Assembly (NCBI GenBank): GCA_025360005.1
Contig: JANYDA010000026.1
Location: forward strand, 1 to 64,000
DNA: 64,000 nt
Origin: Fibrobacteria bacterium
Lineage (GTDB): Bacteria > Fibrobacterota > Fibrobacteria > UBA11236
Direction: 5' to 3'
Of the stretch, positions 1 to 64,000 are shown piece after piece. The notes beneath the pieces were generated by a model. That model saw only the letters and a list, made by a program, of their open reading frames with translations. It searched no databases and was not told where the DNA came from. Both the position numbers and the translations under genes were made by a program. How positions within the stretch are numbered: the first letter of the stretch is position 1; each line of letters starts with the position of its first letter.

Positions 1-506
1 CCGGCACCATCCGCGAGAATCTTTTGTTCGTCAATCCGGCCGCCTCCGATCAGGAGTGCCTGGACGTGCTGGAGAAGGCGGCCTGCCAGGGTTTGCTGGC
101 GCGCGCGGACAAGGGCCTGGCCACCTTGATAGGGGAGGGCGGCGTGAAGGTTTCCGGAGGCGAGCGGCAAAGGCTGTCCATCGCCCGTGCGCTGTTGCGG
201 CGTCCCAGCCTGCTGGTTTTCGATGAGGCGACTTCTTCGCTGGATTCGCTGACGGAGGAGGAGATCACCGAGACCATCCGCGATGTTTCGCTGGGCCGCG
301 ATCTCATCACCATCCTGATCGCGCATCGCCTGTCCACCATCATGCATGCCGATTGCATTCATGTGCTGGAGCGAGGCCGCATCGTGGAATCCGGGCGCCA
401 TGATAAGCTGCTGGAGTTGAAAGGATTATATTACGCGATGTGGCGCCAGCAAATCGGCGAGCGGGGTGCCGTGTCCGCCGATCCTTCCTGGCGCGGGCGG
501 GCGTAA
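1..506 (+). CDS. ABC transporter ATP-binding domain, C-terminal part (gene starts before the window)
   Basis: This is the end of an ABC ATPase; the frame is already open at base 3. The residues seen begin in the GTIRENL segment after the Q-loop. The signature VSGGERQRLSIARAL, the Walker B/D-loop LLVFDEATSSLD and the H-loop IAHRLSTI follow in the usual order, so the ATPase half is intact to its stop. This arrangement is typical of exporters in which a membrane domain is fused to a C-terminal ATPase (MsbA/lipid A or peptide exporter type). The membrane part lies outside the window, so the substrate cannot be stated. It ends 9 bases before the next gene, suggesting co-transcription. Confidence 0.93.
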   Translation, partial: GTIRENLLFVNPAASDQECLDVLEKAACQGLLARADKGLATLIGEGGVKVSGGERQRLSIARALLRRPSLLVFDEATSSLDSLTEEEITETIRDVSLGRDLITILIAHRLSTIMHADCIHVLERGRIVESGRHDKLLELKGLYYAMWRQQIGERGAVSADPSWRGRA

Positions 507-515
507 GCGCACCCC

Positions 516-995
516 ATGGCCACGCAGACCCTCCGCTATGCCGCCAAGGCGCTGATCCTCAGGGAGGATAAGCTGCTATGCCTGCGCAAGCAGGGGGACA
601 TCGGCGGTTATTACGTGCTGCCGGGCGGCGGCCAGGAGGCGGGGGAATTGTTGCCGGAAACCTTGCGGCGGGAGTGCCTGGAGGAGTTGGGCGCCGCGGT
701 GGAGGTGGGCGCGCTCCGCTTTGTGCAGGAATACGTGGGGAGCAACCATCTCTTCAAGGACGCGCACGGCGGGATGCATTTCGTGAACCTGTACTTCGAG
801 TGCCGCTTGCTGGAGCCGGCGCTGACCCATCCTTTGTCGCCGGATGCCGGGCAGGTGGGCCTGGAATGGTTGGCGGCGGATGCATTGGATAAGGCCGCGT
901 TTTTCCCGCGCGTGCTGGCGGGCAGGCTGGGCGGGGCCGGAAATGGGGGATGGGCTTGGGGTTCCGGGCCGGTATACCTGGGGGATTCGGTATGA
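516..995 (+). CDS. Nudix hydrolase
   Basis: A 159-residue Nudix-fold pyrophosphohydrolase, which hydrolyses a nucleoside diphosphate linked to another group. The Nudix box GX5EX7REUXEEXGU is complete near residues 38-60, with the REC-LEELG core holding the metal-binding glutamates. Residues 5-35 form the strand that precedes the box in the family. Length is normal for a single-domain Nudix protein. The substrate cannot be read from the sequence. It follows the ABC transporter gene by 9 bases on the same strand. The last 30 residues are glycine-rich and not conserved-looking. Confidence 0.9.
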   Translation: MATQTLRYAAKALILREDKLLCLRKQGDIGGYYVLPGGGQEAGELLPETLRRECLEELGAAVEVGALRFVQEYVGSNHLFKDAHGGMHFVNLYFECRLLEPALTHPLSPDAGQVGLEWLAADALDKAAFFPRVLAGRLGGAGNGGWAWGSGPVYLGDSV

Positions 996-1137
996 CGGGA
1001 ATGGCCATCGGGCTCCACGGCGGCGGCCACCTTGCTGGCCTGGAGAGGTCCGTGATCAAGGGGAGTTCCCGTGGTTCTGTTCAAAGCGCGCTTTATGGAA
1101 GGCGAATTTAAATAACCTGTTAGAGAGCGGAGGTCAA

Positions 1138-1194
1138 ATGGCGGATCCGGGATTCAAAACCATAGAAATGCGGCATGGAACCAATGAAAATTAA
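1138..1194 (+). CDS. possible 18-residue leader ORF
   Basis: An ATG at 1138 sits 5 bases after a strong GGAGG ribosome-binding sequence (1129-1133) and opens an 18-codon frame ending at 1194. The next clear gene begins at 1267 and has a much weaker ribosome site. It could be a leader peptide, the start of a gene decayed by a frameshift, or chance. No similarity is recognised. The remainder of 996-1266 shows nothing else supportable. Confidence 0.25.
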   Translation: MADPGFKTIEMRHGTNEN

Positions 1195-1266
1195 TCGGGA
1201 AATATATCACATATGGGTGCCAATGGATTCCCCGGAAAACAGGACCGAGTTGCAGGTGCAAATCAA

Positions 1267-1713
1267 ATGAGGATTTCGGTTGCTGCGAAGTGTAGTCTCA
1301 TGGGTTTGGCGGTATTATTCGCATGCCATGGCGCGGCCAAGGCGGAAGAACGCATGAACGCCCTGGCGGCCCTATGGTACGGGCCTTACAATGGGTTTTC
1401 CTTCGAGTACGATCTTATCGCCCAGTTCCATGAAAGCAAGGATTGGATGGGGAACATCACGGGACCTTACCTGTCCGATGAAATCGGCACGGAGTCCAAC
1501 CGCTTGGGAATCGGTTTCGCCACGGGCAAGCGCGTGGAGGAGAAAGGCACTTTCGCGGCCGGGGTGACTTTGTTCGAGCAGGGCCGGTGGGGCCGTTTAT
1601 CCAGCCCGGATATCGGGGCGGAGGCGCGCCTGAGCCTGTTCCTTTTCGGGACCAAGCTGGGCTTGATCGAGAATTGGAAGAAGCTGTACTGGCAGGTGGG
1701 GTTGAGCTACTGA
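1267..1713 (+). CDS. small exported protein, possible outer-membrane beta-barrel fragment
   Basis: 148 residues with a clear Sec signal peptide: basic MRISVAAKCS, a hydrophobic core, then an A-K-A-type cleavage site near residue 27. The ATG at 1267 was chosen because the signal begins there; an in-frame ATG at 1213 would add 18 residues of no signal character. The mature part alternates aromatic and polar residues and ends in WQVGLSY. An aromatic last residue after an amphipathic strand is the usual C-terminus of outer-membrane barrels. At about 120 mature residues it would be a small barrel of about 6 strands. No family is recognised. It converges with the kinase gene with one base between the stops. 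Confidence 0.6.
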   Translation: MRISVAAKCSLMGLAVLFACHGAAKAEERMNALAALWYGPYNGFSFEYDLIAQFHESKDWMGNITGPYLSDEIGTESNRLGIGFATGKRVEEKGTFAAGVTLFEQGRWGRLSSPDIGAEARLSLFLFGTKLGLIENWKKLYWQVGLSY

Positions 1714-1714
1714 G

Positions 1715-3301
1715 CTAGAGAAGGGATTTCCCGCCCAGGTGCGGCAGTTCGATGGCGAAGCGCGTGCCCTCGCCGGGACGGGAGTAAACGTACAGGTTAC
1801 CCCCGCGATCGCTTACGCAGCGGTGCGCCAGGGCCAATCCCAGCCCGCGTCCGGATACCATCCCAGCCTCGTCGCGGGTGGTGAAGCGTTCCAGGAAAAT
1901 CAGGCTGAGTTTGCCCACGTCGTCCAGGGAGTCCGCTTCCGCGCGGGTGATGAGCCCCAGGTCGATGCCCCTTTGGGCGATGGCGGCCGGATCCATGCCT
2001 CGCCCGTCGTCGCGGATGCGCAGGAAAACCCGATCCTCTTCGGCCACGTATTCGAATCCGATCTCCGCTTCGCCTTTGCCGCCGGCTTCGCGCTCGCCGG
2101 GGGATTCGATGCCGTGGTCCACCATGTTGCGCAGGATGTGCACCAGGGCCTCGTCCACGCGGGAGAAGGATTCCGGATGCACGTCCCCGGTATTGCTGGT
2201 GACGCGAAAGGTGACGCGTTTGCCCAGGTTGTGGGCCACGCGCTCCACCAGGTTCCGGTATTTGCGCACCAGGTAGGCCGGGCTCAGGAAAGCCAACTTG
2301 GCCGTGGCTTCGATCAGCGCACGCAAGGCGGGATCCAGTTTGGCGGTTTCCATCCCGCCGGCCGCGGCCGCCAGCCGATCCAGTTTCCATTTCAGGATGC
2401 GGGTCATGGCGTCCTGGCCTTCGCCGGCGATGAGTTTCATGGCGCGCACCAGTTCTTCCAACTGTGTGCGCAAACCCGCCAGGGAGGCGGTCAGCTTGGC
2501 GCGCGTGCGTTCGGAGCCCGCGCCGGAATGCTTCAGCGCTTCCAGCAAATCCTCCGACTCCTGCGCTCCCGCGGCCAGGCTTTCGAATCCGAAGGCGCCG
2601 GCATTCCCCTTGACCATGTGCAATTCTCGGAAAAGGTGCTGGCCGGCGCTTTCCTCCGCCGTTCCCTGCCATAGCCCGGCGCCCTTCGCTCCCGGAAGTT
2701 TTTGCGCGGCCAGGAAGCCTTCCCATTCCCAGCGCGCCGCCTCCAGCCGCAAACGGGCGTCGTCCAGGAAGGAACCCACGGTCTCGGGAGGATTGGCCGC
2801 GAGCGCCAGCACGTCGCGGATCTCCAGCTTATGGCGCTGCCGTTCCTCTTCCAACTGCCGTATCATGGCGCGGCTGGGCGCGGCGTCGTTCGCGAACACG
2901 GCGATGGCGGTAAGGTCGCCGTTCCCATCCTCCAGCTTGCGATAGCTGAGGCGGACATGGATTTCCTCTTCGCCTTTCACGCTCCGCAATTCCTGCAAGG
3001 GGGCCAGGGCGGAAAGCTTTTCCCAACGCAAGTCGCGATGGCGCAGGCCCACCAGTTTCAACCATTTCCCGAATTGCGCTTCCTGTTCCGCGTTCAGTTC
3101 CAACGCCAGGTTCAGGGGGATTCTCCGCGCGCGCGCAGCCGATGCGCCGGTGGCTGAAGCCATCGCCGGGGTTGACGAGGCCTTTGCGGCCGGAGCGGTT
3201 GCGCGGCCCGAATCCGGAAGCAGGGTCTCGGCCAAAGCCGCGGATGGCGTTACCGTGCCGTCCAGGTGGATGAGGAAAAACCCCGCGCTAATCGCGTCCA
3301 T
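1715..3301 (-). CDS. CheA-like histidine kinase with Hpt domain
   Basis: 528 residues. An N-terminal stretch (1-165) with a PAS-like region is followed by an Hpt domain around 215-290, whose HMVKGNAGAFGF motif puts the phosphorylatable His at about 228. A dimerisation helix region follows, then a CheA-type HATPase (about 370-525) with N-box RNMVDHGIE, G1 DDGRGMD and G2 GRGLGLA. Phosphoryl transfer from the Hpt His to the CheY-like protein encoded just downstream (3323-3709) is the natural inference. There is no C-terminal CheW-like domain, so it is not a full chemotaxis CheA. No membrane segment is seen, so the protein is cytoplasmic. The transcript order is CheX-like (3733), CheY-like, then this kinase. 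Confidence 0.85.
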   Translation of the reverse strand: MDAISAGFFLIHLDGTVTPSAALAETLLPDSGRATAPAAKASSTPAMASATGASAARARRIPLNLALELNAEQEAQFGKWLKLVGLRHRDLRWEKLSALAPLQELRSVKGEEEIHVRLSYRKLEDGNGDLTAIAVFANDAAPSRAMIRQLEEERQRHKLEIRDVLALAANPPETVGSFLDDARLRLEAARWEWEGFLAAQKLPGAKGAGLWQGTAEESAGQHLFRELHMVKGNAGAFGFESLAAGAQESEDLLEALKHSGAGSERTRAKLTASLAGLRTQLEELVRAMKLIAGEGQDAMTRILKWKLDRLAAAAGGMETAKLDPALRALIEATAKLAFLSPAYLVRKYRNLVERVAHNLGKRVTFRVTSNTGDVHPESFSRVDEALVHILRNMVDHGIESPGEREAGGKGEAEIGFEYVAEEDRVFLRIRDDGRGMDPAAIAQRGIDLGLITRAEADSLDDVGKLSLIFLERFTTRDEAGMVSGRGLGLALAHRCVSDRGGNLYVYSRPGEGTRFAIELPHLGGKSLL

Positions 3302-3322
3302 TGAATCCCGGCCCGTTCCCGT

Positions 3323-3709
3323 TCATGCCGACTGGAGGATTTCCGTTACGGTGGCTTTGAAGTCGCGGATGAAATCCTCACGGTCGAAGCGAAGCGGTTT
3401 TTCCACGTAGCTTTTGGCGCCGATGGCCAGGCATTCCAACAGCAGGGGGCCTTTCACGGCGGAGATGACCAGCACGCGCGCCTGGGGGAACTCCGCCAGG
3501 ATTTGCGCCAGGGCGCCGCGCCCGTCCAGCTTGGGCATGGTGAGATCCATGGTGATCAAGTCCGGCTTGTGAGCCTTGTACATTTCCACCGCCTCCTCGC
3601 CGTTCTCGCCGGTGGCCGCCACCTTGAATCCAAGCACGTCGGAGAAGAAACGTCCCAACTGCATGGTCTGGAACTTTGAATCGTCGACGATGACCACGGT
3701 CTTATCCAT
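3323..3709 (-). CDS. CheY-like response regulator, single receiver domain
   Basis: 128 residues, a stand-alone receiver. The acidic pair is in VIVDDSK (residues 9-10), the phosphoacceptor is Asp55 in LITMDLTMP, the switch Ser is in VISA, and the conserved Lys is in YVEKPL near 104. All key residues are present, so it should be phosphorylated. There is no output domain, so it works through protein contacts. It lies between a CheX-type phosphatase gene and a CheA-like kinase gene on the same strand, 21 bases from the latter. This gives a minimal phosphorelay of kinase, regulator and phosphatase. Confidence 0.9.
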   Translation of the reverse strand: MDKTVVIVDDSKFQTMQLGRFFSDVLGFKVAATGENGEEAVEMYKAHKPDLITMDLTMPKLDGRGALAQILAEFPQARVLVISAVKGPLLLECLAIGAKSYVEKPLRFDREDFIRDFKATVTEILQSA

Positions 3710-3732
3710 GGATTCCCCTTTCGGCCATTATA

Positions 3733-4236
3733 CTATGCCGCCACGCTCTGGATGCAGGCCGCGAATTTGAACGCGAGGTGTTGCGGCGAGCAAGCGAATT
3801 CGTAGAAGACGCCTTCATCGCCTCGGATGCGGAAGGCCTGGGTGCCGGAGAAATTACCCACCTTGGGCGGGGAGATCTCCGTTTCCGGGAAGTTTTCCAA
3901 CTTGGAAAGCAGCCAGGCCAGGCGGGAGGAAACGAAGTTGACTATCTCCGCATTGGCGGAGATCACCAGTTTCAGGGCCTCTTCCCGCGGCCTATCCGGG
4001 AGCATGCGTTTGCCCAGGCGGATCATCGAATCCGTTTCCATGATGAGAAATGAAAGCACTTGCCAGGCCGGGGACAAGGCCAATTGCGAAATGACGACCG
4101 GGGATTGCACGGCGTAAATCCCTTCGGATTTCACCAACCGTCCCGCGAAGGGATCCGGATACACCCCTTGCAGGCCGCCGTTGATGAGGCGGACCAGATT
4201 ATTGCCGATCAGATCCCGGACGACGGATTCTTTCAT
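3733..4236 (-). CDS. CheX-like protein, predicted receiver phosphatase
   Basis: 167 residues from the ATG at 4236; an upstream in-frame start at 4317 would add residues with no conserved look. The fold resembles CheX/CheC: an N-terminal helix (VVRDLIGNNLVRLING), alternating strands, and a long helix carrying an ExxN motif (EIVN, about residue 103) typical of the phosphatase family. It sits directly upstream of a CheY-like gene, the expected substrate. Assignment to the CheX family is by motif and context and is weaker than for the kinase. The intergenic gap to the divergent gene at 4354 (117 bases) probably contains both promoters. Confidence 0.6.
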   Translation of the reverse strand: MKESVVRDLIGNNLVRLINGGLQGVYPDPFAGRLVKSEGIYAVQSPVVISQLALSPAWQVLSFLIMETDSMIRLGKRMLPDRPREEALKLVISANAEIVNFVSSRLAWLLSKLENFPETEISPPKVGNFSGTQAFRIRGDEGVFYEFACSPQHLAFKFAACIQSVAA

Positions 4237-4353
4237 GGACCCTGCGATTATACCATATCGTATGCCGTTGCGGAGGCCCAATCGCAAGCCCGGCGCCCCT
4301 TTGCCCACTGTCTTCATTGACTTGGCCCGCCGGGCTGTGATTTAATTCCTTCA

Positions 4354-4827
4354 GTGCAAACCACCGTTCCGCCCGGTAAGGATGTCCCCAGGGTTCTCCA
4401 TATCGATTTCCCTGCGGCCATCCTGAGATTATTGGAGACCACGTTCCAGCATCGTGATCTGGTTTGGGAGTCGTGCGATTCCGGGGTGCAGGGCTTTCAT
4501 CTGGCCCTGGTCCAGGACTACAACCTCATCTTCCTGGCTCTGCGGGAAAACACCATCGACGGGCTGCGCATCGTAAAGGGACTGCAACGCGCCGGGGTGA
4601 AATCGCCCGTGGTGCTGTTCATGCCTTCCCGGGATCTGGAGCAGAGACGGGCGGAACTTTCCCGTTACCCCAATGTGCTGGCCTGCCTGGCCAAGCCGCT
4701 GGACCTGAAACAGGTGGCCAAGGTGATGGACTTCCTGCGCCATCCCCCCTCGCTCAATCCCAACGACAAGGCCAAGTTGCTGGAAGTGCTGGCTCGCATC
4801 GAAAGGGCCGTCGGTGCCGAAGCTTAG
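4354..4827 (+). CDS. receiver-like protein lacking the phosphoacceptor aspartate
   Basis: 157 residues from a GTG start. The fold follows a response-regulator receiver: strand VLHID, strand NLIFLAL, strand SPVVLFM and the loop LAKPLDL, which retains the conserved Lys. The position that is Asp in active receivers is Ala62 (IFLALRE), and only one acidic residue remains at the N-terminal pocket. It therefore cannot be phosphorylated in the usual way and is best called a pseudo-receiver. Its last 14 bases overlap the GTG of the FapA-family gene in another frame. Translational coupling and a shared job are likely. Confidence 0.7.
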   Translation: MQTTVPPGKDVPRVLHIDFPAAILRLLETTFQHRDLVWESCDSGVQGFHLALVQDYNLIFLALRENTIDGLRIVKGLQRAGVKSPVVLFMPSRDLEQRRAELSRYPNVLACLAKPLDLKQVAKVMDFLRHPPSLNPNDKAKLLEVLARIERAVGAEA

Positions 4828-6847
4828 CGTCAACGTTTCCGGAGATGGGATGGGCGCCAAGCTCCGCATAGAAGGTTTCGCGCCCGCAGGCTGGAAATCG
4901 GAATGGAGCGGCCCGGCGGGAACTTCCGCGGAACGCCTGCGGGCATTTCTGGAAAATGGGGGACTGGCGCCCGGCCGGATCCGCATGGAAACCCTGGAAT
5001 GGATATGCGCGACGCTGGACAAGACCACGGCGGAAACCATGGCGGCGGACTTGCAATCCGTTCAGGACGTGGACGTGGCCCAGGGCCTGGCGCCGGCGCA
5101 TGAGGAACCGGTGGGCCTGGCGTTCCAGCATTCCTACCTGGGCAATGCCGAGGCCATAACGGACTTGCGGCATAAGGCGGATGCCTGGGGTTTCACCGGA
5201 CTGCGGGAATCCATCGATCCCGCTTACTGGGTGAGTTCGGGCGAAACCGTGTTCACCTTCCAAAGCGCAACGCCGGGGCGCGCCGGCATGGACGTGCTGG
5301 GAGCCCCGGTCCCCTTCCTTACCATCCGCGATCGCTTGCCGCCGTTCGGGAAATCCCTTTTCCTCAACGGTAAGAAGCTCATAGCCGTTTGCGAAGGCGC
5401 GCTCATCATCGAGAACGGGCAGATCAAGGTGCTGGGGGCGGACAGCCTGCCCACCTGCCAGGTGGTGGTTGCGGAAGACAAGATGTCCGCCAATCTGGTG
5501 CTGGGCGGGAATTACCTCAATGATTGGAGCGTGACCCTGGAAATGGTGCAGTCTTCCCTGCGCGAGCAAGGCGTATCATGCATGTTACCGGAGGCGGAAG
5601 TGCAGACGGCCCTGGCCCGCTTCAACCAGGATCATCTGCCGTTGACGCTGCTGATAGCCAAAGGCCGGCATCCCGCGCCGGGCCGGAACGGCCGCCTGCA
5701 ATTGCTGGTCGATCCGGAACCGGACGTTCCCTTGCCGGCATCGGACGGGAGCATCGACTTCAAGGAGTTCTCCTTTTTCAAGACCGTCTCCAAGGGCGCG
5801 CGCCTGGCCCAGGTGCTGCCGCCCGGCGCGGGCGAGGCGGGCATGGATGTGCATGGCGAGGTGATCCCGCCGCCGGCCGGAAAGCCCTTTGCCGCTTCGC
5901 CCGGCCTCAATACGGTGCGGGAGGGTTTCGATCCGCTCTACCTGGCGGCGGCGGTAAGCGGACGCCTGGCCGTGCGGGCCGGCATCCCGGAGGTGGTGGA
6001 AGTCCTGGACGTGGACGGGGACGTTTCCCTCAAGTCCGGGAACATCGAATTTCCCGGGGCGGTCAAAGTGTCCGGAGACGTGCACAGCCGCATGGAAATC
6101 CGCTCGGTGGGGGACGTGGAAGTGGTGGGCACGGTGGAAGACAGCATCATCCGCACGGACGGCGCCATCGTCATCAGGGGCGGCGTGAACGGCCTGGGCA
6201 AGGGCCTCATCAAGTCCCGCCTGAGCTCGGTCACCATCGGCTATCTGCACAACCAGCGCATCGAATCGCATTCCCACATAGCGGTATACAACGAGATCAT
6301 CAGCAGCACGCTGTTGGCGCGCCGCACCATCCAGATGCGCTTCGGCAGGTTCTCCGTGCTGGGAGGTTACCTGCTGGCCGGGGAGGGCATGGATCTGTTC
6401 AACGTGGGATCGGAAGCCGGCAGCAAGACCATCCTGGAAGTAGGCAAGGACTTTGAAGTCGAATCCGGTATCGCCGCCGCCCAGGCCCGCCTGCAGGAGC
6501 ATTTGCATGACCTGGAGTTCCTGAGGGATATGGAGGATAAGCTGGCGGACGTGAACCGCCTGCGCCGCGGCGCTTCCGATGAGGATGTGCTCCTGCAAAA
6601 GCGGACGCAGGGGGCTATGGATATCCTGGGGGGATGGATCTCCGCCTTGCGCCGGGAACTGGCGGATCTGGCGGACCGCTTGTATACCCATGAGCCTTGC
6701 CAAATCCTACTGCGGGGAACCGCCCATCCGGGCACGGTGATCAAGTATCATGACGATGTGATTGTGGTAACGAAACAACTGACAAATCGCAAATGGGTGT
6801 TCCGGGAAACGGGGGCGCCGCCCCCGCCGGAAGGCCAGCCTATCTGA
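4814..6847 (+). CDS. FapA family (DUF342) protein
   Basis: 677 residues, start GTG at 4814 inside the end of the pseudo-receiver gene. Residues 1-170 are not recognised. The DUF342/FapA part follows: a conserved stretch near 310-390 (LPPGAGEAGMDVHGEVI), a right-handed beta-helix-like region (about 395-560) with repeats such as VDGDVSLKSGNIEFPG and short GDV strands, then a helical hairpin (about 565-620) and a small C-terminal strand domain. Family members form cytoplasmic or polar scaffolds and some affect flagellar or type IV machinery. Biochemical activity is unknown. A second FapA gene lies at 10370-11815. The gene overlaps the convergent CheX-like gene by 8 bases. Confidence 0.8.
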   Translation: MPKLSVNVSGDGMGAKLRIEGFAPAGWKSEWSGPAGTSAERLRAFLENGGLAPGRIRMETLEWICATLDKTTAETMAADLQSVQDVDVAQGLAPAHEEPVGLAFQHSYLGNAEAITDLRHKADAWGFTGLRESIDPAYWVSSGETVFTFQSATPGRAGMDVLGAPVPFLTIRDRLPPFGKSLFLNGKKLIAVCEGALIIENGQIKVLGADSLPTCQVVVAEDKMSANLVLGGNYLNDWSVTLEMVQSSLREQGVSCMLPEAEVQTALARFNQDHLPLTLLIAKGRHPAPGRNGRLQLLVDPEPDVPLPASDGSIDFKEFSFFKTVSKGARLAQVLPPGAGEAGMDVHGEVIPPPAGKPFAASPGLNTVREGFDPLYLAAAVSGRLAVRAGIPEVVEVLDVDGDVSLKSGNIEFPGAVKVSGDVHSRMEIRSVGDVEVVGTVEDSIIRTDGAIVIRGGVNGLGKGLIKSRLSSVTIGYLHNQRIESHSHIAVYNEIISSTLLARRTIQMRFGRFSVLGGYLLAGEGMDLFNVGSEAGSKTILEVGKDFEVESGIAAAQARLQEHLHDLEFLRDMEDKLADVNRLRRGASDEDVLLQKRTQGAMDILGGWISALRRELADLADRLYTHEPCQILLRGTAHPGTVIKYHDDVIVVTKQLTNRKWVFRETGAPPPPEGQPI

Positions 6848-7403
6848 GTCCGGACGCCGCCCGGTATTTTTCCGCAGACGTGGCCGCGGGAACGGCGGCC
6901 TGCACCGTCAGGGAGAACCGGATCCAGGCATCCTTGAGGCGGAAGGCCCCGGACATGGAGCGGGTTCCGGCGGAGAGCCGGCCGGCCCCGGAACAGGGCA
7001 CGCAGGGGATCAGGTAGCCGAATTCGTCCGCGAAGTCCGCGTCCGCCAGGATGGCCCCGCAGATGCAGTTGGCCAGCTCGCAATAAGCATCCAGTTTGAT
7101 CGAGTCGGACACGCCCGCGGGGAACAAACGCGCGTACTCCCCCATGTCGGCGGAGAGATCGCAAAGCAACCCGTACTTTTCGCCGATGTTCTCCTGGGAG
7201 CAGCGCAGGGCCCGGCCCTCGGGGAGGCGCGGTGCGGCCCAGGCGGCTTCCAGGGTGGCCGGCGAGTTGAAAAAAGCCCCCGCCGTTTCCGCCACGGTGC
7301 GCGCCAAGGAAGGCCCCAGCCGGCGCATTTCGCTTTCGATAAGGCTTTCGCCCATGGCGAATGCTTGCGGGCGGGTTTCGATGCGCTTTTCCAGGGTAGG
7401 CAT
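6840..7403 (-). CDS. second CheX-like protein
   Basis: 187 residues from the ATG at 7403. The 12 extra codons available upstream have no ribosome site and are rejected. A helix in the middle carries YCELANCICG (about residue 115-125), which matches the ExxN signature of CheX/CheC phosphatases. Strands before and after it are arranged as in that family. The N-terminal 90 residues are helical and not assigned. It converges with and slightly overlaps the FapA gene. Paired with the CheX-like gene at 3733, the locus would hold two receiver phosphatases; the substrate is not known. Confidence 0.5.
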   Translation of the reverse strand: MPTLEKRIETRPQAFAMGESLIESEMRRLGPSLARTVAETAGAFFNSPATLEAAWAAPRLPEGRALRCSQENIGEKYGLLCDLSADMGEYARLFPAGVSDSIKLDAYCELANCICGAILADADFADEFGYLIPCVPCSGAGRLSAGTRSMSGAFRLKDAWIRFSLTVQAAVPAATSAEKYRAASGLR

Positions 7404-7596
7404 ATCATCCTCCGGATTCGGGCCCCGGGATCCGCGCATGCGGGAGTCCCCGGTAACCGGTCCTGCTATTGGTTTCGGACCGGCGGAAAAATTCCTGAAG
7501 GCTTTACGGGGATTTTTCTTACCGTCCCCGCGCGCGTTTCCCCAGCTTTAACACTTTTCCGGATTCGCCGCCAAAACCGATAGCGTCCGGAAATTC

Positions 7597-7659
7597 CTCC
7601 AGCAGCTCCAGCAGCTCCAGCAGCTCCAGCAGCCTCAGCAGCCTCAGCAGCCTCAGCAG
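7597..7659. repeat. 9-bp tandem repeat, seven copies in two versions
   Basis: Four head-to-tail copies of CTCCAGCAG (7597-7632) are followed without a break by three copies of CCTCAGCAG (7633-7659). The block lies in the non-coding stretch 7404-7705 between two minus-strand genes. Multiples of nine preserve reading frame, but no convincing gene spans it. The rest of the stretch shows no further supportable feature. Confidence 0.95.
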
Positions 7660-7705
7660 CGAAAGCGGGATCGCGAAGGAGCGCCTCCGGGCGGCTCTTT
7701 TCCCA

Positions 7706-8182
7706 TCATGCTTGCGGCATGGCGGCCATGCGCCGCTTCATCTCTTCCACCGACACATCCTCGACATGGGTAGCCAAGGTCCACATATGTCCGAAGGGAT
7801 CCTCCACCACCGCGCTGCGGTCTCCGTAGAATTGATCCTGGACCGGGCGTCTCAGTTTGGCGCCGGCGTCGATGGCGCGTTTGAAACGCGCGTCCACGTC
7901 CGGAACGTAGATCATCAGGCCCACCGTGGTCCCTTGCAATGCCTGCGGGCTTTTGGCCACGGCATCGGGCATCTCCGGGAATTCATCGGCCAGCATGATG
8001 CGGCTGTCGCCGATCTGGATTTCCGCGTGGCCTATCTTATCGCCGGGCATTTCCATGCGGTAGATCTCCTCCGCGCCGAAGGCCCGCTTGTAAAAGGCGA
8101 CGGCCTGGGAGGCGCCGCGGATGCTGAGGTACGGGGTTACGGTGTGGTATCCGTCCGGAACGGGTTTGGCAGTAACGGACAT
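7706..8182 (-). CDS. VOC family protein (PhnB/glyoxalase-like)
   Basis: 158 residues with the double beta-alpha-beta-beta-beta architecture of the vicinal oxygen chelate superfamily. The first half contains TPYLSIRGASQAVAFYKRAFGAEE and HAEIQIGDSRIMLAD; the second has VGLMIYVPDVDARFKRAIDAGAK and DRSAVVEDPFGHMWTLATH. This pattern is the PhnB-like subgroup (bleomycin-resistance/glyoxalase fold). One metal ligand His and the C-terminal HMW motif are present. Substrate is unknown; many members are of unassigned function. It stands alone, downstream of the repeat region. Confidence 0.88.
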   Translation of the reverse strand: MSVTAKPVPDGYHTVTPYLSIRGASQAVAFYKRAFGAEEIYRMEMPGDKIGHAEIQIGDSRIMLADEFPEMPDAVAKSPQALQGTTVGLMIYVPDVDARFKRAIDAGAKLRRPVQDQFYGDRSAVVEDPFGHMWTLATHVEDVSVEEMKRRMAAMPQA

Positions 8183-8328
8183 GCTATCCTCCTGGCTGGT
8201 GATGGTTGCCCAGGGGAAGATAGGTTATCGCGGCCGGCGCCGCCAGGGAAGCGGCCATTCATGCCGGAACGCGCCGCCGGAAGGCGATGGCGGGGATGCT
8301 ATTTTGGGGATGGTATTTCGATTCCGTT

Positions 8329-9057
8329 TCAATGGCAGGGCTGCGATTTTTGCAGAACGGCGGCGAACAGGCTGTCGGATTTGAAATAGAAGTTGACTCC
8401 TTCGTAAACATCGTAGGCGCCGGCCGGGGACGGCGCGTCCAGGCTGTCCTTCTCCGCGGGCCCGGGGGCGGCGGGTACGTCCATATGGCGTGACAGATAT
8501 CGCAAAATGCCATCCTGCTTGTAGGAGGGTTTTCCCAGCGCGTCCATGATATCCCGGCTTTTCAATCCATTGCGCAGCCATTTGGCCGGATGCAGAAACT
8601 GGCCGGATAGGACGTAGGTGGCGGCGCAAGGATGATCCTGGGTAAAGAGCCCATTGCCGTACGCGTTGCGGAACAGGGTGTCGTCGCGGAAGGAATCGTC
8701 GTAGCCGTAAGGCATGCTCGCTTCCGGGCTTGGCGGGAATACGAAAGCGGTATCGAACATATCCGCGATGCCCAGGGTATCGACGGCATCCGGATCCGCC
8801 TGCCAGGTTTTCGCGTCCCCGCCGGCGCTATCCAGGCGCGCTATCTCCGCGAATACCGCGAAGGCGCTCTCCGGTCCGGGGTAGGCATAACCTTCCAACC
8901 GCTTGGGGGTGAACTTGGCCGCATCCCAAGGCGGCGCCATGCTGCCGGCGCTGAGCGGCTTCCCGGATTTTTCCTTCGCCAGGCATCCGCATAGCAGGAC
9001 GGCCGCGCAGACGGCGGAAAGCGCGCAGAGCGTGGGGATGCGTAAGGCCGTGATCAT
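8329..9057 (-). CDS. lipoprotein of unknown function
   Basis: 242 residues. The ATG at 9057 starts a signal peptide that ends in a lipobox LLCGC, so the mature protein is lipidated at Cys near residue 26. An in-frame start at 9126 would bury the signal and is rejected. The mature part is rich in Asp, Pro and aromatic residues, with no repeat or recognised domain. It ends in QPCH. It is separated from neighbours by about 100 bases on each side and is probably a single transcription unit. Confidence 0.75.
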   Translation of the reverse strand: MITALRIPTLCALSAVCAAVLLCGCLAKEKSGKPLSAGSMAPPWDAAKFTPKRLEGYAYPGPESAFAVFAEIARLDSAGGDAKTWQADPDAVDTLGIADMFDTAFVFPPSPEASMPYGYDDSFRDDTLFRNAYGNGLFTQDHPCAATYVLSGQFLHPAKWLRNGLKSRDIMDALGKPSYKQDGILRYLSRHMDVPAAPGPAEKDSLDAPSPAGAYDVYEGVNFYFKSDSLFAAVLQKSQPCH

Positions 9058-9153
9058 GGGCTCGCCTTTTTCTAGGCCGTGGGGCCGGGAACCGACTAAA
9101 GATACCAGAGTGGGGCGCAGTTTCAACCCCCGGAAGGGCCGGCAGGGGAATTA

Positions 9154-10356
9154 TCAGAAGCCGTCCATGGCGCTGTTGGCGATGGCCTTGTTGGGAAGGG
9201 CCTCCACTATCTTCTCGTCGGAAGCGGAGAGATCGATTTGCGTGATGTCCAGGCGGGCCAGCAAAGTGCCGTCCTCATAGGTGAGGATGGAGACGATGGG
9301 CTTGGTGAACTCGAAGGCATTGGGACCCACCACCTTAGCTACGCGTCCGCTGGCCAGGCGGACCAGCGAACCCAGGGGGAAGATGGACATGGTTTTCAGG
9401 AAATGCTTGATGTGTTCGCCGTCGAGCTGGCCCTCACCGCCCATGGACAGGAGCGAAACCATGGCTTGGTAGGGGACCACGGATTCCCGGTAGGTACGAT
9501 GGTTGATAAGGGCGGTGAAGACGTCGGCGATGCTGACTATGCGGGAGAAGCGGCTGACCGCGTTCCCGGATCGGTTGTCCGGATAACCGCTGCCGGAAAT
9601 CCTCTCATGGTGCTGGTACGGGATGACGATAACGGCCTCGGACAGGCCGTGGACGTGTTCCAGGAGGCTCAGGCCCAGCATGGGGTGCTTTTTCACCTCC
9701 TGCAACTCTCCCTCGTTCAGCTTGCCGCGCTTGAGGCGGATGCGCTCCGGCACCAGCATCATGCCGATATCGGCCAGCAGGGCGCCTTGGGCGATTTCGA
9801 TCGATTGGCTGCGCGAATACCCCGCGGCGGAGGCGATGGAAAGGGAGAGAAGGCACATCTTCACGGCATGATCGTAAAGGTAGTCGTAGGTCGATTGCGG
9901 ATAGGAGGCCAGGTTCAGGAGCAGGTTCTGGTCCTTCATGAAGGTATCCAGGAAGGAACCGACGATGGATCGCACGATGGCGTTGCTGGCTATCTCCCCG
10001 CGCACGATCTTCCCGAACAGGATGCGCACCTGCCCCACCGCCTCGTCGAACTTCCTTTGCACTTCCAGCTTGTAGATCTCCGTGCGATCGCGCACCTTGA
10101 CCTGGCTCATGAACTGGGCGAGCGCCGGACCCACTGGATTGTCCATCGGTTTGAGCGATCTCACCTTGCGCGCGAAGGGCGCGCCCCTGTTGAGTTGGGC
10201 GGCGATGGACGCCTGGATCTGCAAATCCTCGCGGACGGTAGGCAAGCCATGCAGGCCATCGAAGTAGCCGCGGTCGTCCAGGGAGCGCAGTTCGTTCAGC
10301 GTCTGGCGGATTTCCCGGTCGCGCCGGCTGTCCCAATCGTTGGATGGTTTTGCCAT
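9154..10356 (-). CDS. HD-GYP domain protein with an altered HD motif
   Basis: 400 residues from the ATG at 10356, chosen because it leaves a 13-base gap after the FapA stop; the frame is open further upstream. The N-terminal 150 residues are helical. The HD-GYP domain (about 155-320) keeps His163 (YDHAVKM), the KKHP His at about 224, the HHE at 249-251 and the GSGYP at 255-259. In the motif that is normally LLHDIGK the sequence reads LLADIGM, so the metal-binding His is Ala195 although Asp196 remains. Active members hydrolyse c-di-GMP; this one may be inactive or a sensor. The last 70 residues form a small strand-rich domain. Confidence 0.85.
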   Translation of the reverse strand: MAKPSNDWDSRRDREIRQTLNELRSLDDRGYFDGLHGLPTVREDLQIQASIAAQLNRGAPFARKVRSLKPMDNPVGPALAQFMSQVKVRDRTEIYKLEVQRKFDEAVGQVRILFGKIVRGEIASNAIVRSIVGSFLDTFMKDQNLLLNLASYPQSTYDYLYDHAVKMCLLSLSIASAAGYSRSQSIEIAQGALLADIGMMLVPERIRLKRGKLNEGELQEVKKHPMLGLSLLEHVHGLSEAVIVIPYQHHERISGSGYPDNRSGNAVSRFSRIVSIADVFTALINHRTYRESVVPYQAMVSLLSMGGEGQLDGEHIKHFLKTMSIFPLGSLVRLASGRVAKVVGPNAFEFTKPIVSILTYEDGTLLARLDITQIDLSASDEKIVEALPNKAIANSAMDGF

Positions 10357-10369
10357 GATGGTTGCGTCC

Positions 10370-11815
10370 TCAGCGAACCCGGATCGCGCCGTCCTTGCTG
10401 TAAAAGGTCCTGGGTCCGGAAAGGACATCGTCCACCAGCATCACGTCCCTGCCGATCTTGATGACCACGCCGGGGAACGTCTTGCCGTGCACGGTGATGG
10501 TGGCGGATTCCGGTTCCGTGGCCTGCTTTTCCAGAGCGGAAAACCGATCCCTCTGCTGGCGGATCTTGGCCTCCACCTTGCCGCGCATGCGCTCCAGCTC
10601 GAACATCAATTCGATGGTCCAGGGATCCAGGCCTCGGTTCAGCTTTTCGATGTCGTGGATCTGGCTCAGGCCGTCCTCCAACCGCTTGGAGTAGGATCCC
10701 ATCTTTTCCATTTCCCCGCGCAGCTCGGTCATCTCTTCCGCCACGGTATAGTCGAAGCCGGCCTCAATCTGGGTGGGCGTGCCGGTCTCGGTACCGGCCA
10801 CCTGGCATTCGACCGAGAACCGCGCCTGCGTCTTGCCTCCGGCCAAAAGCCCGTTCACGCGAACCGACTGGCGCGATTGCAGGCGGCTGTTGACAGCTTC
10901 CTTGAGCACCAGGATCCCGTTTTCGCCGCGCACGAGCTGGTTGCGCACGTAACCCAGGGCGATGTCCCCGCGGGCCTGCAACACGCCCTTGCCTTGCCCC
11001 GTGAAGCCGCCTTTCACCAGGATGTTGCCCTGGGCCTTGACCGCGCAGTCCTCCACCAGGCCGGTAACTTCCACGTCACCCCCGGCTTCCAGGGAGAAGC
11101 CTGCCTTGATGTCCCCGCGTACCTGGACGGACTTCCCGAAGGCCACGTTTCCGGAAGCGTAGTCCACGTCCCCGTCCACCAGGTAGAATTCCTGCACTTC
11201 CACCGCACCGTCCACGAGGCGGACATGCCCCATGGTGGCGGCCACGATCAGGTTGGCATCATGCGCGGAGCGTTCGGTGTTGGCGCCCAGCCTGGGATCG
11301 AGCGGCCTGCCGGCCTCGGCGGCTATCAGGTGCCCGAATACATCCAGGCCGGGTTGGCCCGCTTTCGGGGGATGCACCACCGCCAAGGGCTGGCCGGGAT
11401 TGACGGTGCGGATCAGGGAAGCGCGCAAATCCACGCCCCCGCGGTCCAAGGCGGTGGGCGCGAAGCCGCCGCCGAATTCGACCAGGTATTCCAGGTAACC
11501 GTCCGTGCCGGTAACCGGCGGGGTACCCCGGGCGGCGATGGGTTCCGCGCTTAGGCCGTGGGCCAAGCGCTCCAATCCCGCCGCGATGGAGGGAATATCC
11601 GCCGGCGCCCGCACGCCTTTTTCCTTGAGGTAAACCTCGATTTCGGCCAGAGAGGGAACCAGATGGCCGCCCGTTTCACTTTTCACGTTCGGCAGCAGCA
11701 GACGGGCTGACAACCCGCCTTTTTCGATTTTCAGGTCCAAGCGATCCGTAACTGGCCATGGCCGGTCACCGGCCAGAATCGACCGGTGCCGCAAGCCGCA
11801 AAAGCCCAAAACCAT
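10370..11815 (-). CDS. FapA family (DUF342) protein
   Basis: 481 residues with the same layout as the FapA protein at 4814 but without its long N-terminal extension. The beta-helix-like region around 200-330 has the recurring GDV/GNI steps (VDGDVDYASGNVAFGKSV, GGDVEVTGLVEDC). A helical hairpin (about 360-420) and a C-terminal domain with a VHGKTFPGVVIKIG strand follow. It is followed after 13 bases by the HD-GYP-like gene, so the two are almost certainly co-transcribed. The exact start is uncertain: the ATG at 11815 is the furthest upstream in frame, and the first 20 residues are atypical. Confidence 0.8.
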   Translation of the reverse strand: MVLGFCGLRHRSILAGDRPWPVTDRLDLKIEKGGLSARLLLPNVKSETGGHLVPSLAEIEVYLKEKGVRAPADIPSIAAGLERLAHGLSAEPIAARGTPPVTGTDGYLEYLVEFGGGFAPTALDRGGVDLRASLIRTVNPGQPLAVVHPPKAGQPGLDVFGHLIAAEAGRPLDPRLGANTERSAHDANLIVAATMGHVRLVDGAVEVQEFYLVDGDVDYASGNVAFGKSVQVRGDIKAGFSLEAGGDVEVTGLVEDCAVKAQGNILVKGGFTGQGKGVLQARGDIALGYVRNQLVRGENGILVLKEAVNSRLQSRQSVRVNGLLAGGKTQARFSVECQVAGTETGTPTQIEAGFDYTVAEEMTELRGEMEKMGSYSKRLEDGLSQIHDIEKLNRGLDPWTIELMFELERMRGKVEAKIRQQRDRFSALEKQATEPESATITVHGKTFPGVVIKIGRDVMLVDDVLSGPRTFYSKDGAIRVR

Positions 11816-11937
11816 TATAGAGCCTAGGCGCCGCCGAGGTCAATCGGAGCCGTAAGCGCGCGCGGCCGAATTTGGCGGATTAAGGCGGGCGGGGATCGGA
11901 TTTCAGCCGGATGCGGCGGATTCCCGAATGGGGAGGA

Positions 11938-12765
11938 CTAACGGCCCGTTTTTACCAGCTTCCAGATATCCAGGGTGGAAACGTCCTTGCCCAACGGCGT
12001 TTCCTGCGGTCCGGACTTGCCGTAGAGGATACTGGTGCGGGTCTTGATGAAGCGCAGCAGCGGTCCGCCCGAGGGGGCCCGCTTGCCCGCGACGATTTCG
12101 CAGGCCAGGGAAGAGTCCGTCACCGCGTCCACGGCTTCGTCGGCATTGATGCGTTCCAGGATCTTCTGCACCGGGATCTCGCTGCGATTGGTGCGCCGCG
12201 CCACTTCCTGGATCTTATCCGGCGCTTGCAATCGCAGCAGCCTGAAATCCTGCAGGTTCACGCCCGCATCCGATCCTTCTCCCTTGAGGATGAGCAACAG
12301 CGAATTGTCGGGCAAAAGCGCTTTGGCGAGGACGTAGGTCTCCCCCAAATCGAGAGGGAAGCTTTGCGGATGGATGCCCACGAACTCGAGGCTGTCGCCC
12401 GCCGCTTTCCAATGGGTCAGGAACACGTTGTTCTGATCGCCCGAGGACAATTCGTTGAGTACGATCCATTTGGAGCGGGGAGCGGGGAAGTCCACCGCGT
12501 AGCGGGCCCACGAAAACGGCTTGCCCTCCAGGAAACCCATCACCACCTTGCCGCCCGCCGCCAATTCCGCCGCGCCGGGATCCGGGATCTCCTCGCCTAC
12601 CCGGCCTTTTTGGACAAAGCCCTGGGCCGCGCCGGGACAGGCTTCGCCTTCCCATTTGCAGTCGATGGACCCGGCGAATTTGGGGAAGTCGGCTTTGGAA
12701 ATGCGGAATGCCGCCGCCGGGCCCGCCATCAAGAGCGCCAAAGCCGCCCATTTCACCTGTGCCAT
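11938..12765 (-). CDS. exported protein of unknown function
   Basis: 275 residues with an N-terminal Sec signal (MAQVKWAALALLMAGPAAA, then FRISK). The ATG at 12765 is preceded by AGAGG at normal spacing; an ATG at 12777 is a possible alternative. The mature protein has strand-rich segments (KWIVLNELSSGDQNNVFL, YVLAKALLPDNSLLLIL) and a helical C-terminal third. No domain is recognised. It is divergent from the sugar dehydrogenase gene with about 220 bases between. Confidence 0.65.
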   Translation of the reverse strand: MAQVKWAALALLMAGPAAAFRISKADFPKFAGSIDCKWEGEACPGAAQGFVQKGRVGEEIPDPGAAELAAGGKVVMGFLEGKPFSWARYAVDFPAPRSKWIVLNELSSGDQNNVFLTHWKAAGDSLEFVGIHPQSFPLDLGETYVLAKALLPDNSLLLILKGEGSDAGVNLQDFRLLRLQAPDKIQEVARRTNRSEIPVQKILERINADEAVDAVTDSSLACEIVAGKRAPSGGPLLRFIKTRTSILYGKSGPQETPLGKDVSTLDIWKLVKTGR

Positions 12766-12987
12766 GTCGCCTCTCATCCGTTCCGCCCTTTCCCAGTTCC
12801 CGCCCAAAGGTTTTGTAGCCTTGGTTTTTGGGAACGCAAGCCGGAGAAAAACTAACTAAGGTAGGCGTAGGATGGGGGACGGGCTGTTTTCCGATTGGGA
12901 TATATATTGGTCCCGGGTTGGAAGAGGCGCGATCCGGGTTGCCGGTCTAATGCTTCCGTGGGTGGCATACAATTGAAAGGTTTTATC

Positions 12988-14661
12988 ATGGTGAAGAGAA
13001 GCGATTGGGCTTCATACGCTTGCCTAACGTTGCTGGCGCTTGCGGGCGGCGCGCGCGCCCAGCAAAAATGGACGTATCCGAACTGCCCTGACGTGTCTTC
13101 GGCGGATTTTACCAAGGTGGTGCTGGTGAACAAGATCAAGGATCCCACCCTGGACGAACCCACCCGCATGGACTTCGCGGCGGACGGACGCATATTCTTC
13201 AGCGAACGGGGAGGCAAGGTGAAGATCTTCAAGCCTTCCGCGCCCGGCGCCAGCACGGGAACCATCGTGGTGGCGGGCACCTTCGACGTCTACTCCGGCA
13301 TCAACAAGGACGGCAGCCAGGCCGAATCCGGAATCAACGGATTCGTATTGGATCCGGCTTTCGCCAGCAACCACTATATCTATATCGACTATGCCCCCAA
13401 GAACGATTCGGCCTGGCACGTTTCCCGCTTCACCATGACCGGGGACATGATCGACATGGCCTCGGAGATCATGTTGTTCCGGGTAGGCACCCAGCGCGTC
13501 CATTGCTGCCACACCGGAGGAGGCATGGAATTCGATTTGAAGGGCGATCTGTGGATGTCCCTGGGGAACAACACCGCCAACCCCCTAGTCAACGCGGACC
13601 AGATGAGTTTCATCAATGAGACCGCCCAGAACGGCATCGGCGACGATCAGGGCCATGCCGCCAACACCAACGATTTGCGCGGGAAGATCATCCGCATCCA
13701 CCCCACTCCGGACGGAAAATATACCATCCCGGAAGGCAACCTGTTCGCGCAAGGCACGGCCAAGACGCGTCCGGAAATCTACACCATGGGACATCGCAAC
13801 GCCTATACCATCGCTTTGGACAAGTACCGCGGCTGGCTGGCCTGGGGCGATGTGGGACCCGATCAAGGCGGCGAAACCGAAGAGCACAACCTGGTATCCA
13901 AGCCCGGCTTCATGGGTTGGCCCTATTTCGTAGGAGGCCCCGGCAGCCATACCACCAGCGATCCCGCCAGCGCAACCTACAGTTATCGCGGCAACAAGAA
14001 TCCCGCCGCCCCCGTGAATAACTCGATCAACAACACCGGCCTCAACAACCTTCCCCCCGCGGTTCCCGCCATCCTTCCCTACAAGGAAAGCGCCGCCATT
14101 ACCGGTCCCATCTTCCACTATGACGGCGCCAACCCTTCCCGGACCAAACTGCCGCCCCATTTCGACGGCAAATGGTTCATCTCCGATTGGAATAACGGGC
14201 AGGGTTATCTCAAGGTGGTGACCTTGAACGCGGACGGGTCCGCCGTGACCGATAACCGCATTCTGTTCCCAAACAATTCCATGGTGGGACCCATCAGCAT
14301 CAAGATCGGCCCGGACGGCGCTTTGTACGTGGTCGAATACGGCGGCACCTATTTCGCCACCACCGGCGATACCAAGATAGCGCGCTACGAATACAAGGGA
14401 ACCTGCCTCCCGGAAACGCCCACCTTGCCGACGACCACGGCCATCGCCGCGCGGAACCGGGCCGCAGCGCCTGCCATGGTGGCGGAGATCAATCTGGGAT
14501 CCAACCGCGTGGTGGACATGCCGGAAGCCGCCAAGGGCTTCCGCGTTTTTGATTTGCAAGGCAAGTCGGTCTGGCAATACCGGGCTGCCGGGGGCCGGGC
14601 CCGCGTAGCGCTTCCCGCCTATATGGGCGAGGGCCTGTACCGGGTCAAGTTCGAGTTCTGA
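12988..14661 (+). CDS. secreted PQQ-type glucose/sorbosone dehydrogenase with C-terminal sorting-like domain
   Basis: 557 residues. The ATG at 12988 has GAAAGG upstream and starts a signal peptide ending ARAQQK. The body is a six-bladed propeller of the soluble quinoprotein glucose/L-sorbosone dehydrogenase family: RMDFAADGRIFFSERGGKV, the catalytic-His segment HCCHTGGGMEFDLKGDLW, a DLRGKIIRIHPTPDG strand and MGHRNAYTIALD. Such enzymes oxidise sugars with PQQ in the periplasm or outside the cell. The last 75 residues (FRVFDLQGKSVW ... EGLYRVKFEF) are a separate Ig-like domain like the C-terminal sorting or FlgD-like domains of FCB-group exported enzymes. The sugar substrate is not known. A terminator follows. 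Confidence 0.85.
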   Translation: MVKRSDWASYACLTLLALAGGARAQQKWTYPNCPDVSSADFTKVVLVNKIKDPTLDEPTRMDFAADGRIFFSERGGKVKIFKPSAPGASTGTIVVAGTFDVYSGINKDGSQAESGINGFVLDPAFASNHYIYIDYAPKNDSAWHVSRFTMTGDMIDMASEIMLFRVGTQRVHCCHTGGGMEFDLKGDLWMSLGNNTANPLVNADQMSFINETAQNGIGDDQGHAANTNDLRGKIIRIHPTPDGKYTIPEGNLFAQGTAKTRPEIYTMGHRNAYTIALDKYRGWLAWGDVGPDQGGETEEHNLVSKPGFMGWPYFVGGPGSHTTSDPASATYSYRGNKNPAAPVNNSINNTGLNNLPPAVPAILPYKESAAITGPIFHYDGANPSRTKLPPHFDGKWFISDWNNGQGYLKVVTLNADGSAVTDNRILFPNNSMVGPISIKIGPDGALYVVEYGGTYFATTGDTKIARYEYKGTCLPETPTLPTTTAIAARNRAAAPAMVAEINLGSNRVVDMPEAAKGFRVFDLQGKSVWQYRAAGGRARVALPAYMGEGLYRVKFEF

Positions 14662-14722
14662 TACCGGCCGCTTGCGCGTCCGTTCCTTTCCCGGTCCGGC
14701 GAAGCGTCGCGCTCCCCTCCCC

Positions 14723-14753
14723 AGCCGCTCTTCTCGGGGCGGCTTTTCTTTTT
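14723..14753 (+). terminator. rho-independent terminator after the sugar dehydrogenase gene
   Basis: An 8-bp stem, AGCCGCTC against GGGCGGCT with one G-T pair, has a 6-base loop and is followed by a T-rich run (TTTCTTTTT). It lies 62 bases after the dehydrogenase stop. The T-run is on the + strand only, so it serves that gene. Confidence 0.8.
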
Positions 14754-14787
14754 CCGGGCCCCAGCATCCGTAGAATACCTTACCCCT

Positions 14788-15252
14788 TCAGGGGATCTTC
14801 CTGTAGCGGGCCGGAAAATGGAGCTGATCGCAGAGCGGGGAGACGGCGAAGGCCAGCGTGTCATGGCTGAGCGTGAAGGGGTATTTGCGGACGTCGTCGC
14901 GGTTGCCCCCGCGGATGCGGTAGAGCGTGTCCGCGGCGATCCAGTACTGCGATGGCTCATCGATCACGGAGGTGAAGATCATGGAACTGTCCGCCTGCAG
15001 GATCAAGGTATCCGGACCGCAGGGCGCGGCCGCGCCCGAATCGAAGAAGCAGCACTGGCGCGGACTGGTTTCCGGCGCGGCGGAGAGATCGGACCATTCG
15101 CCGAGCAGAGCCTTGTTGTCCACGGTGGAATCGGATGGGGCCGGAGTTTCTTTGCCGCAACCCGCGCCGGCGAGGGCCGCGCCCAGCGCCAGCGGCAGCC
15201 ACCATGGAGGGCGCGAAGATCCCCGGGAAACCGGATAAGGAGGTTCGGCCAT
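14788..15252 (-). CDS. lipoprotein of unknown function
   Basis: 154 residues from the ATG at 15252. A short basic start leads to a hydrophobic segment and the lipobox AGAGC, so the mature N-terminus is a lipidated Cys near residue 32. The open frame extends 40 codons upstream, but those residues are basic and not signal-like. The mature part resembles a small lipocalin-like or META-type barrel in strand pattern (LLGEWSDL, DTLILQADSSMIFTSV, QYWIAADTLYRI), with a possible disulphide pair CC...CG. The family is not established. Confidence 0.65.
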   Translation of the reverse strand: MAEPPYPVSRGSSRPPWWLPLALGAALAGAGCGKETPAPSDSTVDNKALLGEWSDLSAAPETSPRQCCFFDSGAAAPCGPDTLILQADSSMIFTSVIDEPSQYWIAADTLYRIRGGNRDDVRKYPFTLSHDTLAFAVSPLCDQLHFPARYRKIP

Positions 15253-15444
15253 GGAATGGAAAAATAGTTCAAGCGGGCCCGTCGCAACTTCCTTCAACTC
15301 CCGCTTTAACTTCCGCGTCACCCTTGCTTTAAACCTTACCGCGCACGCGCCTGCGGTCTTGCGCAGGCGCATGATCCTCCCTTATGATTGGGGAGCGGAG
15401 GGTTTCTCGCCCGCCGCCGATATACCTGGAATGGAGATTGCCCC

Positions 15445-16347
15445 ATGGCTTCCGCGGCCCGCCGAATCATAACCCTGGCCTTCGCGCTTTCCGCTTCCCT
15501 CGCGGCCGCGGCCCCGCGCGCCCTGGATCAAACGCGCATCCACGCCAGCTATCACGACGGCGACTTCGAAAAGGTGATCAAGGAACTGGAAGCCTACCAG
15601 AAATCCGGCCGGAAGTGCGCGCCTTCGGAAAGCCTTTTCATCGAAAAATACCTGGCCGTGGTATACGCGGCGAATCCCGGCACGCGGGAACTGGGACGTT
15701 ACCACATGTTCCGCATGCTGGATCTGGCTCCCGGCGCGGACCTGCTGGACATGTTCGTGGGCGAAGAAGTGGACGCCGTGTTCGAGAAGGTGCGCAAGGA
15801 ACATTCGCTGCGGTCGGTGGCCGCCAAAGCCGCCGCCCCGGCCGCATCCACGCGGGAAGCCGCGCCCGCCGCCGCGCAATCGCCCATCCGCAACGCCGCG
15901 GCCTGGCCTTCCGATGCGCGCGCCAACTCGGCCAAGCCCATCCCGCGTTCCGTTGCCCCGCCGAAAGCCGCTTGGGAATCCGCCGCCTATGATTCGCCTG
16001 CGCGTCCCGCCGGGAAAAGATCCGCTTGGGACGATGTGGGCGGCCTTTCCCAGAACGCCAACCCGGCTGCGGTGCGCCCGGCCGCGGGCGGGGCCGCCCG
16101 TTCCGGAAACGTTTCCGCCGCGGGTATGCAAACGCCTGCTGCGTCCGGCGCCAATCCTTTTGCGGCGGGCCCGCGCGACGATGGGATGCGGTTCCATTCC
16201 GATGAGCCTCCCGCCTGGAAGGAACCGGGCCTGTGGATCGGCGGCGGCGCGGCCTTGGCCGTAGTGGCCATCACGCTTTTCTATTCCGGATCCTCCCCCG
16301 CCCCCGAACCCAAAACCTATGTGGTTCCCGCCACCGCCGCCCGTTAA
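15445..16347 (+). CDS. exported protein with C-terminal membrane helix, first copy of module gene A
   Basis: 300 residues. The ATG at 15445 follows GGAG and starts a signal peptide ending ASLAAAAPRA. A helical TPR-like region (about 28-115) contains IHASYHDGDFEKVIKELEAY and FIEKYLAVVYAANP. It is followed by a long Ala/Pro-rich linker (about 120-255) and one hydrophobic segment near 265-283, then a short tail. The helical region is clearly paralogous to residues 60-150 of the protein at 17858. Topology suggests a periplasmic protein held by its C-terminus. It is 7 bases upstream of an Ig-like lipoprotein gene, an order repeated at 17858-22242. Function unknown. Confidence 0.75.
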   Translation: MASAARRIITLAFALSASLAAAAPRALDQTRIHASYHDGDFEKVIKELEAYQKSGRKCAPSESLFIEKYLAVVYAANPGTRELGRYHMFRMLDLAPGADLLDMFVGEEVDAVFEKVRKEHSLRSVAAKAAAPAASTREAAPAAAQSPIRNAAAWPSDARANSAKPIPRSVAPPKAAWESAAYDSPARPAGKRSAWDDVGGLSQNANPAAVRPAAGGAARSGNVSAAGMQTPAASGANPFAAGPRDDGMRFHSDEPPAWKEPGLWIGGGAALAVVAITLFYSGSSPAPEPKTYVVPATAAR

Positions 16348-16354
16348 GAGATTT

Positions 16355-17653
16355 ATGGGGGTGCCCGCCGCGCGGGTCACCGCGTCCGGTCGCGCGCGCG
16401 CCTTGGGCTGCGGCGTATTCCGCTTGGGCGCAGCCGCCGCTTTGCTGGCCGCCCTGTGCTGTGGATGCATGACCAGTCCCGATCCCAACGACGCCTATTT
16501 CCGGTTGGAAGCCGATCCGGGCTTGGTCCGCTACCATAAGATCACGGTCCGGCTAAGCGACAGCCTGGGTAACGTGCAGGCTACCCTATACGACGACACC
16601 TTGCCTTCCCTGGATCGGCTGATCCGCCTTCCGGGCGGTTCCTACCATGGCGGCAAAGTCTATATCACCATACTGGGCTACCAGGGCGCGCGTTTGGCCT
16701 ATCGGGAAACGCGGCTTTACGACGGCAGGAACCAGGAAGTCATTTCCCTGGAAGTGATCCTGATCGATCCCGCCGCCGATCCGCAACCGCAGGCGCCGGC
16801 CGATTCCGGCCCCAAGGCGGCGCCCACCTTAACGGCTTTTCCCAATGACACGGCGGTTTCCATCCGCGATTCCGTTCCGCTCCCCGCCGAAGCCGCCGAT
16901 GCGGACGGGGACTTGGCGGGCTATGCCTGGGTTTGCGACGGAAGCGCCCGACCGCAGGATTCCGCGACCGTGGACGGATACCGCGCCAAGATCCGTTTCG
17001 GCCGCGCTTTCGCCGAGGCCGGGACCCATGTTTGCGTCCTGAAGGTCTGGGACAAGCAGGGGAAATCCGCCAGCGCCAAGGCCACCATCCGCGTCCTGAC
17101 CGACGTCCCCAGCGCCGATGCCGGCGCGGATACTACCGTCATCGTGGAGTCTGCCATCCTTTTGCATGCCCGGGGCGAGGACGGTTTCGGGCCCATCGTT
17201 TCCCGGGAATGGAAGATCGGCTCCAGTGAATTCAAGCCCATCCCGCAGCAGGAAACCTCCATTCTTGCGCCCGCCACGGCGGGGGACCTGGTTTGCATCC
17301 TTCGCGTTACCGATTCGGATAATCTGATCGCCATGGATACCATGGTGGTCAAAGTGGTGTATAGCCCGGACGACACGCTGGCGGATTTGCGGACGAACAT
17401 AGGCGCCCTGGAACCGGCCTTCCGGAAGGATGTCCGCGATTATTCCGTCGCCCTGGATTTTGCGGACAGTTCGCTCGTCTTCATCCCCCGTGCCCATGAA
17501 GCCCACGCCCGCGTGGCCGTGGAAGGCATGACCGCCGCCGGCAAGGTACCGGTAGCCGTGGGCGATAATTCCTTCACCATCCGGGTTACCGCTCAGGATG
17601 GATCTACGCTCCAATACATCGTCAACGCGCATAGGGCGGCGGCAACCCTCTGA
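16355..17653 (+). CDS. Ig/cadherin-like lipoprotein, first copy of module gene B
   Basis: 432 residues. The start at 16355 lies 7 bases after the previous stop. The signal ends in the lipobox LCCGC. An N-terminal domain (about 45-125; KITVRLSDSLGNVQATLYDD, GGKVYITILGYQG) matches that of the protein at 18742. Two PKD/Ig-like domains rich in DADGD and KVWDKQGK-type strands follow, and then a C-terminal cadherin-like beta-sandwich (about 340-430; LADLRTNIGALEPAF ... NSFTIRVTAQDGSTLQYIV). These domains bind or space surface structures and have no enzyme motif. It is likely exposed on the outer membrane or in the periplasm and a partner of the upstream protein. Confidence 0.8.
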   Translation: MGVPAARVTASGRARALGCGVFRLGAAAALLAALCCGCMTSPDPNDAYFRLEADPGLVRYHKITVRLSDSLGNVQATLYDDTLPSLDRLIRLPGGSYHGGKVYITILGYQGARLAYRETRLYDGRNQEVISLEVILIDPAADPQPQAPADSGPKAAPTLTAFPNDTAVSIRDSVPLPAEAADADGDLAGYAWVCDGSARPQDSATVDGYRAKIRFGRAFAEAGTHVCVLKVWDKQGKSASAKATIRVLTDVPSADAGADTTVIVESAILLHARGEDGFGPIVSREWKIGSSEFKPIPQQETSILAPATAGDLVCILRVTDSDNLIAMDTMVVKVVYSPDDTLADLRTNIGALEPAFRKDVRDYSVALDFADSSLVFIPRAHEAHARVAVEGMTAAGKVPVAVGDNSFTIRVTAQDGSTLQYIVNAHRAAATL

Positions 17654-17857
17654 AGATCTCCGGCTCCGTCGGCGCGGGCGGAGTTTGAGGGTTTTAGGGT
17701 TCCTGTTCGGCTTACCCCGGGGTTCGCCGTTCTGTAAGCCCCATCCCATTCGGGAGCGGCGGCCACGGTTCACCGGTTCAATAAAACCAGGGGTTTGAAT
17801 CAGAATAATTAGATTTTGCTTGCCTGAAAAAACCACCTTTCCAGCCGGGGAATGCGC

Positions 17858-18625
17858 ATGCAAAATCATGAGTCCTTTGGGATGAAGACGTCGGCCTTGC
17901 TCCTGGGATTGGCCTGCGCGCTCTCCGCCGCTACCCCCGCCCCCAAACCCACCGCTCCCGTGAACGCAGCCGCCGCTCCCGCCGGCCCGGCCAAAGCGCC
18001 GTCCGTCGCCGCCAAATCCGGCGTGCTTCTCAACCAGAAGGAAATCCACGCAGCCTACAACGAAGGGGATTTCGACAAGGTCACCAGCCTCATCGACGCC
18101 TTCAACAAGGCCAACAAGAGCTATTCGCGCGCGGACAGCATTTTCATCGCCAAGCATCTGGCCGTGGTCTATTCCGCCAATCCACAGTCGCGGGAAAAAG
18201 GCAAGTATTTCATGTACCGGCTCTTGGAGATGATGCCTTCCGCGGAACTGGTGGATATGTTCGTCAGCGACGAAATCGATCGCATCTTCGACAAGGTGCG
18301 CAAGGAATTCCTAACGCGGCAGAAATCCTTCGGCGTGGACAGCACCCAGATCTCCATGCCGGATAAACCCTCCGCCGGATCCGCTTCCGCGTCCGCCGGC
18401 AAGCCTGCCTCCAGGCCCGCGGCAGAGAACTCCGGCCCCTCAAGCGAATTCCTGGCCGCCACCCGGGAAGAGAAGCAGCCGTATTGGAAGCGCAACGGAT
18501 TCTGGATCGCGGGTGGAATAGGGCTCATCGTGGCCGGTTCCGCCGCCGTGTACATCTATTCGCAGCAGGCCGCGCCCGCGGGTAAAACCATAGTGATTCC
18601 GGCCGAGACTTCGGCCCAGAAATAA
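17858..18625 (+). CDS. exported protein with C-terminal membrane helix, second copy of module gene A
   Basis: 255 residues from the ATG at 17858, which has GGGG at proper spacing; ATGs at 17852 and 17882 are alternatives. After a signal peptide (SALLLGLACALSAA) and an Ala/Pro linker come the TPR-like helices shared with the gene at 15445 (IHAAYNEGDFDKV, FIAKHLAVVYSANPQSREKGKY, DMFVSDEIDRIFDKVRKE). A shorter linker and one membrane helix near 213-232 (IAGGIGLIVAGSAAVYIY) follow. It precedes the large Ig-like lipoprotein gene by 116 bases. Paralogy with the first copy is visible over about 90 residues; the linkers differ. Confidence 0.75.
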   Translation: MQNHESFGMKTSALLLGLACALSAATPAPKPTAPVNAAAAPAGPAKAPSVAAKSGVLLNQKEIHAAYNEGDFDKVTSLIDAFNKANKSYSRADSIFIAKHLAVVYSANPQSREKGKYFMYRLLEMMPSAELVDMFVSDEIDRIFDKVRKEFLTRQKSFGVDSTQISMPDKPSAGSASASAGKPASRPAAENSGPSSEFLAATREEKQPYWKRNGFWIAGGIGLIVAGSAAVYIYSQQAAPAGKTIVIPAETSAQK

Positions 18626-18741
18626 AGGGAGCGCAAGAACGTGATGGATGTCACGGAAGCGCCGCCGCAAAATGCACACTTTTAAGTAATGCCTTAGGTG
18701 CAGGGAACTCTCAACTCAGCGGGAAAACGGGTAGGGTAAAA

Positions 18742-21700
18742 ATGATCGAGCGAAGCTTCTTCCGTCGGATAACCGGATTCACCGTTTTGGCGTTGGTATC
18801 CGCCTTGGCCGGCCTCAGCCTGCTCTGGGCCTGCCGGCTCAGCAATACGGACTCCCAGGATCATTTCGATTTGAAGGTGGACAGCGCCTGGACCAAATGC
18901 GACAGCCTCCTGGTCGTTCTCCAGGACGACAAGGGGAACGCCGTGGATACGCTTTTCAACGACAGCGTGGCATACCTGTCCCGGCTGGCGAATCTTTCCG
19001 CGGATAAGTATACCGGAGGGAAAGCCAAGGTCCATATTGTGGGCCGCAAGGCGGGCGGCCTTTGCCTGGATCAGACCCGTTCCTTCGATGACCAAGGCGG
19101 CCCCGTGCATATCGATACCGCGGCGCTCGCGGGCGCTCGACCCAAATCGCTGGAAATCAATCCGTTCACGCTGGAGATTTCCGTTGGCGATCCGGATGCC
19201 GAGATACTCGCCTCCATCAAACCAGCCTTCGCGGATCAGGTTTTCGAATGGTCGGTCGAGGATGCTTCCATCGCTACTTTGGATTTCCCCCACGGCGCCA
19301 ATGCGGGCCGGGTATTGGTGGTGCCCCAGAAGAACGGCACCGTGATCCTGCGCGCGCGCGCCAAGCAGGATACCTCCTTGGTGGCGGAGCTGGTGGTGAA
19401 AGTGGGCTCGGTTTCCGGGAAATCCATTTCCCTGGCGCCGGACACGTTGAAAATGTTCCTGGGCGGCCCCGATAGCGCGCTGACCGCGCATATCGCTCCG
19501 GAGAGCACCGGCACGGATATCGTATGGACCAGCGGGGATGCCAAAATCGCCAAGGTGGATTCCAAGGGAGCGGTCTCCGCCGTGGACACGGGCACCACTT
19601 TCATAAAGGCCAAATTCGGGGATGCGGCCGCCACGTCCATTGTCCAGGTCAAACGCGATGTTCCCGTGCTGACGGTGGCTTCCAAGACCGGCGCGGCCGT
19701 CAATGTGCCTATCGTGTTCTCCCCCAAGGCGACGCAGGAATTCGGCGCCATCGTCATGTTCAAATGGGATTTGCAAGGCGATGGGATCTGGGACGATTCC
19801 CTTCCGGGCCCCTTCCTGGGCAACAGCGTGGATTTACCGCCGCAAACCGCCAAGTACGCCAAGCAGGGAACCGTCACGGCCATGTTCCTGGTGCGCGACG
19901 GCGAAGGCAACGAAGCCACCGTCGGGGTCCATTTGGATATCGGAGACCAGCCTCCGGAGGTCCTCTCCATCAGCCGCGACACCACCATCACCATCAAGGA
20001 CTCCGTCCCCTTGCGCGCCAAGGTCCATGACCGGGAAGGCAAAGTGGCCTGGATCGGATGGGACTTCGAAAGCGACGGCAAGTTCGACGATACCCTGAAG
20101 ACCGATGATTCCATCGTCACCTTCCAGTCCGGCCATGTCTATAATAAGGCGGGCGAATATTCCGCCCGGTTGCGGGCCGTGGACGACAACGGCAAGGTCC
20201 GCATCGATTCGGTGCATATCAAGGTCCTGCTGGATCCGCCCGTCGCCGACGCCGGCAAGGACACCAGCATATTCGCGGGCACTTTGGTGAATATCCATGC
20301 GGGCGGCAAGGATTCCCTGGGATCCATCGCCAAACGGGAACTCAAGGTGGGCGCCGGACCCTACCTGAACCTGAGCAAGCAGGACACTTCCTTCAAGCTC
20401 GCGCAGGACAGCGGCAGCGTAACATGCGTGGTACGCGTGACCGATGACGACGGCAACAGCGACGAAGACACCATGATCGTGACCATCCTGACGCCGGACA
20501 GGTCCAACAAGCAATTGGCCGGGCTCGTGCCTTCCGCCGGCGCGCTTTCCCCCGTATTCAAACCCGCGTCCCTGAATTATGCGGTAATAGCGGCGTATGC
20601 GGACAGTCTGATATCCCTGACCATCACCACCGTCGATCCGGCCGCGACCTTCGCCGTCAACGGCAAACCCGTAGCCAACGGTGCGCCTTCGGATCCGCAG
20701 GCAGTGAACGTGGGCACCAACACGGAAATCTTCAAAATCACGGTCACCGCCGAAGACGGCAGCCAATTGGACTATAAGGTTTCCGTCATCCGCGCACCCA
20801 GCACGGACGCCAGCCTGTCCAAGCTGGAGCCGACGGGGTTCACGCTCAAGCCGGCTTTCGCGTCCGGGATACTGGACTATGCCGATACCGTCGCTTTCGC
20901 GGTTAACTCCGTTTCCATCAAACCCACCGCCAGTCATCCCGCGGCCAAGATAACCATCAACGACTCCATAGCCGTCGTATCCGGCACTTCCAGCAAAAGC
21001 CTGGCCTTGGACATGGGCGACAACCTCGGCAGGGTGGCCGTGACCGCCCAGGACGGTAAGACCAAGTCCGTCTATAACGTCAAGGTGGTCCGCCGGACCA
21101 AGTTGATCCTGAACCGGATCGCCGGCAGCGGCGCCACGGTCAGGACCGATTCCTCGGAATACCCGCCCGGGATCACCGCCTCCATCCAGAGCCCGGATAC
21201 GGTGGGATTCCATTTCGTGAAATGGGTAGTCACCTCCGGCACCGCCACCCTGGCGGATTCCAGCGCCAACCCCGCGGACCTGACGCTCAAATCCGGGCCC
21301 GTGCGCGTTCTGGCGGTTTGGGCCGTCAACAAATACGCCATCACCACGAACGTTTCCGGATTCTCGGGCGGCATCTTTTCGCCGGTCACGACTGTGGTCC
21401 AGCATGGCAAGGACACGACGGTCACAATCACCCCCTTGGTCGGCTACCGCGTCCTGAGCCTTACCGACAACGGCGCCGTGGTCCCCACCTTGGGAGGCGC
21501 CAACGGATTCGGCCCGCGCACCTATATCCTGGTAAACGTCACGGATAAGCATAAGTTGGAAGCCACCTTCCTTAAGACTTATACCATCACCACAAGCGTT
21601 ACCGGGAGCGGGACCCTCACTCCGCTGGGAGCCATGGAAGTGGATTCCGGGACGACGCAGAAATACACTATGACCTCTCTCTCTCCGGGGACAGGAGTGT

Positions 21701-22242
21701 GGGTCTCCGCGTTTACCGACAATGGTGTAGACTCGACTGGAGCTGTTACCGACGATAAGATGAATACTTCGCACTACGCGCTGACGAACATTAATGCAAA
21801 TCACACGCTTGCAGCTACGTTCGCCATTCGCACATTCCGTTTGACTGTCATCGGAAAAGGTGTCACGGCGATCAAATCAGGCCAGATACTTTTTTGCGGC
21901 AAACTGTTCTTTTGTCCTCCCGTAGATTCCTTGACAATTACGGTCAACTACGGTGATGCTTATGTAATACATACCGATTCCTTGAATGCAAGCGGTACCG
22001 CATTCAATTCCTGGAGCGGCGGTCCACCTACCGCGACCGGAAACCCGGCAACCGTTTCTTTGACTACCGGGGATGCCAGGTATGCGGCGAGTTATTGCGT
22101 ATCAAGATTATGTTCCATAATTTTTTTCCCGCCTGTCGAGCCACCTATCCTAATCAACCCGGTCTTGAGCCAACCGCTTCAATCTACCCCTGCGGCTTTG
22201 GGAGTTTCACCGGTACCCGGTGGGAGTTCGCCAGGAAACTAA
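18742..22242 (+). CDS. large Ig/cadherin-like repeat lipoprotein, second copy of module gene B
   Basis: 1166 residues. The signal ends at a Cys in SLLWAC, a lipobox-like site. Residues 40-125 repeat the N-terminal domain of the protein at 16355 (LLVVLQDDKGNAVDTLFND, GGKAKVHIVG). Two BIG2-type Ig domains follow (about 135-310), then PKD-like domains, two cadherin-like beta-sandwiches (about 590-790), and several InlB-B/bacterial-repeat modules (FVKWVVTSGTATLADSS and similar). There is no catalytic motif; this is a surface adhesin or spacer architecture. From about base 21660 the codon use becomes less GC-rich and the last 190 residues look grafted. The gene ends at a clear terminator. Confidence 0.82.
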   Translation: MIERSFFRRITGFTVLALVSALAGLSLLWACRLSNTDSQDHFDLKVDSAWTKCDSLLVVLQDDKGNAVDTLFNDSVAYLSRLANLSADKYTGGKAKVHIVGRKAGGLCLDQTRSFDDQGGPVHIDTAALAGARPKSLEINPFTLEISVGDPDAEILASIKPAFADQVFEWSVEDASIATLDFPHGANAGRVLVVPQKNGTVILRARAKQDTSLVAELVVKVGSVSGKSISLAPDTLKMFLGGPDSALTAHIAPESTGTDIVWTSGDAKIAKVDSKGAVSAVDTGTTFIKAKFGDAAATSIVQVKRDVPVLTVASKTGAAVNVPIVFSPKATQEFGAIVMFKWDLQGDGIWDDSLPGPFLGNSVDLPPQTAKYAKQGTVTAMFLVRDGEGNEATVGVHLDIGDQPPEVLSISRDTTITIKDSVPLRAKVHDREGKVAWIGWDFESDGKFDDTLKTDDSIVTFQSGHVYNKAGEYSARLRAVDDNGKVRIDSVHIKVLLDPPVADAGKDTSIFAGTLVNIHAGGKDSLGSIAKRELKVGAGPYLNLSKQDTSFKLAQDSGSVTCVVRVTDDDGNSDEDTMIVTILTPDRSNKQLAGLVPSAGALSPVFKPASLNYAVIAAYADSLISLTITTVDPAATFAVNGKPVANGAPSDPQAVNVGTNTEIFKITVTAEDGSQLDYKVSVIRAPSTDASLSKLEPTGFTLKPAFASGILDYADTVAFAVNSVSIKPTASHPAAKITINDSIAVVSGTSSKSLALDMGDNLGRVAVTAQDGKTKSVYNVKVVRRTKLILNRIAGSGATVRTDSSEYPPGITASIQSPDTVGFHFVKWVVTSGTATLADSSANPADLTLKSGPVRVLAVWAVNKYAITTNVSGFSGGIFSPVTTVVQHGKDTTVTITPLVGYRVLSLTDNGAVVPTLGGANGFGPRTYILVNVTDKHKLEATFLKTYTITTSVTGSGTLTPLGAMEVDSGTTQKYTMTSLSPGTGVWVSAFTDNGVDSTGAVTDDKMNTSHYALTNINANHTLAATFAIRTFRLTVIGKGVTAIKSGQILFCGKLFFCPPVDSLTITVNYGDAYVIHTDSLNASGTAFNSWSGGPPTATGNPATVSLTTGDARYAASYCVSRLCSIIFFPPVEPPILINPVLSQPLQSTPAALGVSPVPGGSSPGN

Positions 22243-22290
22243 GCGATTGAAAATATTCGAGACTCGATGCAGTCAGCTCTGATGCAATTG

Positions 22291-22321
22291 AAGAGGCTCT
22301 TCTTCCGGAAGGGCCTCTTTT
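22291..22321 (+). terminator. rho-independent terminator after the large lipoprotein gene
   Basis: A stem of AAGAGGC-TC against G-GGCCTCTT encloses a short loop and ends in TTTT, 49 bases after the lipoprotein stop. It marks the left edge of the accessory island. Confidence 0.75.
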
Positions 22322-22430
22322 GTGCGGTGAGATCCTCCACGCAGTCCGGCAATCGCCTTGACTGACACGCAGAAGTAGAGATTATATTTTGGGTTTTGAA
22401 CTCTAAATAGCCTGCATTCGACCTGAGACA

Positions 22431-23363
22431 TCAAGCAGCCATGTTCAGTGTTGATACTTGGGTTCCCGGAAATGGCTGAACTCCGCGCAAGAATTGCTCA
22501 ATCGCACCCATTAGATCCTTCATGGTCGGATGTTGATGATTTCGAGTCACATGGTCATGCATTTGCTTCCAGAGCCGTTCGATCACATTGTGTTCGGGTG
22601 AGTATGGGGGTAGGAAATGAAGTACGATTCGCTTTCTGAATTGCCGTAGCCAAGTCTGAGTCTGCCGAGACTTGTGGATGATATAGTTGTCCAGGATCAG
22701 ATGAAGCTTTTTCGCCCGCCGGTATGCGGTCTTCAACTTTTCCAGTAACTCGATGAATAGCATTGAGTTTTTGGCTCCGGAAAAAATATGAATGACGCAT
22801 CCGGTCCTGGCGTTGAGCGCTCTCGCTACGTATCTCTTCTCATTCTTCCCCGGCGTCCACACCACCATTTGTCGTCCACGCCTCATGTAACAGGGCCCGA
22901 TTCTTGGATTGAGATCTATATCCGCTTCGTCGAGGTAGAAGACCTCTTCACGTTCGGAAGCGCGAGATACCTGTCGAATGAGGGTCTGCAGTATCTTCCG
23001 ACGCCCGCGGAATGGGATGCGCAGACCCGGTCGCGGGCGGCCGCGACGACAATCTAACCAACGGAGAAGGTTACGAATATGGCTGGTGCTAAGTTTTACG
23101 CGCATGTGCTCCTCAACTTGCAGGGCCATCAATTCCAGCGTCCAGGTGGATCGTTGCCAGCCCAAGCTTTGAGGTGAGATATCCGGCAAGGAAAGCAGGT
23201 AATTCATGAGAGCCGGCGTCACCTTGCGAGCTTCAGGATGAAAGCGCTGGTCTGATAGACCGGTTTCTCCCCGTTCTTCAAAGCGGTCAACGGTTCGATA
23301 AACGGTGGCTCGGGCGCAATCGATGCGCTCAGAGATTCCGAGGAGAAGCGCGAGGCATGTGTA
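22431..23363 (-). pseudogene. IS630-family transposase lacking its N-terminus
   Basis: The open frame runs from 23363 to the stop at 22431 (about 310 codons). Catalytic motifs of the IS630/Tc1-like DDE family are all present: FYLDEADIDLNP, LHLILDNYIIHKS and PPYSPEHNVIERLWKQ. Upstream of the first possible start (GTG at 23222) the frame continues with the helix-turn-helix segment (LGISERIDCARATVYRTVDRFEERG), then meets a TAG at 23364-23366 with no start codon. The front of the gene is therefore missing. If made, a 263-residue product from the GTG would have the DDE domain but no DNA-binding domain. No inverted repeats could be assigned. Confidence 0.85.
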
Positions 23364-23483
23364 CTAAGCGACTCCCTTAGACCAGCATTAGCTGAGTTCC
23401 CTTTCCCGGACGCCTCATCCTAACAGCTACGTGAGGGCCATGGCGTGGGTCTCCCGAAGGCCACGTCCTAGGACAACACAGAA

Positions 23484-23816
23484 TCAGTGGTTGAGCAATT
23501 GAATACGATCTACGGGGTAATATGGCCCATCGACCGGGGTAGTGGAGGAATAACGGAATTGGATCAGAAATCCTTTTGAGATTGCGGTGTTCAATACTGC
23601 AAACATGGCTTCGTCCGCACTTGTGTTCAGACTGAATTCAAAGGTATTCCCATTTGATTGGTTGACGTAGATACGCTGGTTATCCGTGGCAGGAAGAATA
23701 ATAGTGACCGTTGATGTGGGTGACCACGCACCTACTGCGATCGTTCCGGAATTGGCGGCAGCCTTTCCTATAATAGCGAATCCCAGAATGGAGGCAAACA
23801 GCATTGTTTTTTTCAT
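23484..23816 (-). CDS. small exported protein of unknown function
   Basis: 110 residues. The ATG at 23816 is the better start: AAAGGAT lies 7 bases upstream, whereas the ATG at 23822 is too close to it. The signal peptide (MKKTMLFASILGFAIIGKAAA) is clear. The mature 88 residues are strand-rich with many Thr/Ser and Asn and end in DRIQLLNH. No family is recognised. It lies in the island of lower GC, downstream of the broken beta-propeller gene on the same strand, with a 27-base gap. Confidence 0.6.
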   Translation of the reverse strand: MKKTMLFASILGFAIIGKAAANSGTIAVGAWSPTSTVTIILPATDNQRIYVNQSNGNTFEFSLNTSADEAMFAVLNTAISKGFLIQFRYSSTTPVDGPYYPVDRIQLLNH

Positions 23817-23843
23817 AGTCATATCCTTTGCTTTTTGGAGGGT

Positions 23844-24227
23844 TCAGTTCGTGACCGAGCTTGAGATGGAATTCGTGAATACCGCGTTATCCCGTAGCCT
23901 CACCTGGACTCGATAGAGCTTTTGCTCATTAAAACCCATATTGCTGGCTGCATCTTGCGCGATGAAGAAAACGGAGAACTGCCGCCCCACGGTGCTGCAA
24001 TCCTTGAACGCATCACGTGCACTCGATCCGAAGAAGGGGTAACTTGCCACAAGGGGGAAATTATTTCCGTCCGTGCTGGTAAAATCATTTGAGATCACAC
24101 CGTTGGAGAGAATACTCGAACTGCCCCAGGACAATCCGTTGGAGCTGGTGTACATCTTCAACCCAGTGGGTTCACGGAAGATCAGAAGATACTTCAGACC
24201 TTCATGGACCCCGCTTTTGTTTGCCAT
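23844..24227 (-). CDS. 3' fragment of a beta-propeller gene cut by the IS1634-like element
   Basis: 127 residues from the ATG at 24227, with no signal peptide. The segment KYLLIFREPTGLKMYTSSNGLSWGSS is a sialidase/GH43-like propeller blade and fits as the continuation of the protein that stops inside the IS on the other side (26080-27075). Reading upstream in the same frame gives Lys-Gly, a TAA, Ile, then this Met. If the TAA arose after insertion, the original frame would have been continuous. Alternatively it is a small independent gene: an AAAGG lies near the ATG. The first reading is preferred because blade-like sequence is on both sides of the IS. Confidence 0.5.
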   Translation of the reverse strand: MANKSGVHEGLKYLLIFREPTGLKMYTSSNGLSWGSSSILSNGVISNDFTSTDGNNFPLVASYPFFGSSARDAFKDCSTVGRQFSVFFIAQDAASNMGFNEQKLYRVQVRLRDNAVFTNSISSSVTN

Positions 24228-24238
24228 GATTTAGCCTT

Positions 24239-26163
24239 TCTCCCGTCCCCCGTTGTCGCAGGGTTTTCGTAACTCGATCCCAGTCAACCCCTTACGTCCC
24301 GTTCCGGACCCGGCGTCCGGTTGAGGGTAGCACCACAGTTACCCACAGAGATCAGTGCACACTTGGATCCTACTGCACATCCGGATCCCATTCCCACTTC
24401 GCATTCTCCTCCTACATTTGTCGAGTTCGCCGCGGCATCCTTTCGTTATCGCGGCTTCTCCAAGGCAGGTTTCCCAATGCTCGAAGTCGCCGATTCCGAT
24501 CTGAAAACCTTTCCCCTCGACCACCACGGACTCATTGCCGCTGTCTGCAAAGACCTCCAGATCGCGGATCGCATCGACCAACTGCTGCCCGTGCACGATG
24601 CGCGTGTCGTCAGCCCCGGCCGTGCCGTGGTGGCTCTCATTCTCAACGGGCTGGGATTCACCAACCGGCGCCTGTATCTCACGCCGCAGTTCTTCGCGAG
24701 CAAGCCGGTCGAACGCCTTCTGGATGCCCCCATTCAGGCGCAGGACCTCAATGACTATGCGCTGGGGCATGCTCTGGATGACCTGTCCGCCTATGGCGTC
24801 AGCCGACTCTTCGGCACGGTCGCCTTCGGCATCGCCCTGGACCATAAGCTGCTCGGGGGTCTGGCCCACCTTGATTCCACCAGCATTAGCGTGTCTGGGG
24901 AATATGAGCAGCCCTCCGGCGAGGACGGGGAACCGGCCGTGATCCACTTGACCCATGGCCACTCCAAGGACAAACGACCCGACTTGAAGCAGGCGGTGTT
25001 ATCCCTGGTGGTCAATGGGCCCAGCCAGATGCCGATTTGGATGGATGCTTTGGACGGGAACAGTTCGGACAAGAAGAGCTTCCACGAGACTATCGCCAAG
25101 GTGCGGGAGTTCCAGAAGCAGATCAATCTGGAAGCGGACTTCAAATGGGTGGCCGACTCGGCCCTCTATTCCTCCGGCAGCCTTTTGGCCCAAAACGAGT
25201 ATCTCTGGCTCACGCGCGTACCCGAGACGATTTTGGAGGCCAAGGCATGTGTGAGCCAGGAGGATGAGGCGATATCCTGGAAGCCCCAAGAAGGCGGCTA
25301 CAAATACGCGGAAACCCTTTCGGTGCACGGAAACATCCCCCAGCGTTGGCTCCTGGTCTATTCGGAACAAGCCTACGCTCGGGAGAAGACGACGCTGGAG
25401 AAGAATCTCACCAAAGAGGAAGCCCAGTTGAAGAAGGACATCGGGCACCTGGGGAGCCATGTTTTCGGATGCGAGAAGGATGCAGAGGAGGAGCTGGTGA
25501 AGCTGGCGAAGGAGTACCCGCTGTATCGATTTCAAGGTCAACTCATTCCGGTAAAGAAATATGCGCGCAAGGGAAAGCCCGCTGCCGGGGACGAAGCAAC
25601 CCTCGTGGGATATACGATTGATTTGGTACTGGAGCGCAACGAAGAGGCCGTGAGCAAGCTGCTGAACAAGAAAGGGCGCTTCATCCTGGCCACCAACGAC
25701 ATGGATTCGGAGAGCTATCCCGCCGCGCGCATGCTGGCGGAGTACAAAGCGCAGCAGGGGGTGGAGCGGGGCTTTCGTTTCCTCAAAGACCCGTGGTTCA
25801 TGGTCGATTCTGTGTTCCTGAAATCGCCGCGGCGAATAGAAGCGTTGATGATGGTCATGACGCTGTGCCTACTGGTCTACAACGTGGCGCAGTACTATCT
25901 GCGGAACAAGCTCAGGAAAACGGGAGAGACCCTGCCGAACCAGTTAGAAAAGGAAGTACAGAACCCAACCTTGCGATGGATCTTTCAAATCATGGAGGGG
26001 TTGGGGATCGCCCGGATCGAGTCCGGTCCAGAAGCCGTGCGGGTGTTGGTGACGAACATGACGCCACTCCGGAAGAAAATCATCCGACTATTCGGGCCCA
26101 CTGCCTGCCGAATGCATGGGCTAAATCCGGAAAGCGCCTTTTAGGGTCCAGGAATGTGGGATA
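24239..26163 (+). mobile_element. IS1634-like insertion sequence, about 1.9 kb
   Basis: The element contains one full-length transposase. The right end is placed near 26163 because the related remnant at 27290-27600 shares sequence up to an AATGTGGGATA just past the stop. A weakly matching inverted end (TCTCCCGTCC against TATCCCACAT) begins near 24239. No clean target duplication was found, so both ends are approximate to about 10 bases. It has landed in an exported beta-propeller gene transcribed from the opposite strand. Confidence 0.65.
24477..26144 (+). CDS. IS1634-family transposase
   Basis: 555 residues from the ATG at 24477. The frame is open upstream to a TTG at 24321, but that part has no conserved look. 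The DDE residues are in HLDSTSISVSGEY (first Asp), WVADSALYSS (second Asp) and the final Glu in the QQGVERGFRFLKDPWFM region. The PVFLKS-type helix and LMMVMTLCLLVYN region following it are typical of the IS1634 group within the IS4 superfamily. The gene is intact, so the element could be active. Its end (MHGLNPESAF) is nearly identical to the remnant at 27318. Confidence 0.9.
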   Translation: MLEVADSDLKTFPLDHHGLIAAVCKDLQIADRIDQLLPVHDARVVSPGRAVVALILNGLGFTNRRLYLTPQFFASKPVERLLDAPIQAQDLNDYALGHALDDLSAYGVSRLFGTVAFGIALDHKLLGGLAHLDSTSISVSGEYEQPSGEDGEPAVIHLTHGHSKDKRPDLKQAVLSLVVNGPSQMPIWMDALDGNSSDKKSFHETIAKVREFQKQINLEADFKWVADSALYSSGSLLAQNEYLWLTRVPETILEAKACVSQEDEAISWKPQEGGYKYAETLSVHGNIPQRWLLVYSEQAYAREKTTLEKNLTKEEAQLKKDIGHLGSHVFGCEKDAEEELVKLAKEYPLYRFQGQLIPVKKYARKGKPAAGDEATLVGYTIDLVLERNEEAVSKLLNKKGRFILATNDMDSESYPAARMLAEYKAQQGVERGFRFLKDPWFMVDSVFLKSPRRIEALMMVMTLCLLVYNVAQYYLRNKLRKTGETLPNQLEKEVQNPTLRWIFQIMEGLGIARIESGPEAVRVLVTNMTPLRKKIIRLFGPTACRMHGLNPESAF

Positions 26164-27075
26164 CTTCTTAACCGAGCTGCAATAAGCCGCGTCCGTGTGC
26201 ATGTCCAAGGGGCCGGCATTCGGGCCGATATTCGCTCCCAAGCCGGTGAGACAGTTCTGGGTCCATCCCGTTCCATCGTATTTTTTCCAAAGTCCGGACC
26301 CGACTCCCGGGGTGGAGGCTTTTGCCGCGCTGACCACCATAGAAATTTTGGCCCGAGCCACGGAAGGGTACTGCGAAGCGCTAGTCGCCTTTTTCTTCTC
26401 ATTGAAATACACGTAGAAAGAATCGTTCTTAAGGATATAAGCGCTGCCTCCGATATTGTCGCGTCCAAACCCAATCTCGTTCACGCCGATAATGTCTCCA
26501 AGAAATGTCCAATTCAACCCCGCATCTTTCGAATAAACCAAGCCTATGCGATAATGGTGGGCGGTTGGGGCTTTGGACGCGTCGGTAGTGTATCCCGGAT
26601 AATATTTGGTCCCAATCTTGTTCCAACCAAGGTATTCGATATGTTCGAATCCCAAGAGTTCAGATGTGGAAATCTGGTAGATATTCATCAAGTAAAAATT
26701 CGCGACACGATAGGTCACCTTGTTTGTATCGGCAATCCCAGGATACAGCAGACGGTTGATCTGGACGCTGCCCGCCAGTGCGGAAGGTATGGTGACGTTT
26801 TGGTAAGTCTGTGTATTTGGATTCAATAGGATTTGTTGGGGGTTATTCATCGGCCCATGGTATTTGAACGTAGTGTTCCAGCTTGATCGGAATAGGTAAA
26901 CGCTATCCTTGCCGTCCCCGAACGGGGAACCCGGCGCATCCGCTATAGGGTTGGATGCATCATAGACGAGTTCGCGGGAGCCAATGGTTAGCGGCAATGC
27001 GGCATAAATTACGGGCTCTAAGAACAAAAGCAACAGAGCGAAAGCAAATCGAACGCAATTTTTTTTCAAGGCCAT
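26080..27075 (-). CDS. exported beta-propeller protein, truncated by the IS (5' part)
   Basis: 331 residues are open, but only about 304 are native. The signal peptide (FAFALLLLFLEPVIYAA) and a propeller of sialidase/GH43-like blades follow (DSVYLFRSSWNTTFKYHGP, HYRIGLVYSKDAGLNWTFLGD). The last native residues are DMHTDAAYCSSVKK. After that the frame enters the IS1634-like element and ends 65 bases inside the transposase gene on its opposite strand, adding about 27 foreign residues. The missing blade is probably at 23844-24227. By analogy with the gene at 23816, initiation may be the TTG at 27069. Substrate unknown. Confidence 0.7.
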   Translation of the reverse strand: MALKKNCVRFAFALLLLFLEPVIYAALPLTIGSRELVYDASNPIADAPGSPFGDGKDSVYLFRSSWNTTFKYHGPMNNPQQILLNPNTQTYQNVTIPSALAGSVQINRLLYPGIADTNKVTYRVANFYLMNIYQISTSELLGFEHIEYLGWNKIGTKYYPGYTTDASKAPTAHHYRIGLVYSKDAGLNWTFLGDIIGVNEIGFGRDNIGGSAYILKNDSFYVYFNEKKKATSASQYPSVARAKISMVVSAAKASTPGVGSGLWKKYDGTGWTQNCLTGLGANIGPNAGPLDMHTDAAYCSSVKKYPTFLDPKRRFPDLAHAFGRQWARIVG

Positions 27076-27299
27076 ATCCTTTTTTTTGGATTGCCAAAAA
27101 GATTTTACAATTAGCGGGCTTGCGACAGATTACTTAGCGTAAAAAAGATGCTTTCGTAAGCTACCCTGTCAATGCCTTTTTGTCAATACGATTTAATAGT
27201 TAATTTAAATTCCTTTGCTGTCCTAATATCTGCATTCCGATGGCCCATACAATTTCCCCCATTTACCAATCTCCGTCGTATTTAACCGCTTATTATATC

Positions 27300-27605
27300 C
27301 CACATTCATACACCCTAAATCGCATTTTCCGGATTTAGCCCGTGCATGCGGCATGCGGTGCGACCGAATAAGCGGATGATTTTTCGTCGGACCGGTGTCA
27401 TGTTCGTAACAAACTCTCGCATCGGGCTGTCGGTACCCGGCACCGGCCTCGATCCGGGCAATGTCCAAGCCCTCCACGATTTGAAATATCCACCGTAGGG
27501 TCGGGTTTTTACTTCCTTGTTCAACTGGTTGGGTAACGTCTCGCTCGTTGTCCTGAGCCTATCCCGAAGGCGGTATTGCGCCACGTTATAGACCAACAAG
27601 CACCG
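27300..27605 (-). pseudogene. remnant of a second IS1634-like transposase (C-terminal 95 codons)
   Basis: The ends LVYNVAQY and TNMTP-RKKIIRLFG-TACRMHGLNPE match the C-terminus of the transposase at 24477. Between them the reading frame shifts twice: the expected middle (MEGLDIARIE) is read in another frame. The gene is therefore broken by two compensating indels and lacks the catalytic part. Similarity continues about 25 bases past the stop, as expected for an IS end. It lies in reverse orientation to the intact copy. Confidence 0.85.
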
Positions 27606-27737
27606 CTTTGAGAGGGGGGGGCGTTGTTTGTATGCTAAATTTCCCTACACCGCCAGTCAAAAGCGTTGGCCGACCCCCCAAGGCAGCGACTATATTTCAA
27701 GCATCGTGACATCGATCTCATCCGCTATGAAGGCGCC

Positions 27738-28109
27738 ATGAAATATTTCCTTTCCAAGCTGTTCATCATCCTGTTCTGCTCGATATTCATCGCCATCGGC
27801 GCGGGATTCACGCTTTCCTCGCTGGCTTCCCGTCATCACGACGGCCTTTTCGGCATCCCCTTCGGTTTGTTTTTCATCGGTATCGGAAGCGTGATCATGG
27901 TAACGCGGCTTAGGCAAATCAGCAAATTCGAGAAGATGACCTACCAATGGTATAAATCGACCTATCCCGGAAATGTCCAGGGGAACAGGGTGACCTGCTA
28001 TGAGTGCGGGAACAACCGGATCAACGTGCGAGCCTTGCTCAACAGGACCTTCCATCGGGAGCATGTTTGCACGCAATGCGGAAAGGCGCTTTACTATTCC
28101 CCGGAATGA
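27738..28109 (+). CDS. membrane protein with two helices and a zinc ribbon
   Basis: 123 residues from the ATG at 27738, preceded by GAAGG. Two hydrophobic segments (about 5-27 and 38-58) are followed by a cytoplasmic or periplasmic tail carrying CYECG...CTQCG, a four-Cys zinc-ribbon pair (about residues 89-115). No family is recognised beyond this. It is the first gene after the accessory island and converges with hemL, 46 bases away. Confidence 0.7.
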   Translation: MKYFLSKLFIILFCSIFIAIGAGFTLSSLASRHHDGLFGIPFGLFFIGIGSVIMVTRLRQISKFEKMTYQWYKSTYPGNVQGNRVTCYECGNNRINVRALLNRTFHREHVCTQCGKALYYSPE

Positions 28110-28155
28110 TCGGGTTCCTTTGCCCGCAACTTTCCATGACGCCCGGAATCCGGCT

Positions 28156-29439
28156 CTACAATCCCGCCACGGCCTGCTTCACGGCCTCCGCCGTCCGCGC
28201 CATCACTTGGTCATCATGCGCCGCCGAAAGGAAAGCGGCCTCGAACTGCGAGGGCGCCAGGTAAATGCCCCGATCCAGCATGGCATGGAAAAAGCGACCA
28301 TAAAGCTTGGTATCCGACTTCAGCGCGGAAGCGTAGTCCCGCACGGGTCCGGCGGCGAAGAACACGGTCAGCAGTGAGCCCGCGCGGTTGATGCACCAGG
28401 GCACCGACGCGCCCTTGAGAGCGCCGCGCAGATCCGCTTCCCAACTTTCCGAGCGTCTGTTCAGGGTGTCGTAGAATCCGGGCTTGCGTACTTCCGCCAG
28501 CATGGCCAGGCCCGCCGCCGTGGCCAGGGGATTCCCGGCCAGGGTTCCGGCCTGGTATACCGGCCCCACCGGGCTGAGTTGATCCATGATATCGGCCCGG
28601 CCCCCGTAGGCCGCCAAAGGGAGCCCGCCACCGAGGATCTTGCCTAAAGTCGTGAGATCGGGAGCGACGCCGTAGTAGCCTTGCGCGCCGGCCAATCCCA
28701 GGCGGAAACCGGTGATGACCTCGTCGAAGATGAGCAGGGTTTTACGGCCGTCGCAGAGCGCGCGCAGGCCGGGCAGGAATCCCGGTTCGGGGACCAGCAC
28801 GCCCATGTTGCCGGCCACCGGTTCCACGATGACGGCGGCGATCTCGTCCCCGCAAGCCTTGAAAAGGGCGCGCACGGAATCCAGGTCGTTGTATTCCGCC
28901 AGCAGGGTATCTTGCGCGCTACCCCGGGTGACGCCGGGGCTGGAGGGATTGCCGAAGGTCAAGGCGCCGGATCCGGCCTGGATCAGGAAGCTGTCCCCGT
29001 GCCCGTGGTAACAGCCGCGGAACTTAACGATTTTTTCGCGTCCGGTATAGCCGCGCGCCAGGCGCACCGCGCTCATGGTGGCTTCCGTGCCGGAGCAGAC
29101 CAGGCGTACCTTTTCCACCGAGGGCACGCAGTCCCGGATGGCTTCGGCCATTTCCGTTTCCGCTTCCGTGCAGGCGCCGAAACTGGTACCGTCGGCCGCG
29201 GCCTTGACGATTGCGGCGACGACGGAAGGATAGGCATGGCCCAGGATCATGGGGCCCCAGGAGCAGACGAAATCGATGTACTCGCGTCCGTCCGCGTCGG
29301 TGATGCGCGGTCCTTTGGCCGAGCGCATGAAGATGGGAGAGCCTCCCACGGACCGGAACGCGCGCACGGGCGAGTTCACGCCGCCGGGGATTACGCGGCA
29401 CGCGCGGGCATGGCGGCTTTCATGGGAGGGGGCGGTCAT
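28156..29439 (-). CDS. hemL: glutamate-1-semialdehyde 2,1-aminomutase
   Basis: 427 residues, the usual length. It converts glutamate-1-semialdehyde to 5-aminolevulinate with PLP in the C5 route to heme. Motifs of class III aminotransferases are all present: VIPGGVNSPVRAF at the N-terminus, CSGTEATMSAVRLAR, CYHGHGDSFL, LLIFDEVITGFR and the PLP Lys267 in TTLGKILGGG. The ATG at 29439 overlaps the hemD stop as ATGA, so translation is coupled. It is the last gene of the hemX-A-C-D-L operon. Confidence 0.97.
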   Translation of the reverse strand: MTAPSHESRHARACRVIPGGVNSPVRAFRSVGGSPIFMRSAKGPRITDADGREYIDFVCSWGPMILGHAYPSVVAAIVKAAADGTSFGACTEAETEMAEAIRDCVPSVEKVRLVCSGTEATMSAVRLARGYTGREKIVKFRGCYHGHGDSFLIQAGSGALTFGNPSSPGVTRGSAQDTLLAEYNDLDSVRALFKACGDEIAAVIVEPVAGNMGVLVPEPGFLPGLRALCDGRKTLLIFDEVITGFRLGLAGAQGYYGVAPDLTTLGKILGGGLPLAAYGGRADIMDQLSPVGPVYQAGTLAGNPLATAAGLAMLAEVRKPGFYDTLNRRSESWEADLRGALKGASVPWCINRAGSLLTVFFAAGPVRDYASALKSDTKLYGRFFHAMLDRGIYLAPSQFEAAFLSAAHDDQVMARTAEAVKQAVAGL

Positions 29440-30269
29440 GCTTTTTTCTCCGGATTCTTCTTGAGCACCTTGGTGGCGGTCCCGCCGAAGGCGGCTTTCA
29501 CCGCGTCGATCAAACTGGGGTTGTCCGCATGCACGGCTTCGCGGCATCGCTCTACGCCTTTTTCCGCCAGCACTTTGGAAGTGGACGGGCCGATGGAAAC
29601 GGCGAAGGGCCCGGAGGGCTTGCCGACGCGGGCGGCTAACTCCGGCGCGGCCTGGAAGAAATGCTCCACGGCGGAACCGGAGCAGAATACCACCGCGTCC
29701 GCGTCCCTGCCTTCTTCCATCAGGCGCTTGCCGGCGTCCAAGGCCAGTCCGGGCCGGTAGACGGGGACGTTCTCGACGCCGATATTCTTTTGCTTGAATG
29801 CGGCCGGATCCAGGCGCGTGGAAACCGAGCAGGGATGCAGCCAGCGCTGCGCGATGATGAGGCCGGTGCCCAGCAGGCCCTCGGAGGCTTTGGAGTTGGC
29901 CGCCGCCGCGGGCGTATATTCCTTGAGGAAAGCGTCCAGGGAGGCTTCCTTGGGAAAGAAGGCCACCTTCCCGCCCAAGTCCTTCACCAGGGAGGCCGAT
30001 TTTCCGCCGACCAGGTAAAATGGTTTTTCCAGCCAGGCTTCCAGTTCCGTGGCCAGCAGGCCGGATTCCAGGTGCCGCAGGCCATTGGGGCTGGACAGGA
30101 AGACGCCGGTGAAATTACCGGGCGGCAGTTTGCGCATACGCGCCAGCCCTTCTTCATCCGGGACGATATCCACCATGGGGATTTCCAGCGGCTCGAACCC
30201 GGCCTTGCGCAGCAGGTCGCTGAGTTCCGCGTTTTGGTCCGCGGGTCGCGTGTTGATGACCAGGGCCAC
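29436..30269 (-). CDS. hemD: uroporphyrinogen-III synthase
   Basis: 277 residues from the GTG at 30269, two bases after the hemC stop. The start was chosen where the family-like strand begins (VALVINTRPADQNAELSDLLRKAGFE); the open frame runs over 120 codons further upstream inside hemC. The two-domain fold shows GVFLSSPNGLRHLES in the first half and DADAVVFCSGSAVEHFF and FAVSIGPSTSKVL in the second. The enzyme cyclises hydroxymethylbilane with inversion of ring D. Sequence conservation in this family is low, so position in the heme operon supports the call strongly. Confidence 0.92.
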   Translation of the reverse strand: MALVINTRPADQNAELSDLLRKAGFEPLEIPMVDIVPDEEGLARMRKLPPGNFTGVFLSSPNGLRHLESGLLATELEAWLEKPFYLVGGKSASLVKDLGGKVAFFPKEASLDAFLKEYTPAAAANSKASEGLLGTGLIIAQRWLHPCSVSTRLDPAAFKQKNIGVENVPVYRPGLALDAGKRLMEEGRDADAVVFCSGSAVEHFFQAAPELAARVGKPSGPFAVSIGPSTSKVLAEKGVERCREAVHADNPSLIDAVKAAFGGTATKVLKKNPEKKA

Positions 30270-30271
30270 GT

Positions 30272-31267
30272 TCAGGGTTCGTCCTGCGGCATTGAGCCGC
30301 CGTGCAAAAGATGATGGGCCGGCAAATCGTGGGGCAGGGGAATCCCCCTGTCCCGGCAGCTTTCTTCCATGCGCACGGCCACTTCCTCCAGGAGCTCGTC
30401 CTCTTCGTCCGCGTCGATGGTCTGCTCGATGCGCGCGCAGGCTCCCGTGAGCGGGTTTCCCAGCACCGCCAGCATGCGCATTCCGTATTCGCCGTAAGGG
30501 TAGACATGCGCCGCCATCGGCACCTTGCATCCCCCGCCGATCCGTTTCATGAATTCGCGTTCCATGTCCACGGCATCGTGCGTCTCCGCGTGGTCCACCG
30601 CTTCCAAAAGCTTTAGCACGCGCGTGTCCGCCGCGCGGCACTCCAGCGCCAGCGCCGCCTGGCCTATGGCCGGGATCATATCCTGGAAGGAAAAGGGATG
30701 GGTGATATCCGCCTGCCGGCCCAGGCGATGCAGGCCGGCCGCCGCCAGCACCACGCCTTGCAGTTCGCCGCTGCGCACCTTGCCGATGCGCGTGTCCACG
30801 TTGCCGCGGATGCCTACGTATTCCAGGTCCGGGCGCAGGGCCTTCAATTGCAGCACCCGGCGCGGGGATCCCGTCCCCACCTTGGCGCCGGCCGGCAATT
30901 GCCTAAAGCCCCGCCCGTCCGAGATGAAAACATCGCGCGCGTCCTCCCGCTCGGGGAAGGCCGCCAGCATCAGCCCCTCGGGTTCATCTTCCGGAACATC
31001 CTTTAACGAATGCACCGCGCAGTCGATACTGCCGTCCAGCAGGGCCAGTTGCAATTCCTTTACGAACACGCCCATGCCCGGGAAGGCGTTCAGCTTGGTG
31101 GCCTGGTCCGCGTCGCCGGCGGTCTTGATGATTTCCAGGCGCACCTCCAGGCCCTTATGCGCCTTGCGCAGCGCCTCCGCCATCATTTCCGATTGCGCCA
31201 GGGCCAGGGCGCTGCCGCGCGTCCCCATCACCAAGGCCCGCTTTTCGCTTTTCTTATCCTTTTGCAT
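30272..31267 (-). CDS. hemC: hydroxymethylbilane synthase (porphobilinogen deaminase)
   Basis: 331 residues. It polymerises four porphobilinogens on a dipyrromethane cofactor. Motifs are GTRGSALALAQ, the active-site VHSLKDVP, GTGSPRR, VGIRGNVDTRIGKV and the cofactor-binding Cys247 in RIGGGCKVPMAAH. The C-terminus is about 20 residues longer than in many homologues. The start overlaps the end of hemA by 14 bases, and the stop is 2 bases before hemD. Confidence 0.97.
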   Translation of the reverse strand: MQKDKKSEKRALVMGTRGSALALAQSEMMAEALRKAHKGLEVRLEIIKTAGDADQATKLNAFPGMGVFVKELQLALLDGSIDCAVHSLKDVPEDEPEGLMLAAFPEREDARDVFISDGRGFRQLPAGAKVGTGSPRRVLQLKALRPDLEYVGIRGNVDTRIGKVRSGELQGVVLAAAGLHRLGRQADITHPFSFQDMIPAIGQAALALECRAADTRVLKLLEAVDHAETHDAVDMEREFMKRIGGGCKVPMAAHVYPYGEYGMRMLAVLGNPLTGACARIEQTIDADEEDELLEEVAVRMEESCRDRGIPLPHDLPAHHLLHGGSMPQDEP

Positions 31268-32561
31268 CTTCTCTTTCTTCTTCCGCCAAAGCGAACAACA
31301 ATCCCGCGAAGTAACTCGCGCGTTTCCCGTCCCCGCTCTCTCCCAGCAATTTCAGCCGCGTGGTGGGATGGTGGAGGAATTTATTCAACAGGCTGCGTCC
31401 CAGCGATTCCAACTGGCGGCGCGTCTCATCGGATTGCCCCGCCGCCCATTTTTCGATTTCCTTTTCCACCATCGCGTTGTACTTGTCGCGCAGGGTGCGG
31501 ATGGTGGGCACTATTTCCAGGCCCTGGAACCAACCGTCCATCTTGGCCGCCTCTTCGTCGATGATGGCCAAGGCATGGCGGGAGGATTCCTTGCGCATGG
31601 CCACGTTCTCATTGACCACGTTCTTGAGGTCGTCGATGGTGAAGAGGAACGCGTTGGAGACTTTGCCGGCCTCCGGATCGATGTCCCTGGGCGCGGCGAT
31701 GTCGATGAGGAAAATGGGCCTTCCCCCCCGGTGGCGCGCGGCTTCCTGCACCTGCGCCTTGGTGATGATTATGTCCGGGGCGCCCGTGGCCGAAACCAGT
31801 ATGTCGCATTGCGCCAGGCGCTTGTCCAGATCCGCCAGCAGGCAGAGCTCACCGCCGAAGTCGGCCGCCAGCTTTTCCGCCGTGGCCAGCGTGCGGTTGA
31901 AGAATACGAAGCGGGCCGCGCCGGCCTTGTGCAGGTACTGGGCCGCCAATTCGCCCATCTCGCCCGCGCCCACCACGCCCACCGTCTTGCCCTTGAGATC
32001 GCCCAGCACCTTCTTGGCCAATTCCACCGCCGCGTAGCTGATGCTCACCGCGCCTTCGTGGATGGAGGTCTCGCTGCGGATGCGTTTGCCCACGCGGATG
32101 CCGGACTGGAACAGGTGGTTCAGGTAGAAGTCCACGCAGCGCTGTTCCACGGCCACGCGGTAGGCCTCCTTGATCTGCCCGAAGATCTGCATCTCTCCCA
32201 GCACCATGCTGTCCAGCGAGCCAATCACCCGGAACAGGTGGCGCACGGAGTCCCCCTGGGAATGGAAATACGCATGGTTGCGGATCTCATCCTCGCTCAC
32301 GCCCTTGGCGGAACCCCACAGCTTTTCGATCATGGGCCGGCTCACCGAAGGTTGCGCGCTGATGCCGTAGATTTCCGAGCGGTTGCACGTGGAGAGCACC
32401 ACCACTTCGCGCATGCCCGGCACTTGCATCAGGGCGCGGCAGAATTCCGGCAGTTCCTCTTCCCGGAACAACAGCTTATCGCGCAAGGCCACGGAGGCGG
32501 TCAAATGGTTGGCGCCCAGTACGAATGCGTGGGCGGGAGCGGTGTCTTCGCGGTCCTGCAT
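31254..32561 (-). CDS. hemA: glutamyl-tRNA reductase
   Basis: 435 residues from the ATG at 32561, one base after the end of the upstream membrane gene. It reduces Glu-tRNA to glutamate-1-semialdehyde with NADPH, the first committed C5 step. It shows LSTCNRSEIY with catalytic Cys59, the EMQIFGQIKEAYR region, the NADPH-binding GVVGAGEMGELAAQYL and the C-terminal dimerisation helices. This enzyme plus hemL shows the organism makes 5-aminolevulinate by the C5 route, not from glycine. Confidence 0.97.
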   Translation of the reverse strand: MQDREDTAPAHAFVLGANHLTASVALRDKLLFREEELPEFCRALMQVPGMREVVVLSTCNRSEIYGISAQPSVSRPMIEKLWGSAKGVSEDEIRNHAYFHSQGDSVRHLFRVIGSLDSMVLGEMQIFGQIKEAYRVAVEQRCVDFYLNHLFQSGIRVGKRIRSETSIHEGAVSISYAAVELAKKVLGDLKGKTVGVVGAGEMGELAAQYLHKAGAARFVFFNRTLATAEKLAADFGGELCLLADLDKRLAQCDILVSATGAPDIIITKAQVQEAARHRGGRPIFLIDIAAPRDIDPEAGKVSNAFLFTIDDLKNVVNENVAMRKESSRHALAIIDEEAAKMDGWFQGLEIVPTIRTLRDKYNAMVEKEIEKWAAGQSDETRRQLESLGRSLLNKFLHHPTTRLKLLGESGDGKRASYFAGLLFALAEEEREDAKG

Positions 32562-32562
32562 A

Positions 32563-33369
32563 TTAGTTTTGGAACCCGTGGGTCCCAATCATATTGGTGA
32601 GGAGCATCAGCAGGAAACCGATCAAAATTGCGATGGCGTGCCGTCGGCCCCGCCACCCGAAAAGGCGGCGGGATATGCCCGCGCCCAGGAACACCGCCAG
32701 CACCAGATAGATGGCCAGTTCCTTGAAGTTCATGCCCGCCAATCCGTCCTTGCGCACCCATACCCAGCCAATCACGGAAGCGACCACCATGGTGGCGCTG
32801 CCCAGGAAGGACCAGTTGGCGGAAAGCTTGTCCAGCTTGTCCAGCGGCGGCAGCTTGCGGAAGGTGATATCGAAGTTCTTATGCTTGAGCTTGGCGTGCA
32901 GCACCAGGTACAACCCCGCCAATATGGAGGCCATGCTGAAGCAGGCGTAGGACGCCAGGCTGGCCACGATGTGGAAGACCAAAAAGGAGCTTTGCAGTTG
33001 CGGCGGCAAGGCGAAGTCCGGCCGCAGCAGGAACACGCCCACGACTACGCAGAGGGTGGTGGGCAAAAGCGTGAACAATCCCAAGCGGCGCGTATCCGCC
33101 AGCCATTCCGAAAGCAGGTGGATGACGGCCAGGATCCAGGCCAGGAACAATAAGCCTTCGCCGATGGTGCCCAGCGGGCAGCGCTGCAAGCTATAGCCCA
33201 GGCAGAGCAGCAAGGCGATGTGCAGGATCAGGGATATCGCCAGACCCAGCGTGGCCTTGCGGGCGAAGCGGCTCTCTTCCGGGGCGAAGAACAGGCGGCC
33301 ATAGATGGCGGTGGTGGCCAGGTAGGCCAGCGGGACCAGGAATTTCAATGCGAGCAGGACCGGTTCCAC
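32563..33369 (-). CDS. HemX/CcsA-type cytochrome c assembly membrane protein
   Basis: About 268 residues with eight hydrophobic segments. The family signature is around FHIVASLASYACFSMASILAGLYL, with conserved His in LILHIALL and FHIVAS, a shorter version of the tryptophan-rich heme-handling region of CcsA/HemX proteins. In hemAXCDBL-type operons HemX modulates HemA; here the gene is first. The GTG at 33369 places the first helix at the N-terminus; a TTG at 33423 is an alternative. Whether it handles heme or tunes HemA cannot be decided from sequence. Confidence 0.8.
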   Translation of the reverse strand: MEPVLLALKFLVPLAYLATTAIYGRLFFAPEESRFARKATLGLAISLILHIALLLCLGYSLQRCPLGTIGEGLLFLAWILAVIHLLSEWLADTRRLGLFTLLPTTLCVVVGVFLLRPDFALPPQLQSSFLVFHIVASLASYACFSMASILAGLYLVLHAKLKHKNFDITFRKLPPLDKLDKLSANWSFLGSATMVVASVIGWVWVRKDGLAGMNFKELAIYLVLAVFLGAGISRRLFGWRGRRHAIAILIGFLLMLLTNMIGTHGFQN

Positions 33370-33576
33370 CCGCCTAAACTTAAAAATTCGCCCGGCGATT
33401 TCCAGTTTTGGGGGAATTCCCAAGGAATAATAGGGCGCCCGGCCGTGTCCGCCCCAATTGGAGGCGGGGCGGCAAGGTTCCCTTGCACGATCCTCTCCGC
33501 TTGGAGTGATGTACTTCCAAAACTAATCCAAATTCTGCAAGAACAAAGGCAATGCACATCCCCGCGGCTGCACGCC

Positions 33577-33882
33577 TTACATGCCCGGGATGCCCAGTCC
33601 CTTGGTCAATCCGCCCATTTTCTCCTGCGAGGCTTCGTCCACCTTGGCGCGCGCGGCGTTGAACGCCGCCAGCAGCAGATCTTCCAGAGCTTCCACGTCG
33701 TCCGGATCCACCGCATCCTTGGCCAGTTTCACCGATTGCACTTCATACTTGCCGTTCATGGCCAGTTTAACCATGCCGCCGCCCACTTCGGCCGAGAACA
33801 GCGCGGTTTCCATTTCCTTCTGCACATTGGCCATCTTGCCCTGCATCTTCTGCAGTTCCTTCATCATCTTTTGCATGTTCAT
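33577..33882 (-). CDS. ybaB: YbaB/EbfC family nucleoid-associated protein
   Basis: 101 residues. The N-terminal helix is MMKELQKMQGKMANVQKEME, with the central strand motif VGGGMVKLAMNGKYEVQSVKL and a long C-terminal helix (DLLLAAFNAARAKVDEAS) ending GLGIPGM, all typical. Dimeric members bind DNA as tweezers. It lies 43 bases after dnaX, the usual neighbour. The recR gene that often comes next is not present; an unannotated stretch and the heme operon follow instead. Confidence 0.95.
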   Translation of the reverse strand: MNMQKMMKELQKMQGKMANVQKEMETALFSAEVGGGMVKLAMNGKYEVQSVKLAKDAVDPDDVEALEDLLLAAFNAARAKVDEASQEKMGGLTKGLGIPGM

Positions 33883-33925
33883 ATGCGTCTCCTTGAATGT
33901 TCGCGGGAATGCGCGCGCGCCGGAT

Positions 33926-36010
33926 TCACCCTACCAGGCGGCCTGCGAAAGTATCCCGGATGAAATTTATGATCGGCTCCCTACGCGCGGGATCCTCCGT
34001 CCCGAAATGCGTGGCCAGCGGTTCTCTCCCGGCAGGCGCGGATTCATCCAGGGCGAAACGGAGGGTGAAATCCCGGCCTTCCGCCACTTTGGAACCCAGG
34101 AACGCCTGGATGGATTTCCGGAACTCCGCGTCGTCGCCGATCAGGGAGAACGTGGATCGTTCCAGGAAGGTTACCCGTAACGCGGCAGTTTCCCCCGGTT
34201 CCGGTTCCAGCCGGGTCCGCAGCAGATGGGATCCCAGCAGGGGCCTCTGGGCCATGAATTCCCCTACCAGGACGTGCCAGATACCCGGCAAGGCCGCGGG
34301 CGAATCCTGAACGGGCGCGATCAGAATGTCCGCAGCCGCGGCGTTTTTGGGCGGAGCCATGGGCATGGGCGCTTCCGGATCCTCCGGATCCAGGTCGGGC
34401 TCCAAGTCCCGTTCCATATCCGCCTCCGCGTCCACCAGCCGCTCCGGCAAGTCCGGCAAAGGATACGGGGAAGGCATTCCGCCGCCAATGGGTTCGTCGG
34501 CTTCCGCGTTCGGCGCCGGCGCCAGGACAAGGGTGGCGAAGGCTTGGGACCCGAAATCGCGGCCCGTGGATTCACCGATGTCGGCGGTAGGGGAGGAAAA
34601 ATCCAGGGGAGTCGGGCTTTGGGTTTCCCGGGCCCGGTCCAAGGATTCCCCGGGGGCGGAAAGCCGGGTCGGATCGGGTTCCAGTCGGGATGGAGAGGGC
34701 GCTTCGGCCCGGGCCGTTGCCGGCGCGGGCGCCGCTGCCATGTCGGAAGCGGAGGCCGGCGCCGATTTCGCGATCGCGGCCGGCCAAGCGCTTATGCCGT
34801 CAAGCGGGCTTTTTTTTTTGACCTCGGAGAGGTCCGTTGCTGCGTTCCCGGGCGCGCGGCCGGATTCCCTGGCGACGGACCCGGGCGCGAAATCCTGGCC
34901 CAACACCTGCGACAAGGTGACCACCCGATCCAGGGCGGCCATGCGCGCGAAGCCCAGCTCCACCGCCAAGCGCGGATTGGCCGTGCTCTTCATCTGGGCC
35001 AGGATATCGGAAACCATTTTGGCGAAGCGGATGATGTCGCCGTCCCGCAATTCGGGCGCCAGCGCGGCCAATTCGGCGCAGCGGGCTTCGCCCAATCCCA
35101 GCGCGCCCGGGTTCACGCCTTGGCGCGCGAAGAGCATGTTGCGGAGGTATTCCCCGAAGGCCACCATCAGATCCGAAGTCTCGATGCCTTCGCGATGGGC
35201 TTCCTGCAAAGTCAGGAAACAGGTTTTTTGATCGTGCAGGATGAGCGCGCGCAAAAGTCCGTCGAACATGCCGTCGCGGGGCAGGCCCAAAACCTTGCGG
35301 GCCGCCTCCATGCTCAGGTCCGCGCCCGAGAACGCGTATACCTGATCGAAAAGGCTCAACGCGTCGCGCATGCTGCCGTCCGCCTTGCGGGCGACCGCCT
35401 CCAGGGCTTCGCGCTCCGGCTTGATGCTTTCCTGCGCGCAGACGTATTCCAGCCGCTCCCGGATATGCTGCTCGGAGATGCGCTTGAAATCGAACCTCTG
35501 TACGCGCGAAAGAATGGTATGCGGGAGCTTGTTGGCTTCCGTGGTGGCGAAGATGAAGACCACGTGCGGAGGCGGTTCCTCCAGGGTCTTGAGCAGCGCA
35601 TTGAACGCCGCCTTCGACAGCATATGCACCTCATCGATCACGTAGATCTTATAGCTGCCGTTCATGGGCGCGTAGTTCACTTGCTCACGGAGCTCGCGGA
35701 TATTATCCACGCCGTTGTTGGAGGCGCCGTCGATCTCCAGCACGTCCAGGGAGCTGCCGTTATTGACGGCCTTGCAATTGTCGCACTTGTCGCACGGGAT
35801 GGGGGTGGGGCCGTTCTTGCAATTGAGCGCCTTGGCCAGGATGCGGGCGGAAGTGGTCTTGCCCACCCCGCGCGTGCCCGTGAACAGATAGGCATGCGAA
35901 ATGCGCTTGCCCTCGATGGCGTTGCGGATGGTCTGGGCGATATGGTCCTGCCCCACCATGTCCTCGAAATTCTTGGGGCGCCATTTGCGCGCCATTGCCA
36001 GGTAAGCCAT
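33926..36010 (-). CDS. dnaX: DNA polymerase III subunit gamma/tau
   Basis: 694 residues. It is the ATPase of the clamp loader; tau links polymerases and helicase. Walker A GTRGVGKTTSARILAKALNC, the zinc module with CDKCDNC, SNNGVDNIRELR, Walker B VIDEVHMLSKAAFNALLKTLEEPP, and the SRVQRFDF arginine finger are intact (residues 1-230). The clamp-loader collar runs to about 385. Residues 400-580 are Pro/Ala/Asp-rich linker and the last 100 form a folded tau-like end. At codons 398-401 there is a run of ten A; slippage there gives a short gamma-like protein (separate entry). Confidence 0.97.
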   Translation of the reverse strand: MAYLAMARKWRPKNFEDMVGQDHIAQTIRNAIEGKRISHAYLFTGTRGVGKTTSARILAKALNCKNGPTPIPCDKCDNCKAVNNGSSLDVLEIDGASNNGVDNIRELREQVNYAPMNGSYKIYVIDEVHMLSKAAFNALLKTLEEPPPHVVFIFATTEANKLPHTILSRVQRFDFKRISEQHIRERLEYVCAQESIKPEREALEAVARKADGSMRDALSLFDQVYAFSGADLSMEAARKVLGLPRDGMFDGLLRALILHDQKTCFLTLQEAHREGIETSDLMVAFGEYLRNMLFARQGVNPGALGLGEARCAELAALAPELRDGDIIRFAKMVSDILAQMKSTANPRLAVELGFARMAALDRVVTLSQVLGQDFAPGSVARESGRAPGNAATDLSEVKKKSPLDGISAWPAAIAKSAPASASDMAAAPAPATARAEAPSPSRLEPDPTRLSAPGESLDRARETQSPTPLDFSSPTADIGESTGRDFGSQAFATLVLAPAPNAEADEPIGGGMPSPYPLPDLPERLVDAEADMERDLEPDLDPEDPEAPMPMAPPKNAAAADILIAPVQDSPAALPGIWHVLVGEFMAQRPLLGSHLLRTRLEPEPGETAALRVTFLERSTFSLIGDDAEFRKSIQAFLGSKVAEGRDFTLRFALDESAPAGREPLATHFGTEDPARREPIINFIRDTFAGRLVG
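34810..34819 (-). other. A10 slippery run within dnaX, predicted to make a gamma-like product
   Basis: On the coding strand, codons 398-400 (AAA AAA AAA) and the A of AGC form ten consecutive A. One extra A, or a -1 ribosome shift, gives Lys-Pro-Ala and a TGA, for a 403-residue product. Loss of one A gives Ala-Arg-Leu-Thr-Ala then TAA, 405 residues. Both stop right after the clamp-loader core, as gamma does in other bacteria. Confidence 0.65.
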
Positions 36011-36043
36011 CAGATGATTTTTTCCATCAGATAAATCCAGCCA

Positions 36044-36952
36044 TCAGTTCTTGCGTCCCCGGTACGGCAGGTCCAGGTTCACCACCAGGGTCACCTCGTT
36101 GCCGGTCTCATTGTAGATCATTTCATCGAAAGCGTAACGCGCCATCATGATGCCGCGTCCGTTCCGGTTCAGGAGGTTGTCCTTATCCTTGGGATCCGGC
36201 AGCGATCGCCAGTCGAAGCCGCTGCCTTGATCGGCCACGAAATATTCGATGCGCCGCAAGGTGGGGAAAACCCGGGAGCGAATCGTCACCACCCTGTCTT
36301 TATAGGGTTCCTTTTGGGAACGCTCAATGGCCAGCGGATAGAAGCGCGAAGCTTTGAGCGCATCGCTTTTCTCCTCGAAGGTGATCCCCAGGTTCCCGTG
36401 CTCCATGGCGTTGTTGATGATCTCCGAAAGCCCCAGGATGATATGATAACGGTTCTTCTCGTTGATGGGCAGGGTACCGTCCACCAGATTCTTGGCCACT
36501 TGCATCACCAGCGAGAAATCGTTCGGCATGATGAGGATGCGCTCCTCGTATTTCATGGCGAAGGGATTGTAGGTTTCGGTATTGTTCGCGATGATCTTGC
36601 TGAGATTGTAGGAGAAGTCGCCTACCTGCAGGGGCAGGCCCAGGCAGGCGTAGGTGCCCGCTTGGAGCAACTCCACGATCATGGCCTGATGACCTTCGCC
36701 CACGATGGCGATGAGGGGGAGATCCGCATGCTCCTGCTTGAATTTGCGGATGAAGGGAAGCGGCGCTTCCGTGATCAGGGAAAGATTGAAAGCGAAGGCG
36801 AAGGTGCGGCCTTTCCCTATCAGGCGGAGGGCGTCTTCCAGGTTATAAGCCGTCTGCATGGCCAGATCATGGTCCAGGACGATCGATTGGATCATCTCCT
36901 GGATGCCGTCATCGGATTCCAACAGCAGGAGCGATTTGGACTCAAGGGTCAC
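36044..36952 (-). CDS. pseudo-receiver fused to an anti-sigma/serine-kinase-type HATPase
   Basis: 302 residues. Residues 1-125 follow a receiver fold, but where the phosphoacceptor Asp is expected the sequence reads FAFNLSL (Asn56), so it is probably not phosphorylated. Residues 140-295 are an RsbW-like HATPase: N-box SEIINNAMEHGN, G1 VADQGSGFDW, G2 NGRGIMMARYAFDEM. Such domains bind or phosphorylate partner proteins in switching circuits. No STAS-domain partner is encoded nearby. It ends 33 bases upstream of dnaX on the same strand but is unlikely to be functionally linked to it. Confidence 0.75.
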   Translation of the reverse strand: MTLESKSLLLLESDDGIQEMIQSIVLDHDLAMQTAYNLEDALRLIGKGRTFAFAFNLSLITEAPLPFIRKFKQEHADLPLIAIVGEGHQAMIVELLQAGTYACLGLPLQVGDFSYNLSKIIANNTETYNPFAMKYEERILIMPNDFSLVMQVAKNLVDGTLPINEKNRYHIILGLSEIINNAMEHGNLGITFEEKSDALKASRFYPLAIERSQKEPYKDRVVTIRSRVFPTLRRIEYFVADQGSGFDWRSLPDPKDKDNLLNRNGRGIMMARYAFDEMIYNETGNEVTLVVNLDLPYRGRKN

Positions 36953-37250
36953 GAGGGGGTTCTTTCAAGGGGCCGCGCCGGGCGGCTCAGTTCATCGCGG
37001 TCCGCCTCGCTGCCGCGCCTGGGGCGGCCTCCGGCCTCGCGGGCTTGCGTGCGGCAGTCACTTATGATCAATATCCACGCTCCCTGGAACAGGCATCTGC
37101 TTCGGTTTCCATCTCTATTGAGGAACGGTTTTCCCGTGCCCGGGTTAAGACGATTCTCCCCAGAAACGCATGATAGGTCCATAAATTTAGTCTACATCGC
37201 TGCGACGGACTACCGGAATGGCGGAACGCAGGCTGGGGAAAAACGGGGCT
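36953..37250. other. 298-base non-coding stretch between hslO and the HATPase gene
   Basis: Both flanking genes are on the minus strand. The interval must hold the promoter of the HATPase-type gene, but no convincing promoter pair, terminator, repeat or small ORF could be assigned. Confidence 0.4.
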
Positions 37251-38144
37251 TCAAGGCTCGCCGCCCGTTTGCGGACCATTCAGTTTTTCCAGTAAGGACC
37301 GCACCTGAGCGGGCGTGGCTATGTAACGCTTGCGGCAATAATCGCAATGCAGTTCCGTGATTTCGTTCTTGTAGACGATTTCTTCCAGCTCTTCGCGCGG
37401 CAAGCCCGTCATGGCCTTGAGCACGCCGGCTTCCGAACACGGGCAGAAAGGTTGCACGGGTATTTCCCGATGGATCGTATACTTGAAAGGCCCGGCCAGA
37501 TCGGAAAGCACCGCCTCCAGGTCCAACCCGCTTCCGGGCCGATGGTAATGCTCCAGGGGAGGCATGTCCCGGACCACCTGTTCCATGATGGCAAGGGTCT
37601 TTGCGTCCGCATTGGGAAACGCTTCCACCAGGAAGGCGCCGCAGAATTCCAACGTGGATCCGTCCGCGTTCGCTTTGGCCTTGATGCCCACGGCGGATTT
37701 GGTTTGTTCGCTTTGCAACAGGTAGAATGCGGTCGCGGGCCCGATATGCTCCGACGGCATTTCCACGATGCTTTCCGAAATGGGGATGCCTTTGTCGTTC
37801 AGTTTCTTGACCTTCATGGTCTGCGGCGAAAGCAGGGGTTCGAAATCGCCCAGGCTTCGCACGTCTTCCGCCGGCAACATCCCGCGCACCAATCCCATGG
37901 GCGTAGCATCCGCGGTGACGTAGGCGAAGTCCCCGGAAAACTGGAACTTTACCTGGATGGTGCCGTTGGTCTTGAGACCGGAGGCCAGTATCAGGGACGA
38001 GGCGATGGTTTCGCCCAATAGGATACGCGCGAAAGCCTTGGCTCCGTGGAAGTTGGCGACGCTGTTGGCCGCGTCGGTGGCGTCCACCAGTACGAAGCGG
38101 AGCTCGGCGGTTTCGCCCGTGGCCCTGATGATTTTGTCCGGCAT
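37251..38144 (-). CDS. hslO: Hsp33 redox-regulated chaperone
   Basis: 297 residues. Hsp33 is a cytoplasmic holdase switched on by oxidation. The body (1-225) has the expected GETIASSLILASGLKTNGTIQV and GLVRGMLP strands. The zinc-binding redox switch is near the C-terminus: Cys-Pro-Cys at 234-236 and Cys-Asp-Tyr-Cys at 267-270, with the EELEEIVYKNE helix between. All four Cys ligands are present, so redox control should be intact. It is divergent from the DJ-1 family gene with only 29 bases between starts. Confidence 0.96.
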   Translation of the reverse strand: MPDKIIRATGETAELRFVLVDATDAANSVANFHGAKAFARILLGETIASSLILASGLKTNGTIQVKFQFSGDFAYVTADATPMGLVRGMLPAEDVRSLGDFEPLLSPQTMKVKKLNDKGIPISESIVEMPSEHIGPATAFYLLQSEQTKSAVGIKAKANADGSTLEFCGAFLVEAFPNADAKTLAIMEQVVRDMPPLEHYHRPGSGLDLEAVLSDLAGPFKYTIHREIPVQPFCPCSEAGVLKAMTGLPREELEEIVYKNEITELHCDYCRKRYIATPAQVRSLLEKLNGPQTGGEP

Positions 38145-38173
38145 ATGGCTATTTTAAGGTAAAGGGATAAAAT

Positions 38174-38725
38174 ATGAAAAGGGTGCTGTTAATCCTATCT
38201 CACGGATTCGAGGAAATGGAGGCGGTGACTCCCATCGACTTGCTGCGCAGGGCGGGAATAACGGTGGTTTCGGCCTCCACGGGCCCGGAACTGTTGGTCG
38301 AGGGCGGCCGGGGAATCCGCGTCCAGGCGGATCAAATGCTTTCCGAATGCCTCTCGCAAGCTTTCGACATGGTGATTCTTCCCGGCGGTCCCGGGGTGGA
38401 TCGACTGCGCAAGGATGAACGCGTTCTGGAACTGGTGCGGCGTACCCATGCCGCCGGAACCCCTTTGGCGGCCATTTGCGCCGCGCCCTTGATCCTGGCC
38501 GACGCCGGGGTAGCGGCGGGGCATACGCTCACCTCCTTTCCTTCGGCCCGCGCGGAGTTGCAAGGACAGGTCAAAGCCTATTCGGAAGCAAGAGTGGTCG
38601 AGGACGGCAACCTGATCACCTCCCGCGGGGCCGGCACTTCCGAAGAGTTCGCATTAATCCTCATCGCCTTCCTGGAGGGCCCCGCCGCGGCCGAGGAAAT
38701 CCGCGCCCGCATCATTGCGCGATAA
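38174..38725 (+). CDS. DJ-1/PfpI family protein (YajL-like)
   Basis: 183 residues of the DJ-1/ThiJ subgroup. It shows LSHGFEEMEAVTPIDLLRRAG with the conserved Glu, VILPGGPGVDRLR, the nucleophile-elbow Cys in LAAICAAPLILADAG, and LITSRGAGTSEEFAL near the end. Members act as glyoxalases/deglycases or redox chaperones; the exact activity is debated. Divergence from hslO, another stress protein, suggests shared oxidative-stress expression, which is inference. Confidence 0.92.
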   Translation: MKRVLLILSHGFEEMEAVTPIDLLRRAGITVVSASTGPELLVEGGRGIRVQADQMLSECLSQAFDMVILPGGPGVDRLRKDERVLELVRRTHAAGTPLAAICAAPLILADAGVAAGHTLTSFPSARAELQGQVKAYSEARVVEDGNLITSRGAGTSEEFALILIAFLEGPAAAEEIRARIIAR

Positions 38726-38810
38726 CCGGAATTCGATGCGCCCGCATGGTAGCGCGATAATCCTCCCCTTATCCGCCCAACCGCGGCGCGGGTAGGTATA
38801 TTTCCCCGCC

Positions 38811-39539
38811 ATGCCGGCATGGATCTACCCTTATCTCGGGGCCTTCCTCATCGGACTTTCCAAAGCCGGATTCGCCACCGGTCTGGGCATGTTGACCACG
38901 CCGCTCTTGGCCACGGCCGTCCCCGCACGCCAAGCCATCGGCATTATCCTTCCCCTGCTTTGCTTCGCCGATCTCATGACGTTGTCGGCCTTCTGGAAAA
39001 AGTGGCGGCTGGAGTTGATCCGCATTCCTTTCTTCGGGGCTTTGGCGGGGGTTGCGGTGGGGATGGGATTCGTGAATGTCATCTCCGAGCATTTCCTACG
39101 GGCGTCCATCGGCGCCAGCGCTTTGATCCTGACGGCTCTTTTGTTGATACGCAATGCCTGGTACCCGGCCAAGGTGTACCGGCCATCCGTGTGGGAAGCC
39201 CTATTGGTGGGGCTCGCCGCGGGATTTTCCTCCACAATCGCCCATGGCGCCGGACCCATCATGGCCATCTATCTCATGGCCCAGAAAACCGGCAAGTCCG
39301 AGTTCGTCGCATCCAACGCCATTTTTTTTACCGTCCTGAATCTCATCAAGGTCCCGCCCTATCTCTTCTCGGGTCTGATCACGGCGGCGACTCTCTTTCA
39401 GGATTTGCGCTATTTGCCCTTAATTCCGCTCGGAGTCGGAGTAGGTTGGCTAGCCAACCGCGCTTTGCCCCAAAAGGCCTTCGATGGGCTGGTTTACGGA
39501 CTTCTGATCGTGACCGGAATCCAACTTCTGCTTTCCTAA
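38811..39539 (+). CDS. TauE/SafE family membrane transporter
   Basis: 242 residues with about eight hydrophobic segments and the repeated halves of the sulfite exporter TauE/SafE family. The N-terminal GLSKAGFATGLGMLTTPLLA and the internal GLAAGFSSTIAHGAGPIMAIYL are the two signature re-entrant regions. Proposed substrates include sulfite and organosulfonates, but the family is broad. A sulfur-assimilation operon lies 3 kb away, though no direct linkage is visible. Confidence 0.9.
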   Translation: MPAWIYPYLGAFLIGLSKAGFATGLGMLTTPLLATAVPARQAIGIILPLLCFADLMTLSAFWKKWRLELIRIPFFGALAGVAVGMGFVNVISEHFLRASIGASALILTALLLIRNAWYPAKVYRPSVWEALLVGLAAGFSSTIAHGAGPIMAIYLMAQKTGKSEFVASNAIFFTVLNLIKVPPYLFSGLITAATLFQDLRYLPLIPLGVGVGWLANRALPQKAFDGLVYGLLIVTGIQLLLS

Positions 39540-39690
39540 ATGCGTGGCCGGATCGGCCCCTTTATAATACAATGGCCAGAGTGCCTTCCTTTGGGCCCAG
39601 CCATGGATCCGATGCGCCGCTGGGTCGCGGCAAAGGGTTCGCTACATAACTCCCGGGCTCCGGGAATAGAGTGAGAAAGGTTTTCGCAGT

Positions 39691-41817
39691 ATGGATTTCT
39701 GGGTGGCCATGGCTGCCGTCAGCCTGGCCGTAAATGGAGTTTTGCTCTGGCTCTGGGGCAAGCGGGCAAGCCGCCTCTCCAGATTGGAGCGGGAACTGAC
39801 CGGCCAAGGCGATGAAAAGCGCGGGCTCGCGGAATCCCTACGCCAATCCCGCGCGGACATGGAAGGGCTGCGGCGCGACGCCAAGCTGGAGCTGCAACGC
39901 AGTGAAAACCGCTATCGGGCCCTGGCGGACAGCAGCCCCGTGGGCATTTGGCATATCCGCATGGACGGCCGCACCATCTACCTCAATCCCGCCATGAGCG
40001 GCCTCCTGGAGCTGGACGGTCCGGGCGATTTGATGGCATCGCAGACCACCTACCATGAATTCTTCACGCCCGAGAGCCTGCAGATCATGGCCAAGGAACA
40101 TACCAAACGCGAGAGCGGGACCGCCTCCAATTACGAAGTGGAGTTGATAGGCCGTTGGGGCCGGCGCGCGCGCATGATCCTCTATGGCGCGCCCATCCAG
40201 TCGCCCGATGGCAAGCTGGAAAGCATCATGGGCACCTTCGTGGACATCACCGAGCGGAAGCGCGAAGAAGAGGCCTTGCGCCGATCCGAGGAGCGCTTGC
40301 GCGTGGCGGCCGAATGCGGCAATGATCTGATCTACGAATGGGATATTCTCAAGGGCTCTTTGGAATGGTTCGGCCCCGTGGATGAACGCTTGGGCCACGC
40401 GCATGGGGAAATCCCGCGCACGCTGGATGCGTTCGAAAAACTCATCCATCCGGAGGATCGCAACGGCGTGGCCGCCGCCATCCAGAACCATCTGCGATCC
40501 CGGGAAGCCTTCTTCCGGGAATACCGCATCCGCTGCAAGGACGGCTCTTACCGGCTCTGGTCCGATCGGGGCACGGCGCAGTGGGACGCGTCCGGCGCGC
40601 CTTATAAATGGATCGGCACCACTTCGGACGTGACCGAGGCGAGACGGGCCGAGGAATCCCTGCGCGTCAAAGAAGAGCAATTGCGCCAGTCGCAGAAACT
40701 GGAAGCGGTAGGGCGGTTGGCCGGCGGCATCGCGCATGATTTCAACAACCTGCTGGCGGCCATCATGGGCTATTGCGAGCTGATGCAATTCCGGCTGGAA
40801 CCGGATCATCCCTGCCGCAAGGAGGTAGGCGAGATCCTTAACGGCAGCGATCGCGCCGCCGGCCTCATCCGGCAGCTACTGGCCTTCAGCCGCCAGGAAA
40901 TCCCGCAGCCCAAGGTCATCCATCCCAATTTCGTGATCACCGCCATGGATCGCATGTTCAAGCACCTGCTCGAGGAGAACATCGAATTGGAGATCCGCGC
41001 GGATGCGGAAGCCGGCTGCGTGCGCATGGATCCGGTGCAATTGGAACAGGTGCTGTTGAACCTTGTCCTCAATGCGCGGGACGCGATGCCGGAGGGCGGC
41101 CATCTGGTGATCAGCACCGGGAACGTGGAATTGGCGGGAGAGATTCCCGGCGCCTATGGCCGGGTGCACGCGGGTCCGCATGTGCGGATCTCGGTGGCGG
41201 ACTCCGGGCTGGGGATCGATCGCGAGAACCTGCCGCATATCTTCGATCCTTTCTTCACCACCAAGGACAAAGGCAAAGGTTCCGGCCTCGGCCTTTCCAC
41301 CGTCTACGGCATCATCACCCAGAACAGCGGCTGCGTGCTGGTGGAGACGGAAGTGGATAAGGGCAGCGCCTTCTCCTTCTTCCTCCCTCTCACGGAGGAA
41401 GAGCCGGAAGAGGAACAGGAGATCAAGAAAGCCCTGCGCTCCTCTTCCATCTTGCCCAAGACCGTGTTGGTGGTTGAAGATGACGATGAGGTGCGGACCA
41501 TAGTGCGGGACTTGCTGGCACAGCAGGGTTTTCTGGTGCTGGAAGCGCGCCAGGGTAAGGAAGCCCTATCATTGGCGGAGAAATACACGCAACCGGTCCA
41601 TCTGCTCTTGACCGACATGGTGATGCCGGGAATGGGCGGCAAGGAGCTGGCCGAAGCCCTGTGGAAAATCATGCCTACCCTGCGCGTGCTCTTCATGTCC
41701 GGCTATACGCAGGACGCGGCTTTCCGCCAGGAAGTGGCGGACGGGGGGCGGGCTTTCATCCAGAAACCATTCTCGATGACGGCTCTGGTGGGGAAGATCA
41801 GGGAAGTGCTGGTGTAA
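39691..41817 (+). CDS. hybrid histidine kinase with two PAS domains and a receiver
   Basis: 708 residues. One N-terminal membrane helix (4-23) and a coiled coil to about 70 are followed by PAS (about 70-190) and PAS/PAC (about 200-325) domains. HisKA has its His in [17 protein letters not shown], and the HATPase has [18 protein letters not shown] and [16 protein letters not shown]-terminal receiver (about 590-708) has VEDDDE, phosphoacceptor Asp in [10 protein letters not shown] and KPFS. All catalytic residues are present. The signal is unknown. A TATAAT at 39563-39568 is a candidate -10 element. The 3' end overlaps the doc gene on the other strand by 20 bases. Confidence 0.92.
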
Positions 41818-42184
41818 GCCTGGACTCGATCCACGCGGTGATCTCCGCAAGGTCGGCTTTGGCAACGATAATGCGATCTACAAGGAACGACTCTCCCGAT
41901 TCACCGTCCACTCGGACATGGAACCCATTCATCCGGAGGAAGATCGCGGCCGCCGCGAAAGCCATGCGCTTGTTGCCATCCACGAAACAATGGTTTGAAG
42001 CCAGGCTTTGCATCAAGGCCGCGGCCTGTTCGGAGAGGGAACGATAATATCCCGAACGCGGTCTTGCCAGCGCGCTTTCCAATAGGCCTTTGTCCCGGAC
42101 TTCGGCCGAGCCGCCGAAGCGGCGGATCAATTCGGTGTGCAGGGACAAGGCTTCATCCAGGGTAGGGTAAAGAGTTTCGCTCAT
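41798..42184 (-). CDS. doc: Doc (death-on-curing) family toxin
   Basis: 128 residues of the Fic/Doc fold. The active-site motif HxFxDGNKR is present as HCFVDGNKRMAF (His65 to Arg73), the Doc version that phosphorylates EF-Tu rather than attaching AMP. The N-terminal part (LDEALSLHTELIRRFGG, LLESALARPRSGYY) is typical of Doc proteins. The ATG overlaps the stop of the antitoxin gene as ATGA, so the pair is coupled. The gene overlaps the kinase 3' end by 20 bases in antisense. Confidence 0.9.
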   Translation of the reverse strand: MSETLYPTLDEALSLHTELIRRFGGSAEVRDKGLLESALARPRSGYYRSLSEQAAALMQSLASNHCFVDGNKRMAFAAAAIFLRMNGFHVRVDGESGESFLVDRIIVAKADLAEITAWIESRLTPALP

Positions 42185-42393
42185 TTAGCGAGGCGCTGGA
42201 GCAGATCGGAGTGACGGTCGAGGACTTCACCGAGGGCGGAGACGAAAGTAGGACGGGTGCGTGTACGACCGAGATATTCCGCAATCGCTTCGGAAACCAA
42301 CCAGGAAATGCTCTTTCCGGATTCTGTGGAATGTTGTTTGAGCTCCAGCAGGGTTTTCTCGTCCACCAAGGTGGAAAACTTGGTTTGCTTCAT
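42181..42393 (-). CDS. ribbon-helix-helix antitoxin
   Basis: 70 residues. Residues 3-42 form a CopG/Arc-type ribbon-helix-helix (KFSTLVDEKTLLELKQHSTESGKSISWLVSEAIAEYLG), which binds DNA. The C-terminal tail (TFVSALGEVLDRHSDLLQRLAK) is the likely toxin-binding part. It precedes doc and overlaps it by 4 bases. It is not a Phd-type antitoxin, so this is a non-classical partner for Doc. It probably represses its own promoter just upstream in 42394-42459. Confidence 0.8.
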   Translation of the reverse strand: MKQTKFSTLVDEKTLLELKQHSTESGKSISWLVSEAIAEYLGRTRTRPTFVSALGEVLDRHSDLLQRLAK

Positions 42394-42459
42394 GATTTAA
42401 ACATACCAGATATTTCATGAAAAGTCAAGAAGTCCGGTGTTGCGGGTATTTCCCCAAAA

Positions 42460-43269
42460 CTACAGCGGATCCGCGCAGCCGGGAATCCCATAGTCAATGG
42501 GCGCCAGGATGGTAGGATGGTCGCCGCATACTTTGCACTCCGGATCCCTTTGGCCGCGGCTCTCGCGGAAGCGCATGGACAGGGCATCGTAGATGAGCAG
42601 TCGATCGGTGAGCAAATCCCCCTTGCCCAAGAGGAACTTCAAGGCTTCCGTAGCCTGGATGGTGCCCAAGGTGCCCGCAACCACGCCCAGGATGCCGGCT
42701 TCCGCGCAGCTGGGCACGGAGCCCGCGGGAGGAGGCTCGCGGAACAGACAGCGGTAGCAGCGGCTTTTGCGCGGGACAACGGTCATGGCCTGGCCTTCAA
42801 AGCGCAGGATGCCCGCATGCGAGAAGGCCTTCCCGGCGATCACGCAGGCATCGTTCACCAGGAACTTGGTGGGGAAATTATCGCTCCCGTCGATGACGAA
42901 ATCGTATCCGGAGATGATCCCCACCGCATTACCCGCGTCCAGGTAACCGGGATGTTCCTGCACTTTCACGTCGGGATTGATCTGGGCGATTTTCTCGCGG
43001 GCGGATTGCAGCTTGGACCGCCCCACGTCAGCGGTGAAATGGATGATTTGGCGCTGCAGGTTGGAATCGTCCACCACATCGCCCTCGACGATGCCGATAG
43101 TGCCCACCCCGGCCGCGGCCAGGTAATACAGGGTAGGGGAGCCCAGGCCTCCGGCGCCGATGCAAAGAACCTTTGAGGCCAGCAGCTTACGCTGTCCCTG
43201 GAAACCCACTTCGGTGAGGATGAGATGCCGCATGTAACGGCGCATCTGGCTTTCGGAAAAAATCGCCAT
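42460..43269 (-). CDS. moeB: ThiF/MoeB/HesA family adenylyltransferase
   Basis: 269 residues of the E1-like superfamily that adenylates the C-terminus of a sulfur carrier protein. It shows MRRYMRHLILTEVGFQGQRKL, the nucleotide-binding IGAGGLGSPTLYYLAAAGVG, DSNLQRQI, FVIDGSDNFPTKFLVND and the zinc ligands in CYRCLF and CKVCG. There is no rhodanese domain, so it is MoeB rather than MoeZ length. It is the last gene of the Rrf2-cysH-cysK operon, 12 bases after cysK, so a sulfur-transfer role in Cys synthesis is likely. No ThiS/CysO-type carrier is encoded in the window. Confidence 0.9.
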   Translation of the reverse strand: MAIFSESQMRRYMRHLILTEVGFQGQRKLLASKVLCIGAGGLGSPTLYYLAAAGVGTIGIVEGDVVDDSNLQRQIIHFTADVGRSKLQSAREKIAQINPDVKVQEHPGYLDAGNAVGIISGYDFVIDGSDNFPTKFLVNDACVIAGKAFSHAGILRFEGQAMTVVPRKSRCYRCLFREPPPAGSVPSCAEAGILGVVAGTLGTIQATEALKFLLGKGDLLTDRLLIYDALSMRFRESRGQRDPECKVCGDHPTILAPIDYGIPGCADPL

Positions 43270-43281
43270 GGCGGAACGCCC

Positions 43282-44217
43282 TCAGCCTCCGTACAGGGAG
43301 GTGCTCAAATACCTTTCTCCGGTATCGCACGCCAAGGTCACCAGCGTCTTGCCCGCTGACTCCGGGCGCTTGCCAACTTCGCATAGGGCGCGCACATTAG
43401 CTCCCGTGGAGATGCCCGCCAGGATGCCTTCCTCCCGCGCCAGTCGGCGGCTCATGGCCAGCGCTTCTTCATTGCTGACGCGGATCACCTCATCGTAAAT
43501 CTTCGTGTTCAGCACCTTGGGCACAAAGCCCGCGCCGATTCCCTGGATCTCATGCCAGCCGGGCTTCCCGCCGCTCAGCACGCAGGATGCGGCCGGCTCC
43601 ACGGCGATAATGCGCACGGCCGGATTGCGCGCCTTGAGGACTTCTCCTACGCCGGTAATGGTACCGCCCGTGCCCACGCCGGCCAAAAAAACATCCACCT
43701 TGCCCGCGGTCGCATCCCAGATCTCCTCCGCGGTCCAGCGCCGATGGGCGTCGGGATTGGCCGGGTTGTCGAATTGCTGGGGCATGAAGCAATCCTTGCG
43801 GGCACGCATCATATCCTTGGCTTTTTCGATGGCGCCGGCCATACCTTGATGGGCCGGGGTCAATACCAGCTCGGCCCCATAGGCCTGCAGCAGGGTGCGT
43901 CGTTCCGGACTCATGGCTTCCGGCATCACCAGCACGGATTTATAGCCCTTGACCGCGGCTATCCAGGCCAAGGCTATCCCGGTATTGCCGCTGGTGGGTT
44001 CCAGGATGGTCATGCCGGGCTTGAGCTTGCCGGCTTTTTCCGCTTCCTGGATCATGTTGAGTGCGATGCGATCCTTGAGGGAACCGCCCGGATTGCGTTG
44101 ATCGAACTTGACCAGGAACAGCGCGTCCGCGCGCGGCGTCACCTTGTTCAATTTCACCAGGGGCGTATTGCCGACCATCTCAGTGAGATCACGGAAATAT
44201 TTCATGCCGTTATCCAT
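43282..44217 (-). CDS. cysK: cysteine synthase
   Basis: 311 residues from the ATG at 44217, 13 bases after cysH. The frame is open further upstream but overlaps cysH, and an ATG at 44205 is also possible. A PLP enzyme: the Lys is in NPGGSLKDRIAL, the TSGNTGIAL loop binds the substrate carboxylate, and GTGGTITG holds the PLP phosphate. It converts O-acetylserine (or phosphoserine) and sulfide to cysteine. Context with a MoeB-type gene leaves open a CysM-like use of a thiocarboxylated carrier. Confidence 0.95.
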   Translation of the reverse strand: MDNGMKYFRDLTEMVGNTPLVKLNKVTPRADALFLVKFDQRNPGGSLKDRIALNMIQEAEKAGKLKPGMTILEPTSGNTGIALAWIAAVKGYKSVLVMPEAMSPERRTLLQAYGAELVLTPAHQGMAGAIEKAKDMMRARKDCFMPQQFDNPANPDAHRRWTAEEIWDATAGKVDVFLAGVGTGGTITGVGEVLKARNPAVRIIAVEPAASCVLSGGKPGWHEIQGIGAGFVPKVLNTKIYDEVIRVSNEEALAMSRRLAREEGILAGISTGANVRALCEVGKRPESAGKTLVTLACDTGERYLSTSLYGG

Positions 44218-44230
44218 GCTTTTGCCGACC

Positions 44231-45019
44231 TCAGGGTTCATAATCCAGATGCAGTCCGCATTCCGTCTTGGCGTCCCCCACCCAGCGGCCCGAGCGGGGA
44301 TCGTTGGGATCCAAAGGCTTGCTGGTGCAGGTGACGGGGCTGCAACCGATGCTGGAATAGCCTTCTTTGGCAAGCGAATGCTCGGGCACTTCCCTGATTT
44401 GCAGGTAGAGTTCCACATCGTGGGCGGGCCAATCCGCGAACGGGCAGATTTTCAGCTTGCCCTTCTGGACATGGACAAAGGGCGTATGGGAACGGGAGTC
44501 GCTTTGATCGCGGCGCAGGCCTGTCAGAAAGGCTTTCACGTCGCTCCGGCCCAGGAACGCGGCCTGCACACCCACCTTATTGATGGCGCAGCAGGCATTG
44601 GTGTCCATGATGGCAAGGCTTCCATCCTTTTGCGCGGCATAGCGCCGGTTATCGGGTTCAAAGGAGCGCGATTCGCGCAAGTCCAACTTAAAGGCCGAGG
44701 TCAAGATATCCCGGTAGGCGAGCGTTTCCGGGAAGTGGAAGGACGTGTCGATGAAGAACACCCGCACGTCTATGCCAAGGCGGTACAAGTGGTGCAATAA
44801 CAGTCCGGCATCCCGCCCGAAAGAAGTAGTGGCGATGAGATCCTTGCCGAAGATGGCGAAGGCCTTGCGGATGCGTTCGTCCGCATTCAAGGAAGCGAAT
44901 TCGCGATCCAGATCCCCGGCCATGGCTTCCAGGCTGCCCGGGATTGCCGGACCGGATGCGCGGGGGGCGTCCAAGGCCCCTTTAGGGTCCGTTCCGGCGG
45001 GGATATCCTGATGATTCAT
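44231..45019 (-). CDS. cysH: adenylyl-sulfate (APS) reductase
   Basis: 262 residues of the CysH family. The P-loop-like TTSFGRDAGLLLHHL and VFFIDTSFHFPET are present. Cys143-Cys144 and Cys226/Cys231 are the [4Fe-4S] ligands, which mark an APS rather than PAPS reductase, and KTECGLH holds the catalytic Cys254. In the usual motif the last ligand pair is C-x2-C (GCxPCT); here it reads GCSPVTC, C-x4-C. It reduces APS to sulfite with thioredoxin. It follows the Rrf2 gene by 16 bases in a sulfur operon. Confidence 0.9.
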   Translation of the reverse strand: MNHQDIPAGTDPKGALDAPRASGPAIPGSLEAMAGDLDREFASLNADERIRKAFAIFGKDLIATTSFGRDAGLLLHHLYRLGIDVRVFFIDTSFHFPETLAYRDILTSAFKLDLRESRSFEPDNRRYAAQKDGSLAIMDTNACCAINKVGVQAAFLGRSDVKAFLTGLRRDQSDSRSHTPFVHVQKGKLKICPFADWPAHDVELYLQIREVPEHSLAKEGYSSIGCSPVTCTSKPLDPNDPRSGRWVGDAKTECGLHLDYEP

Positions 45020-45035
45020 TTTATACCATTACTCG

Positions 45036-45476
45036 TTACAGATAATACATAGGCACAGGTTCCAGCTGTTGCTTCGCCTTTTCGGCAAGCTGGGCCAGCG
45101 TGATCGATTCCAGTTTCTTATCGACCAGATCCCGACCCTCCTGGAAGAGACGGTGCAAAAGGTTGGTGACGATTTCGTTGCCGCCCTCGATCTCGGCGCA
45201 GGGAAGGATCTCGCCTTCCGTGGCTTTGATCACGCGTGCGAGCGTGATGTTTTCCGGCAGCTCGGCCAATTGGTAGCCGCCTAGCTTGCCGCGCGCGCCT
45301 CTGACCAGGCCCACGCTTTTCATCAGAATGGCTATCTGTTCCAGGAACTTGAAAGGAATGTTGTATTCCTTGGCGATTTCCCGGAGGTGGATGGGCTTGG
45401 ACGGCCAATCCTTGCTCTTAATGGCCAACCCGGTCAGAAAGTGCAACGTATACATGGTTTTGGACGTGACCTTCAT
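45036..45476 (-). CDS. Rrf2 family transcriptional regulator
   Basis: 146 residues from the ATG at 45476, where the conserved winged-helix begins (SKTMYTLHFLTGLA). It has HLREIAKEYNIPFKFLEQIAILMKSVGLV and the wing GARGKLGGYQLA. Only one Cys is in the effector region (ILPCAEIE), so it lacks the three-Cys cluster-binding set of IscR. It resembles CymR-type regulators of cysteine metabolism in lacking a cluster. As first gene of the rrf2-cysH-cysK-moeB operon it probably regulates that operon. The AT-rich 45477-45560 stretch likely holds the promoter and operator. Confidence 0.88.
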   Translation of the reverse strand: MKVTSKTMYTLHFLTGLAIKSKDWPSKPIHLREIAKEYNIPFKFLEQIAILMKSVGLVRGARGKLGGYQLAELPENITLARVIKATEGEILPCAEIEGGNEIVTNLLHRLFQEGRDLVDKKLESITLAQLAEKAKQQLEPVPMYYL

Positions 45477-45628
45477 TTGAGCAATATAACATATAAAACT
45501 GATATGCACTATATGGTAAGGCTGAAGGCTCTTCAGAAGAGTCGAATTCAAATTGAAAAAGGCGAAATCACAGCCTAATTGAACAGCCCCTTTCATTTTC
45601 CACTTTGCATTTTGCACTTTGCATAGCC

Positions 45629-47524
45629 ATGGCTGCCCCTTCGATCATAAATCGCCTGACGCCCGCCACCATTCACAAAATAGCCGCCGGCGAGGTGATT
45701 GAGCGTCCCGCGAACGTGGTCAAGGAATTGGCTGAGAACGCCCTGGATGCCGGTGCCGCCAAAATCGTCATCTCCATCGAAGAGGGCGGCCTGGATATGA
45801 TCAAGGTGAGCGACAACGGGAAAGGGATGGTGCGGGAAGATGCCATGATCGCCTGGCTGCCGCATACCACCAGCAAGATCCGCGAGATGGAGGATCTCCA
45901 ATATGTGGCCAGCTACGGATTCCGGGGGGAGGCGTTATGCAGCATGGCCGCGGTGGCGGAGCTTACCATCGAGACGCGGCACGCCTCGGAGCCCACCGGC
46001 GTAAGCGTGACCATTTCCGATTCCCTGGAAACGGAGACGCGGGAGATCCCGCGCAATCCCGGAACCACCATCACGGTCCGGAACCTGTTCCAGCACAATC
46101 CTGCGCGGCGCAAATTCATGGGGTCCGGAAAGAACGAAGCCGGACGCATCATGAACATGCTCAGCCGCGTGGCTTTGGCGCATCCCGGCACGGGTTTCCG
46201 CGTTACCGATAAGGGCCGCGAGATCCTCTCCTTGACGGAAGGCACGTTGAAGCATCGCGTAGGAGAAGTGCTCGGCTTCAACATCACCAATGATCTGGTG
46301 CCGGTGGAATGGAGCGACAGCGCCAACGGCGGGCCGGGCTCCATCCATGTGGAAGGCTTCGTGTGCACGCCGCAACAGGCCCGGCTGCGATCCACCCATC
46401 AATACTTCTACATCAACCGCCGCAATATCCAGAGCGGGCTCATCTCGCGTTCGCTTTCGCAAAGCTACGACGCGCTGCCGCCGGGGCGCTTTCCCATGGC
46501 GGTGTTGTTCCTGACCATGCCCACCGAAGAGGTGGACGTCAACGTGCATCCCGCCAAGAAAGAAGTCCGTTTCCTCAATGAGAGCCGCATCTATTGGGCC
46601 ATCAGCCAGGCGGTGAAAACCGCGCTGCGGAAAATGGTCGATGCTCCGGTGCTGGATCTGGCCGGCCGCTTACCGGCATTGGAAAGCGAGCCGGTTCCGG
46701 GTTTCGCGGTCCCGCATGCGGAGCCGTCCCCGTTGACGCTCTCTGAGCGCGCCGACATGCCGCCCCCTTTTGCCTATAAGGCCGCCGAGCCCGTGGAACC
46801 GCGCCTGGAGGAGACCCCGGAATCGCGCTTCAACCAGATCCGCCTTTTCCCGGCGGAAGCCCGCCAGGCCTCGCAATCGGTTTCGCGTTTCTTCCCCGAT
46901 TCGGACGCGCCCTCTTCGCTCCATCCGGCCAAGTCGCGGCCCCCGGAGGTTCCCTACCTGCAATTGCACAATGGCTTCGTGCTCTTTGGGGTGGAGAGCG
47001 GGCTGATGATGGTGAACCAACAGGCCGCGCATGAGCGCATCCTTTATGAGAAGGCCGTGGAGGAATTACGCCAGCCGGGCCGGTTCTCCTCGCAACAGTT
47101 GCTTTTCCCGGAAGTGCTGGAGTTCCCACCGGGCGATTCCCTTTTCCTGGAGGAACATCTCGATCGCCTGCAAGCGTTGGGGTTCGATCTGGAATCCTTC
47201 GGCGGCAATACCTTCCAGCTCCGCGGCCTGCCCATGGAGGTCAAACCGGATCAGGCGCGCCGCGTGGTCCATGAACTGGTCGACGGCCTGTTACGTCCCG
47301 AACGCGGCGCGGGGCAGTCCCGCGGCGAAGACTTCCAACAACGCCTGGCCAAGGTCTATTCCCGGGTCACCTCGGTTAAGCTGGGAGAGCGGTTGGATTA
47401 CCCGCAAGTCTCGGCTTTAATCGACGGGCTTTTTGCTACCCAGAACCCTTACGTCTCGCCCGGCGGCGCTCCTATAGTCGTCCGCTTTTCCATGGAAGAG
47501 ATCCGCAGGAAGTTCGGGCTTTGA
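45629..47524 (+). CDS. mutL: DNA mismatch repair protein MutL
   Basis: 631 residues from the ATG at 45629. The N-terminal GHKL ATPase is intact: IAAGEVIERPANVVKELAENALDAG, KVSDNGKGM, TTSKIREMEDL and GFRGEAL. A Pro-rich linker runs from about 355 to 440 and the C-terminal dimerisation domain follows. The endonuclease motif DQHA-x2-E-x4-E appears as NQQAAHERILYE (463-474), with D and H replaced, and the distal C-P-H-G-R-P-like motif is also absent. Nicking activity is therefore doubtful. It is divergent from the Rrf2 gene. Confidence 0.95.
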   Translation: MAAPSIINRLTPATIHKIAAGEVIERPANVVKELAENALDAGAAKIVISIEEGGLDMIKVSDNGKGMVREDAMIAWLPHTTSKIREMEDLQYVASYGFRGEALCSMAAVAELTIETRHASEPTGVSVTISDSLETETREIPRNPGTTITVRNLFQHNPARRKFMGSGKNEAGRIMNMLSRVALAHPGTGFRVTDKGREILSLTEGTLKHRVGEVLGFNITNDLVPVEWSDSANGGPGSIHVEGFVCTPQQARLRSTHQYFYINRRNIQSGLISRSLSQSYDALPPGRFPMAVLFLTMPTEEVDVNVHPAKKEVRFLNESRIYWAISQAVKTALRKMVDAPVLDLAGRLPALESEPVPGFAVPHAEPSPLTLSERADMPPPFAYKAAEPVEPRLEETPESRFNQIRLFPAEARQASQSVSRFFPDSDAPSSLHPAKSRPPEVPYLQLHNGFVLFGVESGLMMVNQQAAHERILYEKAVEELRQPGRFSSQQLLFPEVLEFPPGDSLFLEEHLDRLQALGFDLESFGGNTFQLRGLPMEVKPDQARRVVHELVDGLLRPERGAGQSRGEDFQQRLAKVYSRVTSVKLGERLDYPQVSALIDGLFATQNPYVSPGGAPIVVRFSMEEIRRKFGL

Positions 47525-47527
47525 TCT

Positions 47528-48790
47528 TCATTTCACGGTAAACATGCTGTCCGACGGCGGGTCCACTTCCATGGTGATGTTCTTGAATTCGTCGTGCAGC
47601 CCGGCATTGTGGGTTTGCAGGCCGATGGGTCCTTTGTGCCCGGCGGTGCGATCGGTATATTTGATGAGTTCCACCCCCTTGCAAGGGGCGTCCCCGTTGG
47701 CGTCCTGTTGGCAACAGGCCAAGCGCATCACGCCGGCGGTCTGGCGGGCAAGGATTTCGCATTGACTCCATTTGGTTTCATCGATGGATGCCGTACCTAC
47801 CCTGGCACCGCTGATGTTTCCGGGTTTTCCAGGCCGGTAATCCCACATGTAACCCCGGGGGGGCTGGACTTGGATGGCTCCCAGGGCGTCATTGGGCGGC
47901 GGGCGCGAGCCCCAAAAGAGAAAGCAAGGCATATGGGCGGCCCCGGCCGTTCGGGGCAACTGCCGGACGCTGAAGATGATGCGGAAATCTCCGTAGTCTT
48001 CTACGGAGGCGAGGGTCCCCCTGACCGTCCCCATCATATGCAAGGCGCCATTCACGATGGTCCAAGTTCCGCTCGCCTCCCCCAAGGTCTTTCCCGAAGA
48101 GGGAAGCCAGCCGTTCAAAGTCTTCCCATCGAATAAGAGGGAGACCTTTTCCCCCGGAGCGGCCAACACCACGAAATCGTTCGAGTCCTTTTCCGCGGCG
48201 GGTTGGTAGGTGGCGGTAGCGTAGCCGGCCTTGGAGATCAGCAATGCCGAAGGAATGGCCACCTTGGCTAACGCCACGAAGGCTGTCCGGGAATTTTGGG
48301 CCTGCGCACCGGTTCCGGAACTTCCCGGTTCCCGCCGTTCCGATAGGACGGTTTTCCAAGTTGCCGTGAAAGCCGCAGTGGAAAGGCGCAAGAACACAAC
48401 ATGGCCGCCGCCCCGTTGCGGCGGGGCCAGGGAATTGCGGCCTGCCGACAAATCCATTTCCCGCGCCGGCTCCAATCGGAACCCCTTGGCGTCGAACCAT
48501 TCCGCGCGCGCGCGCGCGGAGGCGGGGACGGTCACGGAAAAAACGCCCCGGGAAAAATCCAGAGTGACGTTTTGCGCCAAGACATCTCCGGGAGAAACGC
48601 CGACACTGCCGCTGTAAATGTGGAAGGAACCGTCCGCGCTGGAACGGGCGCAGGTGGTCGGGCTTGCCTGCAGACAGATCTGCGCGTCGGAAATGGGAGC
48701 CCAGCCCTTGTTCACGACCTTGCCCGAAACGTCCAGGGCCAGGATGGGCAGGGCCGATGCGAACAGGGCCGCCAATATCAATCGAGTCAT
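47528..48790 (-). CDS. exported DUF1080 (3-keto-disaccharide hydrolase family) protein
   Basis: 420 residues. The ATG at 48790 follows GGGAG, and a signal peptide is clear. A small carboxypeptidase-regulatory/Ig-like domain (about 22-75; DVSGKVVNKGWAPISDAQICL) and a linker domain (to about 210) precede a C-terminal DUF1080 domain. That begins at SLLFDGKTLNGWLPSSG with WTIVNGALHM, FRIIFSVRQLP, KGPIGLQTHN and FKNITMEV, the standard strands of this concanavalin-like fold. Members act on 3-keto glycosides or bind carbohydrates. The gene ends 3 bases after mutL ends on the other strand. Confidence 0.85.
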   Translation of the reverse strand: MTRLILAALFASALPILALDVSGKVVNKGWAPISDAQICLQASPTTCARSSADGSFHIYSGSVGVSPGDVLAQNVTLDFSRGVFSVTVPASARARAEWFDAKGFRLEPAREMDLSAGRNSLAPPQRGGGHVVFLRLSTAAFTATWKTVLSERREPGSSGTGAQAQNSRTAFVALAKVAIPSALLISKAGYATATYQPAAEKDSNDFVVLAAPGEKVSLLFDGKTLNGWLPSSGKTLGEASGTWTIVNGALHMMGTVRGTLASVEDYGDFRIIFSVRQLPRTAGAAHMPCFLFWGSRPPPNDALGAIQVQPPRGYMWDYRPGKPGNISGARVGTASIDETKWSQCEILARQTAGVMRLACCQQDANGDAPCKGVELIKYTDRTAGHKGPIGLQTHNAGLHDEFKNITMEVDPPSDSMFTVK

Positions 48791-49012
48791 TTTTCTCCCT
48801 TACCCCGCCTCCGTTCCCAGTCTACCGCGGAGAAACGGGAAAGGATGGCCAAGCCGGACCGATTGCGCTGGCATTCTGCCAACGGTGATTGGGACAGGCA
48901 AGGGCCCGGTTCGCCTCATCCGCTTCGTTCTTCCCCTTTCTTCCCCTTGTTTTCTTCTGTCCTCGCGCTTTCGCGCTAAAGTATCATCGCTCCGGAACCG
49001 ACAAACGGAAGG

Positions 49013-49651
49013 ATGAGATCCATTCTTAAAACCCTGCTGGCCGTCGTCCTGGGGTTGGGTGTTCCAGTCCTGGACTCGCATGCCAAACCTACCGTGGCCT
49101 TCCTCGGCCTAAGCCGGGAATCCGATCCCCGCTACAGCGAGGCCATCACTCGGCGCATCCAATTGGAATTGGGCGCCGACACTTCGCTTTTCTCATTTTC
49201 CCGGGAAGCCATCGGCATGCTCTTCGCCAAGGGCCTGTTGCAAGATCCGGAAGCGGATCCCCAGGACATGCTCAAGCTCTCCGGGGTGTTGGGCGCGCAG
49301 TACTATGCTTTCGGGAGCTTGGAACCGGTGGCCATGGAAAGCAAGCGGGCGCGTTGGAAGCCTTGGTCCATCAAGGTGAAATGGACGCAAGGCATGCGTT
49401 TGCGCATTCTTGACGGCGCCAACGGCAATGTGGTCTATGACGGCCTGGTGAAAGCGGAAATCCCGGAAGACGCCTACTTCACGGCACCGGATGCCAAGTT
49501 CGGGCCCATGGCACCGTTGGAACGGGATAATTACCTGCGGACCATGAGCGTGGCCATTTCCGTGGAGTCCGCCAAGGCCGTGGCCAAGGCATTAAAAGAA
49601 AAGGCCGCTGGCGCGGCCGGTGGTGCGGAGGCCAAACCCTCAGGAGGCTGA
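49013..49651 (+). CDS. exported protein of unknown function
   Basis: 212 residues. A signal peptide (MRSILKTLLAVVLGLGVPVLDSHA) precedes a mixed alpha/beta domain that begins TVAFLGLSRESDPRYSEAITRRIQLELG. Strand-helix order resembles the N-terminal domain of CsgG/FlgT-like or LpoB-like proteins, but no firm match can be made. The last 40 residues are Ala/Gly-rich helix. GGAAGG lies immediately before the ATG. It converges with the zinc-ribbon gene. Confidence 0.6.
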   Translation: MRSILKTLLAVVLGLGVPVLDSHAKPTVAFLGLSRESDPRYSEAITRRIQLELGADTSLFSFSREAIGMLFAKGLLQDPEADPQDMLKLSGVLGAQYYAFGSLEPVAMESKRARWKPWSIKVKWTQGMRLRILDGANGNVVYDGLVKAEIPEDAYFTAPDAKFGPMAPLERDNYLRTMSVAISVESAKAVAKALKEKAAGAAGGAEAKPSGG

Positions 49652-49703
49652 GAGGCCAGGCCGGATATACCGAGACCGGCCCCAATGGGCCGGCAATCCC
49701 GAT

Positions 49704-50426
49704 TCACATCATGTCTTCTTTCCATACGAGGATGCTGCCGCAGCTCTCGCATGTGAGCAGAGCATTTTTTTTGCTGATCTCGATCACGCGTTGGGGCGTC
49801 TGGGTGCGGTTGCAGACCAAGCAGGCTTTTTGGGTGCGGTTGATTGCGGCGATCACGTTGGGATTCCCGCGGCGCTTGACCACGCGGTCGTAAACGGCCA
49901 GAACCTTCTTGTTGATCTTGTTACGGGGCGCTTCCGCTTTGCCGGTTTCCGAAGCCATCCTGTCTTCGATGCCGTTCAACTCTTCCGAAAGCTTGTTCAG
50001 CTCCGGCCCGTTGGTATCCAGCACCGTCTTGTAGGCGATGTCTGCGGTTTCCTTTTCCTTGAGCAGGTTCTCGAGGATCTGCTGGAAATGGATGACGTTG
50101 GCTTGCGCATTGTCGATGTTGCGCTTATGGGTGGCGATTTCCAGATGCACCGCATCGTACTCGCGATTGGTGCTGATGGCTTCCAGGCGATGATTGCTCT
50201 CCGTGAGGGCCGTCTGCTCTTGCGCCGCCATGTCCTGGTTCTCGGTAATCTTGGCTTTGGTCTCGGCGATGGCTGCGTTGGTCTTTTCCGAGTTGGTCTT
50301 TTCCCGTTCGATGTCGTCCTTGAGCGTCTGGATCCGGACGGGAAGGTCCTTCTTTGTGAGCTTAAGTTCGTAGACCTTCTTGTCCACCGCTGAGAGCTCT
50401 AAAAGGTACTGTAAATCCTCTTGCAT
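49704..50426 (-). CDS. coiled-coil protein with C-terminal zinc ribbon
   Basis: 240 residues. Residues 1-165 are a long antiparallel coiled coil with few hydrophobic breaks. The C-terminus (about 195-232) has CLVCNRTQTPQ...TCESCG, two CxxC knuckles of the C4-type zinc ribbon known from the CT398/HP0958 family. HP0958 (FlgZ) acts in flagellar sigma-54 control and RNA binding; family function here is not established. The gene is separated from pth by about 260 bases without clear features. Confidence 0.85.
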   Translation of the reverse strand: MQEDLQYLLELSAVDKKVYELKLTKKDLPVRIQTLKDDIEREKTNSEKTNAAIAETKAKITENQDMAAQEQTALTESNHRLEAISTNREYDAVHLEIATHKRNIDNAQANVIHFQQILENLLKEKETADIAYKTVLDTNGPELNKLSEELNGIEDRMASETGKAEAPRNKINKKVLAVYDRVVKRRGNPNVIAAINRTQKACLVCNRTQTPQRVIEISKKNALLTCESCGSILVWKEDMM

Positions 50427-50684
50427 CCTGAATACCTGACTTTAAGTGGGTGAGACTCCCTGCTCTGGGGTTGTTTTGCAAACTCCAAAACAGGTCGCGT
50501 CGAAAATCCTACATGACAAACTAGAAAAAACCTCACGAGCGAACGCGCACGCGGGTTTTCCCAATTCGGAGTCGAAAATTATTCTTGGCGATGCCCGCCT
50601 TTGGGCCCTCACCGGGCAGGGAAAGATCCGCCTTCAAAAAAAGATAAAATAACGGACAGAATGCGGCAATGGCTCCGGTTTAGA

Positions 50685-51272
50685 TCAGGGTTCCGCATCC
50701 CGAGGACCGGTCCGCCGATTGAAACCGGATCCGGCCTTTTCCCAGCCGAGGGATAGGCCGCTCTCAATCATGCTTTTGGCTTGCCCCAACACGCTTTGAA
50801 GAATCTTGGCTTCTTCCGATCCGTATTTGCGCAGCACGAAATCGGCGCGATCCTGTTCCGGCGGGAAAGGACCCACGCCGATGCGCACGCGGGTGAACTC
50901 GTCTCCGCAATGCTCCATCAGGTTCCGCAATCCGTTGTGGCCGCCATGGCTGCCCTGCGTGCGGATGCGTACGGCCCCCAGATCCAGGTAGATATCGTCC
51001 ACCACCGCGATGAGGTTGCGCGGGGAAACCTTATAGAAGGCGAGCAGGGCCTGGGCCGCCTCGCCGCTGAGGTTCATGAAGGTCTGGGGTTTGACGATGA
51101 GGAGGGACAGGCCGGCCAAGGTGATCTTGCGCGTGAGGCTTTTGGCCTCTTGCTTCCATGCCCCGGCCTGGCCGGAATCCTGCGCCACCCGATCCGCGAA
51201 ATCGAATCCGATGTTGTGGCGCGTGCGGTCATACTTAGGGCCCGGATTTCCCAGGCCCAAGAGGATGTGCAC
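50685..51272 (-). CDS. pth: peptidyl-tRNA hydrolase
   Basis: 195 residues. It releases peptidyl-tRNA that falls off the ribosome. Motifs are LLGLGNPGPKYDRTRHNIGF (with Asn and catalytic His at about 19), KPQTFMNLSGEA, VVDDIYLDLGAVRIRTQGSHGGHNGLR and the FTRVRIGVGP strand. Family length is normal. It starts 3 bases after the rplY stop, the common pairing of these two genes. Confidence 0.97.
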   Translation of the reverse strand: MHILLGLGNPGPKYDRTRHNIGFDFADRVAQDSGQAGAWKQEAKSLTRKITLAGLSLLIVKPQTFMNLSGEAAQALLAFYKVSPRNLIAVVDDIYLDLGAVRIRTQGSHGGHNGLRNLMEHCGDEFTRVRIGVGPFPPEQDRADFVLRKYGSEEAKILQSVLGQAKSMIESGLSLGWEKAGSGFNRRTGPRDAEP

Positions 51273-51275
51273 GGA

Positions 51276-51956
51276 TTACTTCTTCTTGTCGTCCTTCTTG
51301 TCGCCGGCCTTGCCATCCGCTTTCGCGTCCGTCTTGCCGGCGGCTTTCGCATCGGCCGCGGGAGCGGCTGCCGCTGCGGCTACGGGCTTGACTTCCTCGA
51401 CCTCGGCCTTGCCGGTGGTGACGCCGTAGAGGGCCGTCTTGCCTGGGGTGACGAAGGTGCCTTTGTCGAACTTCAGATCGCGGACGTAGATGATGGTGCC
51501 GGAGTTGATTTCCGAAACGTCCATGTCGAACTTGTCCGGGATGTCCTGCACCTTGGCGCGAAGCTTCACGAACTTCTTCATGGTGGAGAACACGCCGCCC
51601 TGGGTTTTTACGCCGAAGGGAATGCCGAAGGTGGTAACCGGCACGTTAACGATGACGGGATGCTCGTTGTCGACGCGGAGGAAATCGATGTGGACCAGAT
51701 CTTTGCGGATGGGGTCGCGCTCGACGGCCTTGATCATGACTTTCTCGGAAACGCCGCCCTCCAGGGACAGTTCAATCACGTGGTTGCGCTGGGAGAGATG
51801 CGGGCGCATGTCCACGGTGGTCACTTCGACCATCAGCGGTTCCTTGTTCAGCCCGTACACGATGGCGGGAACACGGCCTTCCTTGCGCATGTTCTTGAGG
51901 GAGGCTTTGGTGTCCCGGTTTCTTTTCTTGGCGGAGAGCGAAAGCAATTGCGACAT
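51276..51956 (-). CDS. rplY: ribosomal protein L25/Ctc (general stress form)
   Basis: 226 residues. The N-terminal half is the L25 RNA-binding domain (GKLRKEGRVPAIVYG-like segment at about 20-35, VEVTTVDMRPHL). The C-terminal TL5/Ctc domain (about 100-185) is present. The last 40 residues are an Ala/Lys/Asp-rich tail ending KKK, not part of the family. It binds 5S rRNA. It is in the order ispE, tRNA-Gln, rplY, pth; prs, often found between, is absent. Confidence 0.95.
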   Translation of the reverse strand: MSQLLSLSAKKRNRDTKASLKNMRKEGRVPAIVYGLNKEPLMVEVTTVDMRPHLSQRNHVIELSLEGGVSEKVMIKAVERDPIRKDLVHIDFLRVDNEHPVIVNVPVTTFGIPFGVKTQGGVFSTMKKFVKLRAKVQDIPDKFDMDVSEINSGTIIYVRDLKFDKGTFVTPGKTALYGVTTGKAEVEEVKPVAAAAAAPAADAKAAGKTDAKADGKAGDKKDDKKK

Positions 51957-52034
51957 GGCGATTTCCTTTTTCGGTACACATGCCCGACCTTGGCATGCCT
52001 TCCCGATGTGTTTTTGTGACGGTTCCTGGGTCGT

Positions 52035-52089
52035 GGAGAAAGCCGGACCTTGTCCGGATTTCTCCCTGCCAATCGGGCCTTGCCCGATT
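52035..52089 (-). other. two consecutive hairpins between tRNA-Gln and rplY
   Basis: Hairpin 1 (52071-52089) is an 8-bp perfect stem AATCGGGC/GCCCGATT. Hairpin 2 (52035-52065) has 7 bp and 6 bp stems (GGAGAAA/TTTCTCC, CCGGAC/GTCCGG) around one mismatch. Both have 3-base loops. They follow the tRNA 3' end and precede the rplY start by 80 bases. Neither is followed by a T-run, so simple termination is less likely than RNA processing or an rplY leader structure. Confidence 0.7.
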
Positions 52090-52094
52090 AGCCC

Positions 52095-52169
52095 TGGTTG
52101 GGGCGGCAGGATTCGAACCTGCGAATAACGGTTCCAAAGACCGTTGTCTTACCACTTGACGACGCCCCA
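52095..52169 (-). tRNA. tRNA-Gln (anticodon TTG)
   Basis: The RNA starts TGGGGCG and ends CGCCCCA-A-CCA, with CCA encoded (52095-52097). The anticodon stem ACGGT/ACCGT encloses the loop CTTTGGA, giving anticodon TTG, which reads CAA and CAG as glutamine. The T-arm GCAGGTTCGAATCCTGC is standard. The first acceptor pair is T-A, a common trait of tRNA-Gln. Confidence 0.97.
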
Positions 52170-52279
52170 CCGGGAACGGGGGTCAAAAGTAGGAAGAAAG
52201 AGGGGGGAGTGCAACGATAGAAGAGGTGGGTAAAAGCGATTTCTGGAGGGAATTAGGGGTTATCCCTTCATATCGGCAT

Positions 52280-53143
52280 TCACTCCACAAACGCCGCCAT
52301 GCAGGCAAACCGGCACCTGGTCCTAATCTCGGCCAAACATTTCTCCGCCGCCCCTCTTTCCCGGAACAGACTGAAGACGCTGGCGCCGCTGCCGCTAAGC
52401 AGGGTTTTGACGGGTGAGAATTCGCGCATGCGGTTGGCGAGGTTGTCGATCTCGGGGAAGTGCCGGCGCATGGGCGCATCGAAATCGTTCCGCAAAACCT
52501 GGTAGAACTCCCAGTCTTCGCAGTAGGTTAAATAAAGGGCCTTGAAACGGGCCCATTCCTGCTTGCGCACCGGATCCAGTTGGCCGTAGGCCCAGCCGGT
52601 TTCCACCCGGCATTGCGGCGTGCCGATGACGATGTGGAAGGGATACGGGGAGGGCGCGGGGGAGAGGATTTCACCCTTGCCGGTTGCGAAGCAGCCGCCG
52701 CCGTAAAGGAAGAAGGGAACGTCCGCGCCCAAGCGGGCCGCCACCGGAAGCAGTTCGGCTTGTCCGAGCCGCATGTCCCAGAGATGATTGCACAGTTGCA
52801 ACGCCGCGGCCGCATTGGAGCTGCCGCCGCCCAGCCCTGCCCCGGTAGGCAGGATTTTCGCCAGGGAAAAGCGCATGCCCGCATCCGCTTTCACCCTATC
52901 CGGAAAGGATTCCCGCAAGAGCTTGGCGGCTTTGATCACCAGGTTGTCTTCCGGCGCGGCGGTGATGCCTTCCGCGCCGGTTAAGGTGAGCGTTTCCGCC
53001 GCTTCCGCGCTGAGGCGATCGCCGCAATCCACGGTGTGGAACAGCGTAGCCAAATTGTGGTAGCCGTCTGGCCGGCGGTCCTGGATTTCCAAAAACAGGT
53101 TTATTTTCCCGAAGCACGGGACGGTCTCGGATTGGGTAGTCAT
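52280..53143 (-). CDS. ispE: 4-diphosphocytidyl-2-C-methyl-D-erythritol kinase
   Basis: 287 residues of the GHMP kinase superfamily, third-last step of the MEP isoprenoid route upstream of IspF. Motifs are GKINLFLEIQDRRPDGYHNLATLF at the N-terminus, the ATP loop KILPTGAGLGGGSSNAAAAL (about 95-115), and LGADVPFFLYGGGCFATGKGE. The C-terminal GSGASVF strand is typical. It lies upstream of tRNA-Gln and rplY on the same strand, a common arrangement. Confidence 0.96.
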   Translation of the reverse strand: MTTQSETVPCFGKINLFLEIQDRRPDGYHNLATLFHTVDCGDRLSAEAAETLTLTGAEGITAAPEDNLVIKAAKLLRESFPDRVKADAGMRFSLAKILPTGAGLGGGSSNAAAALQLCNHLWDMRLGQAELLPVAARLGADVPFFLYGGGCFATGKGEILSPAPSPYPFHIVIGTPQCRVETGWAYGQLDPVRKQEWARFKALYLTYCEDWEFYQVLRNDFDAPMRRHFPEIDNLANRMREFSPVKTLLSGSGASVFSLFRERGAAEKCLAEIRTRCRFACMAAFVE

Positions 53144-53208
53144 TTCCTCCTTAAAATTAACCTTTTTTATTTATAAGCTTATTGATTGGCGGGGCCCTGG
53201 GAATTCGC

Positions 53209-53237
53209 TTGTCCGCCGCCGGAAGCTAACCTATAAT
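53209..53237 (+). promoter_or_regulatory. sigma-70-type promoter for argF
   Basis: TTGTCC at 53209-53214 and TATAAT at 53232-53237 are separated by 17 bases. The -10 hexamer is perfect and lies 22 bases before the argF ATG, with AGGA as ribosome site between. The divergent ispE promoter must be in the same 116-base gap. No arginine-repressor box was identified. Confidence 0.6.
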
Positions 53238-53259
53238 AACCGGATAAACCCTTAGGAAC

Positions 53260-54225
53260 ATGATTCAATCCAAGCTTCAGCATTTGAATACCCTGCTGGA
53301 TCTGGACCGGAGCCGTTTGGAGGACGTCCTCGATCTGGCGGCGGCCATCAAGCGTGAGTATAAATCCGCCGGCGCCAGCGATGCGCTCAAGGGCCGTACC
53401 GCGGCCATGATATTTGAAAAGCCCAGCCTGCGCACGCGCGTGACTTTCGAGGCCGGCATGGTCCAACTGGGTGGCGCGGCCATCAACCTGGATCCTTCCC
53501 AGATATCCCTGGGGAACCGTGAGTCCGTCAAGGACGCGGCTTTGTGCCTTTCCCGCTGGGTGGACGCCATCATCGCCCGCACCTTCAGCCATAAACTGGT
53601 GACCGACCTCGCCAAGCATGCCACCGTTCCCGTCATCAACGCGCTTACGGATCTTCACCATCCTTGTCAGGCGCTGGCCCTGGGCCAGACCTTGATGGAG
53701 AAACGCGGTAAGCTCACGGGGCTCCGCTTGGCTTTCGTAGGAGACGGCAACAATGTCGCCAACTCCCTGGCGGAACTGGCCGCGCAGGTAGGCATGCATT
53801 TCATCCTGGCCTGCCCCAAGGGTTATGAGCAGAACCCGGAAGTGCTGAAATCCCTGGAACCTTATTTCAAGAGGTCCGGCGGCAGCTACACCGTGACCCA
53901 CGATGCGGACGCCGGGGTGGCCAAGGCCGATTGCATCTATACCGATGTATGGGTGAGCATGGGCGAAGAGGCCCAGGCCGAACAGAAGAAGAAACAGTTC
54001 GCGGGATTCCAGGTGAATTCCCGTCTGTTGGCCAAAGCGCCCGCGGAGTGCATCGTCACGCATTGCCTGCCCGCCCATCTGGACGAGGAGATAGCGCAGG
54101 AAGTGATGGACTCGGAGCGCTGCGTATGCTTTGATGAAGCAGAGAACCGTCTGCATGCGCAGAAAGCCGTGCTCTTGACCCTGATCGATGGCGGCAAGCC
54201 CGCCGCGGTGGTGCGGGGACGCTGA
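53260..54225 (+). CDS. argF: ornithine carbamoyltransferase
   Basis: 321 residues. It makes citrulline from ornithine and carbamoyl phosphate. The carbamoyl-phosphate loop FEKPSLRTRVTFE, TDLHHPCQALA (HPCQ), the strand FVGDGNNVANSL, DVWVSMGEE (ornithine side) and THCLPAH (HCLP with catalytic Cys) are all present, separating it from aspartate carbamoyltransferase. A family-length trimer subunit. It stands alone among arginine genes here; no other arg genes are in the window. Confidence 0.96.
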   Translation: MIQSKLQHLNTLLDLDRSRLEDVLDLAAAIKREYKSAGASDALKGRTAAMIFEKPSLRTRVTFEAGMVQLGGAAINLDPSQISLGNRESVKDAALCLSRWVDAIIARTFSHKLVTDLAKHATVPVINALTDLHHPCQALALGQTLMEKRGKLTGLRLAFVGDGNNVANSLAELAAQVGMHFILACPKGYEQNPEVLKSLEPYFKRSGGSYTVTHDADAGVAKADCIYTDVWVSMGEEAQAEQKKKQFAGFQVNSRLLAKAPAECIVTHCLPAHLDEEIAQEVMDSERCVCFDEAENRLHAQKAVLLTLIDGGKPAAVVRGR

Positions 54226-54263
54226 GCCTGGGTTGGTTTTCGGAAGGATAGCAGAGGAGAGTT

Positions 54264-55046
54264 ATGCTGGAAAGAGCCCCATTCGGGATCGAAGCTTTGG
54301 ACAGGATGATCGGCGGAGGCGTGGTCAAAGGCAGCGCCACCGTTGTGGAGGGCGCGCCGGGCACCGGCAAGACCACCTTGGGCATGCAATTCATCGTCAA
54401 CGGCATCGAGAAATTCCAGGAGCCCGGGCTTATCCTCACCTTCGAGGAATTCCCCAGCCAGTACTATCACGACGCCCTCAATTTCGGATGGGACCTGAAG
54501 AAGTACGAAGAGTCCGGCATGCTCAAGATCATTTTCTCCGATCCCTCCACCGTCGCCAGCGAGGTGGAGGAACTGGGCGGCGGCCTGGAAACCCTCATCG
54601 ATGAGATGGGCATCAAGCGTTGCCTGGTGGATTCGCTGACCCATTTTGAATACGCCGCGGAGGAATCCGATTCCCTGCGCGAGATGGAATTCGATTTCAT
54701 CACCAGCCTCAAGCGCGAAGGCATCACGTCCCTGCTGCTGCGCGAGAACAGCAATCTCCTGGGCGATACCAGCAGCCTCTCCCAGGCGCCTTTCATCGCC
54801 GACAATTATTTCATCCTGCGCTACGTGGAAATCGACAGCGCCATCTCCAAGGCCATCCTGGTGCTCAAGATGCGCGGCAGCCAGCACGCCAAGGATATCC
54901 GCCAATTCCACATCGCCAAAGGCGGCATCCAGATCATGGAAAAGTTCGTGGGCAGGCAAGGCGTGATGAGCGGTTCGCCTGTCAAGACGGACGCAGATAC
55001 TTTCGTAGAGGCTTTTTCCGCGTTCGGCAAGCGCAAGGGAAAATAA
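54264..55046 (+). CDS. KaiC-like RecA-superfamily ATPase
   Basis: 260 residues, a single KaiC/RadA-like domain rather than the double domain of cyanobacterial KaiC. Walker A is VVEGAPGTGKTTLGMQF (about 28-43), the conserved ILTFEEFPSQYY segment follows, and Walker B lies in GIKRCLVDSLTHFEY. An ERGHHHH-like end is replaced by KRKGK. Single-domain relatives are common in bacteria and archaea as signalling ATPases of unknown output. It begins a cassette with two small membrane proteins and a CheY-type protein; GGAG is 6 bases before the ATG. Confidence 0.85.
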   Translation: MLERAPFGIEALDRMIGGGVVKGSATVVEGAPGTGKTTLGMQFIVNGIEKFQEPGLILTFEEFPSQYYHDALNFGWDLKKYEESGMLKIIFSDPSTVASEVEELGGGLETLIDEMGIKRCLVDSLTHFEYAAEESDSLREMEFDFITSLKREGITSLLLRENSNLLGDTSSLSQAPFIADNYFILRYVEIDSAISKAILVLKMRGSQHAKDIRQFHIAKGGIQIMEKFVGRQGVMSGSPVKTDADTFVEAFSAFGKRKGK

Positions 55047-55048
55047 GC

Positions 55049-55336
55049 TTGGCGACCGCACAGGCGATAGGCATGTTGCTGACTTCGCTGCTGTTCAGCG
55101 TGGTGGGGTTCTACCTGACCCTGATAGCGAAATTCTACCGCATGAAATTCTCCAAGGGCCCGCCCCATCGCTACCTGCAAATGGCCCTGGCCTTGCTGGT
55201 GGCGGGACTGGTGCTTAGGCTGGAGTTTTTCCATTTCATCCCGGCCTACGTGGCCAACGGGATCATCTGCGCGGGGGGGCTGGCATTTTCCGGCCTCGGG
55301 TACGCTTTGTATCGCACCATGATGAGCGTGGATTGA
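55049..55336 (+). CDS. small membrane protein in the KaiC-like cassette
   Basis: 95 residues from a TTG two bases after the KaiC-like stop. Three hydrophobic segments (about 5-27, 44-60 and 64-84) with a basic loop (KFYRMKFSKGPPHRY) after the first. No family is recognised. The close spacing and length suggest a complex or sensing partner of the ATPase. Function is unknown. Confidence 0.65.
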   Translation: MATAQAIGMLLTSLLFSVVGFYLTLIAKFYRMKFSKGPPHRYLQMALALLVAGLVLRLEFFHFIPAYVANGIICAGGLAFSGLGYALYRTMMSVD

Positions 55337-55340
55337 CGGC

Positions 55341-55640
55341 ATGGTTTCGCTTTCCGCCATCACTATCGTGGTTTTGCACCTGACATTCATCGTCACCTTC
55401 CTGGTGGTTTCTTCACTCAGCCGCATTTTCGGAGCGGCCCGCAAGAAAAAACCCTTGTACAAACTCTTTTATATTGCGAGCTTCTTGATGACCATGTCCA
55501 TGGTGGTGAGTTTGTTGGGCCTGGATCTGCAATATATGGCCTTGTTGGCCGTGGCCCTCGATTTGGTCGGCTTGATCCTGGGTTGCGCGGTAACTTATTT
55601 CTACTGGGACTGGCTCCCGCGTGAATTGGCAAAGGGGTAG
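55341..55640 (+). CDS. second small membrane protein in the KaiC-like cassette
   Basis: 99 residues, ATG at 55341, four bases after the previous stop. Three hydrophobic segments (about 6-27, 44-61 and 64-87) and a basic loop (GAARKKKPLYK) between the first two. The layout is like that of the preceding gene, so they may be an old duplicated pair, though sequence identity is low by eye. It ends two bases before the receiver gene. Function is unknown. Confidence 0.65.
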   Translation: MVSLSAITIVVLHLTFIVTFLVVSSLSRIFGAARKKKPLYKLFYIASFLMTMSMVVSLLGLDLQYMALLAVALDLVGLILGCAVTYFYWDWLPRELAKG

Positions 55641-55642
55641 TC

Positions 55643-56023
55643 ATGGCGAAGATACTTTGCGTCGACGACGAGAGGGACATCGCGGATCTGGTCAAGCTGG
55701 TGCTGGAGCTTGGGCAGCATCAGGTCACGGTGGTGACTGAACCCGAATCGGCCGTCGCCACCGCGCTGGACCTTTCCCCGGATCTGATCCTGCTGGACGT
55801 AGTAATGCCCCACGTGGATGGCTTCGATATCTTCCGGGAAATCCGTGAACAGCCGTCCTTGGCCAAGATACCGATCGCATTCCTGACGAGCAATAACAAG
55901 TCCGTCGACTTGATGGTGGGATTGCACGTGATGAAGGCGGAGGACTATATCACCAAGCCTTTCGGGAAGCAGGAGCTTTTGGATCGGGTCAATCTTTTGC
56001 TCAAGAAGCACGGTCCCGCCTAA
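55643..56023 (+). CDS. CheY-like response regulator in the KaiC-like cassette
   Basis: 126 residues, a single receiver domain. Acidic residues in LCVDDERD (8-10), phosphoacceptor Asp52 in LILLDVVMPHVDG, Thr in AFLTSN and Lys in DYITKPFG are all present. Two bases separate it from the small membrane protein gene, and it ends the cassette. There is no kinase next to it, so the phosphodonor must come from elsewhere. Confidence 0.9.
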   Translation: MAKILCVDDERDIADLVKLVLELGQHQVTVVTEPESAVATALDLSPDLILLDVVMPHVDGFDIFREIREQPSLAKIPIAFLTSNNKSVDLMVGLHVMKAEDYITKPFGKQELLDRVNLLLKKHGPA

Positions 56024-56112
56024 GCACTGTCCCGTCTAGCGCGGGATGTCGCGTTGCCTCGGGGCCCCTCGCCCGAATTTCCATCTGCCGTTCATACGCG
56101 CATTTCCAACGG

Positions 56113-59100
56113 CTAATCCCGCCGCAACAACCCGATTTTCCGGGAGGAAGAAATCGATATCGGTGTTTCCGACCCGAGGGTGCCGATGCTGATCCGCCAG
56201 ATATAGGCCCCGGTTCCGGCCCGCTCCCCGTCCAGAGATTTACCGTTCCAGATCAGCCGGGTTTCGTAATTACCCGTGACCGGGTTCTTGCGGATGGGCG
56301 CCGAGGCCCCTCCCGTCTCATTCAGTAGCTGAGGCCCTACTTCTCCCGAAATGCCGGCGACCAGTCCGCCCAGATTGCTGAAGATGACGCTTTCATAGTG
56401 GAAGGGCCGATCGGATATCAGCAGGATGGAAGGGGCGGTCACGCTGCCGTCCGCGGAGGAAGGGAATACCGGCCCGCAATCCTGGGCCGCGCAATTGCGG
56501 GCGGCGCGCCCCTGCGATTCCTGCACCGGCTGCCAATTGCCGAGCCCATCCCAGGATGTCAGCACGAAGGGTTTTTTGGCTATGGTAATCCCTTGCGAAT
56601 CGAAGATGCGGGAATCCCATTGTACCCTGAGTACGGCCGGGGGCAAACGTTTGTTTCCTTCCACTTGCACCCACCGGTTATTGGGCGCCGCCTTGTTTCC
56701 CGGCGCATCCGAGATGCCGGCCGCGATGCGGAGGCTATCGCCCGCAGCCAGCAGCAGCGAAGAGGTGGGGCTGAGCAACAGCACAAGGCGGGAAGGCTGC
56801 GCCGTTACCGTGCCCGATATGGTAAGGTCCGCGGCGGGATGGACCGCGCCGGCCTGCCGGGGTTGGAAAGGGTGGGATTCGCCGCTTACGTAATTGATGG
56901 GCTCGCTGAAGGAAACCGTAAGCGTATCGGATTGGCCCGGAGCGGAGGCAGGAGCCAGGACGGCTTTAGTGAGCACGGGTCCGGCGCTGTCCGCCAGGGT
57001 AAAGGCCGAAATCCTGGTCTTGCCCTGCGCGGTGAGGAAGGAGCGGCCGGAATTGCGATTATCACCTGTAAAGCCTGTAACATCGGTTGCGAAAGTGGGG
57101 GCCAAGTCCGCCTCCAAACGCTTGCCTTGCAATCGGAAAGCCCCGTCCGCGGCTTTCACCGTCCGTTGCATGGCCGCATCGGGGAACCAGAGTTGCAGCG
57201 AATCCGGCGGGGCCGCGGGCGCCAGGGAATAGAGGACCACGGCCTTGTCCACCGCGCCGTCCGCATTCGCGTCCAGGAACCAACCGGATACGGCCTGGGG
57301 GAAGGTGGCCGGGGTGTACAGGAATGCGCGGGCGGAATCTTCCGCATCGGTGGGATCGATATAGGTGACCCAGACGCTGTCGCCTTCGGTCATGGCCATT
57401 TGCCCAGGGCCGGTGGCGGAGGGCGGAACGTCCAGCACCAGCACCGGATCCGTTGAGCGGAAGACCCCGGTGCGCGGGCCGGTCTCGGCCAGGGTAACGC
57501 GCAGGCTATCCCCCTGGTTGGGATTGGCGATCAGCACTTGCAGTTGGTCCGCGTTGGCGGTGAGATCTCCGTTCTTATCCTGCACTTCCACCAGGAAGCG
57601 CGTCTGTCCGATGACCGCCAGTGGCGGGACAGGCTGGCCATCCGGCGTCAACAAGGCCAAGGTGGAGGGATAGGCATCGGCCTTTTGGTACTCCAGGTAA
57701 AAATGGCGGTTCACGAAGGCGCAGCCCACGCATCCTTGGCATACCGGATCCGCGCCGCCGAACAGGGTGATGTCCACTTCATTGGCACCGGCCTTGAGCT
57801 TGACGGGGATGTTGAGGTTCCAGGCGTTGGCGGCGGCGTCATAGGGCGCCGTCAGCGCCAGGTTGGCTACGCGATCCCCATTGACCCAGATGTCCGTGAG
57901 CTTGCCGGCATCGGTGAGGGTGACCTTGCCTTTGACGAAAACGGTGGAGGAGGCTTGGCCGATCTTTTTGTAATCCTCGGGGAGGTTCTTGAGGGGCGAG
58001 GTGATCTGCACGTCCATCTGGTAATTCGTGGCCTTGGTGGACTGCTCAACGTGGGAAGGCGAATAGCCCCACACGAATTGCCCCTTGCGGTATACCGTGA
58101 TGTACGGGTCCACTTCCGTATGGATATAATCGTTGTCCACCGCCTCCTTGGTTCCCGGCTTGATGCCCCCGAAATCCACCGGATCCCCTTGAGCGCGGGA
58201 GTGGGGCGACCAGCTCCAGTCCTTTGGGCTGGGAACGTGGGTGGCCGGCATGTCCAGCAGGTCGCCGTTTTCATAGCGTTTGACGAAGGTGACGTCCACG
58301 CGGAAGCGGGCGCCCGATTGCATCAGCGCATTTCCCATGGGCAGCGATATGTACCAGAAATAGGTATTGGTGGCGGGGTCGAAGGTGTCGTCCATGCGCA
58401 CCGGCTTCTGTTTTTGGATCAGGACATCCAGGGCCGTTTTGAAGGCATTGGTGGGATCCAGGAAACCGGTTGAGAAATAGGCCTGGCCGATATCCGCCCT
58501 GACTCCGAAATCCGCCATCTCGGCAACGGTGCCGCGCATGTATAGGCGCAGATCCAGAGAGTCGTAGCTCTTGACGTCCTGATTGATGATGTTGAGGCCC
58601 AGGTATTGCTTGCCGCCGAATTCATAGGACAGCGCTCGGATATCGAAGTCGACATGTTCGACCTTGGTGGTGAAGGTGTAGAACTGCCCCTGGTTATCGT
58701 CCCGGCTCCCGTTGGATTCCACATAGAACCAATATTGGGTTTTTTCCTTGAGCCCGTCGATCTTCACGTAATGGAGTTTCACGGGATGGCCGGTGATGTC
58801 CCCGTCCTTCACCTGGGTGGGCGGCTTGCCCGTGCCATATACCACCTTGCTGTCATAGGCCCCGTTCGGGGTGAACCAAAGGATCTCGGAGGTATTATGG
58901 GTCACGTTGCAAACCTTTACCTGGGCGATCTGGGCCGCGCCCGGGGCTTGGGCCAAGGTGGTGAAGGTGAATTTCGATCCGCCATTGTCGTTGCTGCCGG
59001 CGTTTCCCTTGAGGTCCGAGGCATCGGCCTGGAAATAATAGGTCGTGGCCGGCGTAAGGCCCGTCAATACGATGCGATGTTCCATTCCGGCGGAATCACC

Positions 59101-61305
59101 GGCCTGGGAGGAAGTCAGGGAAGCGGCAGCGGTGCCGTAGCGGATGGCTGCGGTCCCGAAGCGGCTTTGCCGGACAATGATGATGGCGCGATCGGTCCCT
59201 ACGTATTCGATCTGCACCTGGACGCCCAGCGGATCAAGCGCTTCGTCCTTCGCCAAGCCCAGCACGGGGATCAGCATGGTGGTGGTTCCGTCCAGGCAGG
59301 ATTCCGAATGGAAGTAGTCGCCCCAGAACTCCGTGTACAATCCCGTACCGCCCGCCTCCTGCGGCGGAAAGCCGCCTTGCAGGGCGCCTACGGGCGGCCG
59401 GTAATGGTAGAAGGCGCCGGGCACGTTGGTGCCTTCCGGGTTGGCGGCGCGGTGATGGGGATGGTTGAAGTTCTTGGCGCCGATGCCGTAGATCATGCTG
59501 ATGTCCCATGGATTCACGCCCAGCATATAGTCCATCTGCCGTACCAGCAACTGCCGGACTTCGCCGGCTTTCCAATCGGTGGAGGCGGCGGTATGGGGCA
59601 AGGCGATGCCTTGCAAATCCTTGGCGATGTCGTAGTAGCAGAAGAATTCCGTGGAGTTGCCGGCGACGTAGCGGTTCCAGACCCAGACGATATCGCTCTT
59701 GGTGTTGATCTTCCACAGGGGATCGTAGGTCAGAGTGTGCCCTCCCCATAATTGCGGGGTGGAACCCGGCAAATCGATCGACGCCGATCCGCCTTGCAAC
59801 AGGCCGATGTTGTTGATCACGGAAAAGACCACGTCCTCGATCAGATCCAGGCGTTGCTGGGCGTCGATCCCGCAAGCGGTGGCCAGCGCCGGATCCTTCA
59901 GGATGAGGCGGTAAAACGCCCACAGGGTGGGGGTATGGACGTTGCCATAGGAGGTGTTGGAACCGCCTTTCTGCAAAGTGGGGTCCGTGTAAGCGAACCA
60001 CCCTCCGGCGAAGGTGCCCGATGTGTAAAACGGATTCCCGTGCGTTCCCAGGGCGGCGTTGGCGACCAAATCGAATTTGTAGCTGGTGTCCTTGGTGGCC
60101 CACAGCAGGGCCACGGCGGCCAGGGCCATATCGTCGTTGAGGGAGGTTTCCGTAGGATAGGCACCGGAGGATCCCGAGGTTTTCAGGGTCGTTTTCCCAT
60201 AGGCATACATTTTCCTGGCGGCGGCCAGGCAGCGGTCCGCATAAGCCTTGTCGAACGGGGCGTATCGCTGGGAAAGGAAGGCGAGTCCGGCTGCGAGGCG
60301 GCCCATGATATTCGAGCCGACCTCGTTGCGCAATTCTCGCACCGGTCCGCCCCTGTCCACCGGCAGGGCTTCTTGGAGCTGCGGCTGGCCCCACCAGCCG
60401 TGATCCCCGCCGAAATAGCCTACCGACGTCCACATTTTCGAGGGATCTCCCTGAGCCAGATCGAAGGACTTCAGGAAGAAGTCGGTCCCGATCTTGGCTT
60501 CATACAGTATGTCGGGAACGCCGTCCGTACGATAGACGTCTTTCTGGTTCCTGCCGTAATGGTCGGCATCGCGATCCGGTAGCGCGGCCGCCATCAGCCC
60601 CAGCATGGCCGTGGCATAGCTCATGGTCATCGATTCCTTGAGATGGTCCCCGCAATCGTACCAGCCGCCGGAGAGGGATCCGTCCCCGTTGGGGCCGTCC
60701 TTAAGATGGGAAGGCGGATGGAACCAGGAGTCCGTATTGCCGCTGCGGTTGATGCCGAAGAACTTGAGGAGGGCGTCCTTGACCCAGGAATAAATCTTGT
60801 CGTCCACCACGAAGGGCGCCGAAGTATCCGCGCCCGCCACGATTCGGTACCGGCCCGGCGCGATGTTGAGGGGGATCTCGCCTTCGGAGACCGCGCCCGC
60901 ATAGATCTGGCTCGTCATCGTATAGCGCGTGTCGCCATTGGCCGTGAACGCGTTGTTGGAAGCCCGGATGGAAAGCTGGCCCGATGTGGACTTGCCCGTG
61001 GGAGTCAAGGTACCCGCGCCCACCGGGGCTTTGCTTTCGTTGATGATCTGGAAGGCGTTTCCGGTTCCGCCCACCACGTAAAAGAATTTGCCATCACCGG
61101 TGCGATAGCCGGCCTGGTTGACTCGGATCTTGGAGAACCGGATATTGAGGGAATCGCGGTAGAGCTGATCCGTCGTGTCCGGGAGAGGGTTGGCGATGGG
61201 AGCGTAGGGAGGAGCATCGACCTGGGCCTTGGGGATTAGCCCTCCGGCTAATAGGGCCAGGCTGAAAATGGAACTCCGAATCAATCCGTAGGGCACAACC
61301 TTCAT
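56113..61305 (-). CDS. very large secreted family 9 cellulase with FN3, Ig-like and FlgD-like domains
   Basis: 1730 residues from the ATG at 61305 with GGGGA upstream; signal peptide ends KAQV. An Ig-like cellulase N-domain (about 55-165) precedes the GH9 (alpha/alpha)6 barrel (about 175-700): the base/nucleophile pair is in GGWYDCGDHLKE (Asp217, Asp220; the usual motif is WYDAGD), the His region is NHPHHRAAN, and the acid Glu is in DYFHSES. Two FN3-type domains, a carbohydrate-binding-like beta domain, a Cys cluster (CQGCVGC) and Ig-like domains follow. The C-terminal 60 residues (LIWNGKSLDGERAGTGAYIWRI) are FlgD-like, the common ending of FCB secreted enzymes. It acts on beta-1,4-glucans. 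Confidence 0.9.
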   Translation of the reverse strand: MKVVPYGLIRSSIFSLALLAGGLIPKAQVDAPPYAPIANPLPDTTDQLYRDSLNIRFSKIRVNQAGYRTGDGKFFYVVGGTGNAFQIINESKAPVGAGTLTPTGKSTSGQLSIRASNNAFTANGDTRYTMTSQIYAGAVSEGEIPLNIAPGRYRIVAGADTSAPFVVDDKIYSWVKDALLKFFGINRSGNTDSWFHPPSHLKDGPNGDGSLSGGWYDCGDHLKESMTMSYATAMLGLMAAALPDRDADHYGRNQKDVYRTDGVPDILYEAKIGTDFFLKSFDLAQGDPSKMWTSVGYFGGDHGWWGQPQLQEALPVDRGGPVRELRNEVGSNIMGRLAAGLAFLSQRYAPFDKAYADRCLAAARKMYAYGKTTLKTSGSSGAYPTETSLNDDMALAAVALLWATKDTSYKFDLVANAALGTHGNPFYTSGTFAGGWFAYTDPTLQKGGSNTSYGNVHTPTLWAFYRLILKDPALATACGIDAQQRLDLIEDVVFSVINNIGLLQGGSASIDLPGSTPQLWGGHTLTYDPLWKINTKSDIVWVWNRYVAGNSTEFFCYYDIAKDLQGIALPHTAASTDWKAGEVRQLLVRQMDYMLGVNPWDISMIYGIGAKNFNHPHHRAANPEGTNVPGAFYHYRPPVGALQGGFPPQEAGGTGLYTEFWGDYFHSESCLDGTTTMLIPVLGLAKDEALDPLGVQVQIEYVGTDRAIIIVRQSRFGTAAIRYGTAAASLTSSQAGDSAGMEHRIVLTGLTPATTYYFQADASDLKGNAGSNDNGGSKFTFTTLAQAPGAAQIAQVKVCNVTHNTSEILWFTPNGAYDSKVVYGTGKPPTQVKDGDITGHPVKLHYVKIDGLKEKTQYWFYVESNGSRDDNQGQFYTFTTKVEHVDFDIRALSYEFGGKQYLGLNIINQDVKSYDSLDLRLYMRGTVAEMADFGVRADIGQAYFSTGFLDPTNAFKTALDVLIQKQKPVRMDDTFDPATNTYFWYISLPMGNALMQSGARFRVDVTFVKRYENGDLLDMPATHVPSPKDWSWSPHSRAQGDPVDFGGIKPGTKEAVDNDYIHTEVDPYITVYRKGQFVWGYSPSHVEQSTKATNYQMDVQITSPLKNLPEDYKKIGQASSTVFVKGKVTLTDAGKLTDIWVNGDRVANLALTAPYDAAANAWNLNIPVKLKAGANEVDITLFGGADPVCQGCVGCAFVNRHFYLEYQKADAYPSTLALLTPDGQPVPPLAVIGQTRFLVEVQDKNGDLTANADQLQVLIANPNQGDSLRVTLAETGPRTGVFRSTDPVLVLDVPPSATGPGQMAMTEGDSVWVTYIDPTDAEDSARAFLYTPATFPQAVSGWFLDANADGAVDKAVVLYSLAPAAPPDSLQLWFPDAAMQRTVKAADGAFRLQGKRLEADLAPTFATDVTGFTGDNRNSGRSFLTAQGKTRISAFTLADSAGPVLTKAVLAPASAPGQSDTLTVSFSEPINYVSGESHPFQPRQAGAVHPAADLTISGTVTAQPSRLVLLLSPTSSLLLAAGDSLRIAAGISDAPGNKAAPNNRWVQVEGNKRLPPAVLRVQWDSRIFDSQGITIAKKPFVLTSWDGLGNWQPVQESQGRAARNCAAQDCGPVFPSSADGSVTAPSILLISDRPFHYESVIFSNLGGLVAGISGEVGPQLLNETGGASAPIRKNPVTGNYETRLIWNGKSLDGERAGTGAYIWRISIGTLGSETPISISSSRKIGLLRRD

Positions 61306-61463
61306 CCTATATCCCCGTTTGCCCCCCATGGTCCCCGGGGCGGAAAATCATTTACCTAACCTACTTTGGTTGCGCGACTTAGGGGCGGGGTTCATCTTCC
61401 GGAATACGGATCAAAATCTTTTTTGGGGCGGCATCCCGGTTTTTCCGCGATAGACCATCCCCT

Positions 61464-62720
61464 TCAATCGTCCAGCACGGTAAACCGCGAACTGCCGGCA
61501 GGCACTCCGTCTACTTTCGCCGAAAGTAGGCAGATACCATGGGGAAGCGGGTTCCCGTTTTGTCTTCCTCCTTCCCAACTAACCTTAAGCGTTCCCGAAC
61601 CGTCGTAATTTCCGGCCCAGGATCGTATCCGCCTTCCTTCAAGATCGCGCAACTCAAGGCTGACACGCCCGGGTCGACCGGAAACAAAGAGCTGCAAGGA
61701 TTGCGGCGAAGCACCCCGCTCCATCCTGACGGAAATCCCTCGCGCGTCGTTCCCTCCCGCAGTCCGTACCGCCGTCGCGGGCACGTCTAGTCCCAGGAAT
61801 TGCACCGCCTTGTCCGCCAGGATCTGCAGGTTGTGCGGCTGGCCCTGTTCTTGGATGGCTTCCACCTGCACCTTGCCCGTGGCGTCCGTGTAACGGGTGC
61901 GGGTCCAAGTGGTCTGCGGAGTGTTGGCTTCCGTGGTGGCGGGAGTTTGGCCCGCCCCCAACACGTTGGTCCATTCCTTGATCTCTTCCCCGAAATTGTT
62001 GTAGTTGAGAACAGCGTCGTCGGTGCCGTGCCAGAGCTGGATGCGCGGCCTGGGACCCGTATAAGCGGGGAAGGCGGCGCGCACCTGATCGCCCCAGGCC
62101 GAAGCGGACTTGCTGATCTTGCCGCTCGCGCAATCGCTGTTCCAGGCATTGCTCCCGGAAAAGCAGGAGAACGGCACGCCCGCGAAGGCTGCGCCCGCCT
62201 TGAACATATCGGGATAGGAACCCAGCAACACATTGGTCATCATGCCGCCGGAAGAGTGGCCTGCCGCGTACACGCGGGTGGAATCCGCGTGATAGTTCCG
62301 CACCACATAGCGCACCATGGAGACGATGCCGCCTGGATCGCTGCCGCCGCCATGCGTCAGGGCCGCTTGGGAATGCACGTCCCAGCAGCTGTCGCTGCTC
62401 CTGGCATTGGGGTAGATGACGATGAAGCCGTATTTGTCCGCCTGGGCCGCGAACTGGGTGCCCGTGAAGAAGGCGGGGCCGCTGCCATGGCACCAATGCA
62501 GGCCCACCAGGACGGGCGGACGGGCCAGTAACTTGTCCGGTACGTACAGGTACATGCGGATATTGCTGGGATTATAGCCGAAGTCGGCGATTTCCTTGAG
62601 GGCGGCCGCGCCGGCCGGAATCGCAAGGGAAAGGGCGGCCGAAAAGGCCAAGAGGAACCCGCGCCGCAACGGGGCGAGTGCGAAGGGTACCGTTGGATGG
62701 GATTTTTTTTTCAATGCCAC
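61464..62720 (-). CDS. secreted carbohydrate esterase/PHB-depolymerase-like protein (CE1-type)
   Basis: 418 residues; GTG at 62720 or TTG at 62714, both before a signal peptide. An alpha/beta hydrolase of the LpqC/PHB depolymerase-CE1 group: GLHWCHGSG oxyanion region, GHSSGGMM with nucleophile Ser156, LWHGTDDAVLNY with Asp, and QPHNLQ with His. Such enzymes cleave acetyl or feruloyl esters from xylan. The last 100 residues have a strand-rich FlgD-like sorting domain (LRDLEGRRIRSWAG, GICLLSAKV). It lies upstream of the cellulase on the same strand, 158 bases apart, suggesting joint use in plant cell wall breakdown. Confidence 0.85.
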   Translation of the reverse strand: MALKKKSHPTVPFALAPLRRGFLLAFSAALSLAIPAGAAALKEIADFGYNPSNIRMYLYVPDKLLARPPVLVGLHWCHGSGPAFFTGTQFAAQADKYGFIVIYPNARSSDSCWDVHSQAALTHGGGSDPGGIVSMVRYVVRNYHADSTRVYAAGHSSGGMMTNVLLGSYPDMFKAGAAFAGVPFSCFSGSNAWNSDCASGKISKSASAWGDQVRAAFPAYTGPRPRIQLWHGTDDAVLNYNNFGEEIKEWTNVLGAGQTPATTEANTPQTTWTRTRYTDATGKVQVEAIQEQGQPHNLQILADKAVQFLGLDVPATAVRTAGGNDARGISVRMERGASPQSLQLFVSGRPGRVSLELRDLEGRRIRSWAGNYDGSGTLKVSWEGGRQNGNPLPHGICLLSAKVDGVPAGSSRFTVLDD

Positions 62721-62936
62721 GACCTCGGAATACGCCAGGCGCCGCCTGGAGGCTCCGCGGAAGCGCGGGGGACCAACGGTAGCTTAGACCAAGGGAATTT
62801 TAATGCCGAAACGCCCCCTTCGCCCGGCTGCCGGTGGATTTTTGTAGCCATTTCTTTCGGCGGTAGCCGGTGATGGAACCGAAACCACCGGGGTTCGCTC
62901 ATTTATGCTTTGCAGTTTTTTGACTGCCGCTTCGCC

Positions 62937-63089
62937 GTGGCGGATCTGGTAAAAATTGTTTGCGAAGGGAATTACGAAGCTCGGCAAATGGCAATAGCTG
63001 CCATTTCTGAATTTAAAGGTACCTTGCCCGCGGAAAAAAAGAACCGCTCAATAGAGCTTCTCGAAAAAAATGACGAAACCAGGCATTGA
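62937..63089 (+). CDS. possible small protein
   Basis: A 50-codon frame from a GTG at 62937 (open also to about 62890) is rich in charged helix residues (EGNYEARQMAIAAISEF, EKKNRSIELLEKN). It overlaps the next small ORF by 20 bases. No family is recognised; it might be the end of a decayed gene. Confidence 0.3.
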   Translation: MADLVKIVCEGNYEARQMAIAAISEFKGTLPAEKKNRSIELLEKNDETRH

Positions 63090-63228
63090 TGATGCATTTT
63101 TAAAGGAACTCGGATTCGCTCTGGAATCAATCATAAAGCTGGATTCCGAATCTTTGGGCAAGACCTTGTGCCGGATAAATCAAGTCGGGGGGGTGGAAAT
63201 TCGATTCTATGGATACGATGAAGAGTAA
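63070..63228 (+). CDS. possible small protein following the overlapping ORF
   Basis: A 52-codon frame starting ATG at 63070 inside the previous ORF (MTKPGIDDAFLKELGFALES) and ending RFYGYDEE. Overlap of 20 bases is typical of coupled small genes such as toxin-antitoxin or immunity pairs, but no such family is recognised. Confidence 0.3.
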   Translation: MTKPGIDDAFLKELGFALESIIKLDSESLGKTLCRINQVGGVEIRFYGYDEE

Positions 63229-63303
63229 TGGGTACTTACTCCCTTCCATTTCCCGGCAATGGGATCAAGCCTTAGAAAGGCCGAGGGCTTTCGTGGAGGA
63301 TTG

Positions 63304-63331
63304 AAAAAGTCGGTAGCGGGTTGCTACCGAC
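63304..63331 (-). terminator. rho-independent terminator for the minus-strand gene at the right edge
   Basis: A perfect 9-bp stem GTCGGTAGC/GCTACCGAC with a 5-base loop. On the minus strand it is followed by TTTTT (AAAAA at 63304-63308). It lies 8 bases after the stop of the gene ending at 63339. Confidence 0.85.
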
Positions 63332-63338
63332 CCTTGCC

Positions 63339-63998
63339 TCACCAACCCGCTTGGGTGTTCGAGGGGCTCTGTTTGGAAGCGGCCAGCGATTCTTCCATCT
63401 CTTTGATCGCTGCCACATATTCCTGGTTCTTATGCGCCTTGCCTTTGAAATGCTCCAGGATGACGGCCAGCTTGTCTTCCGTGAAGGTCAGCTTCATCTG
63501 CTTGGTGACCTTGCCTTTATAGCCCCACTTCTTCATCAGGTCTTCGCTGAGTTCAAAGGCGTCCGCGGGAGCGTAGAAATTCATCTCGTCGGAGCTGAAG
63601 GAAAAGCATTCGTCCATGTCCATGCATTCGGGAGCCGGGGCGCCCGAGGCCTGCATTTCCATCCACTTATGCACGTGGCGTTTGCGCACTTCCAGGATCT
63701 TGTCCAGGCGCATATAGCCGATGATGAGGAATTTACCGCGGTAGGCTTCCGTAGTCCCTTGGTAGCGGGTGCCGAACAGGAAATACCGGCGGCGGTTCTT
63801 CATGGTGGCCAAGCGCGTCTTGGCATTGGCGCATTGCAGATAGCCGTAGGTCCCGGTCTCGTAATTGGGTTCAAGAATGGCGTTGCCGCGATCGTCCATC
63901 GGTTCCCGCACGGCCAACTCATGTTGTTTGGAGGCATCCAGATGGATGAGAACGCCTTCTCCCTTGCCCCGATAGTCCTGCCAGTTTCCCGCATTCAA
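63339..63998 (-). CDS. hypothetical protein, possibly continuing past the window
   Basis: 219 residues are visible; the frame reaches the window edge, and the TTG at 63998 may not be the real start. Charged, no signal peptide and no membrane segment, so cytoplasmic. The sequence has mixed strands (EGVLIHLDAS, FLIIGYMRLDKI) and a helical C-terminal 75 residues rich in Lys/Glu. No domain is recognised. A strong terminator lies directly downstream. Confidence 0.6.
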   Translation of the reverse strand: MNAGNWQDYRGKGEGVLIHLDASKQHELAVREPMDDRGNAILEPNYETGTYGYLQCANAKTRLATMKNRRRYFLFGTRYQGTTEAYRGKFLIIGYMRLDKILEVRKRHVHKWMEMQASGAPAPECMDMDECFSFSSDEMNFYAPADAFELSEDLMKKWGYKGKVTKQMKLTFTEDKLAVILEHFKGKAHKNQEYVAAIKEMEESLAASKQSPSNTQAGW

Positions 63999-64000
63999 CA

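Follow-up and report, generated by a model that had tools for sequence, protein, structure and literature searches.

Programmed slippage in dnaX, by which the tau and gamma proteins are obtained from one gene, is known from several bacteria. The site in Escherichia coli consists of the heptamer A_AAA_AAG with an upstream Shine-Dalgarno (SD) sequence and a downstream stem-loop (PMC5009743, PMC3711429), while in Thermus thermophilus dnaX transcriptional slippage takes place on a run of nine adenines (A9) (Larsen et al. 2000, via PMC1088944 and PMC5009743). A reversed type has also been described, comprising 17 genes, nine of them with 10 A's, for which transcriptional realignment was inferred (Antonov et al. 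2013, PMC3711429), and a single nucleotide can swap the roles of tau and gamma (Atkins et al., PMC5009743). Outside dnaX, a nascent stem-loop enables slippage at the Roseiflexus IS630 site GCGGGCgcaaGCCCGC-U5C5 (Penno et al. 2015, via PMC5009743). The need for gamma in cells is debated (PMC5009743).

Here we analyse a tract of ten A's (A10) in the dnaX gene of a member of the Fibrobacterota, located in a stretch of 64,000 nt (the window). From sequence comparison we read this tract as a programmed slippage site, most likely a transcriptional one, through which one gene would yield both tau and gamma, and we assign this reading a probability of roughly 0.8. As dnaX slippage is already known from Thermus, what appears to be new is the hairpin adjoining the tract, along with comparative evidence that is unusually strong. 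In the papers that we could consult we came upon no description of the Fibrobacterota site, its phylum-wide conservation or its hairpin; the survey of PMC3711429 took in one Fibrobacteres genome.

Results

The product of dnaX comprises the clamp-loader ATPase core, domain III, the linker and the C-terminal region. Pfam matches to PF13177, PF22608 and PF12169 cover residues 21-364, and the NCBIfam model TIGR02397 (dnaX_nterm) scores 450.6 bits against a cut-off of 250 bits. Directly downstream, in the direction in which dnaX is read, lies a short ORF (33577-33882) that we take to be ybaB from the look of its sequence. A sequence-only reading of this DNA had located ten A's at codons 398-401, and they are indeed found there (TTTTTTTTTT on the plus strand, A10 on the coding strand), the coding strand reading GTC AAA AAA AAA AGC or, in longer context, GAC CTC TCC GAG GTC AAA AAA AAA AGC CCG CTT GAC GGC ATA AGC. 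It had also placed the tract exactly at the border between core and linker; the tract does lie where the variable linker starts, but not at the exact border, as residue 364, about 30 residues before the tract, is the last of domain III (PF12169) (Table 1).

A10 occurs once in the window, in dnaX, with 0.14 occurrences expected per dinucleotide shuffle, and pattern counts on both strands of the 4.98-Mb assembly gave two, i.e. the dnaX tract and one located 44 bases from a contig end. Three consecutive AAA codons are unusual for this gene, since lysine is encoded upstream of the tract by 3 AAA and 16 AAG codons. Shorter runs are also present: there are nine A8 matches in the window, dnaX included, against 2.5 expected from shuffling, and the other A8-A9 runs are all found on the minus strand (27059-27066, 27080-27087, 39322-39329, 49765-49772 and 62703-62711).

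Both non-tau frames close near the tract, with TGA after two codons and TAA after five. Translation of an mRNA with one extra A (A11) predicts a protein of 403 aa ending in ...VKKKKPA (44,348 Da), and one A fewer (A9) predicts 405 aa ending in ...VKKKARLTA (44,565 Da). The two lengths are exactly those given in the sequence-only reading for slippage either way, and the computed sizes of 44.3 and 44.6 kDa agree with the product near 44 kDa that it had predicted.

Table 1. Positions of the dnaX gene, its A10 tract and associated elements in the window
Feature	Position	Strand	Description	Basis
dnaX	33926-36010	(-)	694 codons, encodes tau	ORF, Pfam, NCBIfam
A10 slippery tract (putative)	34810-34819	(-)	dnaX codons 398-401	sequence; A8-A12 in 130/136 phylum members
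Hairpin GACCTC-TCC-GAGGTC	34820-34834	(-)	5' edge of tract	fold; positional structure excess over 34 genera
TGA	34800-34802	(-)	end of predicted 403-aa gamma (one extra A)	sequence, translation
TAA	34792-34794	(-)	end of predicted 405-aa gamma (one A fewer)	sequence, translation
Tau-only portion of dnaX	33926-34809	(-)	linker and C-terminal region, absent from predicted gamma	C-terminal domain conserved in phylum

The nearest named relatives of the genome are Fibrobacteres and Chitinivibrionales MAGs. From 168 genomes of the phylum Fibrobacterota we retrieved and read 136 dnaX genes. Relatives lacking the A run had been named as an observation that would speak against slippage; instead, a run of A8-A12, mostly exactly A10, is present at codons 375-430 in 130 of the 136. 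Depending on the lineage, these 130 runs start at codon position 1, 2 or 3, so that all three phases are seen, and the residues encoded by them vary as well (KKKS, LKKK, EKKN). Because both phase and encoded residues differ among lineages, it is the nucleotide tract that is kept and not the peptide. Lysine codons inside the runs are almost exclusively AAA (373 AAA to 3 AAG, compared with 1113 to 1481 upstream in the same phylum genes). Stops in both non-tau frames follow at a median distance within three codons after the run, and among control sites taken from these dnaX genes only ~5% have stops as close.

Six of the 136 genes are without a run, namely G012 and G014 (family f4), G087 and G088 (f8), and G010 and G063, the last two being incomplete dnaX genes. 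The dnaX genes of G012 and G014 have no match to a profile made for the C-terminal region of tau; their DnaX proteins stop ~440 residues in, with short tails (..LVETFDATPTSE and ..LVDTFDATPTSE), and loss of the run coincides in them with loss of a recognisable tau domain.

When this profile was searched in all three frames of the phylum genes, 107 genes proved to have the tau C-terminal region in the zero frame, while in 10 it is shifted: five times in the -1 frame (G054, G075, G080, G085, G024) and five times in the +1 frame (G061, G078, G079, G027 and the run-less G087). In addition, all 11 species of genus g11 carry A9 followed by a conserved tail (e.g. SPFEKDLKENPHFADFVKYMGLKL) that is open only in the +1 frame, whereas the zero frame closes 4-50 codons past the run. 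This tail is short (80-111 codons), is conserved only in the +1 frame, goes unmatched by the C-terminal profile used for the other phylum members, and seems to be a reduced or replaced tau tail. The reversed layout of g11, like that of G068 and G069, is common to related species. As the tau C-terminal region of reversed genes is out of frame, slippage is needed there for tau, and gamma is the encoded product. G024 and G027 combine A11 with a shifted frame; their sister species have A10, for which reason the A11 could be an assembly error. In G087, PVQAEAV is repeated in tandem in the linker, and the C-terminal domain is read in the +1 frame with no A run in the gene; this may stem from collapse of the assembly or from a frame change of a different kind. 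The proposal of programmed slippage in dnaX, made in the sequence-only reading, is therefore supported at the level of sequence by the conservation of the run, its occurrence in all three phases, the near stops and the out-of-frame tau of several lineages.

That reading mentioned no hairpin and left the mechanism open. The hairpin at the tract has a stem of 6 bp, a loop of 3 and a folding energy of -7 kcal/mol. Within the genus of this genome a GC-rich hairpin touches the run, in five species of the form GACCTC-NNN-GAGGTC and in G001 with a different, 9-bp stem; a clear stem at the run is missing in three of the four species of the sister genus, and in several relatives A10 has no clear stem beside it. 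When 24-nt segments were folded in 34 genera, the profile showed a sharp minimum of -5.1 kcal/mol for the segment ending at the run, compared with about -1.9 to -3.6 kcal/mol at other upstream positions, the neighbouring one excepted. An earlier perfect-stem score, by which 60 of 130 genes fell below 0.05 relative to other positions of the same gene, ignores the protein and was therefore replaced by randomisation of synonymous codons. In this test the structure at the run border exceeds expectation (z -0.80; negative in 26 of 34 genera; p about 4e-5 by the Wilcoxon test); farther upstream the 34 genera show no excess, and 6-18 nt upstream of the run structure falls slightly short of expectation. 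Taken by itself, the hairpin of this genome does not reach significance (p 0.14), nor does the excess over 11 families (p 0.21), the signal being clear inside f3 and f7. Stem covariation among Fibrobacter-type sequences is not above column shuffles. The case for the hairpin accordingly consists of the position-specific folding excess and the different stems at the same place, not of covariation.

Outside the phylum, a mixed set gave a weak hairpin signal (n=23, p 0.035), and for Bacteroidota a raw dip is seen, yet it is not above synonymous expectation (z -0.15, p 0.17). An A9-A11 run is present in dnaX of 66 of 110 sampled Bacteroidota genomes, and in many of these the tau tail is in the -1 frame. 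Since A_AAA_AAG stands in the zero frame in 21 of the 66, some Bacteroidota may use ribosomal frameshifting at dnaX.

Discussion

We propose that the ten A's make RNA polymerase stutter, which would produce dnaX mRNAs with varying numbers of A. Transcripts with 10 A's, or with 10 plus or minus a multiple of three, would give tau (694 aa), while those one A longer or shorter would reach a stop (TGA or TAA) 2-5 codons on and yield gamma of 403 or 405 aa (~44.5 kDa), which would retain the clamp-loader core and be without the C-terminal region. The nascent-RNA hairpin at the run would probably promote slippage: it would form in the RNA exit channel while the 9-10 bp hybrid consists of A:T pairs throughout, like at an intrinsic terminator. 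Its position touching the run would fit the exit channel behind such a hybrid; a hairpin at that spot would, on the other hand, sit within a ribosome decoding the run. The hairpin is a new element at the dnaX site, with a presumed role in slippage. That a homopolymeric slip tract and a selected nascent-RNA hairpin act in an intrinsic-terminator-like manner, with polymerase and RNA structure setting the tau:gamma ratio in Fibrobacterota, is a tentative proposal, to which we give slightly less than even odds.

As to the machine that slips, comparison favours transcriptional slippage of the Thermus type over ribosomal frameshifting of the E. coli type. RNA polymerase is suggested by shifts in both directions, a criterion for transcriptional slippage (PMC3711429), by runs in any codon phase with lengths of 9-12, and by the rarity of A_AAA_AAG, which is in the zero frame in 3 of the 130 run-bearing phylum genes and not at the site of this genome, where A_AAA_AAA is followed by AGC. 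The same is suggested by the lack of a downstream structure peak in the folding profile over 34 genera and by the presence of both lysine tRNAs (tRNA-Lys TTT and tRNA-Lys CTT) in the genome, a situation tied to slippage in Thermus (PMC5009743). Alternatively, gamma might arise through -1 frameshifting at A_AAA_AAA or through sliding of ribosomes on poly-A, with the upstream GAGG perhaps helping as an internal SD sequence. Indeed, A_AAA_AAA is in the zero frame in 130 of 130 run-bearing genes, several genera have GAGG 2-3 nt 5' of the run, the anti-SD energy being about -5 kcal/mol in g1, g2, g4 and g11, and ribosome sliding on iterated AAA codons has been reported (PMC4363877). However, A_AAA_AAA is far less shift-prone than A_AAA_AAG (PMC5009743), SD-like strength near the run does not exceed what synonymous codons lead one to expect (z -0.12, p 0.70), and a search for a downstream stem-loop in this dnaX gave no structure in excess (z +1.24); with two lysine tRNAs and shifts both ways and in any phase also speaking against it, we consider a ribosomal origin unlikely, though ribosomes may make some contribution.

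A neutral or protein-level cause, i.e. a run that merely codes for a lysine stretch required in the linker, without any slippage, would agree with the at least two lysines encoded by the run in every phase, but neither the AAA preference inside the runs nor the change of residues and phase between lineages nor the stops in both other frames match it, and the reversed genes, with tau out of frame in several lineages, contradict it; we regard it as highly improbable. Just as little probability falls to phase variation, in which the tract would be a DNA-level contingency locus whose length is changed by replication slippage. The A11 and shifted frame of G024 and G027 beside A10 sister species would suit such a locus; however, these two may be assembly errors, in most species the tract leaves tau in frame, and whole groups, e.g. 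genus g11, have reversed frames in common. Tau is also expected to be essential.

If slippage at the tract does produce both proteins, a site kept in nearly every species of the phylum, with tau and gamma repeatedly swapping the role of encoded product, would argue strongly, on evolutionary grounds, for a need of both. Through the abutting hairpin, the way in which RNA polymerase might set the tau:gamma ratio would become open to test and, if the proposed role of the hairpin is true, stem-loop-stimulated slippage, described for one IS element, would also operate in an essential gene of the cell across much of a phylum.

Compared with known systems, the site resembles Thermus thermophilus dnaX, with which it shares a long A run within a single ORF for tau, stops close by in the two other frames and two lysine tRNAs; it differs by its A10 in place of A9 and its abutting 5' hairpin, and by the slippage being predicted here from sequence. 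As in E. coli (PMC5009743, PMC3711429), tau and gamma would come from one gene, with a short ORF extension after the predicted shift, yet there is no AAG heptamer and no downstream stem-loop peak, and two lysine tRNAs are present. With the two-ORF dnaX genes as described by Antonov et al. (2013, PMC3711429) it has in common the gene, the 10 A's and, in relatives within the phylum, the reversed layout, whereas this genome encodes tau and not gamma. Like the Roseiflexus IS630 site, as described in PMC5009743, it carries an inverted repeat immediately 5' of its tract in an intrinsic-terminator-like geometry; there the tract is U5C5, one base is deleted and the stem-loop is required, whereas the tract here is a homopolymer that should slip by itself, and it lies in an essential cellular gene.
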